A stretch of 64,000 nucleotides of DNA from Pseudothauera rhizosphaerae (GTDB taxonomy: Bacteria; Pseudomonadota; Gammaproteobacteria; Burkholderiales; Rhodocyclaceae). Below are positions 1 through 64,000 of the stretch, in pieces. The notes below the pieces were generated by a model. The model was not told the DNA's origin. It saw only the letters and a program-made list of their open reading frames with translations, and made no database searches. Each line of letters begins with the position of its first letter. The stretch's first letter is position 1. The DNA lies in NCBI RefSeq assembly GCF_004801305.1, contig NZ_SSOD01000010.1, positions 62,001-126,000 on the forward strand, read 5' to 3'. Position numbers and translations under genes: made by a program.

Positions 1-756
1 GCGCACGGCGGCGAATTCCGCGCTGGAGCGCACGTCGTGCTCGTAGCGCGGCGCCGGCAGGTCGATGTCCACCACCGCCTTCAGGCGCCCCGGCCGGGCG
101 CTGATGACGGCCACGCGCTGGGACAGGAAGACCGCCTCGTCCAGGCTGTGGGTGACGAAGACGATGGTCTTGCCGGTGCGCTCCCAGATGCGCAGCAGTT
201 CGCCCTGCAGTATCTCGCGCGTCTGCGCGTCGAGTGCGGCGAAGGGTTCGTCCATCAGCAGCACCTCGGGATCGTAGGCCAGCGCGCGGGCGATCGCCAC
301 GCGCTGCTTCATGCCGCCCGAGAGCTGGGCCGGATAGCGGTCCTCGAAACCCCGCAGGCCCACCGCGGCGATGTGGCGGCGGGCGACGTCCTCCCGCTCG
401 GCGGCGGCGACGTGCTTGATTTCCAGGCCGAAGGCGACGTTGTCCAGCACGGTCCGCCACGGGAACAGGGCGTAATCCTGGAACACCACGCCGCGGTCCA
501 GCCCCGGGCCGTCCACCTTGCGGCCATGCACGACGACGTCGCCCTCGGCTTCGGCCAGGCCGGCGATGACGTGCAGCAGCGTGGACTTGCCGCAGCCGCT
601 CGGCCCCAGGATGGACAGGAACTCGCCCCTGGCGACCTTCAGGTCGATGCCGTCGAGCGCGAGCAGGGGTTCCGAGCCGGCATGGGGACGGTAACGCTTG
701 CTGAGCGCGGAAATGGCAATCGAATACTCGTTTGCGCCTTCGGCGGGATGGTTCAT
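1..756 (-). CDS. ABC transporter ATP-binding protein, SsuB/TauB/NrtD type (3' end cut off)
   Basis: The frame read leftwards from ATG 756 is open to the window edge (252 codons), so the C-terminus is missing. It has a Walker A (GPSGCGKST, about residues 53-61), Q-loop (VVFQDYALFPWR), ABC signature (LSGGMKQR), Walker B (VLLMDEPFAALD) and the switch histidine in FVTHSLDEAVFL. This is the ATPase class of nitrate/sulfonate/taurine importers, which powers uptake at the inner membrane. The sequence does not show the substrate. The neighbouring SfnR/SfnB-like genes make organosulfur uptake the best guess. The permease and binding protein are presumably past the left edge. A sigma-54 promoter and enhancer-like palindromes lie directly upstream. 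An AAGGA sits close before the ATG. Confidence 0.93.
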   Translation of the reverse strand, partial: MNHPAEGANEYSIAISALSKRYRPHAGSEPLLALDGIDLKVARGEFLSILGPSGCGKSTLLHVIAGLAEAEGDVVVHGRKVDGPGLDRGVVFQDYALFPWRTVLDNVAFGLEIKHVAAAEREDVARRHIAAVGLRGFEDRYPAQLSGGMKQRVAIARALAYDPEVLLMDEPFAALDAQTREILQGELLRIWERTGKTIVFVTHSLDEAVFLSQRVAVISARPGRLKAVVDIDLPAPRYEHDVRSSAEFAAVR

Positions 757-764
757 ATCCTTGA

Positions 765-777
765 TTTGATTATCAAA
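765..777. promoter_or_regulatory. Short perfect palindrome upstream of ABC ATPase gene
   Basis: TTTGAT-T-ATCAAA is a perfect 6-1-6 inverted repeat in an AT-rich patch just before the ATPase start codon. It lies downstream of the predicted sigma-54 transcription start, so it would be in the leader. It could be a repressor site or only part of an AT-rich leader. Confidence 0.3.
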
Positions 778-817
778 ATAAATGAAATAGGGGTTCGCGC
801 ACAGATTCCGTCAATAG

Positions 818-833
818 AGCAGAAGCCGTGCCA
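818..833 (-). promoter_or_regulatory. Sigma-54 (-24/-12) promoter for the ABC transporter operon
   Basis: On the minus strand the sequence TGGCACGGCTTCTGCT has GG and GC separated by exactly 10 nt. It matches the sigma-54 consensus TGGCACG-N4-TTGCW at every defined position except one (C for the first T of TTGC). The predicted start site is near 807, about 50 nt before the ATPase start codon. The gene immediately upstream encodes a sigma-54 activator, which supports the assignment. Confidence 0.8.
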
Positions 834-893
834 GGGGCGATGTGCCGGCGAATAGGCCGAACGGCATAGTCCGGCCACCTTTCGCTGTTGGTG

Positions 894-932
894 CAGCAGC
901 ACGCTGCTGGTCGACTGCTGCCTGAGCAGCAG
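894..932. promoter_or_regulatory. Tandem inverted repeats, likely enhancer (UAS) for a sigma-54 activator
   Basis: There are two related palindromes. CAGCAGC-AC-GCTGCTG lies at 894-909 and CTGCTGC-CTGA-GCAGCAG at 915-932. Their centres are 22 bp apart, about two helical turns, and lie about 95 and 117 bp upstream of the predicted sigma-54 start site. That spacing is typical of paired activator sites. They also lie just after the stop codon of the activator gene, so a role as its terminator cannot be excluded, but no T-run follows either arm. Confidence 0.55.
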
Positions 933-934
933 CC

Positions 935-2032
935 CTACTTCAGCGCGGCGATCGCACCCATGCGGATCAGCCGCGCGCGCATCACGTTGCGGCTGATGCC
1001 CAGCAGACGGGCGGCCTGCACCTGGTTGCGTTCGCTGTACTCGAAGGCGGCGCGGACGATCACGTCTTCCAGGTGCTCGTACAGTCCTTCGCGGTTCTGC
1101 TCGAAGTAGGCCGCCAGCGCGGCTTCCAGGCGGGCGCGCGGATCGCCGGCGGCGGCCTCGCCACCGCGCGGCGCGCCCTGCAGCGCGGACAGGTGCAGGT
1201 CCTCGGGGCGGATCGTGCCGTCGCGGCAGATCAGCAGGGCGTGGTGGATGACGTTTTCCAGCTCGCGGATGTTGCCCGGCCAGGAATGGGCGAGCAGCTT
1301 GGCTTCGGCCTCCGCGTTCAGGGCTATGGCGCCGTAGCCCAGGCGCTGGCGGTATTCGGCGGCGAAGTAGCGCGCCAGCGGCAGGATGTCGCCGGGGCGC
1401 CCGCGCAGGGCCGGCAGGTCCAGGGAGACCACGTGCAGGCGGTAATAGAGGTCCTCGCGGAAATGCCCGGCCGCCACAGCTTCTTCCAGGCGCACGTTGG
1501 TGGCGGCGATGACCCGCACGTCGATGGGCACCGTGCGCCGCGAGCCCAGGCGCACCACTTCGCGCTCCTGCAGCACGCGCAGCAGCTTCACCTGGATGGA
1601 CAGCGGCAGGTCGCCGATCTCGTCCAGGAACAGGGTGCCGCCGCTGGCCGCCTCGAACCAGCCGGCCTTGGCGGTGAAGGCGCCGCTGAAGGCCCCCTTC
1701 TCGTGGCCGAACAGCTCGCTCTCCACCAGGGTTTCCGGGAAGGCGCCGCAGTTGACGGCGATGAAGGGGCCTCCGGCGCGGTGGCTCAAGGCGTGGACGT
1801 GGCGCGCCACCAGTTCCTTACCCGTGCCGGTCTCGCCCATGACCAGCACACTGGCCTCGCTGGGCGCGATCAGGCGGATGCGGGCGAGCAGCTCCATCGA
1901 GCGCGGGTCCTCGAAGACCTGCGCCGTGGCGCGGATGGAGGTCGCCAGCGCCTGCGGGTTGGGCAGCGTCCACAGGCGCCCGTCCTGCAGCGCGGGGACG
2001 GTCGCCGGGCGGGAGGCGTCGGAGCCGGGCAT
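935..2032 (-). CDS. sfnR: SfnR-like sigma-54-dependent transcriptional activator
   Basis: This 365-residue enhancer-binding protein has only about 40 residues before its AAA+ domain, so it lacks a receiver or PAS sensor, as in SfnR of pseudomonads. It shows Walker A GETGTGKE (66-73), Walker [14 protein letters not shown] (131-143) and a C-terminal Fis-type helix-turn-helix ([20 protein letters not shown]). The sigma-54 contact loop reads GAFSGA (113-118) instead of GAFTGA. The ATG at 2032 was chosen because the open frame further upstream only overlaps the preceding gene. It starts 8 nt after the SfnB-like stop. In Pseudomonas, SfnR activates sulfone/sulfonate use under sulfate limitation. 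The same role here is inferred from homology and from the sigma-54 promoter next door. Confidence 0.85.
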
Positions 2033-2040
2033 GGCGGCGC

Positions 2041-3261
2041 TCACGAGTAGAAGCTCGGCTCGGGATAGTGCCCGGCCAGCGCCCATTCGCCCAGTTCGCG
2101 GATCTTGTAGTCGAGGGGATCGTGCAGCGAATGGGTGCGCAGGTTGCGCCAGTAGCGGTCCAGCGCCAGGGCGGAATGGGTGGCGCGCGCCCCGGCCACC
2201 TCGAACATGCGCGTGCAGATGTCCAGCCCGCCGCGGCCGGCGACGGTCTTGGAGGCGGCAATGGCCAGGGCCAGGTCGCCGCGCTCCTCGTGGGTCAAGG
2301 CCTCGCCCCTGCCCCAGGCGGCGTCCAGCCCGTCGGCGGCGCGCTCGAACAGGGCGCGGGCGCTTTCCAGCGTGAGCCAGAATTCGCCGTAGTGCTGCAG
2401 CACGTAGGGGTCGCGCTCGACGCGCTCGACCCCGGCGCGGAACCAGGGATGCGCCTCGGTCAGCGTGTAGCGCCGCGCCTCCTCGAAGGCCCCTTCGGCG
2501 ATGCCCAGGTAGATGGCGTTCAGGCACAACTGGCCGATCAGCGAGCGCAGGCAGGCGAAGGGCGTGGACAGCGGCCCCGGGTCGGCGAGGATCTCGTCGT
2601 CCTCCACGCGCACCTTCTCGAAGGCCACGCTGCCGCTGTCGGTCTGGCGCTGGCCGATGTTGTCCCAGTCCTGCAGCGTCTTCACCCCGCTCCTCTGGGT
2701 GGGCAGCGCGGCGACTACGACGGTGGCCGTATTGCGGCGGCGCGCGGAGACGATGAGCATCTCCGAGTCGAGGGCGCCGGAGCAGAAGCTCTTGATGCCG
2801 GAGAACTCGTGCCAGCCGTCCCGGGGCGTGGCCACCAGGCGCTCGTCGAGGGGATTGAGGGCGTTGCCCCAGAACCAGTTGCGCTGCGCCGTGTGTTCGA
2901 ACCAGGGTTCCCACTGGGCGGGGCGGGAGAACAGGCGCACGGTGGCCAGCATCAGGTGCTGGAAGGCGAACAGGTGGGCGATGGAGCTGTCCGCCCGCGC
3001 CAGCACGCGCACCGCCTCCAGCGTCTCGCGCCAGGACGCGCCATGGCCGCCGTAGGCGCGCGGGATGCTCATCCGCAGCAGGCCGCTGTCGCGCAGGGCG
3101 TCGCGCTCGGCCTTGGGCGTGCCGCCCAGGCGGTCGCGTTCGACCGCGTTCTCGGCGAAGCGCAGCGCCAGCGCGCGGGCGGTGGACAGGGCATCGAAGG
3201 ACGTGCCGCCGGCCTCGCCGGCGGGGAGCTCGGGTTCTCGCGGCAGCGTCCGGATGCTCAA
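2041..3261 (-). CDS. sfnB: SfnB-like flavin-dependent sulfur-acquisition oxidoreductase (acyl-CoA dehydrogenase fold)
   Basis: The protein has 406 residues and the acyl-CoA dehydrogenase/DszC monooxygenase fold: helical N-terminal part (about 20-130), central beta domain (about 140-240, with [20 protein letters not shown]) and C-terminal helical bundle. It resembles SfnB and dibenzothiophene-desulfurisation monooxygenases more than true acyl-CoA dehydrogenases. Pairing with an SfnR-like activator supports a role in oxidising an organosulfur compound with reduced flavin. The start is TTG 3261, preceded by GGGGAGGAG at good spacing. It lies 27 nt after the OsmC stop, so it may also be read from the acs promoter. 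The exact substrate is unknown. Confidence 0.82.
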
Positions 3262-3288
3262 CGGCGGCTCCTCCCCTTGCGTCCGGCC

Positions 3289-3801
3289 TCAGCCGCCGGC
3301 GTTAACCTGCAGGCTCAGCCGCGGCGGCGTGGACAGGGTCTGGAAGACCACGCAGTAGCGTTCGGTGAGCTTCACCAACTGGTCGATGCGCTCCTGGGTT
3401 TCGGCCGTCTGCAGCTCGAAGCGCAGGCGGATCTCGCGGAAACCCACCGGCGCCTCCTTGCCCACCCCCAGCGTGCCGCGGAAATCCAGGTCGCCCTCGG
3501 CCGACACCCTGCCGCCGGCCAGTTCGAAGCCGATGGCGGTGGCCACCGCCTTCAGCGTCACGCCGGCGCAGGCCACCAGGGCGTCCAGCAGCATGTTGCC
3601 GGAGCAGGCGAAGGCGCCCGTGCCGCCGGTGGCCGGGTGCAGGCCGGCCTCCACCAGCGCGCGCCCGGTGTCCACGCGGCACACCACGTCGGCGGCATCC
3701 AGTTCGCCGGCCGCCCTCAGGGTGATCAGCGCGGCCTGCGGCTCGGTCTTGTACTTGTCCTTCAGGGGCGCCTGCAACTGGCGCAATTCATCGGCGTTCA
3801 T
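3289..3801 (-). CDS. OsmC family protein
   Basis: This 170-residue protein has the OsmC/Ohr architecture, with the conserved cysteine region [15 protein letters not shown] after an N-terminal beta part and a second cysteine in [11 protein letters not shown]. OsmC-type proteins reduce organic hydroperoxides with two cysteines, although many paralogues are uncharacterised. ATG 3801 has a strong GGGAGA ribosome site. It overlaps the acs stop as ATGA, so the two are translationally coupled. Linkage to acetyl-CoA synthetase suggests a housekeeping or stress role rather than dedicated peroxide defence. The true substrate cannot be read from the sequence. Confidence 0.85.
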
Positions 3802-5768
3802 GGAGTCTCCCTTGCATTGCTGCCGGCCAGTTCCTGCCGCCGGCGATGGACGATGTCGTCCACCACCCCCGGTTCGGCCACCGTGGAGGTGTCGCCGAAA
3901 TCCTGGAAGTCGTTGGCCGCCACCTTGGTCAGGATGCGGCGCAGAATCTTGCCGGCGCGGTTCTTGGGCAGGGCCGGCGCCCACTGGACGATGTCCGGGC
4001 TGGCGATGGGGCCGATGCGCTCGCGCACCCAGGCGACGATCTCGCGCCGCAGTTCGTCCGACTCGGCGAAGCCTTCCTTCAGCGTGACGTAGGCGAACAC
4101 GCCGTGCCCCTTCACCTCGTGGGGATAGCCCACTACGGCCGATTCCGCCACCGCCGGGTGCGACGAGATCGCGCTTTCCAGTTCCACCGTGCCCAGACGG
4201 TGGCCCGAGACGTTGATGACGTCGTCCACGCGGCCGCTGATGCGGTAGTAGCCGTCCCCGTCGCGCCTGACTCCGTCGCCAGTGAAGAAGTAGCCGGGAT
4301 AGGGGGCGAAATAGGTGCGCACGAAGCGCTCGTGGTCGTGCAGGATGGTGCGCGCCTGGCCCGGCCAGGAGCCGGCGAAGCACATGTTGCCCTCGCCCGG
4401 ACCGTCCAGCACCTGGCCCTGGGCGTCGACCACGGCCGGGCGGATGCCGAAGTACGGCTTGGCCGCCATGCCGGGCTTGTTGGGGATCGCGCCGGGGATG
4501 GGCACCAGCAGCACGGCGCCGGTCTCGGTCTGCCAGTAGGTGTCCACGATGGGGCAGCGCCCGCCGCCGATCACCGCGTGGTACCAGCGCCAGGCTTCCG
4601 GGTTGATGGGTTCGCCCACCGAGCCCAGCACGCGCAGCGAGGACAGATCGTGTTTGGCCACCGGCCCTTCGCCTTCGCGCATCAGCGCGCGCAGCGCGGT
4701 GGGCGCGGTGTAGAAGATGCTGACCCGGTGGCGCTCGATGATGGACCACCAGCGCGACGAGTCCGGCCAGGTGGGCACGCCCTCGAACAGCACGCTGGTG
4801 GCCCCGTTGAGCAGCGGGCCGTAGATCTTGTAGGTATGCGCGGTGACCCAGCCCACGTCGGCGGTGCACCAGAACACGTCGCCCTCGTGCCAGTCGAAGA
4901 TGATCCGCCACGAGGTGCCGGCATGCACCAGATAGCCGCCGGTGGTGTGTACCAGGCCCTTGGGCTTGCCGGTGGAGCCCGAGGTGTAGAGGATGAAGAG
5001 CGGGTCCTCGGCGCCCACCTCCACCGGCTCGCACCACGGCTCGGCGGCGGCCACGGCCTCGTCGTACCACAGGTCGCGCCCGGGCGAGAACGGCACCTCG
5101 GCGCCCGTGCGGCGCACCACCACCACGTGGCGGATGCTGGGCTGGGTGGCCACGGCCCGGTCGGCGTTGTGCTTGAGGGGCACCACGCGGCCGCCGCGCA
5201 GCCCCTCGTCGGCGGTGATCAGCACCTTGGCGCCGGCGTCCGCGATGCGGTTTTCCAGCGACTCCGAGGAAAAGCCGGAGAACACCACGGAATGGACGGC
5301 GCCGATGCGCACGCAGGCCATCATGGCGACGAAGACCTCCGGGATCACCGGCAGGTAGATGGTCACCACGTCGCCCTTGCCCACGCCCAGGCCCTTCAGC
5401 ACGTTGGCGAGGCGATTGACCCTGTCGGCCAGTTCGCCCCAGCTCACCGTGCGCGACTCGCCGGCGCGGTCCCCTTCCCACAGGATGGCCGGCTGCGCGG
5501 CCTTGGCCGGCAGGTGGCGGTCCACGCAATTGACCGAGGCGTTCAGCGTGCCGTCGGCGAACCACCTGATGCGCAGATCGTCCGGGTCGAAGCGGGTGTC
5601 GCTCACCTGCGTGAACGGCTGCAGCCAGTCGATGAAGGCGGCCTGCCCGCGCCAGAAGGCGTCGGGATCGTCGATGGAACTGCGGTACAGCCGCTCGTAG
5701 GCGGCCGCGTCCACATGGGCCCTGGCGGCGAAGCCGGGCGGAACCGGATATATTTCGGGAGCGTTCAT
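3798..5768 (-). CDS. acs: Acetyl-CoA synthetase (AMP-forming)
   Basis: This 656-residue adenylate-forming ligase has the usual length of Acs. Core motifs are YTSGSTGKPKG (261-271), DTYWQTETGA (409-418) with the tryptophan that limits the acyl pocket to acetate, and PKNRAGKILRR near the C-terminus. The lysine in the last motif is the site acetylated by Pat-type enzymes in the family. It converts acetate, ATP and CoA to acetyl-CoA. ATG 5768 was chosen because the longer frame upstream has no ribosome site and runs into the divergent promoter region. The stop overlaps the OsmC start by 4 nt. A propionate-type paralogue (prpE) lies at 33.6 kb. Confidence 0.95.
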   Translation of the reverse strand: MNAPEIYPVPPGFAARAHVDAAAYERLYRSSIDDPDAFWRGQAAFIDWLQPFTQVSDTRFDPDDLRIRWFADGTLNASVNCVDRHLPAKAAQPAILWEGDRAGESRTVSWGELADRVNRLANVLKGLGVGKGDVVTIYLPVIPEVFVAMMACVRIGAVHSVVFSGFSSESLENRIADAGAKVLITADEGLRGGRVVPLKHNADRAVATQPSIRHVVVVRRTGAEVPFSPGRDLWYDEAVAAAEPWCEPVEVGAEDPLFILYTSGSTGKPKGLVHTTGGYLVHAGTSWRIIFDWHEGDVFWCTADVGWVTAHTYKIYGPLLNGATSVLFEGVPTWPDSSRWWSIIERHRVSIFYTAPTALRALMREGEGPVAKHDLSSLRVLGSVGEPINPEAWRWYHAVIGGGRCPIVDTYWQTETGAVLLVPIPGAIPNKPGMAAKPYFGIRPAVVDAQGQVLDGPGEGNMCFAGSWPGQARTILHDHERFVRTYFAPYPGYFFTGDGVRRDGDGYYRISGRVDDVINVSGHRLGTVELESAISSHPAVAESAVVGYPHEVKGHGVFAYVTLKEGFAESDELRREIVAWVRERIGPIASPDIVQWAPALPKNRAGKILRRILTKVAANDFQDFGDTSTVAEPGVVDDIVHRRRQELAGSNARETP

Positions 5769-5941
5769 CTTTCGTCGCGGGGTCGGCCTGATGGGGCCCG
5801 TCGGGTCGGGCGGCCGAAAACAGCGCAGCATTGTGCGAGGCCCCGCGGGACGCGCCAACGAATCAATCCTGCGAAGGATATATGCCGGCCTGCGCATGCC
5901 CCGTCCCGGCGCCGGTCACCGGCTTGCCATGACGCCGGGTG

Positions 5942-5947
5942 TATAAT
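5942..5947 (+). promoter_or_regulatory. Perfect -10 hexamer (TATAAT) before the DEAD-box helicase gene
   Basis: A consensus TATAAT lies 54 nt before the helicase start codon, in the 233-nt region between divergent acs and the helicase. No good -35 element sits 16-18 nt upstream: TTGCCA at 5924 is only 12 nt away. The -35 part is therefore weak or activator-dependent. The rest of this divergent region shows only a small ATCCT/AGGAT inverted repeat at 5866-5879. Confidence 0.5.
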
Positions 5948-6001
5948 GCCGCCTTTCCAACGCGTCCGGCCCCGACGGGCCCCGGAACCAGAAAGGCGCC
6001 C

Positions 6002-7453
6002 ATGAGCTTCGCCGACCTCGGCCTCATCCCCGAACTGCTGAACGCCGTAGCCGACGCCGGCTACACCGAACCCACCCCCATCCAGCGCCAGGCCATCCCC
6101 ATCGTCATCGCCGGACACGACGTCATGGGCGGTGCGCAGACCGGCACCGGCAAGACCGCCGGCTTCACGCTGCCACTCCTGCAACGCCTGGCTCGCCACG
6201 CCAACACCAGCACCTCGCCGGCGCGCCACCAGACCCGCGCGCTGATCCTCGCCCCCACCCGCGAGCTGGCGATGCAGGTGTACGAATCGGTCAAGACCTA
6301 TTCCAGGCACCTGCCCCTGCGCGCCACCTGCATCTATGGTGGGGTGGACATGAACGCGCAGATCCAGGAACTGCGCCGCGGCATCGAGATCGTCATTGCC
6401 ACGCCGGGGCGGTTGCTGGACCACGTGCAGCAGAAGACCATCAACCTGACCCAGGTCGAAATGCTGGTGCTGGACGAAGCCGACCGCATGCTGGACATGG
6501 GCTTCATCCCCGACATCCGCCGCATCCTTTCTCTGCTGCCGGCCAACCGCCAGAGCCTGCTGTTCTCCGCCACCTTCTCGGAGGAGATCAAGAAACTCGC
6601 CGACCAGATGCTGAAGAACCCGCAGATGGTCGAAGTGGCCCGCCGCAACATGGTGTCCGAGACCATCACCCACGTGGTGCACCCGGTCTCGTCCGGCATG
6701 AAGCGCAACCTGCTCGCCCACCTGCTGCGCCACCAGCCCGACACCCAGGCGCTGGTGTTCGTGGACACCAAGCTGGTGTGCGGCCGCCTCGCCCACTTCC
6801 TGGAGCGCCACGGCATCTCCGCCGATTCCATCCACGGCGACAAGAGCCAGCAGCAGCGCACCGAGACCCTGGAAGCCTTCAAGGCCGGCAAGCTGCGCGT
6901 GCTGGTGGCCACCGACGTGGCCGCGCGCGGGCTGGACATCGACGAACTGCCCTACGTGATCAACTTCGAACTGCCCCACACCGCCGAGGACTACGTGCAC
7001 CGCATCGGCCGCACCGGCCGCGCCGGCCACAAGGGCAACGCGGTGTCGCTGGTGTGCGCCGAGGAAAAGCACTGGCTGTCCGAGATCGAGAAGCTGATCA
7101 AGTTGCAGATTCCCCAGGAAGTGGTGCCGGGCTTCGAACCGGAGCCGGAATTCTTCGAAGCCGGCAAGGGCGGCCGCGGCCGCCGCAGTGCGGCCGACAG
7201 GACCGACAGGGTCGAGAAGACCGAGGGCGCACGCGAGCGCGCCCCGCGTGCAACCCAGCCCGCGGCCGGCGGCAAGCGTCCGCCCCGCCCCACCATCGCA
7301 CCGGACGGCTTCGATTTCAGCAAACCCTATGAGCCGGCCACGCCTGTACCGGTCGTGGACACCACAACCAGCATCGCCGCCAGGCCGGACGAACCGCCGC
7401 GCCGCGGGCAGCGTCCGGTGGCCTTCCTGCTCGGCGGCCTGGGACGGAAATAG
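6002..7453 (+). CDS. rhlE: DEAD-box ATP-dependent RNA helicase, RhlE type
   Basis: The protein has 483 residues with all core motifs in order: Q motif (PTPIQRQAI, about 25-32), Walker A AQTGTGKT (45-52), PTRELAMQV, DEAD box VLDEADRMLDMGF, SATF, a helicase C domain and HRIGRTGRAG. After about residue 385 comes a basic, proline-rich low-complexity tail, as in RhlE proteins. It would unwind RNA duplexes in ribosome assembly or mRNA turnover. ATG 6002 has AGAAAGG upstream. A leftward-reading acs gene is divergent. RhlE fits best, but related DEAD families cannot be excluded. Confidence 0.92.
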   Translation: MSFADLGLIPELLNAVADAGYTEPTPIQRQAIPIVIAGHDVMGGAQTGTGKTAGFTLPLLQRLARHANTSTSPARHQTRALILAPTRELAMQVYESVKTYSRHLPLRATCIYGGVDMNAQIQELRRGIEIVIATPGRLLDHVQQKTINLTQVEMLVLDEADRMLDMGFIPDIRRILSLLPANRQSLLFSATFSEEIKKLADQMLKNPQMVEVARRNMVSETITHVVHPVSSGMKRNLLAHLLRHQPDTQALVFVDTKLVCGRLAHFLERHGISADSIHGDKSQQQRTETLEAFKAGKLRVLVATDVAARGLDIDELPYVINFELPHTAEDYVHRIGRTGRAGHKGNAVSLVCAEEKHWLSEIEKLIKLQIPQEVVPGFEPEPEFFEAGKGGRGRRSAADRTDRVEKTEGARERAPRATQPAAGGKRPPRPTIAPDGFDFSKPYEPATPVPVVDTTTSIAARPDEPPRRGQRPVAFLLGGLGRK

Positions 7454-7536
7454 GGGCCTTCTGCCCGGCTTATTCCGGTCTGGCGGCGGGATGGCTTCAA
7501 GTATCGTGGACCTCAGCCGTTAAGAGGTCCGAACGC

Positions 7537-10011
7537 TTGGAAATGCCGATCCCGATGAACCTGGCCCCTCGCCCCGAGGACGACCGCAACCCCGACGAGC
7601 CCTTCGTGCCCGACTTCTCCGAGGGCGCGGAGACCGGTTTGTACCTGGCCCTGCTCGAACTGCTCGACGAGGGCCTGATCATCACCGGCGACGAGGTCAT
7701 CCTCGAAGTCAACAGCGCCGCGTGCCGGCTGCTCGGACGCGACTACCGCCAGCTCGCCGGCCAGCCGCTGGCCGACATCTTCCCGTCCGAGCGCGCCTTC
7801 CTCAACGCGCGCGCGCGGCTCTTCATCCAGGGCGAGATGCGCGGCTGCCTGCAGGTCGCCACCCCGACCGGCAACCGCAACCTCAAGTTCATCGCCGCCG
7901 CGCGCCTGCGCCCCGGCATCCATGCCCTGATCCTGAGCCCGGATCTGGCTGCCGAAGGCTACGCCGAGCCGGCCGCTGACGCCGCCCCGGGCGACACCCT
8001 GTGGCCGCGCCTGGCCGCTGCGCTGGAACAACCGGTGCTGGTGGTGGACGACCAGTTGCAGGTCGCCGCCGCCAACGCCGCCGCGCTGCGCACTTTAGGC
8101 GTGGAGCGCGGCGCGCTGGTCGGCCGCCCGATTGCCGACTGCATCCCGATCGAGTGGCCGGAGGACGGCGCCACGCCGCTGGCCACGCTGCACCCGGAAG
8201 GCGGCGCACCGCTCAGCGCACGCGTGCTGCCCGGCCCCAAACCCGACTGGCGCCTGCTGATCCTGCCGCCGGTGGCGGCCATCAGCGGCCTGCCCGCCGC
8301 GCCGGCGACACTGCCCGCAGACGCCCCGCCGCCCGCCTCGCGCCTGCTGCTGCCGGTGGACGTGTTCGACGCCACCAGCCAGGCCATCCTGGTCAGCGAC
8401 GCGCAGAACCGCATCATCGCAGTCAACAAGGCCTTCACCACGATCACCGGCTACACGCTGGACGAGGTGCACGGCAAGAATCCCGCGGTGCTCAGTGCCG
8501 GACAGCGCGACAAGAGCTTCGTCGACGCCCTGTGGACCGGCCTGGCGCAGACCGGCCAGTGGCAGGGCGAAATCTGGAACCGGCGCAAGAACGGCGAAAT
8601 CTACCCGGAGTGGCTCAGCATCACCGCGGTGCGCGATGCCCGCGGCAAGGTGCTGCACTACATCGGCATGTTCTCGGACCTCACCGCGAAGCGGCAGGCC
8701 GAGTCGCGCGCCGACTACATCGCCACCCACGACATCCTCACCGGCCTGCCCAACCGCCGCCTGTTCGAATGCCGCTTCACGGAAGCCGCCGAGCGCGCCC
8801 GCGCCTCGCACCGCAGCGTGGGGCTCATGCGCCTCGACCTGGACAACTTCAAGGCGGTCAATCGCGAGTACGGCGACAACACCGGCGACGCCTTCCTGCA
8901 GCAGATCGCCCGCCGCCTGCGGATGGCGACCCCGCGCGGCGCAACGGTGGCGCGCGAACGCAGCGACACCCTCCTCGTGCTGCTGCCCGACGTGGACCTG
9001 ACCAGCGAGATCGGCCGCGCCGCCGAAGCGCTGCTGGCCAGCCTGGCGCAACCGTTCGAGGCCGAAGGCCGGCAGGTGAAGCTCGGCGCCAGCATCGGCA
9101 TCGCCATCTTTCCCGAGCACGGCACGCAGTTCGACGCCCTCGTCCGCAACGCCAACGCCGCGCTCACCCATGCGCGCCAACTGGGCGGCAACAACCACCA
9201 GTACTACGCCGACGAGATGGGCGGCGGCACCCTCGAACACAGTGCCTTCGAACTCAACCTGCGCCATTCGGTGGAGCGCGAGCAACTGGAAGTGCATTTC
9301 CAGCCCCTCGTGGACGGCCGCGACGGCAGCCTGCGCGGCGGCGAGGCGCTGCTGCGCTGGCGCCACCCGGACCTCGGCCTGATCCCCTTCCGCCGCTTCC
9401 TGACCGCCGCGCGCGAAGGCGGCATGCTCGGCGAACTGGGCGACTGGGTGCTGCACGCCGCCTGCCGCCATGCCGCCGCCTGGCCGGCGCGCGGCGGACA
9501 TCCGCCGCTGCTGACCATCAACGTGGCCATCGAGCAGATCATGCAGGGCAACCTGGCCGACCGCGTGCAGGACGCCTTGAAGGCCTCTGGCCTGCCGCCC
9601 GAACGCCTGGAACTGGACGTGGACGAGATCGTGCTCAAGGAAGAGCACAGCCGCATCCAGAGCGCGCTGGAAAAGCTCGCCGCGCTGGGCGTGCGGCTGG
9701 CGGTGGACGACTTCGGCCGCGGCGTGAGTTCCATCCCGCGCCTGAAGCGCTTCCCCCTGCGGGCGATCAAGCTCGACCCGGTGCTGGTGCGGGACGTGGG
9801 CGTGCGCGAGGAAGCCGAAGCGGTGGTCGAAGCCATCGCCGCGATGGCCGGTGCGCTCGGCCTGGAAGTGTTCGCCCGCGGCGTGGAAGGGGAAGCCCAG
9901 CAGGCCTTCCTGTGCGCGCTGGACTGCTACCTGCAGCAGGGGCCGCTGTTCGGCCGGCCGATGACGGCGGAGGAGTTCGCCGCCTATGTCGCGGGCGGCA
10001 AAGCGCCCTGA
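7537..10011 (+). CDS. PAS-PAS-PAS-GGDEF-EAL protein with degenerate catalytic motifs
   Basis: This 824-residue soluble protein has PAS-like segments at about 35-130 and 150-245, a clear PAS/PAC at about 280-390, a GGDEF domain (about 395-555) and an EAL domain (about 570-815). The GGDEF signature site reads RERSDT (473-478), so cyclase activity is unlikely. The EAL signature itself is intact (603-605, EALLRW) and DDFG is present (724-727). However, the usual LEITE reads LDVDE, and the first Glu of AEGVE is Arg781. Phosphodiesterase activity is therefore doubtful, and it may be a c-di-GMP or GTP sensor. TTG 7537 is preferred over ATG 7543 because AGAGGT lies 8 nt before the TTG. No transmembrane segment is seen. 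Confidence 0.9.
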   Translation: MEMPIPMNLAPRPEDDRNPDEPFVPDFSEGAETGLYLALLELLDEGLIITGDEVILEVNSAACRLLGRDYRQLAGQPLADIFPSERAFLNARARLFIQGEMRGCLQVATPTGNRNLKFIAAARLRPGIHALILSPDLAAEGYAEPAADAAPGDTLWPRLAAALEQPVLVVDDQLQVAAANAAALRTLGVERGALVGRPIADCIPIEWPEDGATPLATLHPEGGAPLSARVLPGPKPDWRLLILPPVAAISGLPAAPATLPADAPPPASRLLLPVDVFDATSQAILVSDAQNRIIAVNKAFTTITGYTLDEVHGKNPAVLSAGQRDKSFVDALWTGLAQTGQWQGEIWNRRKNGEIYPEWLSITAVRDARGKVLHYIGMFSDLTAKRQAESRADYIATHDILTGLPNRRLFECRFTEAAERARASHRSVGLMRLDLDNFKAVNREYGDNTGDAFLQQIARRLRMATPRGATVARERSDTLLVLLPDVDLTSEIGRAAEALLASLAQPFEAEGRQVKLGASIGIAIFPEHGTQFDALVRNANAALTHARQLGGNNHQYYADEMGGGTLEHSAFELNLRHSVEREQLEVHFQPLVDGRDGSLRGGEALLRWRHPDLGLIPFRRFLTAAREGGMLGELGDWVLHAACRHAAAWPARGGHPPLLTINVAIEQIMQGNLADRVQDALKASGLPPERLELDVDEIVLKEEHSRIQSALEKLAALGVRLAVDDFGRGVSSIPRLKRFPLRAIKLDPVLVRDVGVREEAEAVVEAIAAMAGALGLEVFARGVEGEAQQAFLCALDCYLQQGPLFGRPMTAEEFAAYVAGGKAP

Positions 10012-10037
10012 GGCACCTTGCCCGGTTGAACGCGTAC

Positions 10038-10135
10038 TCCCTCCCCTTCAAGGGGAGGGCCGGGGTGGGGATGGGTTTTTCGCCATGCTGAACCGAAACC
10101 CATCCCCCTCCTAACCTCCCCCTTGAAGGGGGAGG
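10038..10135. repeat. Palindromic intergenic repeat pair (REP/MITE-like)
   Basis: Two copies of a palindromic unit (CCCTCCCCTTCAAGGGGAGG and its near-relative CCTCCCCCTTGAAGGGGGAGG) face each other about 55 nt apart. Each is followed inwards by a matching GGGGTGGGGATGGGTTT or AAACCCATCCCC. The whole element is an imperfect inverted repeat of about 98 bp filling the gap between convergent genes. It looks like a dispersed REP-type element and may also act as a transcription barrier. Confidence 0.75.
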
Positions 10136-10172
10136 AATACACCATCACCGTTCGAGCTGACCCGGGCGACCG

Positions 10173-10502
10173 TCAATAATCTACCAGCGTCCGGCAATCC
10201 TCAGCCCGCCCGGACAGGGCCGCGAAGCGCGCCAGGCGCTCGCGCACGAACTCGTCCGGCACCCGGCGGTCGGCGCAGAAATCCCGCACCTGCATGGCCA
10301 GCGCCACCAGTTCCAGGCGCCGCGTGGTGTCGGCCAGGGCGCCGAAGTCGTAGGCGCTGATATCGCGCCAGTCCTTGTCTTCCTCCGCGGCTGCCGCAGG
10401 CGGGGCGGCATCGCCCGGCGGCTGGGGTGCCGCGTCCTGCGCCTGCGCGGCCAGGGCGCAGAGCAGGAAGGGCAGGCAGAGAAGGCGGCGGATGGGTTTC
10501 AT
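10173..10502 (-). CDS. Small secreted hypothetical protein
   Basis: The 109-residue product begins with a clear signal peptide (MKPIRRLLCLPFLLCALAAQAQ, cut after AQA). A Pro/Ala-rich linker follows (about 25-42), then a charged helical domain with two cysteines (FCADRRVP and EDCRTLV) that could form a disulfide in the periplasm. I do not recognise a family. It is read in the same direction as the pnt operon downstream, with a 97-nt gap after pntB in transcription order, so it may be a distal gene or an independent unit. Codon use matches its neighbours. Confidence 0.7.
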   Translation of the reverse strand: MKPIRRLLCLPFLLCALAAQAQDAAPQPPGDAAPPAAAAEEDKDWRDISAYDFGALADTTRRLELVALAMQVRDFCADRRVPDEFVRERLARFAALSGRAEDCRTLVDY

Positions 10503-10599
10503 GTCCGGGATGCGGCAGGCGGCGGGTACATCGCCGTCTACGGCAGGCTGCGGACGGGACTTGAGCCGGGAGCGCGGCAGCGCGCCCCCGGCCCCGCGC

Positions 10600-11979
10600 T
10601 CACGCCTCCAGCGCCTTCACGTGGGTGATGACCTCGGCGATCGCCTGCTGCGCGCTGCCGTACAGCATGCGGCAGTTGTCCTTGTAGAACAGCGCGTTCT
10701 CGATGCCGGAGTAGCCCGCGCCCTTGCCGCGCTTCACGACGATGACGTTCTGCGCCTGGTCCACGTTGAGGATGGGCATGCCGTAGATGGGGCTGGACTT
10801 GTCGGTGCGCGCCACCGGGTTCACCACGTCGTTGGCACCGATCACCAGGGCCACGTCGGCCTGGGCGAAGTCCGCATTGATCTCCTCCAGGTCGAAGATC
10901 TTGTCGTAGGGCACGCCGGCTTCCGCGAGCAGCACGTTCATGTGCCCCGGCATGCGCCCGGCCACCGGGTGGATGGCGAAGGCCACCTCCACCCCGCCCT
11001 CTTCCAGCAACTGCGCCATCTCCCACACCTTGTGCTGGGCGCCGGCCACCGCCATGCCGTAGCCGGGCACGATGATGACCTTGGCGGCATAGCGCATCAC
11101 CGAGGCCGCATCGAGGGCGGAGAACTCCTTCATCGTGCCCTCGATGGCCTCGCCCTCGCCGCCCGCGGCCGCGCCGGTGAGCGGAGTGAACAGCACGTTG
11201 GAGATGGGCCGGTTCATGGCCTTGGCCATCAACTGCGTCAGCAGCGTGCCCGAGGCCCCCACCACGATGCCGGCCACGATCAGCGCCGGATTGCCGAGCA
11301 CGTAGCCTTCGAAGCCCACCGCCAGCCCGGTGAAGGCGTTCAGCAGCGAAATCACCACCGGCATGTCGGCGCCGCCGATGGGGCTGGTGAGGATCACCCC
11401 GAGGACGAGCGCGAGCACGAAGAACAGCACGATGGCCGCCCCCGCGGGCGCATCCGAGGCGATGATCAAGAGGCCCAGCAGCGCGGTGAGCGCCGCCAGC
11501 GCGATGTTGACCACGTTCTGCTGCGGCAGGCGGATGGGCTTCTTCATCAAGCCCTGCAGCTTGGCGAAGGCCACGCAGGAACCGGAGAAGGCCACCGAGC
11601 CGATCAGCGCGCCCAGCACCGCCAGCGTAGCCACCACCGTGCCGTGCACCTCGCCGCGGGCGAACTCCAGCGCCGCGATGGCCGCCGCCGCGCCGCCGCC
11701 CATGCCGTTGTAGATGGCGACCATCTGCGGCATGTCGGTCATCTTGACGACGCGCCCCGACCACCACGCCAGGGCCCCGCCCAGCACGATGGCGACGATC
11801 ATCAGCCCGTAGTTCTGCATGCCCGGCGTCTGCAGCGTGACCAGGGTGGCGGCCACCATGGCCCAGCCGGCCCAGACGATGCCCTTGCGCGCGGTGACCG
11901 GCGAGCTCATGGCCTTGAGGCCGAGGATGAACACCACGGCCACGGCGAAATAGGAAACCTGGATGAATCCGCTGATCAT
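10600..11979 (-). CDS. pntB: NAD(P) transhydrogenase subunit beta
   Basis: This 459-residue protein starts with about eight to nine transmembrane helices (residues 1-265) that form part of the proton channel. It ends with the NADP(H)-binding domain III (about 285-459, with VPGYGMAVAGAQHKVWEM, HPVAGRMPGHMNVLLAEA and GANDVVNPVAR). With PntA it couples proton re-entry to hydride transfer from NADH to NADP+, supplying NADPH. It starts one nucleotide after the pntA2 stop, so translation is coupled. Length and motifs are standard. Confidence 0.96.
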   Translation of the reverse strand: MISGFIQVSYFAVAVVFILGLKAMSSPVTARKGIVWAGWAMVAATLVTLQTPGMQNYGLMIVAIVLGGALAWWSGRVVKMTDMPQMVAIYNGMGGGAAAAIAALEFARGEVHGTVVATLAVLGALIGSVAFSGSCVAFAKLQGLMKKPIRLPQQNVVNIALAALTALLGLLIIASDAPAGAAIVLFFVLALVLGVILTSPIGGADMPVVISLLNAFTGLAVGFEGYVLGNPALIVAGIVVGASGTLLTQLMAKAMNRPISNVLFTPLTGAAAGGEGEAIEGTMKEFSALDAASVMRYAAKVIIVPGYGMAVAGAQHKVWEMAQLLEEGGVEVAFAIHPVAGRMPGHMNVLLAEAGVPYDKIFDLEEINADFAQADVALVIGANDVVNPVARTDKSSPIYGMPILNVDQAQNVIVVKRGKGAGYSGIENALFYKDNCRMLYGSAQQAIAEVITHVKALEA

Positions 11980-11980
11980 G

Positions 11981-12280
11981 TCAGGCCCCTCCCGCCTTCT
12001 TGCCGCCCTTGAACATGGCGAGCATGCGTTCGGTGACCACGTAGCCGCCGGCCGCGTTGGCCGCGCCGAGGAAGACCGCGACGAAGCCGATGGCCAGTTG
12101 CAGTGGACTGTCCGGGTCGGCGCGGCCGAGCACGACCATGGCGCCCACCAGCACGACGCCGTGGACGAAGTTGGAGCCGCTCATCAGCGGCGTGTGCAGG
12201 ATCACCGGCACGCGCGAAATCACCTCGTAACCGGTGAACGCGGCCAGCATGAAAACATACAGTGCGGTAATACCGTCCAT
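11981..12280 (-). CDS. pntA2: NAD(P) transhydrogenase subunit alpha part 2 (membrane domain)
   Basis: This 99-residue protein is the separate membrane part of the alpha subunit, with about three transmembrane helices (ALYVFMLAAFTGYEVI, NFVHGVVLVGAMVVLG, LQLAIGFVAVFLGAANAAGGYVV). In E. coli it is fused to the soluble NAD domain. The three-gene arrangement here is usual in many alpha- and betaproteobacteria. It was located by reading the frame back to ATG 12280, since a longer open frame upstream only runs antiparallel-style through pntA1 in another frame. It lies 14 nt after the pntA1 stop. Confidence 0.93.
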   Translation of the reverse strand: MDGITALYVFMLAAFTGYEVISRVPVILHTPLMSGSNFVHGVVLVGAMVVLGRADPDSPLQLAIGFVAVFLGAANAAGGYVVTERMLAMFKGGKKAGGA

Positions 12281-12294
12281 GTGAGCCTCCCCGA

Positions 12295-13419
12295 TTACAG
12301 TCCCAGAACCTGCTTCACGCCGGCATGGCGCAGCTCCCCCGCGTGGGTGAGGCAACAGCCGGCCATCACCTCGTCCTCCCAGTCGAGCGCCAGGGCGCCT
12401 TCCTTGATGAAGGGCGAGATGAAGTTGAACAGGTTCTTGGCGTACATCTCCGAGGCATGCACCGGCATGCGGCTGGCGATGTGGGTCGGGCCGATCACCA
12501 GCACGTCGTTGATCCACACCTTCTCGCCGGGCACCGTGCCCTCCACGTTGCCGCCGGTTTCGGCGGCCATGTCCACCACCACCGCGCCGGGCTTCATGCG
12601 CCCGATCATGTCCGCGGTGATGATCTTCGGTGCGCGCTTGCCGGGGATGGCCGCGGTGGTGATCAGCGCGTCGCACTGCCCCACCGCCTTGGCCAGGCGT
12701 TCGGTCTGCTGGGCCTTCTCTTCATCGGTCAGTTCCCGGGCGTAGCCGCCCTTGCCCGCGGCGGACACACCGGTATCCACGAAGCGGGCACCCAGGGACT
12801 CGACCTGCTCGCGGGTCTCGGGGCGCACGTCGTAGGCTTCCACCATGGCGCCGATGCGCCGCGCGGTGGCGATGGCCTGCAGGCCCGCCACGCCGGCGCC
12901 GATCACCAGCACCTTGGCCGGGCGGATGGTGCCGGCGGCGTAGGTCAGCATGGGGAAGAACTTGGGGCTGTGGTCGGCGGCGATCAGCGCGCATTCGTAA
13001 CCGGCCACCGCGGCCTGGCTGGAGAGCGCATCCATGGACTGCGAACGGGTGATGCGCGGCAGCAGTTCCAGCGCGAAGGCGGTGATCTGCTTCTCCAGCA
13101 GCAGCTTCGCCCGTTCGGCATCGCCCCACGGCTGCAGCATGCCCAGCAGCACGCTGCCGGGTTTCATCGCCGTGAGGAATTCGGCCTTGGGCGGCTGCAC
13201 ACAGAGCAGCACGTCGGCCGCCGCATACAAGGCTTGCGCGTCGGCGGCGAACTCGACGCCGGCAAAGGCTTCGTCGCGGTAATGCGCCGGCAGGCCGGCG
13301 CCGGATTCCATCAGCACTTGCGCGCCGAGGCCCTGGTACTTCTTGACCACGTCCGGCACGACGGACAATCGTCGCTCGCCGGGAACGGTCTCCGCAGGCA
13401 CTCCGAGAATCAGAGGCAT
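12295..13419 (-). CDS. pntA1: NAD(P) transhydrogenase subunit alpha part 1 (NAD-binding)
   Basis: The protein has 374 residues, with the alanine dehydrogenase/PNT N-terminal domain (about 1-135) and the PNT NAD-binding domain (about 140-310). Visible motifs are ERRLSVVPDVVKKYQGLG, the nucleotide loop VIGAGVAGLQAIATARRIGA, and YDVRPETREQVESLGARF. It binds NAD(H) in the cytosol and hands hydride to domain III of PntB. It is the first gene of a tight operon pntA1-pntA2-pntB. A promoter-like region with an 8-2-8 palindrome lies upstream. Confidence 0.96.
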   Translation of the reverse strand: MPLILGVPAETVPGERRLSVVPDVVKKYQGLGAQVLMESGAGLPAHYRDEAFAGVEFAADAQALYAAADVLLCVQPPKAEFLTAMKPGSVLLGMLQPWGDAERAKLLLEKQITAFALELLPRITRSQSMDALSSQAAVAGYECALIAADHSPKFFPMLTYAAGTIRPAKVLVIGAGVAGLQAIATARRIGAMVEAYDVRPETREQVESLGARFVDTGVSAAGKGGYARELTDEEKAQQTERLAKAVGQCDALITTAAIPGKRAPKIITADMIGRMKPGAVVVDMAAETGGNVEGTVPGEKVWINDVLVIGPTHIASRMPVHASEMYAKNLFNFISPFIKEGALALDWEDEVMAGCCLTHAGELRHAGVKQVLGL

Positions 13420-13524
13420 AGGACGCTCCTCCCTAGGGAATGGGTGTGAAGGTATGCGCCGTCCCTGCCTTTCTTGTGTCTCCCCTTGCGCCTGCCGAAG
13501 CGGCGCGCGTGCGGCGCGCGTCAG

Positions 13525-13561
13525 ATATTACTGATAATCCTGTCATGCGCAACTGCGCATG
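13525..13561 (-). promoter_or_regulatory. Putative pnt promoter with overlapping palindrome
   Basis: On the minus strand TTGCGC (13547-13552) and TAATAT (13525-13530) are 16 nt apart and point towards pntA1. The -35 element overlaps a perfect 8-2-8 palindrome CATGCGCA-AC-TGCGCATG (13544-13561), a likely binding site for a dimeric regulator. The hexamers are weak matches, and the leader would be about 100 nt. Confidence 0.4.
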
Positions 13562-13633
13562 CCGATTTCCTTGCCGGAGTTTCCCCAGGCCGTGCCCCGC
13601 GACGCCCGGCACGACCCATACGCTGCGTGCGCG

Positions 13634-14419
13634 TCACCAGGCGTTCATGTGCGCGGCCCTGGCGCTGCGCACCGGCGCCTCGACCAGCTTGATGATCGCC
13701 ACGGAGATGTTGTCGCCATAGCCGTCGGCGCGCTCGCGCGCCCGCGTGACCAGCGTCTGGGCGGCCTCGCGTGTCGGCAGCGCGGCCACCGCACCGCACA
13801 GTTCCTCGTCGGAGAAATAGGTCCACAGTCCGTCCGAACACAGCAGGAAGCTGTCGCCGGCCTTCAGCGGCATCTGCCGGCCATGTTCGATGTCGGGTTC
13901 GCGCTCGCTGCCGAGACAGGACAGCAGCACGTTGCGCTGGGGGTGGCGCAGGGCGGCCGTCTCATCGATCCTACCTTGGCGCTGCAGTTCGCCGACCAGC
14001 GAATGATCCTTCGTGCGCGAGACCAGCTCACCACTACGAAAGTGATAGAGGCGCGAATCGCCGCAATGCACCCAGTCGGCACGGCCGGGCTGGAGCATGA
14101 GAACCACTGCGGTGCTGTGCGGGTCCTGTTCGCTGGTGAAACGGGTCAGCTTGATGACCACGTGCGCCTCATTGACCACGCTGTCCAGCAGGTGCTCGGG
14201 CGTCTCGGAGCGCGGCGCATAGGCCTCGAAATTCTGCTTGGCCTTGATCAGCACCTGTTCGGCCGCCATCGCGCCGCCGGAGTGCCCGCCCATGCCGTCG
14301 GCCAGCACCGCCATCATCGTGCCCGGCAGGGTCGGATGGGCGAACAGCGCCACCCGGTCCTGCTGTTCCTTGCGGTCTCCGGTATGGCGGGCGACGCAGG
14401 TTTCGATGGTGAGCGGCAT
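13634..14419 (-). CDS. PP2C-family Ser/Thr protein phosphatase
   Basis: This 261-residue single-domain phosphatase has the metal-binding and structural motifs of the PPM family: ADGMGGHSGGAMAAE, STAVVLML, WVHCGDSRLYHFR, CSDGLWTYF and GYGDNISVAII. It should remove phosphate from Ser/Thr with Mn/Mg. Such proteins often reverse a Hanks-type kinase or act in type VI secretion and stress circuits, but no kinase gene is in the window. ATG 14419 (MPLTIETCVARHTG) was chosen over an upstream in-frame start because the fold begins there. A CRP-type palindrome lies about 100 nt upstream. Confidence 0.88.
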   Translation of the reverse strand: MPLTIETCVARHTGDRKEQQDRVALFAHPTLPGTMMAVLADGMGGHSGGAMAAEQVLIKAKQNFEAYAPRSETPEHLLDSVVNEAHVVIKLTRFTSEQDPHSTAVVLMLQPGRADWVHCGDSRLYHFRSGELVSRTKDHSLVGELQRQGRIDETAALRHPQRNVLLSCLGSEREPDIEHGRQMPLKAGDSFLLCSDGLWTYFSDEELCGAVAALPTREAAQTLVTRARERADGYGDNISVAIIKLVEAPVRSARAAHMNAW

Positions 14420-14516
14420 GGAGCGGAGAGCGATGGAAGATGGCGGCTCATCATAGCAATCACGCCCCAGATTGGGCATCTGGAAACCGCGGCCCGTATG
14501 CTCCGAACGCGCCTGG

Positions 14517-14534
14517 GTGTGACAAATATCACAC
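14517..14534. promoter_or_regulatory. CRP-type palindrome upstream of PP2C gene
   Basis: GTGTGA-CAAATA-TCACAC is a perfect 6-6-6 inverted repeat containing TGTGA-N6-TCACA, the classical CRP/Vfr half-sites. It lies 98-115 nt before the PP2C start codon and 62 nt past the end of glcF, so it is best placed to act on the phosphatase gene. Binding is inferred only. Confidence 0.5.
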
Positions 14535-14595
14535 TCGCCCGACCTCCCGCGCCGACGCGCGCGCAGCCTGCCCGGCTTCTATTACGTTCTTCGTA

Positions 14596-15840
14596 TCAGA
14601 GCGCAAACCCGTTGAGGCGCGCGTCGATCAGTTCGATCCAGTGCCGGATCGGCACCGCGGTGCCGCCCTGCAGGTGGGAGATGCAGCCGATGTTGGCTGA
14701 GGCGATCAGCGTGGCGCCGTGCTCGGTCAGGGCGGCAACCTTGTTCGCGCGCAACTGCTGCGACAGCTCCGGCTGCAGCAGCGAGTACGTGCCGGCCGAA
14801 CCGCAGCACAGGTGGGCGTCGCGCACCGGCACCAGGCGGAAGCCGGCGGCTTCCAGCAGGCCCTCGACCACGCCGCGCACCTGCTGCCCGTGCTGCAGCG
14901 TGCAGGGGGCGTGCCAGGCCACCGTCACGGGCTCCGGCCGGCGCACCTGGAACAGTTGGGCCAGGCGCCCGGCCTCCGCGGCGACCACGGCGCTCACGTC
15001 CACCGTCAGCTCGCTGATGTGCCGTGCCCGGTCGGCGTAAATCGGATCGCCCTGCAGCATGTGGCCGTAGTCCCTGACCTGCAGGCCGCAGCCGGACGCG
15101 GTCATGACGATGGCCTCGATCTCGCCGCGCTCGATGCGCGGCCACCAGGCATCGATGTTGCGCCGCGCATCCGCCCGCCCGCCTTCCTGGTCGTTGAGGT
15201 GGTAGCGCACCGCGCCGCAGCAGCCGGCGCCGGGCTGCTCGACCAGGGAAATCCCCAGCGTATCCAGCACCCGCGCCGCGGCGGCGTTGATGGCCGGCGC
15301 CATCGCCGGCTGCACGCAGCCCGCCAGCGCGAACATGCGGCGCGCGTGGCGGGCGCGCGGCCAGGGGCCGGCCGGGTGCGCGGCCGGCACTTTCTCGCGC
15401 AGCGGCCCGGGCAGCAGGCCGCGCACCAGGCGGCCGGCCTTCATCGCCGCGCCGAACAGTTCCGTGCGCGGCACGAATTCCCGCAGCACCCAGCGCGCCG
15501 CGCGCTCCAGGCCGCGGCGGGGCGCACGGGCTTCCACTAGGTGGCGGCCGATGTCCACCAGGCGGCCATACTGCACGCCGGACGGACAGGTGGATTCGCA
15601 GGAACGGCAGGTCAGGCAGCGGTCCAGGTGCACACGGGTCTTTTCCGTGGCCGGCTGGCCTTCCAGCACCTGCTTGATCAGGTAGATGCGCCCGCGCGGG
15701 CCGTCCAGCTCGTCGCCGAGCAACTGATAGGTGGGACAGGTGGCGGTGCAGAAACCGCAGTGCACGCATTTGCGCAGGATCTCGTCGGCCTCGCGCCCCT
15801 CGTGGGTGTCGCGGATGAAGTCGGCAAGCTGGGTCTGCAT
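14596..15840 (-). CDS. glcF: Glycolate oxidase iron-sulfur subunit
   Basis: This 414-residue protein has two N-terminal 4Fe-4S motifs, CVHCGFCTATCP (about 25-36) and CLTCRSCESTCP (about 75-86), and two CCG-type domains with GAGCCGAVRYH and LCCGSAGTYSLL. It passes electrons from the GlcD/GlcE flavoproteins to the membrane quinone pool during oxidation of glycolate to glyoxylate. ATG 15840 lies 2 nt after the glcE stop. The longer upstream frame is only an overlap with glcE. Length is normal for GlcF. Confidence 0.95.
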   Translation of the reverse strand: MQTQLADFIRDTHEGREADEILRKCVHCGFCTATCPTYQLLGDELDGPRGRIYLIKQVLEGQPATEKTRVHLDRCLTCRSCESTCPSGVQYGRLVDIGRHLVEARAPRRGLERAARWVLREFVPRTELFGAAMKAGRLVRGLLPGPLREKVPAAHPAGPWPRARHARRMFALAGCVQPAMAPAINAAAARVLDTLGISLVEQPGAGCCGAVRYHLNDQEGGRADARRNIDAWWPRIERGEIEAIVMTASGCGLQVRDYGHMLQGDPIYADRARHISELTVDVSAVVAAEAGRLAQLFQVRRPEPVTVAWHAPCTLQHGQQVRGVVEGLLEAAGFRLVPVRDAHLCCGSAGTYSLLQPELSQQLRANKVAALTEHGATLIASANIGCISHLQGGTAVPIRHWIELIDARLNGFAL

Positions 15841-15842
15841 GG

Positions 15843-16928
15843 TCAGAAATCCTGGTGGAGACGGCCGGGGTTGAAGATGTCGGCCGGGTCGAACGCGTCC
15901 TTCAGGCGCCGGTGGATGGCCAGCAGCGGCGCGGGCAGCGGGTGGAACACGGCGCCGCTGCGGTCGCCGCCGCGGAACAGGGTGGCGTGCCCGCCGAGCT
16001 GGGCGGCGCGTTCGCGGATGCGGCCGGCGGGCTCGGTGCTGCGCAGCCAGCGCTGCGCTCCGCCCCATTCCATGAACCGTTCACCACCGAGCTTGAGGGG
16101 CGCCGCCGCGCTGGGCATGGAAAGGCGCCACAGGGCGCCGCCGCCCACGCCCGCGCCGAACCAGGGCAGGGTCTGCTCGCGCACGCCCAGCCAGAAGGCC
16201 GCGGCCTCGTCGGCGCCGACGCGCTCCCCGCCCAGGTCGGCGAGCGCCGCCTGCACCGCGGCCTCGGCGCCGGACAGGCGCACGGTCAGGGCGCCGTCGG
16301 CCCAGGCGGAAGCGGAAATCGGCAGCGGCCTGCCGCCCCAGGCGTTGAGGCGCCCGATGGCCTCGGCCTCGCCCAGGTCGAAGCGCAGCGTGGCCTCGGC
16401 CACCGGGCGCGGCAGCACCTTCAGGGAGACTTCCAGCAGCACGCCCAGCGTGCCCAGGCTGCCGGCCATCAGGCGCGACACGTCGTAGCCGGCCACGTTC
16501 TTCATCACCTGCCCGCCGAAACGCAGCACCTCGCCGCGCCCGTCCAGCAGCTTCACCCCGAGCACGAAGTCCCGCAGCGCCCCCGCCGCCGCGCGGCGCG
16601 GCCCCGAGAGGCCGGCGGCCACCGCGCCGCCCACGGTGGCGCCGCTGCCGAAGTGCGGCGGCTCGAAGGCGAGCATCTGGCCTTTTGCCGCCAGTTCGGC
16701 CTCCAACTCGGCCAGCGGCGTGCCGGCGCGCACGGTGACCACCAGTTCGGTGGGTTCGTAGGCGACGATGCCGCGGTAATCCGTGGTGTCGAAGCGCTCG
16801 CCGCGCACGCTGCGGCCGTAAAAGTCCTTGCTGCCGCCGCCGCGCACATGCAGCGCGATGCGGTCGGCGGCCGCGGCGCGGATGCGGTCCGCCCAGGCGG
16901 CCACAATGGGGTCGAGGCTGTCACTCAT
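15843..16928 (-). CDS. glcE: Glycolate oxidase FAD-binding subunit
   Basis: This 361-residue protein has an FAD-binding (PCMH-type) N-terminal domain (VRGGGSKDFYG, GSGATVGGAVAAGLSGPRRAAAG, GGQVMKNVAGYDVSRLMAGS) and a short C-terminal FAD-oxidase domain ending in FDPADIFNPGR. It is the smaller partner of GlcD in glycolate oxidase. ATG 16928 overlaps the stop of the preceding 43-codon ORF as ATGA. GlcF follows 2 nt after its stop, so the cluster is a single translational chain. Confidence 0.95.
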   Translation of the reverse strand: MSDSLDPIVAAWADRIRAAAADRIALHVRGGGSKDFYGRSVRGERFDTTDYRGIVAYEPTELVVTVRAGTPLAELEAELAAKGQMLAFEPPHFGSGATVGGAVAAGLSGPRRAAAGALRDFVLGVKLLDGRGEVLRFGGQVMKNVAGYDVSRLMAGSLGTLGVLLEVSLKVLPRPVAEATLRFDLGEAEAIGRLNAWGGRPLPISASAWADGALTVRLSGAEAAVQAALADLGGERVGADEAAAFWLGVREQTLPWFGAGVGGGALWRLSMPSAAAPLKLGGERFMEWGGAQRWLRSTEPAGRIRERAAQLGGHATLFRGGDRSGAVFHPLPAPLLAIHRRLKDAFDPADIFNPGRLHQDF

Positions 16929-17056
16929 TCGTCTGTCGTCTCGTCGTGCTTGTTCGGGGGAGGCCGCTTCGTCACGCCCTTGAGGGCGAGCCAGGCGCCC
17001 ACCAGGGAGAGCACCGGCACGGCGACCAGCAGGAACTGCGTCCAAGCCTTGTTCAT
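16925..17056 (-). CDS. 43-residue membrane protein inside the glycolate oxidase operon
   Basis: Read from ATG 17056, this small ORF encodes 43 residues. A hydrophobic helix (FLLVAVPVLSLVGAWLALKG, about 8-27) is followed by a basic then acidic hydrophilic tail (KRPPPNKHDETTDE). It starts 3 nt after the glcD stop, and its stop overlaps the glcE start as ATGA, so it is tightly embedded. Third positions are GC-rich like real genes. I know no named GlcDEF subunit of this kind. It could anchor the otherwise soluble complex to the membrane or be a structural linker. It is supported only by position and composition. Confidence 0.72.
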   Translation of the reverse strand: MNKAWTQFLLVAVPVLSLVGAWLALKGVTKRPPPNKHDETTDE

Positions 17057-17059
17057 CGC

Positions 17060-18580
17060 TCAGAAGCGCGGGATGTCCGGGTAGGGCACGTGGCCCGCGG
17101 ACACGCGCATGCGGCCGTACTCGGCGCAGCGGTTCAGCGTCGGGATGGCCTTGCCGGGGTTGAGCAGGCCGGGCGGGTCGAAGGCCGCCTTGACGCGGAA
17201 GAACTGGCGGATTTCGGCGCTGGCGAACTGGGAACACATCTGCTTGATCTTCTCGATGCCCACGCCGTGCTCGCCGGTCACGGTGCCGCCCAGGGCCACG
17301 GACAGTTCCAAGATTTCGCCGCCGAAGGCTTCGGCTCGTTCCGTCTCGCCCGGCCGGTTGGCGTCGAACAGGATCAGCGGATGCAGGTTGCCGTCGCCGG
17401 CATGGAACACGTTGATGCAACGCAGGCCGTACTTGCCTTCCATGGCCTGGATGGCTTCCAGCATCTCCCCCAGGCGCTTGCGCGGGATGGTGCCGTCCAT
17501 GCAGAAGTAATCCGGCGAGATGCGCCCGGCGGCGGGAAAGGCGGCCTTGCGCCCGGCCCAGAACTTCAGCCGTTCGGCCTCCGAGCCGGACACGCGGATC
17601 TCGGTGGCGCCGCTGGCTTCAAGCACCGCGCGCACGCGGGCGATCTCCTCGGCCACCTCCTCCGGCGTGCCGTCGGATTCGCACAGCAGGATGGCCTTGG
17701 CGCCCAGCGGGTAGCCGGCGTGCACGAACTCCTCCACCGCGGCGGTGGCGGGCTGGTCCATCATCTCCAGCCCGGCCGGGATGATGCCGGCGGCGATGAT
17801 GGCCGCCACCGCGTCGCCGGCCTTGATGACGTCGTCGAAGGCCGCCAGCACGCACTGGGCGAGCACCGGCTTGGGCGTGAGCTTGACGGTAACCTCGGTG
17901 ACCACGGCCAGCATGCCCTCGGAGCCGGTCATGAGCGCCAGCAGGTCGTAGCCGGGGCTGTCCAGCGCATGGCTGCCGATCTCGACGATCTCGCCCTCGA
18001 TGGTGACGCCGCGCACGCGCAGCAGGTTGTGCACGGTGAGGCCGTACTTGAGGCAATGCACGCCGCCGGCGTTCTCCGCCACGTTGCCGCCGATGGTGCA
18101 GGCGATCTGCGACGACGGGTCGGGCGCGTAGTACAGGCCGTGGGGCGCGGCGGCTTCCGAGATGGCCAGGTTGCGCACGCCCGGCTGCACCACCGCGGTC
18201 CGCGAATGGGGGTCCAGGTGCAGGATGCGGTTGAAGCGGGCGAGCGACAGCAGCACGCCGCGGTCGTGGGGCAGCGCGCCGCCCGACAGGCCGGTGCCCG
18301 CCCCGCGCGCCACCACCGGCACGCCCTGCTCGTGACAGGCGCGCAGCACGGCCACCACCTGCTCCTCATCGTGGGGCAGGGCCACGGCCAGGGGCACCTG
18401 GCGGTAGGCGGTAAGGCCGTCGCACTCGTAGGGGCGCAGGTCTTCCGGGTCGTACATCAGCGCGCCCACCGGCAGCACGCGGGCCAGCGCCTCGATCAGG
18501 CGCGCCTTGTCGATGGCCGCGAAGTCGGCCTCATGTTCGGCGGCGAGCGGTTCGTCGGACTGGACTTGGGTTTCCGGCAT
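17060..18580 (-). CDS. glcD: Glycolate oxidase subunit, FAD-linked (GlcD)
   Basis: This 506-residue flavoprotein has the PCMH FAD domain (ARGAGTGLSGGALPHDRG, CTIGGNVAENAGG) and the FAD-oxidase C domain with FHAGDGNLHPLILF and TVTGEHGVGIEKI. It oxidises glycolate (D-lactate is the main alternative in this family) to glyoxylate. Being beside glcE and glcF settles it as glycolate oxidase. ATG 18580 is preferred to TTG 18607 because GAGAG sits before it and conservation begins there. It is the first gene of the operon, with a REP-like repeat between it and hyi. Confidence 0.95.
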   Translation of the reverse strand: MPETQVQSDEPLAAEHEADFAAIDKARLIEALARVLPVGALMYDPEDLRPYECDGLTAYRQVPLAVALPHDEEQVVAVLRACHEQGVPVVARGAGTGLSGGALPHDRGVLLSLARFNRILHLDPHSRTAVVQPGVRNLAISEAAAPHGLYYAPDPSSQIACTIGGNVAENAGGVHCLKYGLTVHNLLRVRGVTIEGEIVEIGSHALDSPGYDLLALMTGSEGMLAVVTEVTVKLTPKPVLAQCVLAAFDDVIKAGDAVAAIIAAGIIPAGLEMMDQPATAAVEEFVHAGYPLGAKAILLCESDGTPEEVAEEIARVRAVLEASGATEIRVSGSEAERLKFWAGRKAAFPAAGRISPDYFCMDGTIPRKRLGEMLEAIQAMEGKYGLRCINVFHAGDGNLHPLILFDANRPGETERAEAFGGEILELSVALGGTVTGEHGVGIEKIKQMCSQFASAEIRQFFRVKAAFDPPGLLNPGKAIPTLNRCAEYGRMRVSAGHVPYPDIPRF

Positions 18581-18629
18581 GGCTCTCGATTCCGTTGCAG
18601 CCGGCAATCGCCGCCGGCCGATTCATCCC

Positions 18630-18706
18630 GTGGGAGCGGGCTTGCCCGCGATGCGGCGTCGTTTGTACCCGGAACCGCAGTATCGCGGGCAAGCCCGCTC
18701 CTACAG
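18630..18706. repeat. REP-like palindromic pair
   Basis: GTGGGAGCGGGCTTGCCCGC (from 18630) and its inverted partner TCGCGGGCAAGCCCGCTCCT (to about 18706) are about 31 nt apart. Each is itself palindromic (GCGGGCTTGCCCGC). The core matches the REP family well known from Pseudomonas intergenic regions. It fills the space between hyi and glcD and may form a stem that limits read-through. Confidence 0.8.
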
Positions 18707-18716
18707 GGCAGTGATG

Positions 18717-19538
18717 CTACGCAGCGCCCTGCCCGGCAGCCATTGGGGCAATCCCGCCATTTTCGGCCACCGCCAGCCAGCCCAGACCGGATTCGGTGTC
18801 CGTGCCCAGCGGACGATATTCAGCCCCTACCCAGCCGCCGTAGCCCAGGCGGTCGATCTCGGCGAACAGCCAGGGGAAGTTGATCTCCCCGCTGCCCGGT
18901 TCGCCGCGGCCCGGGTTGTCGGCGAACTGGATGTGGCCGATGCGCGGCAGGAAGCGGGCCAGCGTGCGCGCCAGATCGCCTTCCATCACCTGGGCATGGT
19001 AGATGTCGTACTGGATATGGAGATTCGCGCGCCCGGCCGCCTCCAGCAGGCGGGCGGCCTGCCCGGTACGGCACAGGAAGAAGCCCGGCGTGTCCACCGT
19101 ATTGAGCGGCTCGACCAGCACGCGCACGCCGTAGGGCGCGGCCCGGTCGGCGGCGTGGCACAGGTTGTCCGCCAGGGTGGCGCCGGTCTCGTCGGCCGCC
19201 GCGCCGTCCGGCGTGATGCCGGCCAGGCAGTTGATCTGCCGGCAGCCCAGCTCGCGGGCGTAGTCGAGGGCGAGCTCGACCCCGGCGCGGAACTCCGCCA
19301 CCCGGTCCGGCAGACAGGCCAAGCCACGCTCGCCGCCCGCCCAGTCGCCGGCCGGAAAGTTGAACAGCACGACCTCCACCCCCGCCTCCCGCGCCGCCCG
19401 TGCCACTTCGGCGGCCGGCCATTCGTACGGGAAATGGAACTCCACGCCGCGAAAGCCGCTGCGCGCGGCGGCGGCGAAACGCTCCAGGAAGGGACGGTCC
19501 TGGTACAGGAAGGACAGGTTGGCGCTGAAACGGGGCAT
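18717..19538 (-). CDS. hyi: Hydroxypyruvate isomerase (TIM-barrel, Hyi/OtnI family)
   Basis: This 273-residue xylose-isomerase-like TIM barrel opens with FSANLSFLYQDRPFLERF. It has the metal and substrate residues in EFHFPYEW, LVEPLNTVDTPGFF, QYDIYHAQVMEGDL, HIQFADNPGRGEPGSGEINF and GAEYRPLG. It interconverts hydroxypyruvate and tartronate semialdehyde. Lying upstream of glycolate oxidase on the same strand, it fits the glycerate pathway that assimilates glyoxylate. Glyoxylate carboligase and tartronate semialdehyde reductase are not in the window. 2-Oxo-tetronate isomerase (OtnI) is the main alternative. Confidence 0.9.
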   Translation of the reverse strand: MPRFSANLSFLYQDRPFLERFAAAARSGFRGVEFHFPYEWPAAEVARAAREAGVEVVLFNFPAGDWAGGERGLACLPDRVAEFRAGVELALDYARELGCRQINCLAGITPDGAAADETGATLADNLCHAADRAAPYGVRVLVEPLNTVDTPGFFLCRTGQAARLLEAAGRANLHIQYDIYHAQVMEGDLARTLARFLPRIGHIQFADNPGRGEPGSGEINFPWLFAEIDRLGYGGWVGAEYRPLGTDTESGLGWLAVAENGGIAPMAAGQGAA

Positions 19539-19645
19539 GGGGCGGTCCTCGGCGCGGGATACGAGGGCTATCCGACGGGGAGCCGATTCTGCGCCATCCA
19601 GCTCCGCTCTGCCACCGCGGCGCAGAGCTGCAACGGGCTGCTAAC

Positions 19646-21382
19646 ATGCCGTCTTTTTCCGCCTTGCCGGCACCCATGCCCCCCGCCCCGCTGCTCGAAC
19701 GCCTGCTCCCCTTCCTCGCCTGGCCGCGACTGTGGTCCGCGGGCGGTCTGCGGAACGACCTGGTGGCGGGCATCACGGTGGCGCTTGTCATGGTGCCGCA
19801 ATCGCTGGCCTACGCCCAACTCGGCGCCCTGCCGCCCCACATCGGCCTGTACGCGGCGCTGCTGCCGGCCGTGGTCGGTGCCCTGTTCGGCTCCTGCGGG
19901 CAGCTCTCCACCGGCCCGGTGGCGCTCACCGCGCTGCTCAGCGGCGCCAGCCTGCTGCCCCTGGCGCGCCCGGACACACCCGAGTTCCTCGCCCTGGCGG
20001 TGCTGCTGGCGCTGCTTTCCGGGCTGATCCAACTCGCGCTGGGCGTGCTGCGCCTGGGCTGGCTGCTCAACCTGCTCTCCCATCCGGTGCTGATGGGCTT
20101 CATCAACGCCGCAGCGCTGATCATCTGCCTGTCGCAATTGCCGCCGCTGCTCGGCCTGCACCTGTCTAACGGCGAACAGTTCCTCGCCGGCCTGGCCGGC
20201 GCGCTCGCCGACCCCGGCCGCATCCATCTGCCTTCGGTACTGTTCGGGCTGGGCGCGCTGGTGGCGCTGACGGCCTTGCGGCGCTTCGTCCCCCGCCTGC
20301 CGGGGGTGCTGCTGGTCGCCGCGGCGGCCACCGCGCTGTCCGCGCTCCTCGGCTTCGAGGCCGGCGGCGGCCGCGTGGTCGGCGCGATTCCCGCCGGCCT
20401 GCCGGATCTCGTCCTGCCGGCGCCGGATCTGAAGGCGGCCGCGGCCCTGCTGCCGGCCGCCTTCGTCATCGCGCTGGTGAGCTTCATGGAGGCAGCCTCC
20501 AGCGCCCGGCTGATCTCCGGCAAGCGGCGCCAGCCGTGGAACCAGAACCAGGAGTTGATCGGCCAGGGCCTGGCCAAGCTGGCCGCCGCGTTCTCCGGCG
20601 CCATGCCGGTCAGCGCGTCGTTCTCCCGCTCGGCGCTCAACCACGCCAGCGGCGCGCGCACCGGTTTTTCTTCGCTGGTGACCGCGGCGGTGGTGCTGCT
20701 CGCCCTGCTCCATTTCACGCCGCTCTTGTGGCATCTGCCGGTGCCGGTGCTCGCCGCCATCATCCTGCAGGCGGTGGTGGGGCTGATCGACGTCCGCGCC
20801 CTGGCCCGCGCCTGGCACGCCAGCCGGGACGACGGCCTGGCCGGTACGCTCACCTTCGCCGCCACGCTGGCCTTCGCGCCCAACATCCAGAACGGCATCC
20901 TCACCGGCCTGCTGTTCTCGCTGGCACTGATGCTCTACCGCAGCATGAAGCCGCGCGTGGCGCTGCTGGGCCTGCACCCGGACGGCACCTACCGCGACCT
21001 GGAACGCTTCGGGCTCACCCACCCGCACCCCCACGCGGTGATCCTGCGCTTCGACGGCCCGCTCACCTTCGTTACCGCCGCCACCTTCGAGGAGGGCGTC
21101 CTGCGCGCCGTGCGCGCCCAGGACGCGGTGCGCGTGGTGCTGGTCTCCGGCGCCGGCATCAACGACATCGACGCCACCGGCCTGCACACGCTGGGCGGCC
21201 TGGCCGAGCGCCTGCGCAGCCAGGGCCAGTTCATGGCCTTCTGCGGGCTGAAGAAGCAGGCCATCGACGCGCTGCAGCGCGACGGCCTGTGGGAACACCT
21301 GGCACCGCATGCCGCCTACCGCACCGAAGCGCAGGCGCTGGAAGCGCTGCGGCTCGTCCTCGACGGCACCGGAAGCGCCTGA
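19646..21382 (+). CDS. SulP-family anion transporter with STAS domain
   Basis: This 578-residue protein has about 11-12 hydrophobic segments between residues 40 and 430, including the SulP signature [30 protein letters not shown] in two parts. A C-terminal STAS domain (about 455-570) contains [12 protein letters not shown]. It would carry sulfate, bicarbonate or another anion across the inner membrane. The substrate cannot be read from the sequence. No carbonic anhydrase gene is adjacent. ATG 19646 and the in-frame ATG 19676 are both possible, as neither has a strong ribosome site. Confidence 0.92.
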
Positions 21383-21411
21383 TCCGCCAGCGTTTTGTAG
21401 GCACCGCGCTA

Positions 21412-21440
21412 TTGACTCGAAAGGCTTTTTTCACTAGAGT
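21412..21440 (+). promoter_or_regulatory. Sigma-70 promoter of rplU-rpmA
   Basis: TTGACT (21412-21417) and TAGAGT (21435-21440) are separated by exactly 17 nt. They lie 40 nt before the rplU start, a good housekeeping promoter. The region between SulP and rplU holds nothing else obvious. Confidence 0.75.
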
Positions 21441-21480
21441 GCGCGATTCTTCGCAACAACCCATCAACTGGAGCAACACC

Positions 21481-21792
21481 ATGTACGCGGTGATAAAAAC
21501 CGGTGGCAAGCAGTATCGCGTCACCACCGGCGAAAAGATCAAGGTAGAACAGATACCGGCCGACGTGGGCTCCGAAATCACCATCGACCAGGTTCTCATG
21601 GTCGGCGAGGGCGAGTCGGTCAAGATCGGCACCCCGGTGGTTTCCGGCGCTTCCGTCAAGGCTTCCGTGGTTTCCCACGGCCGCCACGACAAGATCAAGA
21701 TTTTCAAGATGCGTCGTCGCAAGCACTACCAGAAGCACCAGGGCCATCGCCAGAACTACACCGAGCTTCGCATCGAAGCGATCTCGGCCTAG
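21481..21792 (+). CDS. rplU: 50S ribosomal protein L21
   Basis: This 103-residue protein has the full L21 pattern ([14 protein letters not shown], then [23 protein letters not shown], then [23 protein letters not shown]). It binds 23S rRNA in the large subunit. It starts the conserved block rplU-rpmA-obgE-proB, with rpmA 22 nt downstream. Confidence 0.99.
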
Positions 21793-21814
21793 CAGGACCA
21801 GGAGGTAATACGTC

Positions 21815-23340
<1,526 letters not shown>

Positions 23341-23357
23341 ACGACCCGGTACCCACC

Positions 23358-24473
23358 ATGAGAACGAAGATTCGCGATGCCCGCCGGCTGGTGGTCAAGG
23401 TCGGCAGCGCCCTGGTGACCAACAACGGCACCGGGCTGGACAAGGAGGCGATGGCCGACTGGGCGCGCCAGATCGCCACGCTGCGCGACGCCGGCAAGCA
23501 GGTGGCGCTGGTGTCTTCCGGCGCCATCGCCGCCGGCGTGCAACGCCTGGGGTGGAAGAAACGCCCCCACGAGATGCACCGGCTGCAGGCCGCCGCCGCC
23601 GTGGGCCAGATGGGCCTGGTGGAAGCCTACGAGGAAGTCTTCGCGCGCCATGGCCTGCACACCGCGCAGATCCTGCTCACCCACGACGACCTCGCCGACC
23701 GCAAGCGTTACCTCAACGCCCGCTCCACCCTCAACACCCTGCTCGATCTCGGCGTGGTGCCCATCATCAACGAGAACGACACCATCGTCACCGACGAGAT
23801 CAAGTTCGGCGACAACGACACCCTAGGCGCCCTGGTCGCCAACCTGATCGAGGCCGACGCCCTGATCATCCTGACCGACCAGCAGGGCCTGTATACCGCC
23901 GACCCCCGCCGCGACCCCGCGGCCGAACTGATTGCCGAGGGCAAGGCGGAAGACCGCCGCTTCGAGGCCATGGCCGGCGGCGCCGGCAGCGGCATCAGCA
24001 AGGGCGGCATGATCACCAAGGTGCGCGCCGCCCAGCGCGCCGCCCGCAGCGGCGCCCACACCTGCATCACCAGTGGCCGCGAGGCCGACGCCCTGCTGCG
24101 CCTGGCCGCGGGCGACAGCCTGGGCACCCTGCTCTACGCCACCAGCACCCCGCTGCAGGCGCGCAAGCAGTGGCTGGCCGACCACTTGCAACTGGCCGGC
24201 AGCCTGGTGCTGGACGCCGGTGCCGTGGCCGCGCTGCGCGCCGGACGCAGCCTGTTGCCGGTGGGCGTGACGGAAGTGCGCGGCGAGTTCGAGCGCGGCG
24301 CCGCGGTGTCGCTGCACGACGAAGCCGGCGGGGAACTGGGACGCGGGCTGATCAACTACAACAGCACCGAGGCGCGCCGCATCGCGCGCAAGGCCAGCGG
24401 CGAGATCGAGGCGGTGCTGGGCTACCTGGACGAACCGGAACTGATCCACCGCGACAACATGGTGGTGCGCTGA
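23358..24473 (+). CDS. proB: Glutamate 5-kinase
   Basis: This 371-residue protein has an amino-acid kinase domain (about 1-255, with [50 protein letters not shown] in parts, and GTGG-like [13 protein letters not shown]) and a C-terminal PUA domain (about 275-370). It phosphorylates glutamate in the first step of proline synthesis. Placement after obgE is conserved in betaproteobacteria. A bidirectional terminator follows. Confidence 0.98.
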
Positions 24474-24500
24474 CACGGGCAGCGAGCTGCCGGACACAAA

Positions 24501-24528
24501 AAAAAGACGCCCCGCGGGGCGTCTTTTT
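24501..24528. terminator. Bidirectional intrinsic terminator between proB and the PEP-CTERM gene
   Basis: GACGCCCCGCGGGGCGTC (24506-24523) is a perfect palindrome with five A before and five T after. It can therefore stop transcription of both convergent genes. Confidence 0.93.
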
Positions 24529-24545
24529 CATCGCAGTATGCGATG

Positions 24546-25412
24546 TCAGGCGGGGGTAAGCCGGCGGCGCAGCGAGGCGCCCAGGCCCAGCAGACCGATG
24601 CCGAGCAGGGCCAGGCTCGCCGGTTCCGGAACCAGCAGCAGGTTGGCACTGCCATTGCTGGTCACCAGCAGCGCGGAGCAGTTTTCGAAACCGTAGAGCT
24701 GCAGGCAAGCCGCCGGGTCCTGTGGCACCGCAGGGGCGCTGATCTGGTTGTTGGTGCGCACGTCGAAGAACAGGCGGCCTTCCGCGATGTATTCGTCGAG
24801 CGCTCCGCCCTCCGAAGGATCACTGAGCAGGCCCGCAAGGCTACCCGTGATCAGGGCCGTCAGCGTCGAAAAGCCGTTCGTGCCACTGGAACCGAAGAAG
24901 TTGTTCAACCCACCGCCGGACGGATTGATCAACGACAGGTCGGCAAGGAGAACCTCATCCGGTCCGCCCAGCACCTGGCCGAACAACTGGATCGAACCGA
25001 CGCCGGCCGCGAACACGTACTCGAGCGCGCCACCCGGCCCGACGGAAGTCACGGAACCGCTGAGCCCGTTGAAGACGATGCTGAGGCTGGCGAAATTATT
25101 CAGGAAGGACGGCGACCCAAAATCGTTCGCTCCCTGCACGTTCTCCGGGACATACCCGATCGAGTAGATCGCGCCGAACTCCACGAAATTGGCGCCCACA
25201 AAGGGATTGCCCGCCGCATCGGTCTCCTGGATCACGTTGGCGAAACCGCCGGACAGCGACAGATGGCCGATATTCGTCGTCGTGGATGTGCCTTGGGCCG
25301 TCGTGTAGGACAGCCCCCAGCCGTCCAGGACCACGGCGGCCTGAGCGGCACCAGTACCCAGCAGCGCGCCGCTGACGGTGGCGGCAAGTGCGAGTTTCTT
25401 CAGGTTGATCAT
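24546..25412 (-). CDS. PEP-CTERM sorting-domain protein (exosortase substrate)
   Basis: This 288-residue exported protein starts with a signal peptide (MINLKKLALAATVSGALLG, cut near AQA-AVV). The middle is Gly/Ser/Asn-rich and low in lysine and cysteine. It ends in a PEP-CTERM signal: VPEPASLALLGIGLLGLG then ASLRRR. Exosortase A is expected to cut at the PEP motif and release or anchor the protein in the exopolysaccharide matrix. In floc-forming relatives such proteins are needed for aggregation. The body matches no enzyme I recognise. It is transcribed from a sigma-54 promoter with an IHF site, and PrsK/PrsR at 48.5-52 kb are the likely controllers. Confidence 0.93.
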   Translation of the reverse strand: MINLKKLALAATVSGALLGTGAAQAAVVLDGWGLSYTTAQGTSTTTNIGHLSLSGGFANVIQETDAAGNPFVGANFVEFGAIYSIGYVPENVQGANDFGSPSFLNNFASLSIVFNGLSGSVTSVGPGGALEYVFAAGVGSIQLFGQVLGGPDEVLLADLSLINPSGGGLNNFFGSSGTNGFSTLTALITGSLAGLLSDPSEGGALDEYIAEGRLFFDVRTNNQISAPAVPQDPAACLQLYGFENCSALLVTSNGSANLLLVPEPASLALLGIGLLGLGASLRRRLTPA

Positions 25413-25462
25413 GATCGGCTCCAGAAATCCGGTTCAGGTGAAATCGTTCCTGACCGACATAG

Positions 25463-25478
25463 AGCAGATTGCGTGCCA
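25463..25478 (-). promoter_or_regulatory. Sigma-54 (-24/-12) promoter of the PEP-CTERM gene
   Basis: On the minus strand TGGCACGCAATCTGCT matches TGGCACG-N4-TTGCW with a single mismatch and the required 10 nt between GG and GC. The start site would be near 25453, about 40 nt before the ATG. The element is nearly the same as the one at 818-833. Confidence 0.83.
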
Positions 25479-25497
25479 ACAATAAAATAATCAGTTA

Positions 25498-25510
25498 AAT
25501 CAAAATCTTA
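25498..25510. promoter_or_regulatory. IHF-binding site consensus
   Basis: AATCAAAATCTTA fits the IHF consensus WATCAANNNNTTR at every position. It lies about 50 bp upstream of the predicted sigma-54 start, in an AT-rich stretch (25480-25556) that stands out from the GC-rich surroundings. This is where IHF normally bends DNA to bring a bound activator to sigma-54 polymerase. Confidence 0.65.
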
Positions 25511-25582
25511 AACACAACCCCAAAACAACTATCGTCATAGATGTAAAGAATCCCGACACCCCACCGGAAACCGGGAAATTCC

Positions 25583-26647
25583 TCACCTCATCAACTCGGC
25601 GAGCACGCGGCGGACGGAGCGAGAGCGGGCGCACCGTCCCTGGCCGACGCGGCCGAAAAACACCGCCTTGCCGTCGGTCCCGAGCATGCGTTCGACCTGG
25701 GCCCCGACGCGGGAGATCGCCCCGTTGATCGCCGGATCGGCCGAGACCGCGGGGCGATTGCCGGCGTACCAGCGGAAGATCAGCGGCGTCATCTCCGGCT
25801 GCAGGCGCAGATCCAGCGACTCGGCCGTCAGCCACAGGCGCTGCATGGCAATACCGGCACGCACGTAGTCCTCCGCCGATTCCGGCGCCCGCTCCGCACT
25901 CACCAGTACGTGCGCGGCGCAGCGCAGGGCGGGCAGCACGTCGAGCTGGATGCGGGGCGCGATGGTGCCGCCCAGGTAGCGGTTGAAGAAATCGACACGT
26001 TCCCAGCTCTGCATCACCCAGCGCATCAGGCGTGCGGTGGCGGGATCGACGCCCACGGCCTGCTCCGGGATGCGGTCGGCACTGAAGCGCGCGCCCCACT
26101 CGATGACCTTCTTGTGCACCGGATAGGCTTCCGGGCAGGTCAGGCGGATGCCCGCGTTGTCCCACAGCAGACCGGCGATGCGGCGGCGCTCGGCAAAATC
26201 CTCGAACAGCCTGACCGTATAGCCCGGCCCCGGCGCCGCCTGCAAGGCCTGGCGCTGCGCGTCGGTGAGCGGCGTGGTCCTCAGCGGCCGGCGCTGCACG
26301 CAGCGGGTCTTGATGAAGGGGACGAGCGGATCGGCTGCGAGCGCCGGGTCGTCGGTGAGCTTCACGTCGAACACCGGCGCCGTGTCGGGCGTCCCCGGCC
26401 GGCGCACCCAGTCGGCCCGCAGGCCGTGGCCGGTGGCGGCGATGCGCAGCGTCTCCAGCAGCGCACCATGGGCCATGTGGCTGGCGTGGCCGTCGAAGTC
26501 GTACAGGCACCAGTCCCGCGTGTCGTGGCCGTGAATGGCGACGTGGTCGGCGGCGACGATCTCGAAACGCCACGGCTGTTCGTTGTCGCCACTGGGGGCC
26601 CAGCGGGCGAGGTCGAGGATGTTCAGCAGGGTGTCGCGTTCAGCCAC
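25583..26647 (-). CDS. Nitroreductase-like protein partnered with an E1-like enzyme (MoeY-type)
   Basis: This 354-residue protein opens with LLNILDLARWAPSGDNEQPWRFE, the nitroreductase FMN signature. It is longer than ordinary nitroreductases (about 200), with an extra helical middle and late segments (FIKTRCVQRRPLRTTPLTDAQ, PEAYPVHKKVIEWGARFS, AGIAMQRLWLTAESLDLRLQP) that complete the fold. Some genomes label such proteins MoeY, but no molybdopterin role is shown here. GTG 26647 overlaps the ThiF-like gene by 8 nt, so the two are coupled. Substrate unknown; an oxidoreductase acting on whatever the E1 partner activates is inferred. Confidence 0.8.
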   Translation of the reverse strand: MAERDTLLNILDLARWAPSGDNEQPWRFEIVAADHVAIHGHDTRDWCLYDFDGHASHMAHGALLETLRIAATGHGLRADWVRRPGTPDTAPVFDVKLTDDPALAADPLVPFIKTRCVQRRPLRTTPLTDAQRQALQAAPGPGYTVRLFEDFAERRRIAGLLWDNAGIRLTCPEAYPVHKKVIEWGARFSADRIPEQAVGVDPATARLMRWVMQSWERVDFFNRYLGGTIAPRIQLDVLPALRCAAHVLVSAERAPESAEDYVRAGIAMQRLWLTAESLDLRLQPEMTPLIFRWYAGNRPAVSADPAINGAISRVGAQVERMLGTDGKAVFFGRVGQGRCARSRSVRRVLAELMR

Positions 26648-27527
26648 GGGCGGCTCCGGAGGTTTTCATCTTGGCCAGTTGCTTGCGGGCGATCCACAGC
26701 CCCAGGCGCTGCACCGGGTTGCGGTTGCCGCCGGGGCGCCAGGTACGCACCAGACGCTGGCGGTAGGCGTCGAACTGGTAGCCGTGGGGCGCGGCGCGCA
26801 CGCCGCCGCGGCCGAGCAGGATCTTCAGCGCCTCGGTGGCGGTGACGCCGGCGCACAACTGGCAGGCGGCAATGGTGGATGGCCCGCGCCTTTCGGCCAG
26901 ATTCACCCGCGACGGATCGGCCAGATAGCCCCGCTGCAGCATGCCGGGCGACAGGCCGAGCAGGAAGCGCACCGCCATCTCGTCCTCGTCGCAGCCTTCC
27001 AGGCAGAAGTACTCCTCGAAGGACATGCCGCCCGGCATGAACACCAGCACCGCGGTGCCCAGCCCCAGGGGCGCGGCGGTGACGGCCGGGATGCCCAGGC
27101 GGTGGCAGGCGGCGAAGGTGGAGCGGCGCGCTTCGAAGGCGAAGAAGTCGAGGCCGTCCACGTAGAGGTCCACGCCGCGCAGGAAGTCGTCCAGGTTGTG
27201 CTGGGAGACGCCCTCGGGAAAGCGGCGGATGTCGAGCTGCGGATTGATGTCGGCCGCCATCTCCGCCAGCACGTCCACCTTGGGCCGGCCCAGGGCGGAG
27301 ACCATGGCGCCGGCCTGGCGGTTGAAGTTCACCACGTCGAAGGTGTCGAAGTCCGAGGTGTTGAACGCGCCGATGCCCAGGCGCGCCAGCGTGAGCAGGT
27401 GTACGCCGCCCACGCCCCCCATGCCGGCGATCGCCACCCGCTTGCCGCGCAGTTGCTGCTGTTCGGCCTCGGTCACCCAGCCGATGTTGCGCGAGAAGGC
27501 GGCGTCGTAATCGAAAGCGGCGGCCAT
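26640..27527 (-). CDS. ThiF/MoeB/HesA-family (E1-like) adenylyltransferase
   Basis: The protein has 295 residues, with the E1 nucleotide-binding loop VAIAGMGGVGGVHLL (about 31-45), the DFDTFDVVNFNRQ segment with the catalytic asparagine/arginine pattern, and a lone CxxC (ACQLCAG). It lacks the second CxxC and the rhodanese domain of MoeZ-like enzymes. E1-like proteins adenylate the C-terminus of a ubiquitin-like protein or a small acid. No ThiS/MoaD-type carrier gene lies nearby. ATG 27527 follows AAGGAG. It is coupled to the nitroreductase-like gene and is divergent from the permease operon. Confidence 0.85.
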   Translation of the reverse strand: MAAAFDYDAAFSRNIGWVTEAEQQQLRGKRVAIAGMGGVGGVHLLTLARLGIGAFNTSDFDTFDVVNFNRQAGAMVSALGRPKVDVLAEMAADINPQLDIRRFPEGVSQHNLDDFLRGVDLYVDGLDFFAFEARRSTFAACHRLGIPAVTAAPLGLGTAVLVFMPGGMSFEEYFCLEGCDEDEMAVRFLLGLSPGMLQRGYLADPSRVNLAERRGPSTIAACQLCAGVTATEALKILLGRGGVRAAPHGYQFDAYRQRLVRTWRPGGNRNPVQRLGLWIARKQLAKMKTSGAARG

Positions 27528-27610
27528 GGAACAACTCCTTAGTGATCGGCGGACTCGCAGCTATCATAGATAAGTACCCCCGCCCTTGAAACCGCCCGCT
27601 GAGGTGAGCA

Positions 27611-28840
27611 TTGTCCGCCGCCCTTGTCCAGACCGTGCGCCTGGCCGCCCGCAACCTGCTGCGCCAGCGCCGCCGCGCCCTCCTCGCGCTGGCCACCGTG
27701 GTGGGCGGCGTGGTGGCCTATCTGCTGGCCGGCGGCTTCATCCACTGGATATTCCAGGACATGCGGGAATCCACCATCCATTCCCAGCTCGGCCACATCC
27801 AGATCACGCGCCCCGGCTACTTCCGCGAAGGGTTGGGCGACCCCTACCGCTACCTGCTGCCGACCGACACCGGGGCGGCCGGGGCCGCGGGCAGCGGCGG
27901 CGTGCGTACCGTGGCGCCGCGGCTTGCCTTCAGCGGGCTGGTGAGCAAGGGGGAGGACACCATCTCCTTCGTCGGCGAGGGCATCGACCCGGCGCTGGAA
28001 GCGCCCATCACCCGCGCCATCACCATCGTCGCCGGCCGTGACCTGACCGGGGCGCCGCCCGAATCCGTGCTGCTCGGCGAAGGCCTGGCCGCCAACCTGG
28101 GCGCCCAGCCGGGGGACAAGGTGGTGCTGCTGGCCACCACCGCGGACGGCGGCATCAACGCCGTGGAGCTGGAGGTGGCGGGCCTCTTCGCCACCATCAC
28201 CAAGGCCTACGACGACACCGTGCTGCGCGCGCCCATCGCCGTGGCCCGCCAGTTGATGCGGGTGGAAGGCGCCACGAGCTGGGTGATGCTGCTGGACGAC
28301 ACGGACGCCACCGCGCAGACCGTGTCCGCCCTGGGCACCCGCCTGCCGGCCGACGGCTTCGAGATCATCCCCTGGTCGGACCTGGCGGATTTCTACAACA
28401 AGACCGTGGAGCTCTTCTCCCGCCAGGTGGGCGTGGTGCGCCTGCTGATCGCCTTCATCGTGGTGCTGTCCATCTCCAACACCCTGTCCATGGCCGTCAT
28501 CGAGCGCACCGGCGAGATCGGCACCTCCATGGCCATCGGCGTGCGCCGGCGCGGCATCCTGGCGCTGTTCGTGTCCGAAGGCGTGCTGCTGGGCATCGCC
28601 GGCGGCGTCATCGGCGTGCTGGCGGGCTACGCGCTGGGCGCGCTGATCTCGGCCATCGGCATCCCCATGCCGCCGCCGCCCGGCATGGCGCGCGGCTACA
28701 CGGGGCAGATCGCCATTCCCCCCGCGCTGGCGCTGGACGCCTTCCTTCTCGCCTTCGTCACCACGCTGGCGGCGAGCATCTTCCCGGCCTGGAAGGCCTC
28801 GCGCATGAACATCGTCGACGCCCTGCGCCACCAACGGTGA
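27611..28840 (+). CDS. FtsX/LolE-type ABC transporter permease (first of two)
   Basis: This 409-residue protein has an N-terminal transmembrane helix (about 24-48), a large periplasmic MacB-like domain (about 50-275) and three C-terminal helices of the FtsX domain (about 290-400; LLIAFIVVLSISNTLSMAVI, and GVLLGIAGGVIGVLAG). Family members move lipoproteins or other substrates out of the inner membrane using a separate ATPase. The start is TTG 27611 with GAGGTGA 5 nt before it. A paralogous permease follows directly. No ATPase gene is adjacent, which is unusual. Confidence 0.87.
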   Translation: MSAALVQTVRLAARNLLRQRRRALLALATVVGGVVAYLLAGGFIHWIFQDMRESTIHSQLGHIQITRPGYFREGLGDPYRYLLPTDTGAAGAAGSGGVRTVAPRLAFSGLVSKGEDTISFVGEGIDPALEAPITRAITIVAGRDLTGAPPESVLLGEGLAANLGAQPGDKVVLLATTADGGINAVELEVAGLFATITKAYDDTVLRAPIAVARQLMRVEGATSWVMLLDDTDATAQTVSALGTRLPADGFEIIPWSDLADFYNKTVELFSRQVGVVRLLIAFIVVLSISNTLSMAVIERTGEIGTSMAIGVRRRGILALFVSEGVLLGIAGGVIGVLAGYALGALISAIGIPMPPPPGMARGYTGQIAIPPALALDAFLLAFVTTLAASIFPAWKASRMNIVDALRHQR

Positions 28841-28845
28841 CCGCC

Positions 28846-30060
28846 ATGCTCCTCAAGCTCGCCCTGCGCAACGTCTTCCGCCAGAAAGTGCGCACCGCCA
28901 TGACGCTGGCGGCCATCGTGTTCGGCGTCACCGGCCTGATCCTCTCCGGCGGCTTCGTGCAGGACATCTTCCACCAGCTCGGCGAAGCCATCATCCACTC
29001 CCAGACCGGCCACGTGCAGGTGTTCCGCAAGGATTTCATGGAGCGCGGCAGCCGCCAGCCGGACCGCTTCCTGATCGACGAACCGGACGCCCTCGCGCGC
29101 CGCGTCGAGGCCCTGCCCCAGGTGGCGGAGGTGGCCGCGCGGCTCAACTTCGCCGGCCTGCTCAACAACGGCCGGCGCGACCTGGCGATCATCGGCGAGG
29201 GCGTGGAGCCGGACAAGGAGGCCCGCCTCGGCACCTTCCTGCAGATCATCGCCGGCCGCCAACTGGAGGACGGCGACGCCTTCGGCATCCTGCTCGGCCA
29301 GGGCGTGGCCCACTCCATGAGCCTGAAGCCCGGCGACCCGGTGACGCTGGTCATGAACACCGCCGACGGCGCGCTGAACACGCTGGATTTCCAGGTGATC
29401 GGCGTGTTCCAGAGCTTTTCCAAGGATTTCGACGCCCGCGCGGTGCGCATTCCGCTGGCCGCGGCCCAGGAGCTGATGTACACCCCCGGCGCCAACGTGC
29501 TGGTCGCCACCCTGCACCGCACCGAAGACACGGACGCCGCCCTGGCCGCGATCCGCGCCCAGCTCGACCCGGCGGCGCTGGAAGCGCGCAGTTGGCGGCA
29601 GTTGTCGGACTTCTACGACAAGACCCTGCAGCTCTACGACCGCCAGTTCGGCGTGCTGCAGCTCATCATCCTGTTCATGGTGCTGCTGTCGGTGGCCAAC
29701 AGCGTGAACATGAGCGCCTTCGAGCGCCTGGCCGAATTCGGCACCCTGCAGGCGCTGGGCAACCGCAAGCGCGACGTGTTCCGCCTGATCCTCACCGAGA
29801 ACTGCCTGCTGGGGCTGATCGGCAGCCTGCTGGGAGTCGTGATCGGCATCACGCTCGCCCTCGCGATCTCCGCCATCGGCATCCCCATGCCGCCGCCACC
29901 CAATGCGAACGTCGGCTACACTGCCTTCATACGCATCATCCCGCTCACGGTGCTCACCGCCTTCCTCATCGGTTTCGCGGCCACCCTTCTGGCAGCGATC
30001 TTTCCGGCCCGCCGCGTTTCGGCAACGCAGGTCGTGGACGCGCTGAGGCAGGGCACCTGA
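28846..30060 (+). CDS. FtsX/LolE-type ABC transporter permease (second of two)
   Basis: This 404-residue paralogue of the preceding gene has the same layout: one N-terminal helix, a periplasmic domain, then three C-terminal helices (VLQLIILFMVLLSVANSVNM; CLLGLIGSLLGVVIGITLAL). ATG 28846 is preferred because GGTGA sits 5 nt before it; a GTG at 28837 overlapping the previous stop is the alternative. The two permeases probably form a heterodimer. The acyltransferase of the exosortase system follows 19 nt later, which suggests a link to envelope or exopolysaccharide traffic. Confidence 0.87.
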   Translation: MLLKLALRNVFRQKVRTAMTLAAIVFGVTGLILSGGFVQDIFHQLGEAIIHSQTGHVQVFRKDFMERGSRQPDRFLIDEPDALARRVEALPQVAEVAARLNFAGLLNNGRRDLAIIGEGVEPDKEARLGTFLQIIAGRQLEDGDAFGILLGQGVAHSMSLKPGDPVTLVMNTADGALNTLDFQVIGVFQSFSKDFDARAVRIPLAAAQELMYTPGANVLVATLHRTEDTDAALAAIRAQLDPAALEARSWRQLSDFYDKTLQLYDRQFGVLQLIILFMVLLSVANSVNMSAFERLAEFGTLQALGNRKRDVFRLILTENCLLGLIGSLLGVVIGITLALAISAIGIPMPPPPNANVGYTAFIRIIPLTVLTAFLIGFAATLLAAIFPARRVSATQVVDALRQGT

Positions 30061-30079
30061 GCAGCTCGGGGGAACCGCC

Positions 30080-30868
30080 ATGCTGCTCTTCGAACGCTTC
30101 AACCTCGGACACGGTTTCCGCAAATACTTCCGCATCGCGCCGGCGGTGGACGACTCCCTGCGCGACCGTGTGTACCGCATCCGGCACGAGGTCTATTGCG
30201 AGGAACTCGGCTTCGAACCCGAACGCCCCGACCGCCGCGAGACCGACGAATACGACGCCCAGAGCCTGCATTGCCTGCTGACCACCAATGCCGACCCGGA
30301 ACAGCCGGTGGGCTGCACGCGGCTGGTGCTGACCTCGCAGGACGACCCGGACGCCCCGCTGCCCTTCGAACACACCTGCGAGGCCACGCTGGACCGGCGC
30401 ATCATCGATCCGGCGCGGCTGCCGCGCGAGCGCATTGCCGAGGTGTCCCGCCTCGCGGTGCGCGGCACCTACCGCCGCCGCCGCGGCGAGGCGCGCACGG
30501 CCGTGGCGATCAACGACGAGGACTTCGGCCAGGGCGACCGGCCGCGCTTCCCCTACATCCCCATCGGTCTCTACCTGGGCGCGGTGGCGCTGGCCTCGCG
30601 CAGCGGCATCGACACCCTGTTCGTGCTCACCGAACCGCGCCTGGCCTCGCATTTCGCCAAGCTGGGGGTGGAAATCCGCCAGATCGGCGGCGGCGTGGAG
30701 CACCGCGGCCTGCGCGTGCCGTCGGTGATGGACGTGCCGGGCATCGTCAAGAACATGCGCCTGATCATCAAGCCGATCTGGCGCGTGATCCAGGAAGAGA
30801 TCGAACAGGGCTACGAGCGCAGGGCCGGCGGCGCAGGGCTGTCCGATCCACCGGGCGGGATCGTCTAG
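30080..30868 (+). CDS. PEP-CTERM/exosortase system-associated acyltransferase
   Basis: This 262-residue GNAT-like protein belongs to the group found with exosortase systems and related to autoinducer-synthase folds (RVYRIRHEVYCEELGFEPE, EVSRLAVRGTYRRRRGE, LFVLTEPRLASHFAKLGVEI). It presumably transfers an acyl group during exopolysaccharide or lipid modification; the substrate is not known. GGGGGA precedes ATG 30080. It ends the run of two permeases, so the three may form one operon. No sign of truncation. Confidence 0.85.
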   Translation: MLLFERFNLGHGFRKYFRIAPAVDDSLRDRVYRIRHEVYCEELGFEPERPDRRETDEYDAQSLHCLLTTNADPEQPVGCTRLVLTSQDDPDAPLPFEHTCEATLDRRIIDPARLPRERIAEVSRLAVRGTYRRRRGEARTAVAINDEDFGQGDRPRFPYIPIGLYLGAVALASRSGIDTLFVLTEPRLASHFAKLGVEIRQIGGGVEHRGLRVPSVMDVPGIVKNMRLIIKPIWRVIQEEIEQGYERRAGGAGLSDPPGGIV

Positions 30869-30887
30869 CCCCGTCCCGGCCCCGCCC

Positions 30888-32081
30888 TCAGGCGGCGATG
30901 CGGGCCAGCGCCCGCTCGATGTCGCGGCGCAGGTCGTCCACCTCCTCGATGCCCACCGACAGGCGCACCAGCGCGTCGCCGATGCCCAGCGCCCGGCGCT
31001 GCTCGGGCGGGATCGTGGCGTGGGTCATGATGGCCGGATGCTCGATCAGGCTTTCCACGCCGCCCAGGCTCTCGGCCAGGGCGAAGATCTCCACTGCCTC
31101 CAGGAAGCGCCGCGTGCCGGCCAGGTCGGCGGCCAGTTCCACGGTGATCATGCCGCCGAAGGCGCGCATCTGGCGGCGCGCCAACTCGTGCTGCGGGTGC
31201 GAGGCGAGGCCCGGGTAGTGCACGCGGCGCACCTCGGGCCGGCTCTCCAGCCAGGCCGCCAGTTCGGCGGCGTTCTCGCAGTGGCGCTGCATGCGCACGT
31301 TGAGCGTCTTCAGGCCGCGCAGGGCGAGGAAGCTGTCGAAGGGGCCGGCAATGGCACCGACGGCGTTCTGCAGGAAACCCAGGCGTTCGCGCCATGGCTG
31401 CCGGCGCTCTTCCGCGCCGACGACGGCCACGCCGCCGATGACGTCGGAGTGGCCGTTGAGGTACTTGGTGGTGGAATGCACCACGATGTCGAAGCCCAGG
31501 TCCAGCGGGCGCTGTATCCACGGGCTGGCGAAGGTGTTGTCGGCCACCGCGATGATGTTGCGGCGGCGGCAGATGTCCGCCAGCGCGGCCAGATCCACCA
31601 GACGCAGCAACGGGTTGGTGGGCGTCTCCACCAGCAGCAGGCGCGTTTCCGGGCGGATCGCGGCCTCCAGCGCAGCCGGATCGGACAGATCCACGAAGCT
31701 GAATTCCAGCCCGGCGCTGTGTTTGCGCACCCGCTCCAGCAGGCGGTAGGTGCCGCCGTACAGGTCGTTGCCGGCGATCACGTGAGCACCGGCGTCGAGC
31801 AGTTCCAGCACGGTGGCGATGGCCGCCAGGCCGGAGGCGAAGGCGAAGCCCTGGGCGCCGTTCTCCAGGTCGGCCACGCAACGCTCGAAGGCCCAGCGCG
31901 TGGGGTTGTGCGAGCGGCCGTAGTCCAGCCCCTTGTGCACGCCGGGGCTGTCCTGCACGTAGGTGGAGTTGGCGTAGATCGGCTGCATGATGGCGCCGGT
32001 GGTCGGGTCGGGCGACTGGCCGGCGTGGATGACGCGGGTGCCGAAACCGAAGCGGCGCGCCGTGGGCGTGTCTGAGCTCAT
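30888..32081 (-). CDS. Trans-sulfuration PLP enzyme (cystathionine gamma-lyase/gamma-synthase type)
   Basis: This 397-residue Cys/Met-metabolism PLP enzyme has the lysine for PLP at about 206 in HSTTKYLNGHSD. Substrate-phosphate tyrosine and arginine lie in GLDYGRSHNPTR, and an aspartate in VADNTFASPW. It sits after cystathionine beta-synthase with a 4-nt ATGA overlap. That context favours cystathionine gamma-lyase, turning cystathionine from homocysteine into cysteine. Gamma-synthase cannot be excluded by sequence alone. Confidence 0.92.
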   Translation of the reverse strand: MSSDTPTARRFGFGTRVIHAGQSPDPTTGAIMQPIYANSTYVQDSPGVHKGLDYGRSHNPTRWAFERCVADLENGAQGFAFASGLAAIATVLELLDAGAHVIAGNDLYGGTYRLLERVRKHSAGLEFSFVDLSDPAALEAAIRPETRLLLVETPTNPLLRLVDLAALADICRRRNIIAVADNTFASPWIQRPLDLGFDIVVHSTTKYLNGHSDVIGGVAVVGAEERRQPWRERLGFLQNAVGAIAGPFDSFLALRGLKTLNVRMQRHCENAAELAAWLESRPEVRRVHYPGLASHPQHELARRQMRAFGGMITVELAADLAGTRRFLEAVEIFALAESLGGVESLIEHPAIMTHATIPPEQRRALGIGDALVRLSVGIEEVDDLRRDIERALARIAA

Positions 32082-33451
32082 GCGATGGTCCTGCGCAGAT
32101 GGTTGAGGAGGTCGAAGCGGGTGATCAGCCCGTAGAAGCCGCGTTCGTCGGCGACGATGGCCACCAGCCCGCGGTCGAGCACGCGGCGCAGCTCGTCCAG
32201 GCCGGCATCCGGCGGCAGGGTTTCGGGCGACGGGGTCATGGCGCCGGCGGCGCTGGCATCGAAATGGGCGGCGTCTTCCTGAACGCGCAGCAGCACGTCC
32301 GATTCGTCGATGATGCCCACCACGCGCCCGCCGGCCATGACCGGCAGTTGCGACACGTCAGCATAGCGCATGCGCTGGAAGACGGTCTTCAGCGTATCGT
32401 CGGGCGCAGCATTGACCACCGAACCGTCCTCGAAGCGCCGCCCGACGATGTCGCGCAGGTCGCCGAAGCGGCGCCGCTCCAGCAGGCCCTGGTCGATCAT
32501 CCAGTTGTCGTTGTACACCTTGGAAAGGTAGCGCGTACCGGTGTCGCAGACGAAGGAGACCACGCGCCTGGGCACCGTCTGCTCGCGGCAGAAGCGCAGC
32601 GCGGCCGCCAGCAGCGTGCCGGTGGACGAACCGGCGGAGATGCCCTCGGCGCGCAGGAGTTCGCGGGCGGCGGAGAAGCTTTCCGCGTCAGGGATCGAAT
32701 AGGCGTGGCGCACCGCGGAGAAGTCCGCAATGGCCGGGACGAAGTCCTCCCCTATGCCCTCCACCGCCCAGGAGCCGGCCTCGCCGAAAGTGCCGGTCTT
32801 CACGTAGTCCACCAGCACCGAACCGAGCGGGTCGGCGAGCACGAACTCGACCGTGGGGTCGGCGTCGCGGAAGAAGCGCGTGAGCCCGGTCAGCGTGCCG
32901 GAGGAACCGACGCCGCAGACGATGGCATCCACCTCGTGCCGGGTCTGGGCCCAGATCTCCGGGCCGGTGGACTGCTGGTGCGCAGCCGGATTGGCCGGGT
33001 TGTTGAACTGGTCGGTGAAGTAGGCGCCGGGAATCTCGCGGGTGAGGCGCGCGGCGTAGTCCTGGTAGTAGTCCGGGTGGCCCTTGCCCACGTCCGAGCG
33101 GGTGATGTGCACCTCCGCGCCGAGCGCCTTCAGGTGCAGGATCTTCTCGGTGGACATCTTGTCCGGCACCACCAGTACCACGCGGTAGCCCTTGGCCCGC
33201 GCCACCAGCGCCAGCCCCAGGCCGGTGTTGCCGGCGGTGGCCTCGACGATGGTGCCGCCCGGTGCGAGCAGGCCGCGGCGTTCGGCGTCCTCGATCATCC
33301 ACAGGCCGATGCGGTCCTTGATGGAGCCGCCGGGATTCTGGGATTCCAGCTTGAGGAAGAGCCGGCACGGGCCGGTATCGATGCGGGTGACCTCGACGAG
33401 CGGCGTGTTGCCGATGAGGTCGAGCACGGCGGGACGGCTGGAATCGGTCAT
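32078..33451 (-). CDS. cbs: Cystathionine beta-synthase
   Basis: This 457-residue protein has a fold-type II PLP domain (about 1-325; SQNPGGSIKDR with PLP lysine about 45, EATAGNTG, and the phosphate loop EGISAGSSTGT) and two C-terminal CBS repeats (about 340-457). Such repeats can bind adenosyl ligands, although whether they do here is unknown. It joins homocysteine and serine to cystathionine. ATG 33451 begins the conserved DLIGNTPLVEV region; the upstream in-frame extension crosses the prpE terminator and is not likely. With the next gene it makes a complete reverse trans-sulfuration pair. Confidence 0.92.
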   Translation of the reverse strand: MTDSSRPAVLDLIGNTPLVEVTRIDTGPCRLFLKLESQNPGGSIKDRIGLWMIEDAERRGLLAPGGTIVEATAGNTGLGLALVARAKGYRVVLVVPDKMSTEKILHLKALGAEVHITRSDVGKGHPDYYQDYAARLTREIPGAYFTDQFNNPANPAAHQQSTGPEIWAQTRHEVDAIVCGVGSSGTLTGLTRFFRDADPTVEFVLADPLGSVLVDYVKTGTFGEAGSWAVEGIGEDFVPAIADFSAVRHAYSIPDAESFSAARELLRAEGISAGSSTGTLLAAALRFCREQTVPRRVVSFVCDTGTRYLSKVYNDNWMIDQGLLERRRFGDLRDIVGRRFEDGSVVNAAPDDTLKTVFQRMRYADVSQLPVMAGGRVVGIIDESDVLLRVQEDAAHFDASAAGAMTPSPETLPPDAGLDELRRVLDRGLVAIVADERGFYGLITRFDLLNHLRRTIA

Positions 33452-33555
33452 GGTGTCGGCCAGGTCTGTGGGAAGGAAGCGCGGCGGGCCGCCGGCAACC
33501 CTTGAAGCTAGCAATGCCGCAGACGACACGGAACGAAGAAAAACAGCTATCCATA

Positions 33556-33584
33556 TGAAAAAGGCCCGCACTCGGGCGGGCCTT
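33556..33584 (-). terminator. Intrinsic terminator after prpE
   Basis: Read on the minus strand, AAGGCCCGC-loop-GCGGGCCTT (9-bp stem, loop 6 nt) is followed by a run of five T. It lies 21 nt past the prpE stop and before cbs. Confidence 0.88.
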
Positions 33585-33605
33585 GCTGCTGCATGCAGGG
33601 GGCGA

Positions 33606-35498
33606 TCAGCCGGCCAGTGCGGCCTTGATCTGCTCCAGCGTGGTCGGATCGTCGATGGTGGTCAGATCGCCCGGATCGCGCCCTTCGGCCAGCGCCTGGA
33701 TGGAACGGCGCAGCATCTTGCCCGAGCGGGTCTTGGGCAGGCCGGTGATGAAGTGCACGCGGCTGGGACGGGCGATGGCGCCGAGCAGGTTGTCCACCGT
33801 CTTCATCACGTCCTTCTCCAGCGCGGCGCGCTTTTCCGGGGTGTCCGCGTCGGCGGCGTTCTTGACCACCGCGAAGGCCATGGGCATCTGGCCCTTGACC
33901 TCGTCGGCCACGCCCACCACGGCCACTTCGGCGATGGCCTTGTGCGCCTGCACGGCTTCCTCGATCTCGCGGGTGCCCAGGCGGTGGCCGGCCACGTTGA
34001 TCACGTCGTCCATGCGGCCCAGGATGGTGTGGTAGCCGTCGGAGTCCTTGATGCCCCAGTCGGACGAGGAATACACCACCGGGTCGGTGAACAGGCTGAA
34101 GTAGGTGGACACGAAGCGGTCGTCCTGCCCCCACACGGTGGACAGGCAGCCCGGCGGCAGCGGCGGCACGATGCCGACGATGCCCTTCTCGTCCGGGCCG
34201 CACTCGGTGCCGTCCTCGCGGAAGATGCGCAGATCGTAGCCGTAGACCGGGAAGGCGGGCGAACCGAGCTTGATGCGGCTGTCCTCGACGCCGCGGCAGA
34301 TCGCCAGCATGGGCCAGCCGGTCTCGGTCTGCCAGTAGTTGTCGATGACCGGGATGCCCAGTTCGTCCATGATCCACTTGTGGCTGGTCTCGTCGAGCGG
34401 CTCGCCGGCCAGGAACAGGTGCTTGAGGGAGGACAGGTCGTACTTCTTCAGGTAGGCCGGGTCCTGCTTCTTGAGCACGCGCACCGCGGTGGGCGCGGAG
34501 AACATCACGTTGACCTTGTGCTTCTCCACGATCTGCCACCAGATGCCGGCGTCCGGACGCAGCGGCGTGCCTTCGTACATCACCGTGGCCATGCCGGCGA
34601 TCAGCGGGCCGTAGATGATGTAGCTGTGGCCCACGACCCAGCCGATGTCGGAGGTGGAGAACATGGTCTCGCCCTCGAAACCGGTGAAGATGTGCTTCAT
34701 GGACGCGGCCAGCGCCACGGCGTAGCCGCCGGTGTCGCGCTGCACGCCCTTGGGCTTGCCGGTGGTGCCGGAGGTGTACAGGATGTAGCTGGGCTCGGAG
34801 GATTCCAGCCAGACCACCGGCACCTGGGCGTCCAGGTGCTTGGCGCGCAGGGTGGCGTAGTCCACGTCGCGGCCTTCGACCGTGGGGAAGCCCTTGTCCA
34901 GGCCGCGGTCGACGATCAGCACCTTCCGGGGCGGGAACTCGGCCAGCTTGCAGGCTTCGTCCACCAGGTGCTTGTAGGGCACCGGCTTGCCGTTGCGCAT
35001 GCCGGCGTCGGAGCTGACCATCAGCACCGGCTTGGCATCGTCGATGCGGGTGGCGAGCGAGCCGGCCGCGAAGCCGCCGAACACCACCGAGTGGATGGCG
35101 CCGATGCGCGCGCAGGCGAGGATGGCGAAGGCCGCCTCGGCGATCATCGGCATGTAGATCAGTACGCGGTCGCCCTTCCTGACCCCGAGTTCCTCGTAGA
35201 CCGCCGCCATGCGCTCGACTTCGCGCTGCAGTTCGGCGAAGGAATAGACCTTCTCCTCGTTGGTCTCGGTGGAAATGTAGATCAGTGCCCGGTCGTTCGG
35301 GCGCTTGGCGGCGTGGCGATCCACCGCGTTGTAGCACAGGTTGGTTTCACCGCCCTTGAACCACTTGACGAACGGCGGGCGCGAGAAGTCGCACACTTGT
35401 TCGACGGGCTTGTGCCAATCCACCAGCGCGGCCTGCTCGGCCCAGAAGCCGTCGCGATCCTCTATGGAACGGCGGTGAAATTCCTTGTAGCTGCTCAT
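33606..35498 (-). CDS. prpE: Propionyl-CoA synthetase
   Basis: This 630-residue AMP-forming acyl-CoA synthetase is of the PrpE subfamily: YTSGTTGKPKGVQRDTGGYA, NYWQTETGWPML, and a C-terminal LPKTRSGKMLRR with the acetylatable lysine. It should activate propionate to propionyl-CoA. ATG 35498 is favoured over ATG 35504 because GGAGAGG is 6 nt before the former and directly touches the latter. The acryloyl-CoA reductase-like gene acuI lies two genes upstream on the same strand, which supports a C3-acid role. It is distinct from acs at 3.8 kb. Confidence 0.93.
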   Translation of the reverse strand: MSSYKEFHRRSIEDRDGFWAEQAALVDWHKPVEQVCDFSRPPFVKWFKGGETNLCYNAVDRHAAKRPNDRALIYISTETNEEKVYSFAELQREVERMAAVYEELGVRKGDRVLIYMPMIAEAAFAILACARIGAIHSVVFGGFAAGSLATRIDDAKPVLMVSSDAGMRNGKPVPYKHLVDEACKLAEFPPRKVLIVDRGLDKGFPTVEGRDVDYATLRAKHLDAQVPVVWLESSEPSYILYTSGTTGKPKGVQRDTGGYAVALAASMKHIFTGFEGETMFSTSDIGWVVGHSYIIYGPLIAGMATVMYEGTPLRPDAGIWWQIVEKHKVNVMFSAPTAVRVLKKQDPAYLKKYDLSSLKHLFLAGEPLDETSHKWIMDELGIPVIDNYWQTETGWPMLAICRGVEDSRIKLGSPAFPVYGYDLRIFREDGTECGPDEKGIVGIVPPLPPGCLSTVWGQDDRFVSTYFSLFTDPVVYSSSDWGIKDSDGYHTILGRMDDVINVAGHRLGTREIEEAVQAHKAIAEVAVVGVADEVKGQMPMAFAVVKNAADADTPEKRAALEKDVMKTVDNLLGAIARPSRVHFITGLPKTRSGKMLRRSIQALAEGRDPGDLTTIDDPTTLEQIKAALAG

Positions 35499-35621
35499 GA
35501 ACATCCTCTCCCTTCAACAAGTTTCCCTGCATGCCTGCATGAAATGCGCGGATCAGTGCCCGGGATGGCCCGTCCGCTTCGCTCGCCCGGTCCGGCATGC
35601 GCCGCCAGGTCTTCTGATGTC

Positions 35622-36836
35622 TTATATCGTCGTCCGGGTGAAGTCCGTCTCTTCCCCGCTGCTGGCCGCCTCGCTCGCGTGCTGCCGGAGCGCATCGAGC
35701 GGCATGCCGCAGTGAAGCCGCGATTCTACCAATTCGAGCAGCGGAAGCAGCGTGGCGACCACGTCGCCCATGCGCTCGATCACCTCGTCGGTGGCTCCGG
35801 CCTTCAACTGGAACAGGGCATGGTCGAGGCTGATCGTCTGGCGGAACACCTTGTCGACGAAATCCTTGCCCACCTCGCCCTGGTCGGCCACCACCTTGTT
35901 GCCGCCGGCCTCCCTGCCCTGCTGGGCGCGCTGCACCGCGAGGCCGATCAGGTGGCTCACGGTCTGCATGCCGTCCACGGACGAACACGCCACCCCTGCG
36001 GTCACGCTGATGCGGATGCGCTCGTCGCGGTAGGTCATGACGACCTTCTCGATGGCCTTCTGCAGGCGCAGCGCGAAGGCGCAGCAGCCCACCAGGTCGG
36101 TGCTGGGCGACAGCACGGCGAACTGGTCGGGTGCGAGCTGTGCCACCGTGTCTTCCTTGCGCACCTTGGTGGACAGAATCTTGGACAGCTTGCGGGTCAC
36201 CAGTTGGGCGACGTGGGGGCCATGCCACTCCACCAGTTGTTCGTAGTGGTCGATCTCCACCACCATCGCGCTGATGTCGCTCGGCTTTTCCCGTACCTCG
36301 CTGCCGTGGCGCTTGGCCAGCGCCAGCTCCTGCTCCGCGTGCCAGGTCAGGTAGGCTTCGCTGGCCAGGCCGGTGGCCGGGTCCACCGGACTCTGCGCGG
36401 CCAGCGCGGCGCGGCTTTCCTCCAGCTCGCGGCTGGTCTGCGCCAAACGGGTCAGCGACTCCAGGCGCGCCAGCAGCTCGGTGGCGCCGATGCCCTTGGT
36501 GATGAAGTCGTTGGCGCCGAGCTTGTAGGCCTTGTCCCGCGCCTCGCCGTCCTCCTCGCCGGAGATCACCACCACCGGCACGTCGTGCACGCGCGCGAGC
36601 TTGGAGCCGCGGATGCGCTCCAGCAGGCCGTAGCCGTCCAGACGCGGCATGCCGATGTCGGTGATCACGAGCTGGATGTCGCGGTCGATGACGAGCGCTT
36701 CCCAGCCCGCTTCGCCATCGGTTTCCTCGCGCACCAGGAAGCCGTCCCGCAGGTTCTTGATGATGGACGCGCGCACCATGCGCGAATCGTCGACGATCAG
36801 CACCTTGGGCCGTGGTTCCTTCTGTTCTTCACTCAT
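35622..36836 (-). CDS. Response regulator with degenerate GGDEF domain
   Basis: The protein has 404 residues: a CheY-like receiver at 1-130 (LIVDDSRMVRASI, phospho-acceptor aspartate in VITDIGMPRLDG, VVISGEEDG) and a GGDEF-like domain at about 150-320. The signature there reads APDQF, so it probably does not make c-di-GMP. A helical C-terminal extension of about 80 residues follows. It may relay a signal by binding rather than catalysis. No histidine kinase gene is adjacent. It sits between acuI and prpE on the same strand with gaps of 27 and 123 nt. Confidence 0.88.
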   Translation of the reverse strand: MSEEQKEPRPKVLIVDDSRMVRASIIKNLRDGFLVREETDGEAGWEALVIDRDIQLVITDIGMPRLDGYGLLERIRGSKLARVHDVPVVVISGEEDGEARDKAYKLGANDFITKGIGATELLARLESLTRLAQTSRELEESRAALAAQSPVDPATGLASEAYLTWHAEQELALAKRHGSEVREKPSDISAMVVEIDHYEQLVEWHGPHVAQLVTRKLSKILSTKVRKEDTVAQLAPDQFAVLSPSTDLVGCCAFALRLQKAIEKVVMTYRDERIRISVTAGVACSSVDGMQTVSHLIGLAVQRAQQGREAGGNKVVADQGEVGKDFVDKVFRQTISLDHALFQLKAGATDEVIERMGDVVATLLPLLELVESRLHCGMPLDALRQHASEAASSGEETDFTRTTI

Positions 36837-36863
36837 AAGTTCTTTGACCGGCTCCGGAGACTG

Positions 36864-37859
36864 TCAGGAAATGCGTACCACGGTACGGCCCTTGACCTCG
36901 CCCCTGATGTAGGCCGCGAAGGCGGCGGGCAGTTCGTCCAGCGTGATCGTGCGGGTAACGGCCGCCAGGTGGCGCGGCTTGAGGTCGCCCGCCAGGCGGT
37001 CCCACACCTTCTGCCGGGTCGGGAAGCCCATGTAGCCGGAATCCACGCCGAGCAGGCTCACGCCGCGCAGGATGAAGGGGAACACCGTGGTGTCGAGGTT
37101 GAAACTGGCGGCGTTGCCGATGCTCGCCACGGTGCCGGCCTGCTGCATGGTGGCCAGCACCCAGTGCAGGATCCGGCCGCCCACGTTGTCCACCGCGCCG
37201 GCCCAGCGCGCGGTTTCCAGCGGGCGCACCTTGTCGAAGTCGATGGAGGAGCGCAGCAGGATCTCGGCCGCACCCAGTCCGCGCAGGTAGCCGCTTTCCG
37301 CTTCCTTGCCGGTGAGCGCCACCACGTGGTAGCCGAGGCGGGCCAGCATGTCGATGGCAAGCCCCCCCACGCCGCCGGTGGCGCCGGTGACCACCACCGG
37401 GCCGTTGGCCGGGGCGAGGCCGTTGTCCTCCATGCGCACGATGCCCAGCGCGGCGGTGAAGCCCGCGGTGCCCAGCGCCATGGCTTCGAACAGATCCAGC
37501 CCCGCCGGCAGCGGCACCACCCATCCCGCCGGGATGCGGGCGTACTCCGCATAGCCGCCGTGGTGGGAGACGCCGATGTCGAAGCTGGTGGCGATGACCT
37601 TGTCGCCCGGCCGGAAGCGCCCGTCGGCGCTTTCCACCACTTCGCCGGAAAGGTCGATGCCGCCCACGCAGGGGAAGCGGCGGATGATCTTGCCTGCGCC
37701 GGTGGCCGCCAGGGCGTCCTTGTAGTTGATGCTGGAGTAATGCACGCGGATCAGCACCTCGCCCGCATCGAGCCGGTCCGCGGTCAGGGTCTGGAGGCTG
37801 CCGACGGCCTTGCGCTCGTCGTCCTGTTCGATCAGCAGGGCTTTGAAAGGGCCCACCAC
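36864..37859 (-). CDS. acuI: Acryloyl-CoA reductase-like quinone oxidoreductase (AcuI/YhdH family)
   Basis: This 331-residue zinc-free MDR protein has INYKDALAATG near the N-terminus, the NADPH loop VVTGATGGVGGLAIDML (about 158-174), and the YhdH/AcuI features MALGTAGFTAALGI and GVDSGYMG. AcuI reduces acryloyl-CoA to propionyl-CoA, detoxifying acryloyl-CoA. Proximity to prpE supports that role. The start is GTG 37859 (a second GTG follows directly) with AGGAGA upstream. A generic quinone oxidoreductase is the alternative. Confidence 0.85.
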   Translation of the reverse strand: MVGPFKALLIEQDDERKAVGSLQTLTADRLDAGEVLIRVHYSSINYKDALAATGAGKIIRRFPCVGGIDLSGEVVESADGRFRPGDKVIATSFDIGVSHHGGYAEYARIPAGWVVPLPAGLDLFEAMALGTAGFTAALGIVRMEDNGLAPANGPVVVTGATGGVGGLAIDMLARLGYHVVALTGKEAESGYLRGLGAAEILLRSSIDFDKVRPLETARWAGAVDNVGGRILHWVLATMQQAGTVASIGNAASFNLDTTVFPFILRGVSLLGVDSGYMGFPTRQKVWDRLAGDLKPRHLAAVTRTITLDELPAAFAAYIRGEVKGRTVVRIS

Positions 37860-37928
37860 GACTGTCTCCTGTTATGGTGCGTCCCGGACGCTTGCCCGGG
37901 ACCGCGGGAATTCGCGAGATTATAGCGA

Positions 37929-37970
37929 AAACCCCCGCGGCGTCCCGCAGCACGGCATGCCGCGGGGTTT
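37929..37970. promoter_or_regulatory. Long inverted repeat between divergent acuI and HDOD genes
   Basis: CCCCGCGGC (37933-37941) and GCCGCGGGG (37959-37967) form a 9-bp stem with a 17-nt loop, extended by AAA/TTT across one bulged C. It sits in the 174-nt divergent gap. It could be a regulator site or a weak hairpin; there is no proper T-run for a terminator. Confidence 0.3.
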
Positions 37971-38033
37971 CAGTTCGGCACCGCCGCGCCGATAATCCTG
38001 CCAACATCCTGCCGCCCCGCCGGGGACCCGCTC

Positions 38034-38894
38034 ATGGAACTGCTCACCCAGCCGCTCGCATCGGTCGATGCCTACGTCGAATTCTTTACCGCCCAGCCGC
38101 TGCCGGTGCTCAAGCGCACCGTGCGCGAACTCGCCGCCCTGCACGGGGAACTCGATACCGTGAGCGGCAAGCGCATCGCCGCCATCGTGCTCGGCGATCC
38201 GCTGATGACGATGAGGCTGCTCACCTGGCTGCAGACCCACAGGGGCCAGGCGCAGAACCACGACATCACCACTATCGACCGGGCGATCATGATGATAGGC
38301 ATGGAGCCCTTCTTCCGCATCTTCGGCGACATGCCCACAGTGGAAGACACGCTGGCCGCCCACCGCGACGCCCTGGTCGGCGTGCTGCGGGTCATCGCCC
38401 GCGCGCGCCGCGCCGCACACCACGCGCGCGACTGGGCGGTGGTGCGCCACGACCTGGACGTGGACGAGATCACCGTCGCCGCGCTGCTGGTCGAGGCCAG
38501 CGAGATCGTGTGCTGGGTCTTCGCCCCGACGCTCACCGCCAAGGTCTACGCCATGCAGCGCGCGGACCGCAGCCTGCGCAGCGTGGTGGCCCAGCATGCG
38601 GTGTTCGGCGCCACCGCGGCGGAGCTGCAGCACGCCCTGGTGCGCGCCTGGCAGTTGCCCGCCCTGCTGGTCCAACTGATGGACGAAAGCCGGCTGGACC
38701 ATCCGCGCGTGCGCAACGTGCTGCTTGCCACCGATTTCGCCCGCCATGTCGCCCACGGCTGGGAGAACCCCGCGCTGCCGGACGACATCGCCGCCATCGA
38801 AGCCCTCACCCACCTGGGGCGCGAACCCCTGCTCGCCCGCCTGGAAGTGCCGCCCGAGGCCATGCCGCGCTTCCTGCCCGCCGAACCGGGCTGA
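38034..38894 (+). CDS. HDOD domain protein
   Basis: This 286-residue protein has an N-terminal half that fits the HDOD output domain (LPVLKRTVRELAALHG, IAAIVLGDPLMTMRLLTWLQTH, DITTIDRAIMMIGMEPFF). The HD metal residues are not conserved, which is normal for HDOD. Such domains act in signalling, often next to cyclic-di-GMP or response-regulator genes; none lies directly adjacent. The LemA gene follows 43 nt downstream. The partner is unknown. Confidence 0.85.
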   Translation: MELLTQPLASVDAYVEFFTAQPLPVLKRTVRELAALHGELDTVSGKRIAAIVLGDPLMTMRLLTWLQTHRGQAQNHDITTIDRAIMMIGMEPFFRIFGDMPTVEDTLAAHRDALVGVLRVIARARRAAHHARDWAVVRHDLDVDEITVAALLVEASEIVCWVFAPTLTAKVYAMQRADRSLRSVVAQHAVFGATAAELQHALVRAWQLPALLVQLMDESRLDHPRVRNVLLATDFARHVAHGWENPALPDDIAAIEALTHLGREPLLARLEVPPEAMPRFLPAEPG

Positions 38895-38937
38895 CTGGGG
38901 ATAAGATACCGCCCGCAAACGGGGAGGACATCCACTC

Positions 38938-39513
38938 ATGAGCGTTTCCAACGCACTGGTGCTGGCCGCGGCGGTCGTGCTGCTGGTCTACGGCGTGCTG
39001 ATCTACAACGGCCTGGTGCGGCTCAAGCACAACGTGGCGCGCGCCTGGTCCAACATCGACGTGCTGCTCAAGCAGCGCCACGACGAACTGCCCAAGCTGG
39101 TGGAGGTGTGCCGCCAGTACAAGCTGTTCGAACAGGACACCCTGGTGCGAGTGACCGAGGCGCGCGCCCGCGTCGCCTCCGCGCGGGAAGCCCACGACGT
39201 GCCGGCCCTGGGCGCGGCCGAGGACCAGTTGCGCACCGGGCTGGACCGCATCTTCGCGGTGGCCGAGGCCTACCCGGAACTGAAGGCCAACGAACACTTC
39301 ATGCAGTTGCAGGGCCGCATCACCGCGCTGGAGAATGCCATCGCCGACCGCCGCGAGTGGTACAACGAGTCGGTGAATGTGCACAACATCCGCATCGAGC
39401 AGTTCCCGGACATCCTCGTCGCCCGCCTGTTCGGCTACGTCGCCCAGCCGCTGCTGCGCTTTGCCGCCGCGCAGACGGCGGACGTGGACGTGAAGGCGCT
39501 GTTCCGCGCCTGA
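38938..39513 (+). CDS. LemA family protein
   Basis: This 191-residue protein has one N-terminal transmembrane helix (about 8-28) and the LemA helical body: YNGLVRLKHNVARAWSNIDVLLKQRHDELPKL in parts, and RREWYNESVNVHNIRIEQFP. LemA proteins are coiled-coil-like and membrane-tethered, with roles in envelope stress in some bacteria; the molecular activity is not established. GGGGAGG precedes ATG 38938. The following gene starts 14 nt after the stop, so the two are probably co-transcribed. Confidence 0.92.
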   Translation: MSVSNALVLAAAVVLLVYGVLIYNGLVRLKHNVARAWSNIDVLLKQRHDELPKLVEVCRQYKLFEQDTLVRVTEARARVASAREAHDVPALGAAEDQLRTGLDRIFAVAEAYPELKANEHFMQLQGRITALENAIADRREWYNESVNVHNIRIEQFPDILVARLFGYVAQPLLRFAAAQTADVDVKALFRA

Positions 39514-39526
39514 GCGCCGCGCCCGC

Positions 39527-40429
39527 ATGCTCGTCCGCCTGCGCCGCGACCTGGCCAATGCCGGCCTGCCCGCGCTGCAACTCGGGCTGGCCGGTTTCGC
39601 CTTCGTGCACGGCCGCGCGCCCGGCACGCTGGCCGCGCTGACCCTGCTGCTCGCCACCGGCCTGTACGGCTGGCTGCGCTCGGTGCGCCATGCGCGGCTG
39701 ATCCTCGACACCCCCACCGCACGCATCGCCTCCGCCGCCCAGGGCTATGCCGAACTGCGCGGTCGCGGCCGGCCGCTGGACGGCACGCCGCTGCTGTCCC
39801 CGATCAACCACCTGCCGGTGCTGTGGTACCGCGTGGTCACCCGCGAGCGCCAGAGCGACGGCAAGTGGCGCCACGTGCGCACGGTGGAGAGCGACGCTTC
39901 CTTCCTGCTCGACGACGGCAGCGGTGTCTGCGCGGTCGATCCGGATGGCGCGGAGATGCTGGTGCGCCGACGCGACGTGTTCAAGGCCGGCGACCTGCAG
40001 CACACCCAGTGGTCGCTGATCGACCGCGACCCGATCTACGTGCTGGGCGAATTCGCCACGCTGGGCAGCATCTCACCCGCCCTCGACACCTCGCGCCAGG
40101 TCGCCGAACTGCTGGCCGAATGGAAGCGCGACCGGGCCGGCCTGCTCGCCCGCTTCGACCTGGACGGCAATGGCGAGATCGACCTGAAGGAATGGGAACT
40201 GGCGCGCGCCCAGGCCCACCGGGAGGTCACCCGCCAGCAGCGGGAACTGCTGGCGGCGGCCGAGGCGCACGTGGTGCGCAAGCCTTCCAGCGGACAGTTG
40301 TACCTGATCTCCGATCTGGACACCGCGCGCATCGCGCGGCGCTACCGGCTGTGGGCAGCCTTCCACCTGGCGGTGTTCTTCGGTACCGCCGCGGCCATTG
40401 CGCTGCTGGGCCACTTCGGCACGTTCTGA
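39527..40429 (+). CDS. BAM/GIDE-like membrane protein with an EF-hand
   Basis: The protein has 300 residues with hydrophobic segments at about 15-50 and 278-298. Between them is a soluble domain resembling the beside-a-membrane (GIDE/MUL1-type) domain often found with LemA (SSPINHLPVLWYRVVTRERQ region, FLLDDGSGVCAVDPDGAE). There is no RING domain, so it is not a ubiquitin ligase. Residues 211-222 form a textbook EF-hand loop, DLDGNGEIDLKE, with all calcium ligands. Co-transcription with lemA suggests one membrane complex, perhaps calcium-responsive. That function is inferred. Confidence 0.78.
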   Translation: MLVRLRRDLANAGLPALQLGLAGFAFVHGRAPGTLAALTLLLATGLYGWLRSVRHARLILDTPTARIASAAQGYAELRGRGRPLDGTPLLSPINHLPVLWYRVVTRERQSDGKWRHVRTVESDASFLLDDGSGVCAVDPDGAEMLVRRRDVFKAGDLQHTQWSLIDRDPIYVLGEFATLGSISPALDTSRQVAELLAEWKRDRAGLLARFDLDGNGEIDLKEWELARAQAHREVTRQQRELLAAAEAHVVRKPSSGQLYLISDLDTARIARRYRLWAAFHLAVFFGTAAAIALLGHFGTF

Positions 40430-40430
40430 T

Positions 40431-42347
<1,917 letters not shown>

Positions 42348-42371
42348 GGAGCCGTCGCAAGTGGGGAGAAA

Positions 42372-42446
42372 TGGTCCCCTCGACAGGAATCGAACCTGTA
42401 TCTGCCGCTTAGGAGGCGGCCGTTCTATCCATTGAACTACGAGGAG
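42372..42446 (-). tRNA. tRNA-Arg (anticodon CCT)
   Basis: The 75-nt gene folds into a full cloverleaf. The acceptor CTCCTCG pairs with CGAGGGG (one G-U), the D arm is GTTC/GAAC, the anticodon stem GCCGC/GCGGC holds loop CTCCTAA (anticodon CCT, reads AGG), and the T arm is ACAGG-TTCGATT-CCTGT. The CCA end is encoded. Confidence 0.97.
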
Positions 42447-42454
42447 AGGGGCGC

Positions 42455-42483
42455 ATTCTAGCCGTTCGGCGGCCGGTGACCAA
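42455..42483 (-). promoter_or_regulatory. Promoter of tRNA-Arg
   Basis: On the minus strand TTGGTC (42478-42483) and TAGAAT (42455-42460) are 17 nt apart and place the transcription start only a few bases before the mature tRNA. Confidence 0.65.
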
Positions 42484-42504
42484 GGGCATCCCGCCCCCGC
42501 GGGG

Positions 42505-43290
42505 TCAGCGGATGTCCCGCAGCAGCGTGCGCAGGTAGGTCACCGGGATCGCGTAGCTGATCCCCGACGGGTCGCTGAGCACGCTTTCCTTGGTGCTCTT
42601 GACGAACACCATGTTGATCACGCCGACGACTTCGCCGGAAGCCGGGTCGAACACGGGGCTGCCGCTGTTGCCTGGATAGGCGGTGGCGTCGAGCTGGTAG
42701 ATTTCGAAGCGGTCGCCGGACAGGCGGCGGATCAGCGCCGGATTGAGGTCCCGGGCGCTGGCCTGGGGGATGCCGATGGGCGTGATCGCCGCGACGATGC
42801 CGCGGTGGGTGACCGGCGAGAAACCCAGCGCGTTGCCGATGGGAAAGCCGATGAAGGCAATGCTCTGCCCCTCGCGCACGCCGTCGGCGGGTGCCAGCGT
42901 GACGGCGGGCAGCGGCGGCCCGTCGATGCGCAGCACGGCCAGGTCCCGCCCCTTGTCGGAGGCCGCCCGCTCGGCGCGGCGCACGGCGCCGCCCTGCCCG
43001 CCGGCCACGGCGATGGCCATGCTCTCCATCTGCTGGCTGTCGAGCGTCTCGGGCACCACGTGCGCGTTGGTGGCGATCAGCCGCCCGTCGCCGACCACGA
43101 AGCCGGTGCCGAGAAAGCGGAAGGCGGGATTGCGGTTGGGCATGTAGGTGCCGACGGCCACCACCGACGGTTTCACGCGGGGCACGGTATCCACCAGGTC
43201 GGCATGGGCATGGGGCCACAGCGCGGCCCCGCCCGCCGCCAGGGCGGCGAACAGGAAGGCGCGGCGCCGCGCCCGGCAGGGGGAATTCAT
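42505..43290 (-). CDS. Exported trypsin-like serine protease (S1/DegP-like, no PDZ)
   Basis: This 261-residue protein has an Arg-rich N-terminus and hydrophobic export signal (about 8-30), then a single protease domain with the triad His77 (TNAHVV), Asp116 (RDLAVLRI) and Ser209 (GNSGSP). No PDZ domain follows, unlike DegP/DegS. It should cut proteins in the periplasm; substrates unknown. ATG 43290 is 3 nt after the stop of the lytic transglycosylase gene, so the two are co-transcribed and may act together on the cell wall or its proteins. Confidence 0.88.
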   Translation of the reverse strand: MNSPCRARRRAFLFAALAAGGAALWPHAHADLVDTVPRVKPSVVAVGTYMPNRNPAFRFLGTGFVVGDGRLIATNAHVVPETLDSQQMESMAIAVAGGQGGAVRRAERAASDKGRDLAVLRIDGPPLPAVTLAPADGVREGQSIAFIGFPIGNALGFSPVTHRGIVAAITPIGIPQASARDLNPALIRRLSGDRFEIYQLDATAYPGNSGSPVFDPASGEVVGVINMVFVKSTKESVLSDPSGISYAIPVTYLRTLLRDIR

Positions 43291-43293
43291 CGG

Positions 43294-44235
43294 TCAGGAT
43301 TCTCCCGACGGGCGGGTTGCGGGAGTCGGCGACACGATCGGGCTGGGTTCCGCCAGTGCCGCGTCGTAGGGATGCGTGCGCTGCTGCGCAAGGCCGAGCA
43401 CGCGATCCACGTACTGGCGCGTTTCGCGGTAGGGCGGCACGCCGCGATGGCGGTCCACCGCCCCTTCGCCGGCGTTGTAGGCCGCCACGGCAAGGGTGAC
43501 GTCGCCGCGGAAATAGGCGAGCAGCCAGCGCAGATAGCGCAGGCCGCCGCGGATGTTCTGCTCCGGGTCCCAGGGCTGGCGCACGGCGAAGCGCTCGGCG
43601 GTGGCGGGGATGAGCTGCATCACGCCCATGGCGTTCCTGGGCGAGCGCGCCCGCGGGTCGAGGGCCGATTCGGTCAGCGCCACCGCCAGCGCCAGGCGCG
43701 GGTGGACGCCGTGTTCGGGCGCCAGTTCGGCCACCAGCCGCGCCACCTGGCGCCGTTCGGCGCCGAGCCGGGCGAGGAAGCTGTCCACGTCCCACGGCCC
43801 GGCGTACTGGCGCTGGCGCGGCGGGAGCAGGCAGTCGGGCACTTCGCCCAGGTAATCGCCGGTGTAGCGGCGCATGCGCGCCGCGTGCTCGTGGCCGAGG
43901 TAGGCCGCCATGGCGAACAGCGTGGCCGCGTGGGCGTCGCTGCGCACCACGCCGCGGCCGTTGGCATACATCCAGCCCAGCGAGTACATGCCTTCCGCAT
44001 TGCCGAGACGCGCCGCTTCGCAGTACATGGCCGCCGCGCGCACGGCATCGCGCGGCACGCCTTCGCCGTGCTCGTAGGCGACGGCATCGCGGACCAGATG
44101 GCGGGCCTGCGCGGCGGCGTTGGAACGATTCACCGTCGCCGCGTCGTGCCCTTGCGCGGACACCGGCGCCGCCAGGCATGCGCCCAGCAGCACGCCGCAT
44201 ATCGTGCCCAGTGCCGTCCGGCCGCTCCGGTTCAT
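43294..44235 (-). CDS. Sel1-repeat/SLT lytic transglycosylase
   Basis: The 313-residue exported protein has a signal peptide (about 1-28), two Sel1-like repeats (about 45-115, ALGNAEGMYSLGWMYANGRG-type) and a C-terminal SLT domain (about 165-290). The latter has catalytic Glu189 in ALTESALDP, then GVMQLIPATAERF and AYNAGEGAVDRH. It would cleave peptidoglycan to 1,6-anhydro-muramyl ends. ATG 44235 was chosen at the signal peptide; the frame upstream has no ribosome site. Sel1 repeats may bind a partner such as the adjacent protease. Confidence 0.9.
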   Translation of the reverse strand: MNRSGRTALGTICGVLLGACLAAPVSAQGHDAATVNRSNAAAQARHLVRDAVAYEHGEGVPRDAVRAAAMYCEAARLGNAEGMYSLGWMYANGRGVVRSDAHAATLFAMAAYLGHEHAARMRRYTGDYLGEVPDCLLPPRQRQYAGPWDVDSFLARLGAERRQVARLVAELAPEHGVHPRLALAVALTESALDPRARSPRNAMGVMQLIPATAERFAVRQPWDPEQNIRGGLRYLRWLLAYFRGDVTLAVAAYNAGEGAVDRHRGVPPYRETRQYVDRVLGLAQQRTHPYDAALAEPSPIVSPTPATRPSGES

Positions 44236-44325
44236 CCGCGCCCTCCCCGAGTCCGTCCGGCGCTTGCGCTGCCCGGACGCCTGCCTTGCTTCTTCGCTGC
44301 GTCTACTGCGTTCTAGCACCGCTCG

Positions 44326-45609
<1,284 letters not shown>

Positions 45610-45657
45610 GATGATCGTTTCCTGGGATGAAAGTCTGGGATGCGGACCGCGTGCCGT

Positions 45658-48465
45658 TCAGAGATCGGCACGCAGCGCGCTGGCCTCGCGGTGCGCCGGG
45701 GAGTCTTCCGGCACCTGGCCGAGCAGCGTGTCGAGATGCTCGCGGGCTTCGTTCCTGCGGTCGAGCTTGAGGTAGGCGCGCGCCAGGTTCAGGCGCAGCG
45801 CCGGCACGGCGGGCGCCAGCGTCACCGCACGGTTCAGGTTGGCGAGCCCCTTCTCGGTTTCGCCGCGCTCGACCTGCAGCATGCCCAGCGTATCGAGGAT
45901 GGCGGGATTGTCCGGCGTGATCTCCAGCGCCTTTTCCGCATAGGAGATCGCCGCGGGATCGCCGAGCTGGCCCGCGACCCAGGCCAGGTTGTTGAGCACC
46001 AGCGCGTTGGTGGGTTCGATGTCGAGCACCTCGCGATACAGGCGCTCGGCGTCCTTCAGGCGCTGCTCGCCGATGGCGCGCTCGGCCAGATAGGCGCGCA
46101 TCGCCGTGTCGCGCTCTTCGGCGCGCAGCCAGCCGGCCGCCAGGCGGTCGGCTTCGGCCTTGCGGCCGGCCCCCACCAGCGCACCGTGCAGGCGCACGTT
46201 CACGGGCGCGTTGCGCGCCTCCGATTTCTCGATGGCACGCCGATAGGCGGTGACGGCGGGTTCCCAGTTGCGCCGCCGGAACTGGATGTCGCCCTCGGCG
46301 GCAAAGCCTATGCCGCCCAGCTCGGCCACGCCCTGCATGTCGCGCGCCTGGGCGAGCGCCTCGTCCAGGCGCTCCTGTTCGACCAGCAGCAGCATCAGGC
46401 GCTCGCGCGCGACGCGGTTGCCGGGCTGCAGGGCGATGGCGCGGCGCAGGGACTGCTCGGCGCCCTTGAGATCCTTGGCGGCGATCTGGGCGGCGCCCAT
46501 CTCCACCAGCGGTGCCGCCACGCGCGGCATCAGCGCGGCCAGACGGCCGAAGGAGCGCGCCGCCTGCTCGTGCTGGCCGGCGGCGGACTGGGCGCGCGCG
46601 AGCGCCTCCACCGCGGCGGGATCGCTGGCGTTCGCGGCGGCGGCTTCCTGCGCAACGGTCAGGGCGCGGCGCGCATCGCGCTGGCGCAGGTGGTGGCGAA
46701 CCAGTGCGAGCTTGGGCAGCAGCGCCCCCGGCGCCGCGGCCGCGGCTTTTTCCAGGATGGCCAGCACCTCGGCGGGCGGAGCACCGGTGCTGCTCTTCAG
46801 TTCGGCCAGGGCGATGCGCGCATCCACGTTGGCGGGATGGGCGGCCACGAAGGCATCGAGGCGGGCGGCGGCGGCATCGGGCTTGTCGGCGGCCATGTCC
46901 AGGCGGGCGAGATTCACCACCGCGGAGAGCAGATCGGGGCGCAGCGCGAGCGCCTTTTCGAAGGCTTCGCGCGCGGCGGGCAGATCCTGGCGGGCCATCA
47001 GCACCCCGCCCCGCATGTTGTGCGCCTCGGCGTTGTCGGGATGCCGGTCCACCATGGCATCGGCCGCGGCCAGCGCCTTGTCGTAGTCCCGTGCGCGCAG
47101 GTGCGCGAGCACCAGCGCCACGTCGGCCTGGATGCCCTGGTCGTCCATGGTCGCCGCGGCCTGCAGGTCGGCCAGCGCCTGCGCGGACTCGCCGCCCATC
47201 AGGCGCGCGACGCCGAGCCGCATGCGCGCCCCGGCATCCTCCGGCGCGGTGGCCGAGGCGCGGGCGAAGTAGTCGGCGGCGGCGGCGAACTCGCCGTTGC
47301 CGAGCAGGGTCTGGCCGATCACCAGATTGCTGCGCGCATCCTTGGAGTCGGCGTCGATCAGCGGCTTGACCACTTCCATCGCCCGCGTCGGCTGCGCGGT
47401 CGCCAGCAGCGACAGCGCCAGCATCTGCCGTGCCGGCACGTGGCCGGGAATGCGTTCGAGCACCTTGTTGAGGCCGAGCTGGGCCTGGGTGTGGTTGCCG
47501 AGGCGGAAGAACACGCTGCCGGAGAGCAGATGCGCCGGGAGGAAATCGGGGGCGCCACGCAGGGCCAGCGCCACTTCGTCGCGCGCTTCGGTGTTGCGCC
47601 CGTCGCGGTGGGCGATCAGGGCGGTCAGGTAGTGGGTGGCGGGGCTGTTGGGCGCCGCCTTGCGCATGGCCTCGACCTCGGCCTTGGCCTCGTCGGCACG
47701 CTGCAGGCGCAGCAGCAGGGTGATCAGTTCGTAGCGATAGGCCGGCACGTCCGGACGGCTGCGCACCGCCGCGGCCAGGGATTCGACCGCCGCCTCGGGC
47801 TGCTTGCGCGCCATCAGTATCTGTGCCTGCAGCAGGTGCGCCTCGGCGAGATCGGGCTCGTCCTGCAGCAGCGCGGCCACGTCGCGCTCGGCGCCTTCCA
47901 GGTCGTCGGCGAAGAAGCTCACGCGGGCCATGCCGAGACGCGCGGCGGCGTTTGCCGGCAGGGCCGACGCGGCCGACTGGTAGGCGCTGCGCGCGCGCTC
48001 CAGGTCGGCCTTGGCCAGGTAGGCGGTGCCGAGTTCGGCCGACAGACGGCCCTGGGCATCGGCGTCGGCGAGCCGGGTGTCGGCGTACTTGGTGATGACC
48101 TTGTCGAACTGGCCCGCACGCACCAGCGCGGCGGCCAGCAGGGGGGCGACCCGCTCCGTGGGATGGCCGAGTTCCTCGGCACGCTGCAGTTCCTTGACCG
48201 CCTCGGCCACGTCGCCCAGTTCGAGGCTGACCTGCCCCAGCAGGAAGCGCCCTTCGGCCAGCGAGCCGTCCTTCTGCAGGGCGTTCTTCAACTGGATGCT
48301 GGCGGCCCGCAGGTCCTGTCTGGCGATGTATCCGCGCGCGGAATCGAGCAGCTTCTCCGGCGGGTCGCCGCAGCCGCCGAGCAGCGCCGCGGCGCCCAGC
48401 GCGAACACCAGCGCGGCGACGGAGCCGCGGCGGACCGGACGGGAACGGGTGGGTTCGGCAGGCAC
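45658..48465 (-). CDS. prsT: PEP-CTERM system TPR-repeat lipoprotein PrsT
   Basis: This 935-residue lipoprotein begins with a signal sequence whose lipobox is LLGGC (about 30-34), then TPR-like repeats to the C-terminus (for example AYQSAASALPANAAARLGMA and AEKALEITPDNPAILDTLGM). It matches PrsT of exosortase loci in length and composition. It probably sits in the outer membrane or periplasm as a scaffold for exopolysaccharide or PEP-CTERM handling. GTG 48465 with AAGGAG 8 nt ahead is the start; the long upstream frame belongs to prsR. Only 2 nt separate it from prsR. Confidence 0.9.
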   Translation of the reverse strand: MPAEPTRSRPVRRGSVAALVFALGAAALLGGCGDPPEKLLDSARGYIARQDLRAASIQLKNALQKDGSLAEGRFLLGQVSLELGDVAEAVKELQRAEELGHPTERVAPLLAAALVRAGQFDKVITKYADTRLADADAQGRLSAELGTAYLAKADLERARSAYQSAASALPANAAARLGMARVSFFADDLEGAERDVAALLQDEPDLAEAHLLQAQILMARKQPEAAVESLAAAVRSRPDVPAYRYELITLLLRLQRADEAKAEVEAMRKAAPNSPATHYLTALIAHRDGRNTEARDEVALALRGAPDFLPAHLLSGSVFFRLGNHTQAQLGLNKVLERIPGHVPARQMLALSLLATAQPTRAMEVVKPLIDADSKDARSNLVIGQTLLGNGEFAAAADYFARASATAPEDAGARMRLGVARLMGGESAQALADLQAAATMDDQGIQADVALVLAHLRARDYDKALAAADAMVDRHPDNAEAHNMRGGVLMARQDLPAAREAFEKALALRPDLLSAVVNLARLDMAADKPDAAAARLDAFVAAHPANVDARIALAELKSSTGAPPAEVLAILEKAAAAAPGALLPKLALVRHHLRQRDARRALTVAQEAAAANASDPAAVEALARAQSAAGQHEQAARSFGRLAALMPRVAAPLVEMGAAQIAAKDLKGAEQSLRRAIALQPGNRVARERLMLLLVEQERLDEALAQARDMQGVAELGGIGFAAEGDIQFRRRNWEPAVTAYRRAIEKSEARNAPVNVRLHGALVGAGRKAEADRLAAGWLRAEERDTAMRAYLAERAIGEQRLKDAERLYREVLDIEPTNALVLNNLAWVAGQLGDPAAISYAEKALEITPDNPAILDTLGMLQVERGETEKGLANLNRAVTLAPAVPALRLNLARAYLKLDRRNEAREHLDTLLGQVPEDSPAHREASALRADL

Positions 48466-48467
48466 GG

Positions 48468-49826
48468 TCAGGACTCCTTCTTGAGGCCGAAACGGTTCAT
48501 CAGGTCGTACAGCGAAGGGCGGCTGATCCCCAGGATTTCGGCGGCGCGGGCGATGTTGCCGTTGGTGCGCGCCAGCACGCGCACCACCGCCTGGCGCTCG
48601 GCTTCCTCGCGCACCTGGCGCAGGTTGAAGAAGCCCAGGTCGGCTTCGGCCGTTTCCAGGCCCAGGTCGCCGGCCGTGATGCGGTTGCCTTCGGCCATGA
48701 TCACGGCGCGCTTCAGGCAGTTTTCCAGCTCGCGCACGTTGCCTGGCCAGCGGTGCGCGGCGATGGCGTCCAGGGCGTCGTCGGCAAGCTGCATGCTGCC
48801 GCGGCGGTTTTCCTGGGCGTAGCGCTGCACGAAGGCATGGGCGAGCAGCGCCGCGTCGCCCTCGCGCTCGCGCAGCGGGGGGATGTCCACCACGATCTCC
48901 GCCAGGCGGTAGTAGAGGTCCTCGCGGAACAGGCCCTCGGCGATGCGCGCCTTCAGGTCGCGGTGGGTGGCGCACACCACGCGCACGTCCACCGCGATGC
49001 CCTCGCGCCCGCCGATGCGCTCGATCACCCGCTCCTGCAGGAAGCGCAGCAGCTTGGCCTGCAGCGCCATGGGCAGGTCGCCGATCTCGTCGAGGAACAG
49101 CGTGCCCTTGTGGGCCAGCTCGATCTTGCCCGGGGTCTGCTTGACCGCGCCGGTGAAGGCGCCCTTCTCGTAGCCGAACAACTCGCTTTCGAGCAGGTTT
49201 TCCGGAATCGCGGCGCAGTTGATGGCGACGAAGCGCCCGCCGACGCGCGGGCTGAGCGCGTGCAGCCCGCGCGCCAGCACCTCCTTGCCGGTGCCGCTGT
49301 CGCCGATCAGCGCCACGGTGACGTTGGCCGAAGCCACCTTCTCGATGGTTCGACAGACCTTGAGCATGCCGGAGTCGCGGGTGATCAGGCCGTCCAGCAC
49401 GCTGCCCTGCACCGCCTGCAGGCGGCGGTTCTCGGCCTGCAGGTCGTACAGGCGGAAGGCGCGTTCGATGGTCAGCGCCAGCAGCTCGGGCTCGAAGGGT
49501 TTGGCAAAGAAATCGTAGGCACCCAGGCCCACCGCCCGCACGGCGTTTTCGCGGTCGTGCTGACCGGTGAGCACGATGACCTTGGTGTCCGGCGCCATGC
49601 CCAGCATCTCGCCCAGCAGGCGGAAGCCCTCGCCCACGTCGTCGGGCTCGGGCGGCAGGCCCAGGTCCATGGTGACCACCGCCGGCTCGAAGCGGCGCAA
49701 CTGGGCAATGGCGCTCTCGCGGTCGCCCGCGACCACGGTTTCGAAGGCGTCGAAGGCCCAGCGCATCTGCTTCTGCAGGGCCGGGTCGTCTTCGACGATG
49801 AGCAGGGTGCGGCGCTTTTCCGTCAT
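48468..49826 (-). CDS. prsR: PrsR, sigma-54-dependent response regulator of the PEP-CTERM system
   Basis: This 452-residue NtrC-family regulator has a receiver (about 1-125, phospho-Asp54 in VTMDLGLPP, Lys109 in FFAKPF), an AAA+ domain (GDSGTGKE 176-183, canonical GAFTGA 222-227, [10 protein letters not shown] 241-250) and a Fis-type HTH ([24 protein letters not shown]). It activates sigma-54 promoters when phosphorylated by PrsK, whose gene lies 3 nt upstream. In related floc-formers PrsK/PrsR and RpoN control PEP-CTERM genes. A matching promoter is at 25463-25478. Confidence 0.94.
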
Positions 49827-49829
49827 GGC

Positions 49830-51950
49830 TCAGGCACGAAGGGATTCGGACGTGTTGGGGGACGCCGCCGCGAGACCCTCGTCCATGGCAGACGCCTCGC
49901 GCCGGCAGGCCGGCAGTTTCAGGAGTACCCGGGTACCCCGTCCCTGCTCGCTGTCGTAAGCGATGGTTCCTCCCAGCTCACGGACGTACTGGCTGGTCTC
50001 GTACACGCCGAGCCCCATGCCGCCGTCCTTGGTGGTCTGGAAGGGGCGCGACAGGCGTTCGCGGATGAACTCCTGCGTCATGCCGCAGCCGGTGTCCGCC
50101 ACCTCGAGCGTCCAGAAGCCGTCGTCGCCTCCATTCACTTTCAAGGCCACCTTACCATCCTCGGGCGTGGCGTCGAGGGCATTTTGCACGAGGTGGCCCA
50201 CGACCCGTTCCAGTCGCTCGGCATGGGCGAGCACGTGCGCGCCACCCTCCTCGGGCACCGCGATCCGGATGGCGGGGCGCTGGGTGCGCTTCACGTTGCG
50301 GAGGCGTTCGGCCAGCGCGCCCAGATCCACCGGCCGCGCCGCGTCGATGGAGCGCTTTTCCTGCAGTTGCGCCATCAGCGCGCGCATGCGCGCTTCCACG
50401 TGGGCCACGGTCTCCAGCATGTCCTGCTGGAATTCCGGGTTGTCCCGGTGGCGCTCGGCGTTCTTGAGCATCAGCGACAGTTGCGCGACGAGGTTCTTCA
50501 GGTCGTGCACCACGAAGGCCGACATGCGGTTGAAGGAATCGAACTTGCGCGCCTCGATCAGCGCCTCGGTCACCTGCATGCGCGCCAGGTAGCTGGCGGC
50601 CTGGCTCTGGGCGGTCTTGAGCAGATCGAGCACCTCCCAGTTGATCTCGAAGGGTGCGCGCGGCGCGTGCAGGACGACGAAGCCCACCAGCCGCCCGCCC
50701 GACTTGAGCGGGATCACCAGCCAGGCGCCCTCGAGCTGCAGCAACCAGTCGGGCAAGCGCAGGCCCCCGTAGCGCGCCGGCCCCATGCGGAATTCCTCCA
50801 GGTTGATCACCCACTCGCGCTCGGCGAGGAAGCCGCACAGCGGGCCGTCCTCCGTCTCCACCGCATCACAGGCGGGCGCGTTCAGGCGCGAATGCTGGGC
50901 CAGGCGCCCTTCGCCATTGCGCAGCCACAGGCCGCCGCCGGGGCTTTCCACCAGGTCCGACAGGGCCTTGATCACCGACTGGCCGAGATCCAGTTCGCCG
51001 TCGGCCGAGGACAGCGCCTGGGTGAAGCGCAGCCACTCGTTGCGGTAGTCGTAGCGGTAGGGGAAGAGGTGCTTGTTCACCAGCACGCGCAGGCGCGCCC
51101 GGCTCGCCCCGGAACCGACGATGAGGCCCAGCATCAGCAGGCCGGCGAACAGCAGCGCCATCTGCAGCGCCCGCCCCCAGTCGCCGCCCAGGTAGCGCAC
51201 GTAGTAGCCCGCCGCGGCGATCACCAGCAGGTAGGCGCCGGCCACCGCCAGCGCGGTGGAATGGAACACCACCTCGCGCGACATGGAGATGCGCAGCGTC
51301 CACGACGGACTGCGGGCGGCCGACAGGGCCACCAGCGGAATCACCATGGCGTGCACCAGGCCGCGCACCGACCACACGTCGGCATCGAGGCGGGCAAACA
51401 GGAAGCCGTCGGCGAAGAAATACAGCTCGAACATCCAGCCGGCGGCCAGCCCCAGGCACAACGGCTTGAGCCCCCAGCGCGACTCCCGCGGCAGGCTGCG
51501 GAACAGTTGCTCCACCAGCACCAGCCCGAGTACCGCCGCGGCCAGGAAGCTCCCCAGCAGCAGCTTGCCGGCAACCTCCGCACCACCCACCAGCGTATCG
51601 ACCGGCAGCAACGCCGACGCCAGCATGGACAGCACCGCCACCACCGCCACCACCGGCCAGCGCCGCCACGGCGTGCCCGGCGGATGCAGCAGCACCAGCA
51701 CGAAGACGTACCAGGCGGCGACCCGCGCCACCTCCAGCAGCGCCGCGCCGCGCATCAGCCATACGCCGGGGGACCACGCCACCAGCGCGGCACTGAGCGC
51801 CCACGCGGTGCTCGCCACCGCGGCCACGACCAGCACGCCGCCGGGCGGGCCGCCCCGCCAGGCGCCGAGCAGATACAGGGCGAAGATCGCGTAGGCCGCC
51901 GCGGCCAGGCCATAGCCCCAGACGGCGACGACCGAGATTTCAGCAAGCAT
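49830..51950 (-). CDS. prsK: PrsK, membrane histidine kinase of the PEP-CTERM system
   Basis: The protein has 706 residues with about eight to nine transmembrane helices in the first 280, a GAF-like domain (about 310-460), a dimerisation/phosphoacceptor helix with His482 in VVHDLKNLVAQLSLM, and an HATPase with QNALDA, DTGCGM and GMGLGVYET. This is the PrsK layout. It would sense an unknown envelope signal and phosphorylate PrsR. The order prsK-prsR-prsT-nucleotide-sugar dehydrogenase is co-directional with tiny gaps, so one operon is likely. ATG 51950 was taken as the start. Confidence 0.93.
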   Translation of the reverse strand: MLAEISVVAVWGYGLAAAAYAIFALYLLGAWRGGPPGGVLVVAAVASTAWALSAALVAWSPGVWLMRGAALLEVARVAAWYVFVLVLLHPPGTPWRRWPVVAVVAVLSMLASALLPVDTLVGGAEVAGKLLLGSFLAAAVLGLVLVEQLFRSLPRESRWGLKPLCLGLAAGWMFELYFFADGFLFARLDADVWSVRGLVHAMVIPLVALSAARSPSWTLRISMSREVVFHSTALAVAGAYLLVIAAAGYYVRYLGGDWGRALQMALLFAGLLMLGLIVGSGASRARLRVLVNKHLFPYRYDYRNEWLRFTQALSSADGELDLGQSVIKALSDLVESPGGGLWLRNGEGRLAQHSRLNAPACDAVETEDGPLCGFLAEREWVINLEEFRMGPARYGGLRLPDWLLQLEGAWLVIPLKSGGRLVGFVVLHAPRAPFEINWEVLDLLKTAQSQAASYLARMQVTEALIEARKFDSFNRMSAFVVHDLKNLVAQLSLMLKNAERHRDNPEFQQDMLETVAHVEARMRALMAQLQEKRSIDAARPVDLGALAERLRNVKRTQRPAIRIAVPEEGGAHVLAHAERLERVVGHLVQNALDATPEDGKVALKVNGGDDGFWTLEVADTGCGMTQEFIRERLSRPFQTTKDGGMGLGVYETSQYVRELGGTIAYDSEQGRGTRVLLKLPACRREASAMDEGLAAASPNTSESLRA

Positions 51951-52013
51951 GGTTGAATCTGCCGGGCATGGACCCGGCTCAACGCCGGCCGCCGGCCGGC
52001 GATGCAGGGTCGC

Positions 52014-53399
52014 TCAATGCGCCCCCTCGCCGGTGAGCACGACGCGCACGGTTTCGAGCAGGATCAGGGTGTCGAGCACCAGCGTGTGGTTCTTCACGTA
52101 GTAAAGATCGTACTGCAGCTTGTTGAGCGCATCGTCCACCGACGAACCGTACTTGTAGCGCACCTGCGCCCAGCCGGTCAGCCCCGGCTTGACGCTGTGG
52201 CGCACGGCGTAGAACGGGATGTCGAGGGTGAGCTGATGCACGAAGAACGGCCGCTCCGGGCGCGGCCCCACCAGGCTCATGCTCCCGGCCAGCACGTTGA
52301 ACAACTGGGGCAGTTCGTCGATGCGCAGGCGGCGGATCACGCGGCCGACGTGCGTCGTGCGGTCGTCGTTGCGCGCCGCCCAGCGCGGCGTGCCGTCGCG
52401 TTCGGCGTCGCGGCGCATGCTGCGGAACTTGACCACCTTGAACACCCGTCCGCCCTGGCCGACGCGCTCCTGCCGGTAGAACACCGGCGCGCCGTCTTCG
52501 AGCAGGATGGCCAGCATGGTCAGCAGCATCACCGGCATGGCCAGGGTCAGCAGCACCGCGGCGGCCAGCAGGTCGAAGGAACGCTTGACGAAGGCCCGCC
52601 CCCGCCCCTGGCGGAAACCGTCGCCGTAGATCAGCCAGCTCGCCCTGAGCGAGTCGATGCGGACCTGGCCGCTCACGTGCTCGAAGAATCCCGACAGGTC
52701 GTCCACCTTCACGCCGCGCAGCTTGCAGTCGAGCAGATCGCGCAGGGGCAGCACGCCGCCGCGGCGCTCGCGCACCGCCACGATGACCTGTCCGACGCGA
52801 TGTTCGCGGACCACGTCGATCAGGCTCGCCCCGCGGCCGAGCACGCGCGCCGGGTCCACCTGCGGTGCATCCCCGGCGTTGGGCAGATAGAAGCCCACCA
52901 GCTCCACGCCGCTGTCCGCCGGGCTGCTCAGAGCCTCCTCGACCGACAGCGCATCGGACCCGCCGCCCACGACCAGCGCGCGGCGCGTGAACAGCGCGTT
53001 GGCCTGGCGCCGGTTGAGCGCCCCGCGCATCGCCAGAACCGCGCCGAGCAGCAGCAACACCGTGACCTGGATCGCTTCCGAGGCGAAGTAATCCCACGGC
53101 AGCACATGGAACACGCCGTACGCCACCGGCACGCTCACCACCACGCCCAGGATCACCCGGATCAGCCAGTCGCGCGAAGAACCGCCCGCCGGCGAGCGAT
53201 ACAGCCCCAGCACGCTGTTGAGCGCGATCATCGTCACCGCGAACAGCATCGCCGAAGGTATCACCAACGGCCAGTCGGTCGTCCGGGCATCGAACTGGAA
53301 GGCGATGGCCAGAATGACGGCAAGGCAAAGCAGCACCGCGTCCGTGAGGACCTGGAACAGCGTATGCGATGGAAAATAATGGCTGAAGACCTTCAGCAT
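52014..53399 (-). CDS. EpsB-type undecaprenyl-phosphate sugar phosphotransferase (exosortase-associated)
   Basis: The protein has 461 residues: four N-terminal membrane helices (about 20-150), a CoA-binding-like Rossmann region (RRALVVGGGSDALSVEEAL), and after a further helix (about 280-300) the bacterial sugar transferase domain (KRSFDLLAAA, PVFYRQERVGQGGRVFKVVKFRSMR, LPQLFNVLAGSMSLVGPRPERP). It starts exopolysaccharide repeat assembly by moving a sugar phosphate to the lipid carrier. ATG 53399 follows a strong GAGAGGGGGG. It belongs to the sugar-transferase group of the PEP-CTERM/EpsH1 locus. The remaining EPS genes and xrtA are not in the window. Confidence 0.91.
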   Translation of the reverse strand: MLKVFSHYFPSHTLFQVLTDAVLLCLAVILAIAFQFDARTTDWPLVIPSAMLFAVTMIALNSVLGLYRSPAGGSSRDWLIRVILGVVVSVPVAYGVFHVLPWDYFASEAIQVTVLLLLGAVLAMRGALNRRQANALFTRRALVVGGGSDALSVEEALSSPADSGVELVGFYLPNAGDAPQVDPARVLGRGASLIDVVREHRVGQVIVAVRERRGGVLPLRDLLDCKLRGVKVDDLSGFFEHVSGQVRIDSLRASWLIYGDGFRQGRGRAFVKRSFDLLAAAVLLTLAMPVMLLTMLAILLEDGAPVFYRQERVGQGGRVFKVVKFRSMRRDAERDGTPRWAARNDDRTTHVGRVIRRLRIDELPQLFNVLAGSMSLVGPRPERPFFVHQLTLDIPFYAVRHSVKPGLTGWAQVRYKYGSSVDDALNKLQYDLYYVKNHTLVLDTLILLETVRVVLTGEGAH

Positions 53400-53447
53400 G
53401 GCCCCCCCTCTCCGACCTGCAGCCTTGTGCCGTCGTCTGAACGTGAA

Positions 53448-53463
53448 TGGCAACCCGATTGCC
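53448..53463 (+). promoter_or_regulatory. Possible sigma-54 promoter pointing at a small membrane protein
   Basis: TGGCAACCCGATTGCC has GG-N10-GC spacing and matches TGGCA and TTGC, but lacks the CG after TGGCA. It points rightwards, away from the sugar transferase, with a leader of over 200 nt before the next ORF. A match of this quality could occur by chance in 64 kb. Confidence 0.3.
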
Positions 53464-53689
53464 GACACCTTATATGACGCACTGCGGCGCCGATGTTAAA
53501 CCCGTCACGGCCCGTCTCAGCCTTTGCAGGACACCCGGACGCAAAGCATCGCTACCCACATCGGGTAATTTCGCATACCCCTTTTCGCCGACTTGCGGAC
53601 AGGTCGATTACTGTATATTCTTACACCACATCGGACGCCTGCTGCGCAGCGCCCGCAAACCTGGCTGACTCGATACGGAACCCCCCATC

Positions 53690-53848
53690 ATGGAACGCTG
53701 GATCAATCCCATCCTCATGTCCTGCGGCTCGGCCTCCGGCCTGCTGTTCGGCACCGGCGAGACCGCCGCAGGCATCATCCTCGCCGCCGCGGGCATCGCC
53801 TTCGCCTGGGCCCTGCGTACCCAGCAACAGTGCGCGCCGGACACCTGA
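53690..53848 (+). CDS. 52-residue small membrane protein
   Basis: This ORF from ATG 53690 encodes 52 residues with a hydrophobic stretch (AAGIILAAAGIAFAWAL, about 26-42) after a short polar head. GC at third positions is very high, as in real genes here. It has no strong ribosome site (CCCCCCATC before ATG) and no known family. It lies alone between the sugar transferase (divergent) and tRNA-Ser. The 290 nt upstream holds TGTATATT (53612-53619) and a sigma-54-like element but nothing else clear. It may be real but is supported only by composition. Confidence 0.5.
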   Translation: MERWINPILMSCGSASGLLFGTGETAAGIILAAAGIAFAWALRTQQQCAPDT

Positions 53849-54013
53849 ACGGCACGCACATCACGCCGTCCGGTCATTCTTGATAGCCGCTGCAGCGCGG
53901 ATTGTCCCGCCCGAAACATCCGCCGCCGACAACACGGTCCGCCGCGCCTGCCCCGCAGCGGCCCTCAGGGCTTCCACTGGACAGGCTTTGAAGCTAGAAT
54001 GCGCGCCTTCCAC

Positions 54014-54104
54014 GGAGAGGTGGATGAGTGGTTTAAGTCGCACGCCTGGAAAGCGTGTTCAGGGTAATACCCTGACGCGGGTTCGAATCCCGCCCTCTCC
54101 GCCA
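54014..54104 (+). tRNA. tRNA-Ser (anticodon GGA)
   Basis: The 91-nt class II tRNA has acceptor GGAGAGG pairing with CCTCTCC, anticodon stem CACGC/GCGTG with loop CTGGAAA (anticodon GGA), a long variable arm (TTCAGGGTAATACCCTGA region) and T arm GCGGG-TTCGAAT-CCCGC. CCA is encoded. A -10-like TAGAAT (53995-54000) lies 13 nt upstream. Confidence 0.97.
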
Positions 54105-54118
54105 GAACACCAGCATGA

Positions 54119-54140
54119 ACGCGCCGCCCGGCGCGTTTTT
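54119..54140 (+). terminator. Intrinsic terminator after tRNA-Ser
   Basis: ACGCGCC-GCCC-GGCGCGT makes a 7-bp stem followed by TTTT, 14 nt past the CCA end. Confidence 0.85.
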
Positions 54141-54176
54141 CGTTTTCGGCCCACAACGCGTTTTCGGCCCACAACG
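54141..54176. repeat. Perfect 18-bp tandem duplication
   Basis: CGTTTTCGGCCCACAACG occurs twice in direct succession (54141-54158, 54159-54176) just after the tRNA-Ser terminator. It is probably a replication-slippage product; no function is evident. Confidence 0.9.
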
Positions 54177-54356
54177 GCCCGGGCGACATGGCCACGGCGG
54201 CCTCCGAAAGCTCTCGGCGAATCAGGACTCGAGCACGTAAGTCCCCGGCGCGGGGCTTGAGCCAGCCCATCCATTCCTCCCTCCAACTTCCGGTGTAGAG
54301 CCGAGCACGCTCGCGCCACTGGCCGGGCGGTCGGTGCGGTGGGCGGCGGCCCGGTT

Positions 54357-54374
54357 TGTGACATGCCTGTCACA
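54357..54374. promoter_or_regulatory. Palindrome before the PhoU-like/PPDK-half operon
   Basis: TGTGAC-ATGCCT-GTCACA is a perfect 6-6-6 inverted repeat. The CRP half-sites TGTGA and TCACA are 8 nt apart rather than 6, so it is more likely an operator for another dimeric regulator. It lies 40 nt before the preferred GTG start. Confidence 0.4.
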
Positions 54375-54414
54375 TTGGCCTTCGACAATGGGAAAAACGG
54401 CGCGGGAGTCCGCT

Positions 54415-56343
54415 GTGGAAAAAGTCGATGCGCTCGCCACCCTGGGGCAGGACGAACTCCTGAAACCGGCACGGGTCAAGGCCGCGCTGGCGGCCAACGA
54501 CCGTCTCAAGCTCTACCTGAGCGTGCTGCAGGCCGCCGGCGAGCGTGCCGACAAGGCCGACGCCCCGCCCCTGGATCTCTCCTGCGAGCTCGCCGCCGCG
54601 GGCGTGAACGCGCCCTGGCTCGCCAACCTGCCGGCCGCCGCCTACCGGGAAGGCCGCACGCTGCACATCCCCGAACTCGCCCGCCTCGCCGGACTGCTGC
54701 GCGAGGACCTGCACACCATGGCGCGGCCGCTGGAAGGCGACGCGGACTTCGATACCCGCCTCGCCCACTGGACCGGATGGGTGGACGGACTGGCGCCGAA
54801 CGAACTCTCCCCCGAGCAGTTGCACGCGCTGGTGAGCGGCAAGCGCGGCAAGAACGACAGCGTCCACCTGCTGATCATGGACCTGCACAAGGCGCTCAAC
54901 CGCATGGCCGCCCGACTGTCCAGCGAGAACATCGACGGCGCCCACGTGTGGCAACTGGACGAGGCCGACCGGCCGCGGGTGGCCGCCTTCATGCGCGGCG
55001 TCAATGCCACGCGCGCCCTCAAGCTCGACCACCCCGGCCTGGATACCGCCGCCACCCGCGACGGCGTGCGCCTGCTGCTGCAGAACGACATCGGCACCAA
55101 CGACGCCCACGTGCTGGTGATCCAGGTGGAGGACCTGCACGTCAGCCTCACCTATTCCGACCTGCACCGGCGCCGTTTCGACTTCTTCCGCACCCTGCTC
55201 GAAGCGGTCGGCGCGGAGTGGACCGAACCCCGGGCACGCGTCACTGCCGGCCTCAACGCGGGCGATGCCTACTACGTGGGCGTGGCCACCTTCGCCTGCG
55301 CCGACGAGGAACTGCTGGGGGCAGTACTCGAAGGCATAGGCGAGCGCATCGTGTTCCTGATCGACTGGAACCGGGCGCGCAAGCGGCTGGAACTCTTCGT
55401 GGGCAGGCCCGCCGCGCTGGAGGTGCTGACCGAGGCCGCCCGGCGCCGGATCGGCCACATGAGCTGGCTCACGGCCGGCGGCGAGAAGCTGGTCTTCGGC
55501 GCCATGGAGGCGCTGGGCCCGGACTACTTCCATCTGGGCGACCGCCTGGACGACGTCATGGGCGCCGAGCGGGCGGTGGAATTCCTGCTCGACGCCTTCG
55601 CGCTCGCCACCAAGGCCATGCAGCAGCATCAGCCGGCCGCGCTGATCGCCGACGACACGCGCCTGCTGCTGGCGCGTTACATGAGCCGCCACGACGAGTT
55701 CGACCTGCTGGCCGAACACGCCGCCTACTGCCACGCCCTGGCCGAAGGGCTGCGGGATGCGCTCGCCCACGGCCACGAGCGCGACCGGGAAGCCGCCCGC
55801 AGCTTCGCCGAGCGCGCCAAGGACTGGGAGCGCCGCGCCGACCAGTTGGTGATGGACGCCCGCGCCCGCGCCGAGGCCCGCCCGCGCTGGACCGGCTTCG
55901 CCAGGCTGGTGGAGGGTGCCGACGACGTGGCCGACGCGCTGGAGGAGGCCGCCTTCCTGCTGTGCCTGATCGCCGCCGGCCACCATCACGGCTGGCGCGG
56001 AGAAGTGCACCAGTCCATGCGCCTGCTGGCCGACGCCGTGCTCGGCGCGGTGCAGGACCACGTCAAGGCGCTGGCCATCGCCCGCAGCTTCGGCGAGGGC
56101 AGTTGCGCCGAGGACCACGAGGAGTTCGTCGCCGCCCTGTGGCGCGTGCTCAACGCGGAACGCCAGAGCGACATCCTGCTGCGGGAGGTGCGCCGCGCGC
56201 TGGCCGAACACGTGAGCGACGCCGCCACGCTGCAGTTGAGCACCGACTTCGCCCAGGCGCTGGAAGCGGCCACCGACGCCCTGCTCGCCACCGGCTACGG
56301 CCTGCGGCGGCTGGCCTTCAGCCGCGCGGGGGCGGGCGAATGA
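54415..56343 (+). CDS. Unknown protein with C-terminal PhoU/DUF47-like domain
   Basis: The product has 642 residues from GTG 54415, which has GGGAG 6 nt ahead; ATG 54388 without a ribosome site is the alternative. The first 400 residues match nothing I recognise. They are soluble and rich in charged helices and contain a predicted alpha/beta stretch around EDLHVSLTYSDLHRRRFDFF. The last ~220 form helices of the PhoU/DUF47 type (WERRADQLVMDARARAE, then ARLVEGADDVADALEEAAF). DUF47 proteins act with phosphate transporters. Its stop overlaps the PPDK-half start (ATGA), so the two are coupled. Function unknown. Confidence 0.8.
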   Translation: MEKVDALATLGQDELLKPARVKAALAANDRLKLYLSVLQAAGERADKADAPPLDLSCELAAAGVNAPWLANLPAAAYREGRTLHIPELARLAGLLREDLHTMARPLEGDADFDTRLAHWTGWVDGLAPNELSPEQLHALVSGKRGKNDSVHLLIMDLHKALNRMAARLSSENIDGAHVWQLDEADRPRVAAFMRGVNATRALKLDHPGLDTAATRDGVRLLLQNDIGTNDAHVLVIQVEDLHVSLTYSDLHRRRFDFFRTLLEAVGAEWTEPRARVTAGLNAGDAYYVGVATFACADEELLGAVLEGIGERIVFLIDWNRARKRLELFVGRPAALEVLTEAARRRIGHMSWLTAGGEKLVFGAMEALGPDYFHLGDRLDDVMGAERAVEFLLDAFALATKAMQQHQPAALIADDTRLLLARYMSRHDEFDLLAEHAAYCHALAEGLRDALAHGHERDREAARSFAERAKDWERRADQLVMDARARAEARPRWTGFARLVEGADDVADALEEAAFLLCLIAAGHHHGWRGEVHQSMRLLADAVLGAVQDHVKALAIARSFGEGSCAEDHEEFVAALWRVLNAERQSDILLREVRRALAEHVSDAATLQLSTDFAQALEAATDALLATGYGLRRLAFSRAGAGE

Positions 56344-57962
56344 AGAAAGTCCCGGCCCCATCGCCTTCCGGCGCAGCCGAGACGCGCCGGACCGTACGCC
56401 TGATCCACGCGGACCATCCCCTCACCGCCACTGCAGGCCCGCAGGAACTCGGCTTCAAGGCCTGGAACCTGGCGCGCATGGCTGCCCTGGGCCTGCCGGT
56501 GCCGCCCGCCTTCGTGCTCGGCACGGGCTGGTGCGCACAATCCGCCGCAGTGGAGCGGGAGTGCTGGCTCCCCGCGCTGGTGGAACTGGAGCGGCTGACC
56601 CGGCTGCGCCTGGGCGACGTGCGCCATCCCCTGCTGCTGTCGGTGCGCTCCGGCGCGCCGGTATCCATGCCCGGCATGATGGACACGCTGCTCAACATCG
56701 GCCTCACCGCCGCCACCCTGCCCGGCTTCATCCGCATCGGCGGCCAGCCGCGCCTCGCCTGGGACGCCTACCGCCGCCTCATCAGCGGCTTCGGCGAAGT
56801 GGTCGCCGGCGTGGACGCGGGCCACTTCGAGGCGGATCTGGACAACCTGCGCGGCGATGCCGACGAACGCAGCCTGGACTTCGCCGACCTGCGCACGCTG
56901 GCCGCGCGCCACCTGGAAACCTACCGCCGCGAGGCCGGCGAGGCCTTCCCCCAGGACGCCCACGCCCAGCTCGAAATGGCCATCGCCGCCGTGTTCGCCT
57001 CCTGGAACGCCCCCAGGGCGCGCACCTACCGGGAACTGCACGGCCTGCCCCACGACCTGGGCACCGCCGTCACCGTGCAGGCCATGGTGTTCGGCAATGC
57101 GGGCGGCCTGTCGGGGGCGGGCGTGGGATTCACACGCGATCCGAGCAGCGGCGAAGCGAAGCCCTGGGTCGATTTCCTTTTCAACGCCCAGGGCGAGGAC
57201 GTGGTCAGCGGCCGCCGCAGCGCGCTTGGACACGAGGAACTGGCCGCCGTCGCGCCCCACGTGTGGGAGGCCCTGCTGCAGGCCGCCGACCGGCTGGAAC
57301 GCGCCTTCGGCGACATGCAGGACTTCGAGTTCACCGTGCAGGACGGCCGCCTGTACCTGCTGCAGACGCGGGAAGGCAAGCGCACGCCGCTCGCCGCCGC
57401 ACGCATCGCCCTCGACCTGTACGAGGAAGGCCGCATAGATGCCCGCACCGCCCGCGAACGCACCGCCGGGCTGGACGCCCAGTCCCTGACCCAGCGCCGA
57501 ATCACCGCCGCCGACGGGGCCGTGCTCGTGCCCCTTGCCCACGCGCCCAGCGCGGCGAGCGGCGTGGCCTGCGGCGAGATCGCCCTCGACGAGGCCCGCG
57601 CCCGCGAGCGCACCCGCGCCGGCGCGGCCGTCGTGCTGGTGCGCAACGACGCGGAGACGCGGGACATCGCCGCCCTCGACCTCGCCGAAGGCTTGCTGAC
57701 GCGGCGCGGGGCGCGCACCTCCCACGCCGCGGTCGTCGCCCGCCAGCTCGGCAAGGTCTGCCTGGTCGGCTGCGACGGCCTGCAGATCGACGAGGCCGCG
57801 CGCACCATCCGGCTGGGCGACACCACGCTGCGCGAGGGCGACCTGCTGACCCTGGACGGCAACACCGGCACCCTCTACGCCGGCCGCGCCCAGGTCGTGG
57901 AGACGGTGCCCGAGGCGCTCATGGAACGGCTCCGGGCCCTGCGCACGGCCGAACGGGCCTGA
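56340..57962 (+). CDS. Half-length pyruvate phosphate dikinase (ATP-grasp and phospho-His domains only)
   Basis: This 540-residue protein follows PPDK closely in its first part: GFKAWNLARMAALGLPVPP, SVRSGAPVSMPGMMDTLLNI, VQAMVFGNAGGLSGAGVGF and FNAQGEDVVSG. The swivel histidine domain is intact (His462 in ARTSHAAVVARQLGK). The C-terminal PEP/pyruvate TIM barrel, about 350 residues in normal 870-900-residue PPDK, is absent. There is no frameshift remnant: it ends cleanly with TGA and intergenic DNA follows. It should form phospho-His from ATP and Pi but has no visible acceptor site. It is coupled to a PhoU-like protein. Phenylphosphate synthase and rifampicin phosphotransferase fit less well. 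Confidence 0.88.
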   Translation: MKKVPAPSPSGAAETRRTVRLIHADHPLTATAGPQELGFKAWNLARMAALGLPVPPAFVLGTGWCAQSAAVERECWLPALVELERLTRLRLGDVRHPLLLSVRSGAPVSMPGMMDTLLNIGLTAATLPGFIRIGGQPRLAWDAYRRLISGFGEVVAGVDAGHFEADLDNLRGDADERSLDFADLRTLAARHLETYRREAGEAFPQDAHAQLEMAIAAVFASWNAPRARTYRELHGLPHDLGTAVTVQAMVFGNAGGLSGAGVGFTRDPSSGEAKPWVDFLFNAQGEDVVSGRRSALGHEELAAVAPHVWEALLQAADRLERAFGDMQDFEFTVQDGRLYLLQTREGKRTPLAAARIALDLYEEGRIDARTARERTAGLDAQSLTQRRITAADGAVLVPLAHAPSAASGVACGEIALDEARARERTRAGAAVVLVRNDAETRDIAALDLAEGLLTRRGARTSHAAVVARQLGKVCLVGCDGLQIDEAARTIRLGDTTLREGDLLTLDGNTGTLYAGRAQVVETVPEALMERLRALRTAERA

Positions 57963-58033
57963 ACGCCCATCCGCGTTTTCCCGATAAGGTACGAAGAAAA
58001 GCATCGTTCGCATTCCCTGCCCCGCTTCATAGA

Positions 58034-58057
58034 CTTCCCGGTTTTTCTACCGGGAAG
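58034..58057 (+). promoter_or_regulatory. Leader hairpin that hides the ribosome site of the acyl-CoA dehydrogenase
   Basis: CTTCCCGGT-TTTTCT-ACCGGGAAG is a 9-bp perfect stem with a 6-nt U-rich loop. The 3' arm contains GGGAAG, part of the likely ribosome site GGAAGGG, 6 nt before ATG 58066. Folding would block initiation. It could also act as a terminator-like pause for the operon upstream, but no T-run follows the stem. Confidence 0.5.
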
Positions 58058-58065
58058 GGCCGGAC

Positions 58066-59241
58066 ATGGATTTCAGCCTGAGCAGCGAACAGCAGGTCCT
58101 GGTGGAGCTGGCCGACCGTCTGGGGCGCGAGGTCTTCGCGCCCAAGGCGGCGCGCTGGGACCGGAACCACGAATACCCCCACGAGAACGTGGAGGTGCTG
58201 CGCCAGGCCGGCCTGCTGGGCATGACCATCCCGCGCCGCTTCGGCGGCCAGGAACGCCCGCTGATCGACGTGGCGCTGGTCATCGAACAGATCGCCCGCT
58301 ACTGCGGTGTCACCGCCCGCATCGTGGTGGAGACCAACGTGGGCGCGCTGGGCTGCATCATGGCCTACGGCAGCGAGGCCCAGCAGCGCGAGACCGCCCG
58401 CCGCATCCTCGAAGAGGGCGACAAGCCGGTCATCGCCATGACCGAGCCCGAGGCGGGCACGGACCTGACCGCCCTGCGCACCACCGCGGTGGAGCAGGAC
58501 GACCACTACGTCATCCACGGCACCAAGCACTGGATCACCGGCGGCGGCATCGCCCGCACCAACTTCGTCTTCGCCCGCATCGTGGACCGCGGCGGCCGCG
58601 ACCAGGGCATAGGCGGCATCCTGGTGGACAAGGGCACGCCGGGCTTCCGCTTCGGCCGCGTGGAGGACGCCATGGGGCTGCGCGGCATCCCGGAGACCGA
58701 GCTGATCTTCGAGAACTGCCGGGTACCCAAGGAAAACCTGGTGCCGGCCGACCCGCGCGACCGCTTCAAGAAGCTGATGAACGGCTACAACGCCCAGCGC
58801 ATCGGCGCCTCCTGCGTGGCCCTGGGCATCGCCCGCGGCGCCCACGAGCTGGCGGTGGACTACATGCAGCAGCGCACTTCCGGCGGCCGCAAGCTGGCCG
58901 ACTACCAGGGCCTGCGCTGGATGGCGGCCCACGGCGAGGCCAGGCTGCAGGCCGCCCGCCTGCTGATCCACCGCGCCGCCTGCAACGCCCGCCACCTGCC
59001 CAACAACGTGATGCTGCCGGACATGGAGGAAGCCTCCATCGCCAAGGTGTTCACCGCCCACAACGCCTTCGACGTGGTCAGCGAATCCCTGCAGATGTTC
59101 GGCGCCGCCGGCTACTCGCGGGACCTGCCGCTGGAACGCATGCTGCGCGACGTGCGCATGTTCCAGATCGGCGGCGGCACCTCCCAGGCCCAGCTCAACA
59201 TGATCGCCCGCTGCATCTTCCCCGACGCGGGGCGCCCGTGA
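58066..59241 (+). CDS. Acyl-CoA dehydrogenase
   Basis: The protein has 391 residues and the full ACAD fold: N-terminal helices (1-120), beta domain with MTEPEAGTDLTAL (about 125-137) and HGTKHWITGGG, and a C-terminal bundle with MFGAAGYSRDLPLERMLRDVR. The site that is EGT in short/medium-chain enzymes reads GGGT, as in isovaleryl-type ACADs whose catalytic Glu lies elsewhere. It oxidises an acyl-CoA to the enoyl-CoA, passing electrons to ETF. Its stop overlaps the GTG start of the CoA transferase. Substrate unknown. Confidence 0.93.
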   Translation: MDFSLSSEQQVLVELADRLGREVFAPKAARWDRNHEYPHENVEVLRQAGLLGMTIPRRFGGQERPLIDVALVIEQIARYCGVTARIVVETNVGALGCIMAYGSEAQQRETARRILEEGDKPVIAMTEPEAGTDLTALRTTAVEQDDHYVIHGTKHWITGGGIARTNFVFARIVDRGGRDQGIGGILVDKGTPGFRFGRVEDAMGLRGIPETELIFENCRVPKENLVPADPRDRFKKLMNGYNAQRIGASCVALGIARGAHELAVDYMQQRTSGGRKLADYQGLRWMAAHGEARLQAARLLIHRAACNARHLPNNVMLPDMEEASIAKVFTAHNAFDVVSESLQMFGAAGYSRDLPLERMLRDVRMFQIGGGTSQAQLNMIARCIFPDAGRP

Positions 59242-60470
59242 GCGGCGGGCCGCTGGCGGGCGTCCGCGTCCTCGACCTGTCGCGCATCCTGGCTGGCCCG
59301 AACTGCGCCCAGTTGCTGGGCGACCTGGGCGCGGAAGTGATCAAGGTGGAAAAGCCCGGCGAGGGCGACGACACCCGGCGCTGGGGGCCGCCCTTCGTGC
59401 GCGACCGGCACGGCAAGCCCACCGGCGAGAGCGCCTACTATCTGTGCGCCAACCGCAACAAGCGCTCCATCGCCGTGGACCTCTCCCGCCCCGAAGGCCA
59501 GTCCCTGGTCCGCCGGCTGGCCGCGCGCAGCGACGTGCTGATCGAGAACTACAAGGTCGGCACGCTGGGACGCTACGGCCTGGACTACGCCAGCCTGCAC
59601 GAGACCCTGCCCGGGCTGATCTACTGCTCCATCACCGGCTTCGGCCAGACCGGCCCCTACGCCACGCGCAGCGGCTACGATTTCCTGATCCAGGGCATGG
59701 GCGGCATCATGAGCCTGACCGGGGAACCGGACGGCCCGCCCATGAAGACCGGCGTGGGCATCGCCGACGTCATGACCGGCATGTACGCCGCGGTCGCCAT
59801 CCTCGCCGCCCTGCGCCACAAGGAGCATACGGGCGAAGGCCAGCACATCGACCTGGCCCTGTTCGACACCCAGCTCGCCTGGCTGGTGAACGCCGGCACC
59901 AATTACCTGCTCTCGGGCCGCGACCAGCCCCGACTGGGCAACGCCCACCCCAACATCGTGCCCTACGAGGTCTTTCCCGCCCGCGGCGGGCATTTCATCC
60001 TGGCGGTGGGCAACGACGGCCAGTTCCGCCGCCTGTGCGGCCTGCTGGAACGGCCCGGACTGGCCGACGATCCGCGCTACGCCACCAACCCGGCGCGCCT
60101 GGAGCACCGGGACACGCTGATCCCGCTGCTGAAGGACCTCACCCGCCGCCGGGAACGCAGCCACTGGCTCGGCCAGTGCGAAGCCCTGGGCATTCCCGCC
60201 GGCCCGGTGAACACCGTGTCCGAAGCCTTCGCCGACCCGCAGGCCCGTTTCCGCGGCGCCCGCGTGGACCTCGCCGACGAGGAGGTGGAAGGCGGCAGCG
60301 TGCCCCTGGTCGCCAACCCCATCCGGCTCAACGCCACGCCGGTCACCTACCGCCGCGCCCCGCCCCGCCTGGGCGCCCACAGCCGGGAAATCCTCGCCGA
60401 AGTGCTGGAACTGCCGCCGCAGGAGATCGACGCGCTGATCGCCGCCGGGGTCGTCGCCGAGGGGGCATGA
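59238..60470 (+). CDS. Class III (CaiB/BaiF) CoA transferase
   Basis: The protein has 410 residues with catalytic aspartate Asp177 in GIADVMTGMYAA, LDLSRILAGPNCAQLLGDLGAEVIKVE in parts, and RPEGQSLVRRLAARSDVLIENY. It swaps CoA between carboxylates. GTG 59238 overlaps the preceding stop as GTGA. With the dehydrogenase it probably activates and oxidises one acid, for example a dicarboxylate or aromatic-derived acid. The pair is the sort found in catabolic clusters. Confidence 0.93.
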   Translation: MSGGPLAGVRVLDLSRILAGPNCAQLLGDLGAEVIKVEKPGEGDDTRRWGPPFVRDRHGKPTGESAYYLCANRNKRSIAVDLSRPEGQSLVRRLAARSDVLIENYKVGTLGRYGLDYASLHETLPGLIYCSITGFGQTGPYATRSGYDFLIQGMGGIMSLTGEPDGPPMKTGVGIADVMTGMYAAVAILAALRHKEHTGEGQHIDLALFDTQLAWLVNAGTNYLLSGRDQPRLGNAHPNIVPYEVFPARGGHFILAVGNDGQFRRLCGLLERPGLADDPRYATNPARLEHRDTLIPLLKDLTRRRERSHWLGQCEALGIPAGPVNTVSEAFADPQARFRGARVDLADEEVEGGSVPLVANPIRLNATPVTYRRAPPRLGAHSREILAEVLELPPQEIDALIAAGVVAEGA

Positions 60471-60528
60471 AGCCTGCCCGCGCAGCAAGGGCTGAAATGA
60501 AACACACCATGCCTGCACCGTGCGCAAG

Positions 60529-60634
60529 CCCCTCTCCCCTCGCGGGAGAGGGGTTGGGGAGAGGGGGCTGGGACGGGCGCCGTGCCTGCATCGAGCGCCC
60601 CCTCTCCCCGGCCCTCTCCCGCGAGGGGAGAGGG
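60529..60634. repeat. Palindromic intergenic repeat pair
   Basis: The units CCCCTCTCCCCTCGCGGGAG and its inverse CTCCCGCGAGGGGAGAGGG stand about 65 nt apart, with inner GGGGAGAGGGGGC and GCCCCCTCTCCCC also inverted. It is a second family, different from the one at 10 kb. It lies in the 318-nt gap between the CoA transferase and the substrate-binding protein. The remaining part of that gap holds only a possible -10 TAGACT near 60740. Confidence 0.8.
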
Positions 60635-60788
60635 AGCACAGCCACCCCGTTTCATGCGTCGTGGGTCGCGCCGGGCGCGGTGGAGCAACTGATATGCAAA
60701 TCCGAATTTCTCGGTTCCCGTCCTCCCGCCCCCTCCCTAGACTGCCGCGGGCATCGCCGACCCCGCCATCCCGAAAGGAACACCGATC

Positions 60789-61799
60789 ATGAAGCGTTTC
60801 CTGCGTCACACCGCCGCCCTGGCCGCCGGCCTGGTCCTGGCCGCGGGCAGCCTGTCCGCCCAGGCCGAAGGGCGCATCCGCATCGCCCAGCAGTTCGGCA
60901 TCACCTATCTGGTCCTGGACGTGCTGCGCGACCAGCAACTGGTGGAAAAGCACGGCCGCAAGGCGGGGCTGGACATCCAGGTGGAATGGGCCAAGCTCTC
61001 CGGCGCCACGGCCATGAACGAGGCCCTGCTCTCCGGCAATCTGGACATCGTGTCCGCCGGCGTGCCGCCGGCCCTGGTCCTGTGGGACCGCACCCGCGGC
61101 AAGCAGAACGTCAAGGCCGTGGCGGCGCTGGGTTCGCTGCCCAACTACCTGCTCACCAACAACCCGAACGTCAGGACCCTGACGGACTTCGGCGACAAGG
61201 ACCGCATCGCCGTGCCGGCCGCCGGCGTCGGCTTCCAGTCGCGCACGCTGCAGATCGAGACGGCCCGCCTGTTCGGCAAGGAAAACTTCAACCGCTACGA
61301 CCGCATCTCCGTCAGCCTGCCCCACCCGGAAGCCACCGCGGCGCTGATTTCCGGCGGCCTGGACGTGAACGCGCACTTCTCCAGCGCGCCCTTCTACTAC
61401 CAGGCCCTGGAAGCCAACCCGAACATCCGCAAGGTGCTCAGTTCCTACGACATCCTCGGCGGCCCGGCCACTTTCTGCGTGCTCTACACCACGGAGAAAT
61501 TCCGCGGCGAGAATCCCAAGACCTACAAGGCGTTCTACGACGCCCTCGTGGAAGCCTCGGAATGGCTGCGCCACAACAAGGCGGAAGCCGCCCGCCTCTT
61601 CATCCGCCAGCAGAAGTCCAGGCTGTCCGAGGAATTCGTCCGCAAGATCCTGGACGACCCGGAGAACGACTTCACCATCGTGCCGCAGCAGACCTTCGTC
61701 TATGCCACCGAACTGCACAACATCGGCGTGCTGAAGAACAAGGCCGGCTCGTGGAAGGACTACTTCTTCGAGGAAGCCCACAGCCTGCCGGGCAGTTGA
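60789..61799 (+). CDS. ABC transporter substrate-binding protein, NMT1/SsuA-like
   Basis: The 336-residue periplasmic protein has a signal peptide (MKRFLRHTAALAAGLVLAAG, cut at AQA-EGR). It has the type II fold of nitrate/sulfonate/taurine binding proteins (RIAQQFGITYLVLDVL, MNEALLSGNLDIVSAGVPP, FYDALVEASEWLRHNKAEAA). AAGGA precedes ATG 60789. No permease or ATPase gene is next to it, so it is an orphan here; the ATPase at the left edge is far away. The substrate could be an organic anion handled by the flanking acyl-CoA and 2-hydroxyacid enzymes. Confidence 0.9.
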   Translation: MKRFLRHTAALAAGLVLAAGSLSAQAEGRIRIAQQFGITYLVLDVLRDQQLVEKHGRKAGLDIQVEWAKLSGATAMNEALLSGNLDIVSAGVPPALVLWDRTRGKQNVKAVAALGSLPNYLLTNNPNVRTLTDFGDKDRIAVPAAGVGFQSRTLQIETARLFGKENFNRYDRISVSLPHPEATAALISGGLDVNAHFSSAPFYYQALEANPNIRKVLSSYDILGGPATFCVLYTTEKFRGENPKTYKAFYDALVEASEWLRHNKAEAARLFIRQQKSRLSEEFVRKILDDPENDFTIVPQQTFVYATELHNIGVLKNKAGSWKDYFFEEAHSLPGS

Positions 61800-61813
61800 G
61801 CGCCGGACGCGCC

Positions 61814-62755
61814 ATGCCCAGGCCCTTCGTGCTGATCGCCGAGTACATGGACGACGGCGGCGTCCGCGCGCTGCAGCAGGACTTCGCCGTCCACTACGAC
61901 CCGGACCTGTTCGAATCGCCCGCGGAACTGCACCGCCTGATCGGCGGCGCCCGGGCCCTCATCGTGCGCAACCGCACCCAGGTTACGGCCGAACTGCTGG
62001 CCCGGGCCCCGGCACTGCGGGTCATCGGCCGGCTGGGCGTGGGACTGGACAACATCGATCTGGACACCTGCCGCACACGCGGCATCGCCGTCCATCACGC
62101 GCCAGGCGCGAACGCCCAGGCCGTGGCCGAATACGCCCTGGCCATGACCCTGGTCACGCTGCGCGGCAGCTACGGTGCCACCGCGGAGGTGGCGGCGGGC
62201 GCCTGGCCCCGTGCAGCCCTGGGCAACGGCGGCGAGGCCGCGGGCAGGACGCTGGGCCTGGTGGGCTTCGGCGACATCGGCCAGCGCACGGCGCGGCTGG
62301 CGCGCGCCATCGGGCTGGGGGTCGTCGCCTACGATCCCGCCCATGGCCCCGACGCCCCCGTCTGGCAGTCCTCCGGCGTGGAATGCGTGGATCTGCCCAC
62401 GCTGCTCGCGCGCGCCGATGCCGTCTCCCTGCATCTGCCGCTGAATCCCGCCACCCGGGGACTGTTCGGCCGCGACACACTGGCCCGCATGCGCCCCGGT
62501 GCCGTGCTGATCAACACCGCCCGCGGCGGCATCGTCGACGAGGCGGCACTCGCCGACGCACTGCGCCGCGGCCACCTGAGCGGGGCTGCGCTCGACGTCT
62601 TCGCCCACGAACCGCTGCCGTCCGGCTCGCCGCTGGCGGGCCTGCCCAACGTGTGGCTCACGCCCCACGTGGCCGGCCTGACCCGGGAAGCGAACCGGCG
62701 CATCGGCACCCAGGTTGCCGAACAGGTGCGCAACAGCCTGTCGAGCCCGGCCTGA
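61814..62755 (+). CDS. D-2-hydroxyacid dehydrogenase (NAD-dependent)
   Basis: This 313-residue protein has the NAD loop LGLVGFGDIGQRTARLARAIG (in two parts) and the catalytic Arg/Glu/His in INTARGGIVDEAAL, DVFAHEPLP and LTPHVAGLT. It resembles phosphoglycerate/hydroxypyruvate reductase and sulfolactate dehydrogenases. ATG 61814 lies 14 nt after the binding-protein stop, so the two are probably co-transcribed. That link suggests that the imported ligand, or a product of it, is a hydroxy or keto acid. The true substrate is unknown. Confidence 0.9.
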   Translation: MPRPFVLIAEYMDDGGVRALQQDFAVHYDPDLFESPAELHRLIGGARALIVRNRTQVTAELLARAPALRVIGRLGVGLDNIDLDTCRTRGIAVHHAPGANAQAVAEYALAMTLVTLRGSYGATAEVAAGAWPRAALGNGGEAAGRTLGLVGFGDIGQRTARLARAIGLGVVAYDPAHGPDAPVWQSSGVECVDLPTLLARADAVSLHLPLNPATRGLFGRDTLARMRPGAVLINTARGGIVDEAALADALRRGHLSGAALDVFAHEPLPSGSPLAGLPNVWLTPHVAGLTREANRRIGTQVAEQVRNSLSSPA

Positions 62756-62774
62756 CCGTCTGCCGGAACCGCGG

Positions 62775-63377
62775 CTAGGGCCGCTGCGCCACCATCAGGA
62801 ACACCGGGTAGCGCCGCCCCGCTTTATCGATGTGGAACACGGTGTCGAAACGCACCGAGGCGAAACCGGCCGCCTCCGCAAGCCCGCCCAGGGACTCCCG
62901 GCCGAAACCGCAATGCCCGTCGAAGCCTTCGCCGTGGAAGGAGCCGTCCTCGGCGTCCAGGTCGGCGATGCACAGATGGCCGCCCGCCGCGAGCAGGCCG
63001 TGCAGATCGGCCAGCGCGCGCCGCGTGTCGGCGACGTGGTGCAGGGTCATCAGCGAGAACACCAGGTCGTAGCCCGCGGTGGACGCATCGTCCGCACCGA
63101 GTTCGAAGCGGATGGGCGTCATGTTGCCGATGCCCGCGGCAGCGATCTTGTCACGCAGCACCGCCAGCATGCCCGCGGAGTTGTCCGCCAGCGTGACGTG
63201 CCCCAGATCGGCCTGCAGCGCGAAGCCGAGCAGGCCGGTGCCGCAACCGAATTCGAAGCCGCGCGTGGCCGGGCCCAGCGGCACCCGGGCGCGGATGGCG
63301 TCGGCCACCGCATGCGCGCGCTCGCGCTTGGCGGGGTCGTCGTCCCAGCTCGCGGCCTTGTTGTCGAACGTGTTCAT
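62775..63377 (-). CDS. Class I SAM-dependent methyltransferase
   Basis: The protein has 200 residues, with motif I EFGCGTGLLGFALQ (about 41-54), LADNSAGMLAVL, LVFSLMTLHHV and a post-motif CIADLDAEDGSFHG. It transfers methyl from SAM to an unknown small acceptor; the pattern is like small UbiE/BioC-type methyltransferases. AGGAG precedes ATG 63377. It lies 31 nt after the phosphatidylserine decarboxylase gene on the same strand. No substrate can be named. Confidence 0.85.
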   Translation of the reverse strand: MNTFDNKAASWDDDPAKRERAHAVADAIRARVPLGPATRGFEFGCGTGLLGFALQADLGHVTLADNSAGMLAVLRDKIAAAGIGNMTPIRFELGADDASTAGYDLVFSLMTLHHVADTRRALADLHGLLAAGGHLCIADLDAEDGSFHGEGFDGHCGFGRESLGGLAEAAGFASVRFDTVFHIDKAGRRYPVFLMVAQRP

Positions 63378-63408
63378 CGTGCTCAACTCCTGTGGTCTGG
63401 CCGGCACG

Positions 63409-64000
63409 TCAGGCGCCGGGACGTTCGCCCATCGCCTCGCCCATGCGGATCGCCGCAGCGGGCTGCCAGGCGGGATTGAAGGCGATGGTGCCGCGCGGGA
63501 AGAGCATCACCACGGTGGAGCCGAGCAGGAAGCGGCCCATCTCCGCGCCCTTGTCCAGCTCCACCGGAGTCTCGTCGTAGCGCCATTCCCGCAGCGTGCC
63601 CGAGCGGGGCGGATTCACCACGCCGTGCCACACCGTGGCCATGCTGCCGACGATGGTGGCGCCCACCAGCACCAGCGCGAAGGGGCCGGATTCCCCTTCG
63701 AACACGCACACCACCCGCTCGTTGCGCGCGAAGAGACCCGGCACGCCGCGGGCGGTGGCCGGGTTCACCGAGAACAGCGCCCCTGGCACGTGGATCATGC
63801 GCTTCAGCCGCCCGGCGCAGGGCATGTGGATGCGGTGGTAGTCGCGCGGGCTCAGGTACAGGGTGGCGAAGCTGCCGTCCTGGAAACGCGCCGCGAGTTC
63901 GGCATCGCCCCCCAGCAGCGCGGCGGTGGAATAGCGGTGGCCCTTGGCCTGGAAGATCTGGTCGCGCTCGATGGCGCCGAACTGGCTGATCGCCCCGTCC
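63409..64000 (-). CDS. psd: Phosphatidylserine decarboxylase proenzyme (5' end cut off)
   Basis: The frame read from the right edge is open to a stop at 63409, about 197 codons. It carries [21 protein letters not shown] with the conserved lysine/histidine, [16 protein letters not shown], and the self-cleavage site LGST in [13 protein letters not shown] that yields the pyruvoyl subunit. It makes phosphatidylethanolamine at the inner membrane. The N-terminus lies beyond the window. The methyltransferase gene follows. Confidence 0.93.

Follow-up and report, generated by a model that had tools for sequence, protein, structure and literature searches.

In the window, the whole 64,000-nucleotide stretch of the Pseudothauera rhizosphaerae genome analysed here, we found a PPDK that keeps its ATP-grasp and phospho-histidine parts and lacks its pyruvate barrel (hereafter half-PPDK), encoded together with a partner protein in which an undescribed N-terminal domain (N-domain) is joined to a PhoU/DUF47 domain. 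The same pair recurs across proteobacteria, and we see about an even chance that the two proteins form a split dikinase, in which the N-domain of the partner stands in for the barrel and hands the phosphate on to an acceptor.

Organization of the gene pair

The partner gene (54415..56343, +) encodes 642 amino acids from a GTG start; a longer frame from a GTG at 54334 is also possible. The half-PPDK gene (56340..57962, +) encodes 540 amino acids, and its start codon overlaps the partner stop in an ATGA (56340..56343, +). A start codon at ATGA-type spacing was found in 73 of the 79 related pairs. The next gene, beginning at 58066, encodes an acyl-CoA dehydrogenase, and the 103 bases before it hold no barrel remnant. 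When 56340-57962 and its flank were read again, the overlap, the 540-residue frame and the lack of a downstream barrel remnant reported in the first-pass annotation of this DNA were all confirmed.

The half-PPDK retains the catalytic residues of PPDK

Against the PPDK chain of C. symbiosum (1kbl, 873 residues), the half-PPDK aligned to residues 18-523 (E = 1.6e-113). In TIGR01828 it matched positions 17-512 of 865, and by both the profile and the 1kbl alignment the C-terminal PEP/pyruvate barrel is absent. Its scores lay below the cut-offs of TIGR01828 (499.3 versus 843.45 bits) and of the short PPDK model NF004531 (PRK05878; 408.5 versus 456 bits). The ATP-grasp half, with K40, R103, D328, E330, Q342 and R344 (56448..57524, +; end approximate), was placed by alignment and conservation, and is followed by the phospho-His swivel domain (57543..57887, +), in which the His462 codon lies at 57723-57725 (+). 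Across the window protein and 70 aligned relatives, K40, R103, E330, Q342, R344 and H462 were identical in 71 of 71 and D328 was kept in 69, so the ATP-grasp motifs and swivel histidine first described as intact are indeed invariant or near-invariant. The aligned relatives, all closed within their contigs, were 497-610 amino acids long, and 73 of the 79 related half-PPDK frames end inside their contig.

The barrel family PF02896 had two matches in the genome, a 576-amino-acid frame that is PTS enzyme I (528.5 bits; cut-off 341.7) and an 802-amino-acid frame that is PEP synthase (1261.8 bits; cut-off 598). As these were the only matches, we rejected a barrel encoded elsewhere as a partner; the free-standing barrel that the first reading had allowed for did not appear in this genome search. 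Genome G286 additionally carries an 884-amino-acid PPDK frame, and therefore the half-PPDK is no substitute for PPDK there.

The partner joins a conserved N-domain to a PhoU-like domain

The N-domain (amino acids 1-392; 54415..55590, +) contains 57 residues that are invariant in 76 sequences with identity down to 33%, and 27 of the 57 are polar or ionisable. The invariant set includes H151, H158, N162, H206, N224, D225, D230, H232, Y247, D249 and H251, as well as R254, D317, N319, R322, K323 and H348. So many invariant polar residues form the pattern expected for a catalytic or binding site, which suggests that this 400-amino-acid domain may contain one. At first pass these 400 residues could not be placed, and the N-domain is still without a match in Pfam, NCBIfam or the PDB: over 71 partners, no Pfam or NCBIfam family beyond DUF47 (65) and TIGR00153 (50) occurred in more than nine, and a profile search of the PDB sequences gave 0 hits. 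The structure prediction proposed earlier for this region was run as a single-chain model, and at E <= 0.001 Foldseek found no match for the N-domain either in the PDB (whole chain or domain alone) or among viral models. Two small Bacillus phage G proteins gave weak leads over about 145 columns, namely Gp520 (E = 0.013, probability 1.00, TM 0.48 by target length) and Gp322 (E = 0.28, TM 0.62). Influenza PA, McsB and protein kinases were set aside as relatives on very low TM-scores.

The C-terminal PhoU_div/DUF47 domain (amino acids 426-621; 55690..56277, +) was delimited by Pfam, Foldseek and conservation. PF01865 matched it at E = 3e-5 (23.9 bits, just under the cut-off of 24.4), and was found at E <= 1 in 65 of the 71 aligned partners (best 6.8e-9). 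The partner model matched the PhoU-like structure 3l39 (Foldseek E = 2e-3, probability 1.00, TM 0.83 by target length), which gives this part a PhoU-like fold and bears out the original PhoU/DUF47-like assignment for the C-terminal part. The motifs E472xxxD476, E582xxxD586 and E617xxxD621 are invariant and D503DxxD507 is near-invariant. In fold and E/DxxxD motifs the domain thus resembles the PhoU-like DUF47 proteins (PF01865, TIGR00153, 3l39), whereas its fusion to a 400-amino-acid domain and its pairing with a half-dikinase set the partner apart from them. The usual neighbour of PhoU_div/DUF47 is the Pit phosphate transporter; Pit was not among the neighbour families that were annotated around the pair.

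Conservation and descent of the pair

The first-pass annotation had proposed a search for conserved gene pairing, and the pairing proved to be conserved: of 80 related loci in alpha-, beta- and gammaproteobacteria, 79 have the half-PPDK directly downstream of the partner, and at the 80th the contig ends. The pairing was also present in 4/4 further partner-bearing genomes of the class and phylum samples. Partner matches were found in 2 of 369 genomes of the class sample (profile A1) and 4 of 398 of the phylum sample (N-domain profile A2), the genome of the window being included in each count, and in every matching genome all three elements (N-domain, DUF47, half-PPDK) co-occur. The distances of the partner correlated with those of the half-PPDK at r = 0.89 (61 loci and the window), a value that partly reflects shared descent. 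The plasmid records of relatives use names such as 'PEP/pyruvate-binding domain-containing protein' and 'phosphate transport regulator', which are uninformative or misleading.

The missing barrel, one in-frame stop in the partner copy of G010 and the splitting of the half-PPDK over two frames in the draft loci L013 and L054 could be read as signs of a decaying or non-functional PPDK remnant. We consider this very improbable and rejected it, as pN/pS is 0.37-0.53 for the two genes and the catalytic residues are invariant; the half-PPDKs also group in a single clade and end at a shared point. The inactive, decaying gene against which the first reading had been hedged is therefore not what we found.

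A barrel-less PPDK has a published counterpart. VadK (Rv1127c; 2026) uses ATP and Mg to autophosphorylate its His422, is encoded near methylcitrate-cycle genes, co-precipitates methylcitrate enzymes and gains solubility from its operonic partner, Rv1126c; its authors also name Burkholderia ambifaria (PMC13400623). Like VadK, the half-PPDK has an intact ATP-grasp and phospho-His swivel and an operonic partner, whereas the split point and the partner are not alike, Rv1126c being compared by description only. The earlier designation as an 'undescribed phosphotransfer system' is thus too strong for the half-enzyme, since a barrel-less PPDK with histidine autophosphorylation has been published (PMC13400623). 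The partner and its pairing with the half-PPDK were not found in the portions of the literature searched.

The main alternative follows from VadK. The half-PPDK may be a regulatory histidine kinase whose phospho-state controls metabolic enzymes by binding, with the partner as sensor or brake rather than acceptor enzyme. Besides the VadK properties given above, the regulatory role ascribed to PhoU proteins in the parts of the literature available to us favours it. However, the half-PPDKs form one group in the tree (100/100), and 7 of the 8 short PPDKs compared (five from Rhodococcus plasmids and three gammaproteobacterial, VadK itself not included) fall in another clade. The partner profile matched nothing near the five Rhodococcus short PPDKs, and the 202-amino-acid proteins adjoining two of them are weakly wHTH/MarR-like (below Pfam cut-offs), not DUF47. 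The invariant polar residues of the N-domain, suggestive of a catalytic or binding site, also speak against it, and we regard this alternative as possible, though rather unlikely.

Neighbouring genes and upstream elements

PHB-synthase, phosphotransacetylase or CHAD genes neighbour the pair in 32 of 80 loci; the other 48, many on short contigs, show neither PHB/acetyl-phosphate genes nor CHAD nearby. Individually, we counted phosphotransacetylase in 16/80, acetate kinase in 7/80, PhaC in 17/80 and CHAD in 9/80 against about 0.2 expected, the background being computed for CHAD only. CHAD is a polyphosphate binder. The neighbour genes do not indicate a single substrate. A catabolic kinase for the adjoining acyl-CoA dehydrogenase/CoA transferase was not supported, because such genes are absent from the recurring annotated neighbour families, although the related pair on a Methylocella plasmid does come after acyl-CoA genes.

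FNR/FixK-type boxes (<=2 mismatches, -160 to -60) lie 5' of the pair in 38 of 79 loci and not in the other 41; upstream of the window pair no such box was found, the best candidate having 4 mismatches. As roughly half of the loci carry such a box, the pair is probably expressed at low oxygen in many hosts. A perfect inverted repeat, TGTGACA-N4-TGTCACA (54357..54374), starts 58 bp before the partner start; it is the only perfect copy in the genome, and five of the six Thauera loci have the repeat with <=1 mismatch. CRP-type sites were not enriched. The Burkholderia lxa low-oxygen island may serve as a parallel by analogy only, and the main texts on it, as far as available, do not mention PPDK, dikinase, PhoU or phosphate transport. 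The FNR/FixK-type boxes and the PHB-synthase/phosphotransacetylase/CHAD neighbourhood are new observations here.

The upstream boxes and these neighbours would also suit an energy device that runs mainly in reverse: a donor such as acetyl-phosphate or polyphosphate would phosphorylate the histidine by way of the partner, and the half-PPDK would convert AMP and PPi to ATP when oxygen is limiting. In some bacteria and some protozoa full PPDK runs in the ATP-forming direction, according to the literature available in part. A donor-binding motif was not recognised, however, and 48 of 80 loci lack the neighbours, and we hold this reading to be improbable.

A possible split dikinase

In the split dikinase, by analogy with VadK and PPDK, the half-PPDK would move the beta-phosphate of ATP onto His462, leaving AMP and PPi, with Pi as co-substrate if PPDK chemistry is retained. 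The swivel would then turn to the partner N-domain instead of a pyruvate barrel and hand over its phosphate. The N-domain would supply the acceptor site; candidate acceptors are a small molecule, Pi/polyphosphate and one of the partner's own residues. The fused PhoU-like domain may bind metal or phosphate and gate the reaction. The original proposal that the phospho-His is passed to another acceptor is reasonable for a non-pyruvate acceptor, given the conserved pairing, the lack of decay and the lack of a free barrel.

The pairing (79/80 and 4/4), the start overlap (73/79) and the correlated distances argue for a split dikinase, and the invariant N-domain residues, the kept PPDK catalytic residues and the separate PPDK of G286 also speak for it. 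PpsAB and HpeHI are precedents: in the portions of the papers available to us, PpsAB, CreHI and HpeHI are small-molecule dikinases split over two proteins, with the ATP-grasp alone, the swivel fused to the acceptor domain and an ATP motif described as PEP-synthase-like (PMC12167813, PMC7500099). As far as these sources go, they share with our pair the two proteins, the phospho-His swivel and a separate (here candidate) acceptor domain. In contrast, the pair has ATP-grasp and swivel on one chain that is PPDK-like by overall similarity, and no fold match was obtained for its candidate acceptor domain, which bears a PhoU domain. Against a split dikinase stand this placement of the swivel, which the systems just described keep with the acceptor domain and not with the ATP-grasp, and the modelled N-domain, which appears to resemble no known acceptor domain by Foldseek; further, 48/80 loci lack the marker neighbours, 41/79 lack an FNR-type box and the window lacks both. 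It would be a long shot that an undescribed fold replaces the PPDK barrel in a low-oxygen phosphate exchange between ATP/AMP-PPi and a polyphosphate/acetyl-phosphate-type reserve, gated by the PhoU-like sensor.

These results indicate that in one widespread lineage of proteobacteria PPDK has given up its carbon domain and taken on a new partner, a lineage that stands apart from most other short PPDKs compared. The pair, for example in the non-pathogens Thauera or Azotobacter, is a tractable case for the fate of a metabolic phospho-histidine when PEP is not its use, and it draws attention to a 400-amino-acid domain that matches no known fold in the searches made.

Half-PPDK and its partner

The partner gene (54415-56343, forward strand, 642 aa) and the half-PPDK gene (56340-57962, forward strand, 540 aa) share an ATGA at the end of the former and the start of the latter, as the first-pass annotation had read from the sequence. 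The alignment of the half-PPDK to the 1kbl PPDK chain covered residues 18-523 of 873 (E 1.6e-113), and the reading frame stopped past the swivel domain, which agrees with the proposal of a PPDK without its barrel. The ATP-grasp motifs and swivel histidine also proved intact: K40, R103, E330, Q342, R344, and H462 were identical in all 71 aligned sequences and D328 in 69 of them. These seven positions correspond to the residues that form the ATP site and carry out catalysis in PPDK. The protein scored 408.5 bits against the NCBI short-PPDK model NF004531 and 499.3 bits against TIGR01828, below the cut-offs of 456 and 843.45, respectively. A profile search of the genome for the barrel family PF02896 returned two matches: one frame, of 576 aa, exceeded the cut-off for PTS enzyme I, and the other, of 802 aa, that for PEP synthase.

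Residues 426-621 of the partner matched DUF47 slightly below the Pfam cut-off. The AlphaFold model of the whole protein (mean pLDDT 86.4, pTM 0.54) matched the PhoU-like structure 3l39 (TM 0.83 by target length, E 2e-3, probability 1.00); E472xxxD476, E582xxxD586, and E617xxxD621 were invariant in 71 of 71 sequences and D503DxxD507 nearly so. The N-domain (aa 1-392) gave a good model when predicted alone (mean pLDDT 86.5, pTM 0.67), and no fold match at E<=0.001 was found for it in the PDB or among viral models. A profile search gave no PDB sequence match, and among the aligned members none of the Pfam or NCBIfam families seen in this domain was widespread. The small Bacillus phage G proteins Gp322 and Gp520 showed a weak structural likeness to this domain, not significant by E-value.

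After the five most distant pairs (partner identity 33-39%) were added to the alignment, giving 76 sequences, 57 N-domain positions were invariant, 27 of them polar or ionisable, including H151, H158, N162, H206, D225, D230, H232, D249, H251, R254, D317, N319, R322, K323, and H348. Between the window and the Thauera, Azotobacter, and Halomonas copies, pN/pS was 0.37-0.53 (five comparisons per gene). Across the window and 61 loci, partner distances correlated with half-PPDK distances at r 0.89, a value that none of 999 permutations reached; part of this correlation arises because the loci share descent.

Conservation of the pair

A scan of the genome collection, able to detect close relatives only, gave 167 partner relatives, and the analysis retained the 80 best. 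The half-PPDK lay directly downstream in 79 of these 80 loci, and at the sole other locus (L063) the contig stops 154 bases past the partner. A start codon stood at the overlap spacing of the window in 73 of the 79 related pairs. Related loci came from Thauera, Azotobacter, Halomonas, Mesorhizobium, Tistrella, Methylobacter, Burkholderia-related, and other genera. The partner was present in 2 of 369 genomes of the class sample (P. rhizosphaerae itself and G286), and its N-domain in 4 of 398 of the phylum sample (P. rhizosphaerae, G451, G609, and G740). All four further genomes carried DUF47 on the partner chain and an adjoining half-PPDK, so that the check for conserved gene pairing came out positive at 79/80 loci and in 4/4 genomes. 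Strong half-PPDK-profile matches outside the pair were mostly full-length-PPDK-sized frames, among the matches listed for the class sample. Occurrence was patchy, with the pair in 2 of 41 genomes of the relatives sample, P. rhizosphaerae included, and in none of its five same-genus genomes. In a same-family relative (G010, L115:5996-8227), the partner was broken by one in-frame TAG and the half-PPDK frame was open.

Upstream motifs and neighbouring genes

The FNR/FixK box has the consensus TTGATN4ATCAA. Over 79 loci (L042 was left out, its upstream sequence being too short), 38 carried a box with <=2 mismatches within -160 to -60 relative to the partner start, and 18 carried one with <=1 mismatch. 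Matches were 7x and 28x denser, respectively, in the 300 bp upstream than in the rest of the same loci. With the window included, 80 upstream regions were compared with mononucleotide shuffles: a box with <=1 mismatch stood in 19 of them (0.36 in the shuffles) and one with <=2 mismatches in 47 (4.3 in the shuffles). These are not independent events because the loci are related. The box was absent upstream of the partner gene in the window, where the best candidate had 4 mismatches. A perfect repeat, TGTGACA-N4-TGTCACA (54357-54374), is found there, its only perfect copy in the P. rhizosphaerae genome; with <=1 mismatch it recurred at the same place in 5 of 6 Thauera loci and also at one Mesorhizobium locus.

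Among the 80 loci, 32 had at least one of PhaC (17), MaoC-phosphotransacetylase (16), FabI-like (10), CHAD (9), and acetate kinase (7) genes as neighbours, counts that are lower bounds because contig ends cut many loci. The background expectation, computed for CHAD alone, was about 0.2 against the 9 observed (26 matches, about 24 genes, in about 111 Mb of 20 pair-bearing genomes, versus 0.96 Mb of loci). An alternative clustering added L025 and L045 to the CYTH-CHAD group and placed L015-L017 and L051 outside it. At L028, L082, L083, L086, and others, MaoC-phosphotransacetylase recurred near the pair alongside genes for acetate kinase, a FabI-like protein, and PhaC, a grouping like a low-oxygen PHB/acetyl-phosphate island.

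In the window, a tRNA-Ser (gga) gene (54014-54104) lies close upstream of the pair, and the downstream acyl-CoA dehydrogenase (region 58066-61799) lacked a close counterpart in the 20 further genomes that were sampled, where the best match had 37% identity; together these may indicate an acquired island. A search of the window for exact repeats of the final >=14 bases of the tRNA found none. Further upstream, the minus-strand genes at 44326-53468 (UDP-glucose/GDP-mannose dehydrogenase, sigma-54 response regulator, GAF histidine kinase, and bacterial sugar transferase) are probably an exopolysaccharide cluster.

Relation to known barrel-less and split dikinases

A maximum-likelihood tree was built from 44 sequences, among them 25 half-PPDKs and eight other PPDKs of reduced length but not VadK itself; all 25 half-PPDKs formed one group in it (support 100/100). 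Seven of the eight short PPDKs, from Rhodococcus plasmids and gammaproteobacteria, clustered elsewhere beside one 848-aa Paraburkholderia frame, and the eighth (L092) was a long branch amid full PPDKs. Among the matches listed for the class sample, three genomes (G131, G253, and G354) had short PPDK frames of 581-675 aa in a clade other than the half-PPDKs and no match to the partner profile. The gammaproteobacterial frames at L109, L110, and L111 (581-675 aa) ran on for about 90-100 residues past the swivel and were without a DUF47 partner. The 579-aa short PPDKs of two Rhodococcus plasmids (L093 and L094) were flanked by genes for biotin carboxylase and a 202-aa protein, weakly wHTH-like below the cut-off, with a PEP-utilizing swivel protein nearby; this neighbourhood is possibly an aromatic-ketone (Hpe-like) pathway.

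VadK (Rv1127c) is a barrel-less PPDK reported to show autophosphorylation of His422 with ATP and Mg, co-precipitation of methylcitrate-cycle enzymes, and improved solubility with its operonic partner Rv1126c (PMC13400623). Its authors also name Burkholderia ambifaria (PMC13400623); the paper has a preprint version, PMC12636432. Compared by eye only, the sequence past the catalytic His in a printed primer (PMC13400623) seemed nearer to the swivel of the Rhodococcus protein L096 than to the half-PPDKs. Neither the DUF47 partner nor its pairing with a half-PPDK was found in the literature searched, a scope with subscription journals mostly outside it. If the partner were a regulator only, the pair would be a VadK counterpart in proteobacteria.

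The best reading is that the pair is a different division of a dikinase, with ATP-grasp and swivel on one chain and the acceptor site on the other. By analogy with VadK and PPDK, the half-PPDK would autophosphorylate. On this reading, the phosphate would then pass to the partner and a putative acceptor. In HpeHI (PMC12167813) and PpsAB (PMC7500099), described as split dikinases for phenolic molecules, the swivel is on the acceptor protein, whereas here it stays with the ATP-grasp domain, and on the same best reading the putative acceptor-site chain also carries a PhoU-like domain.
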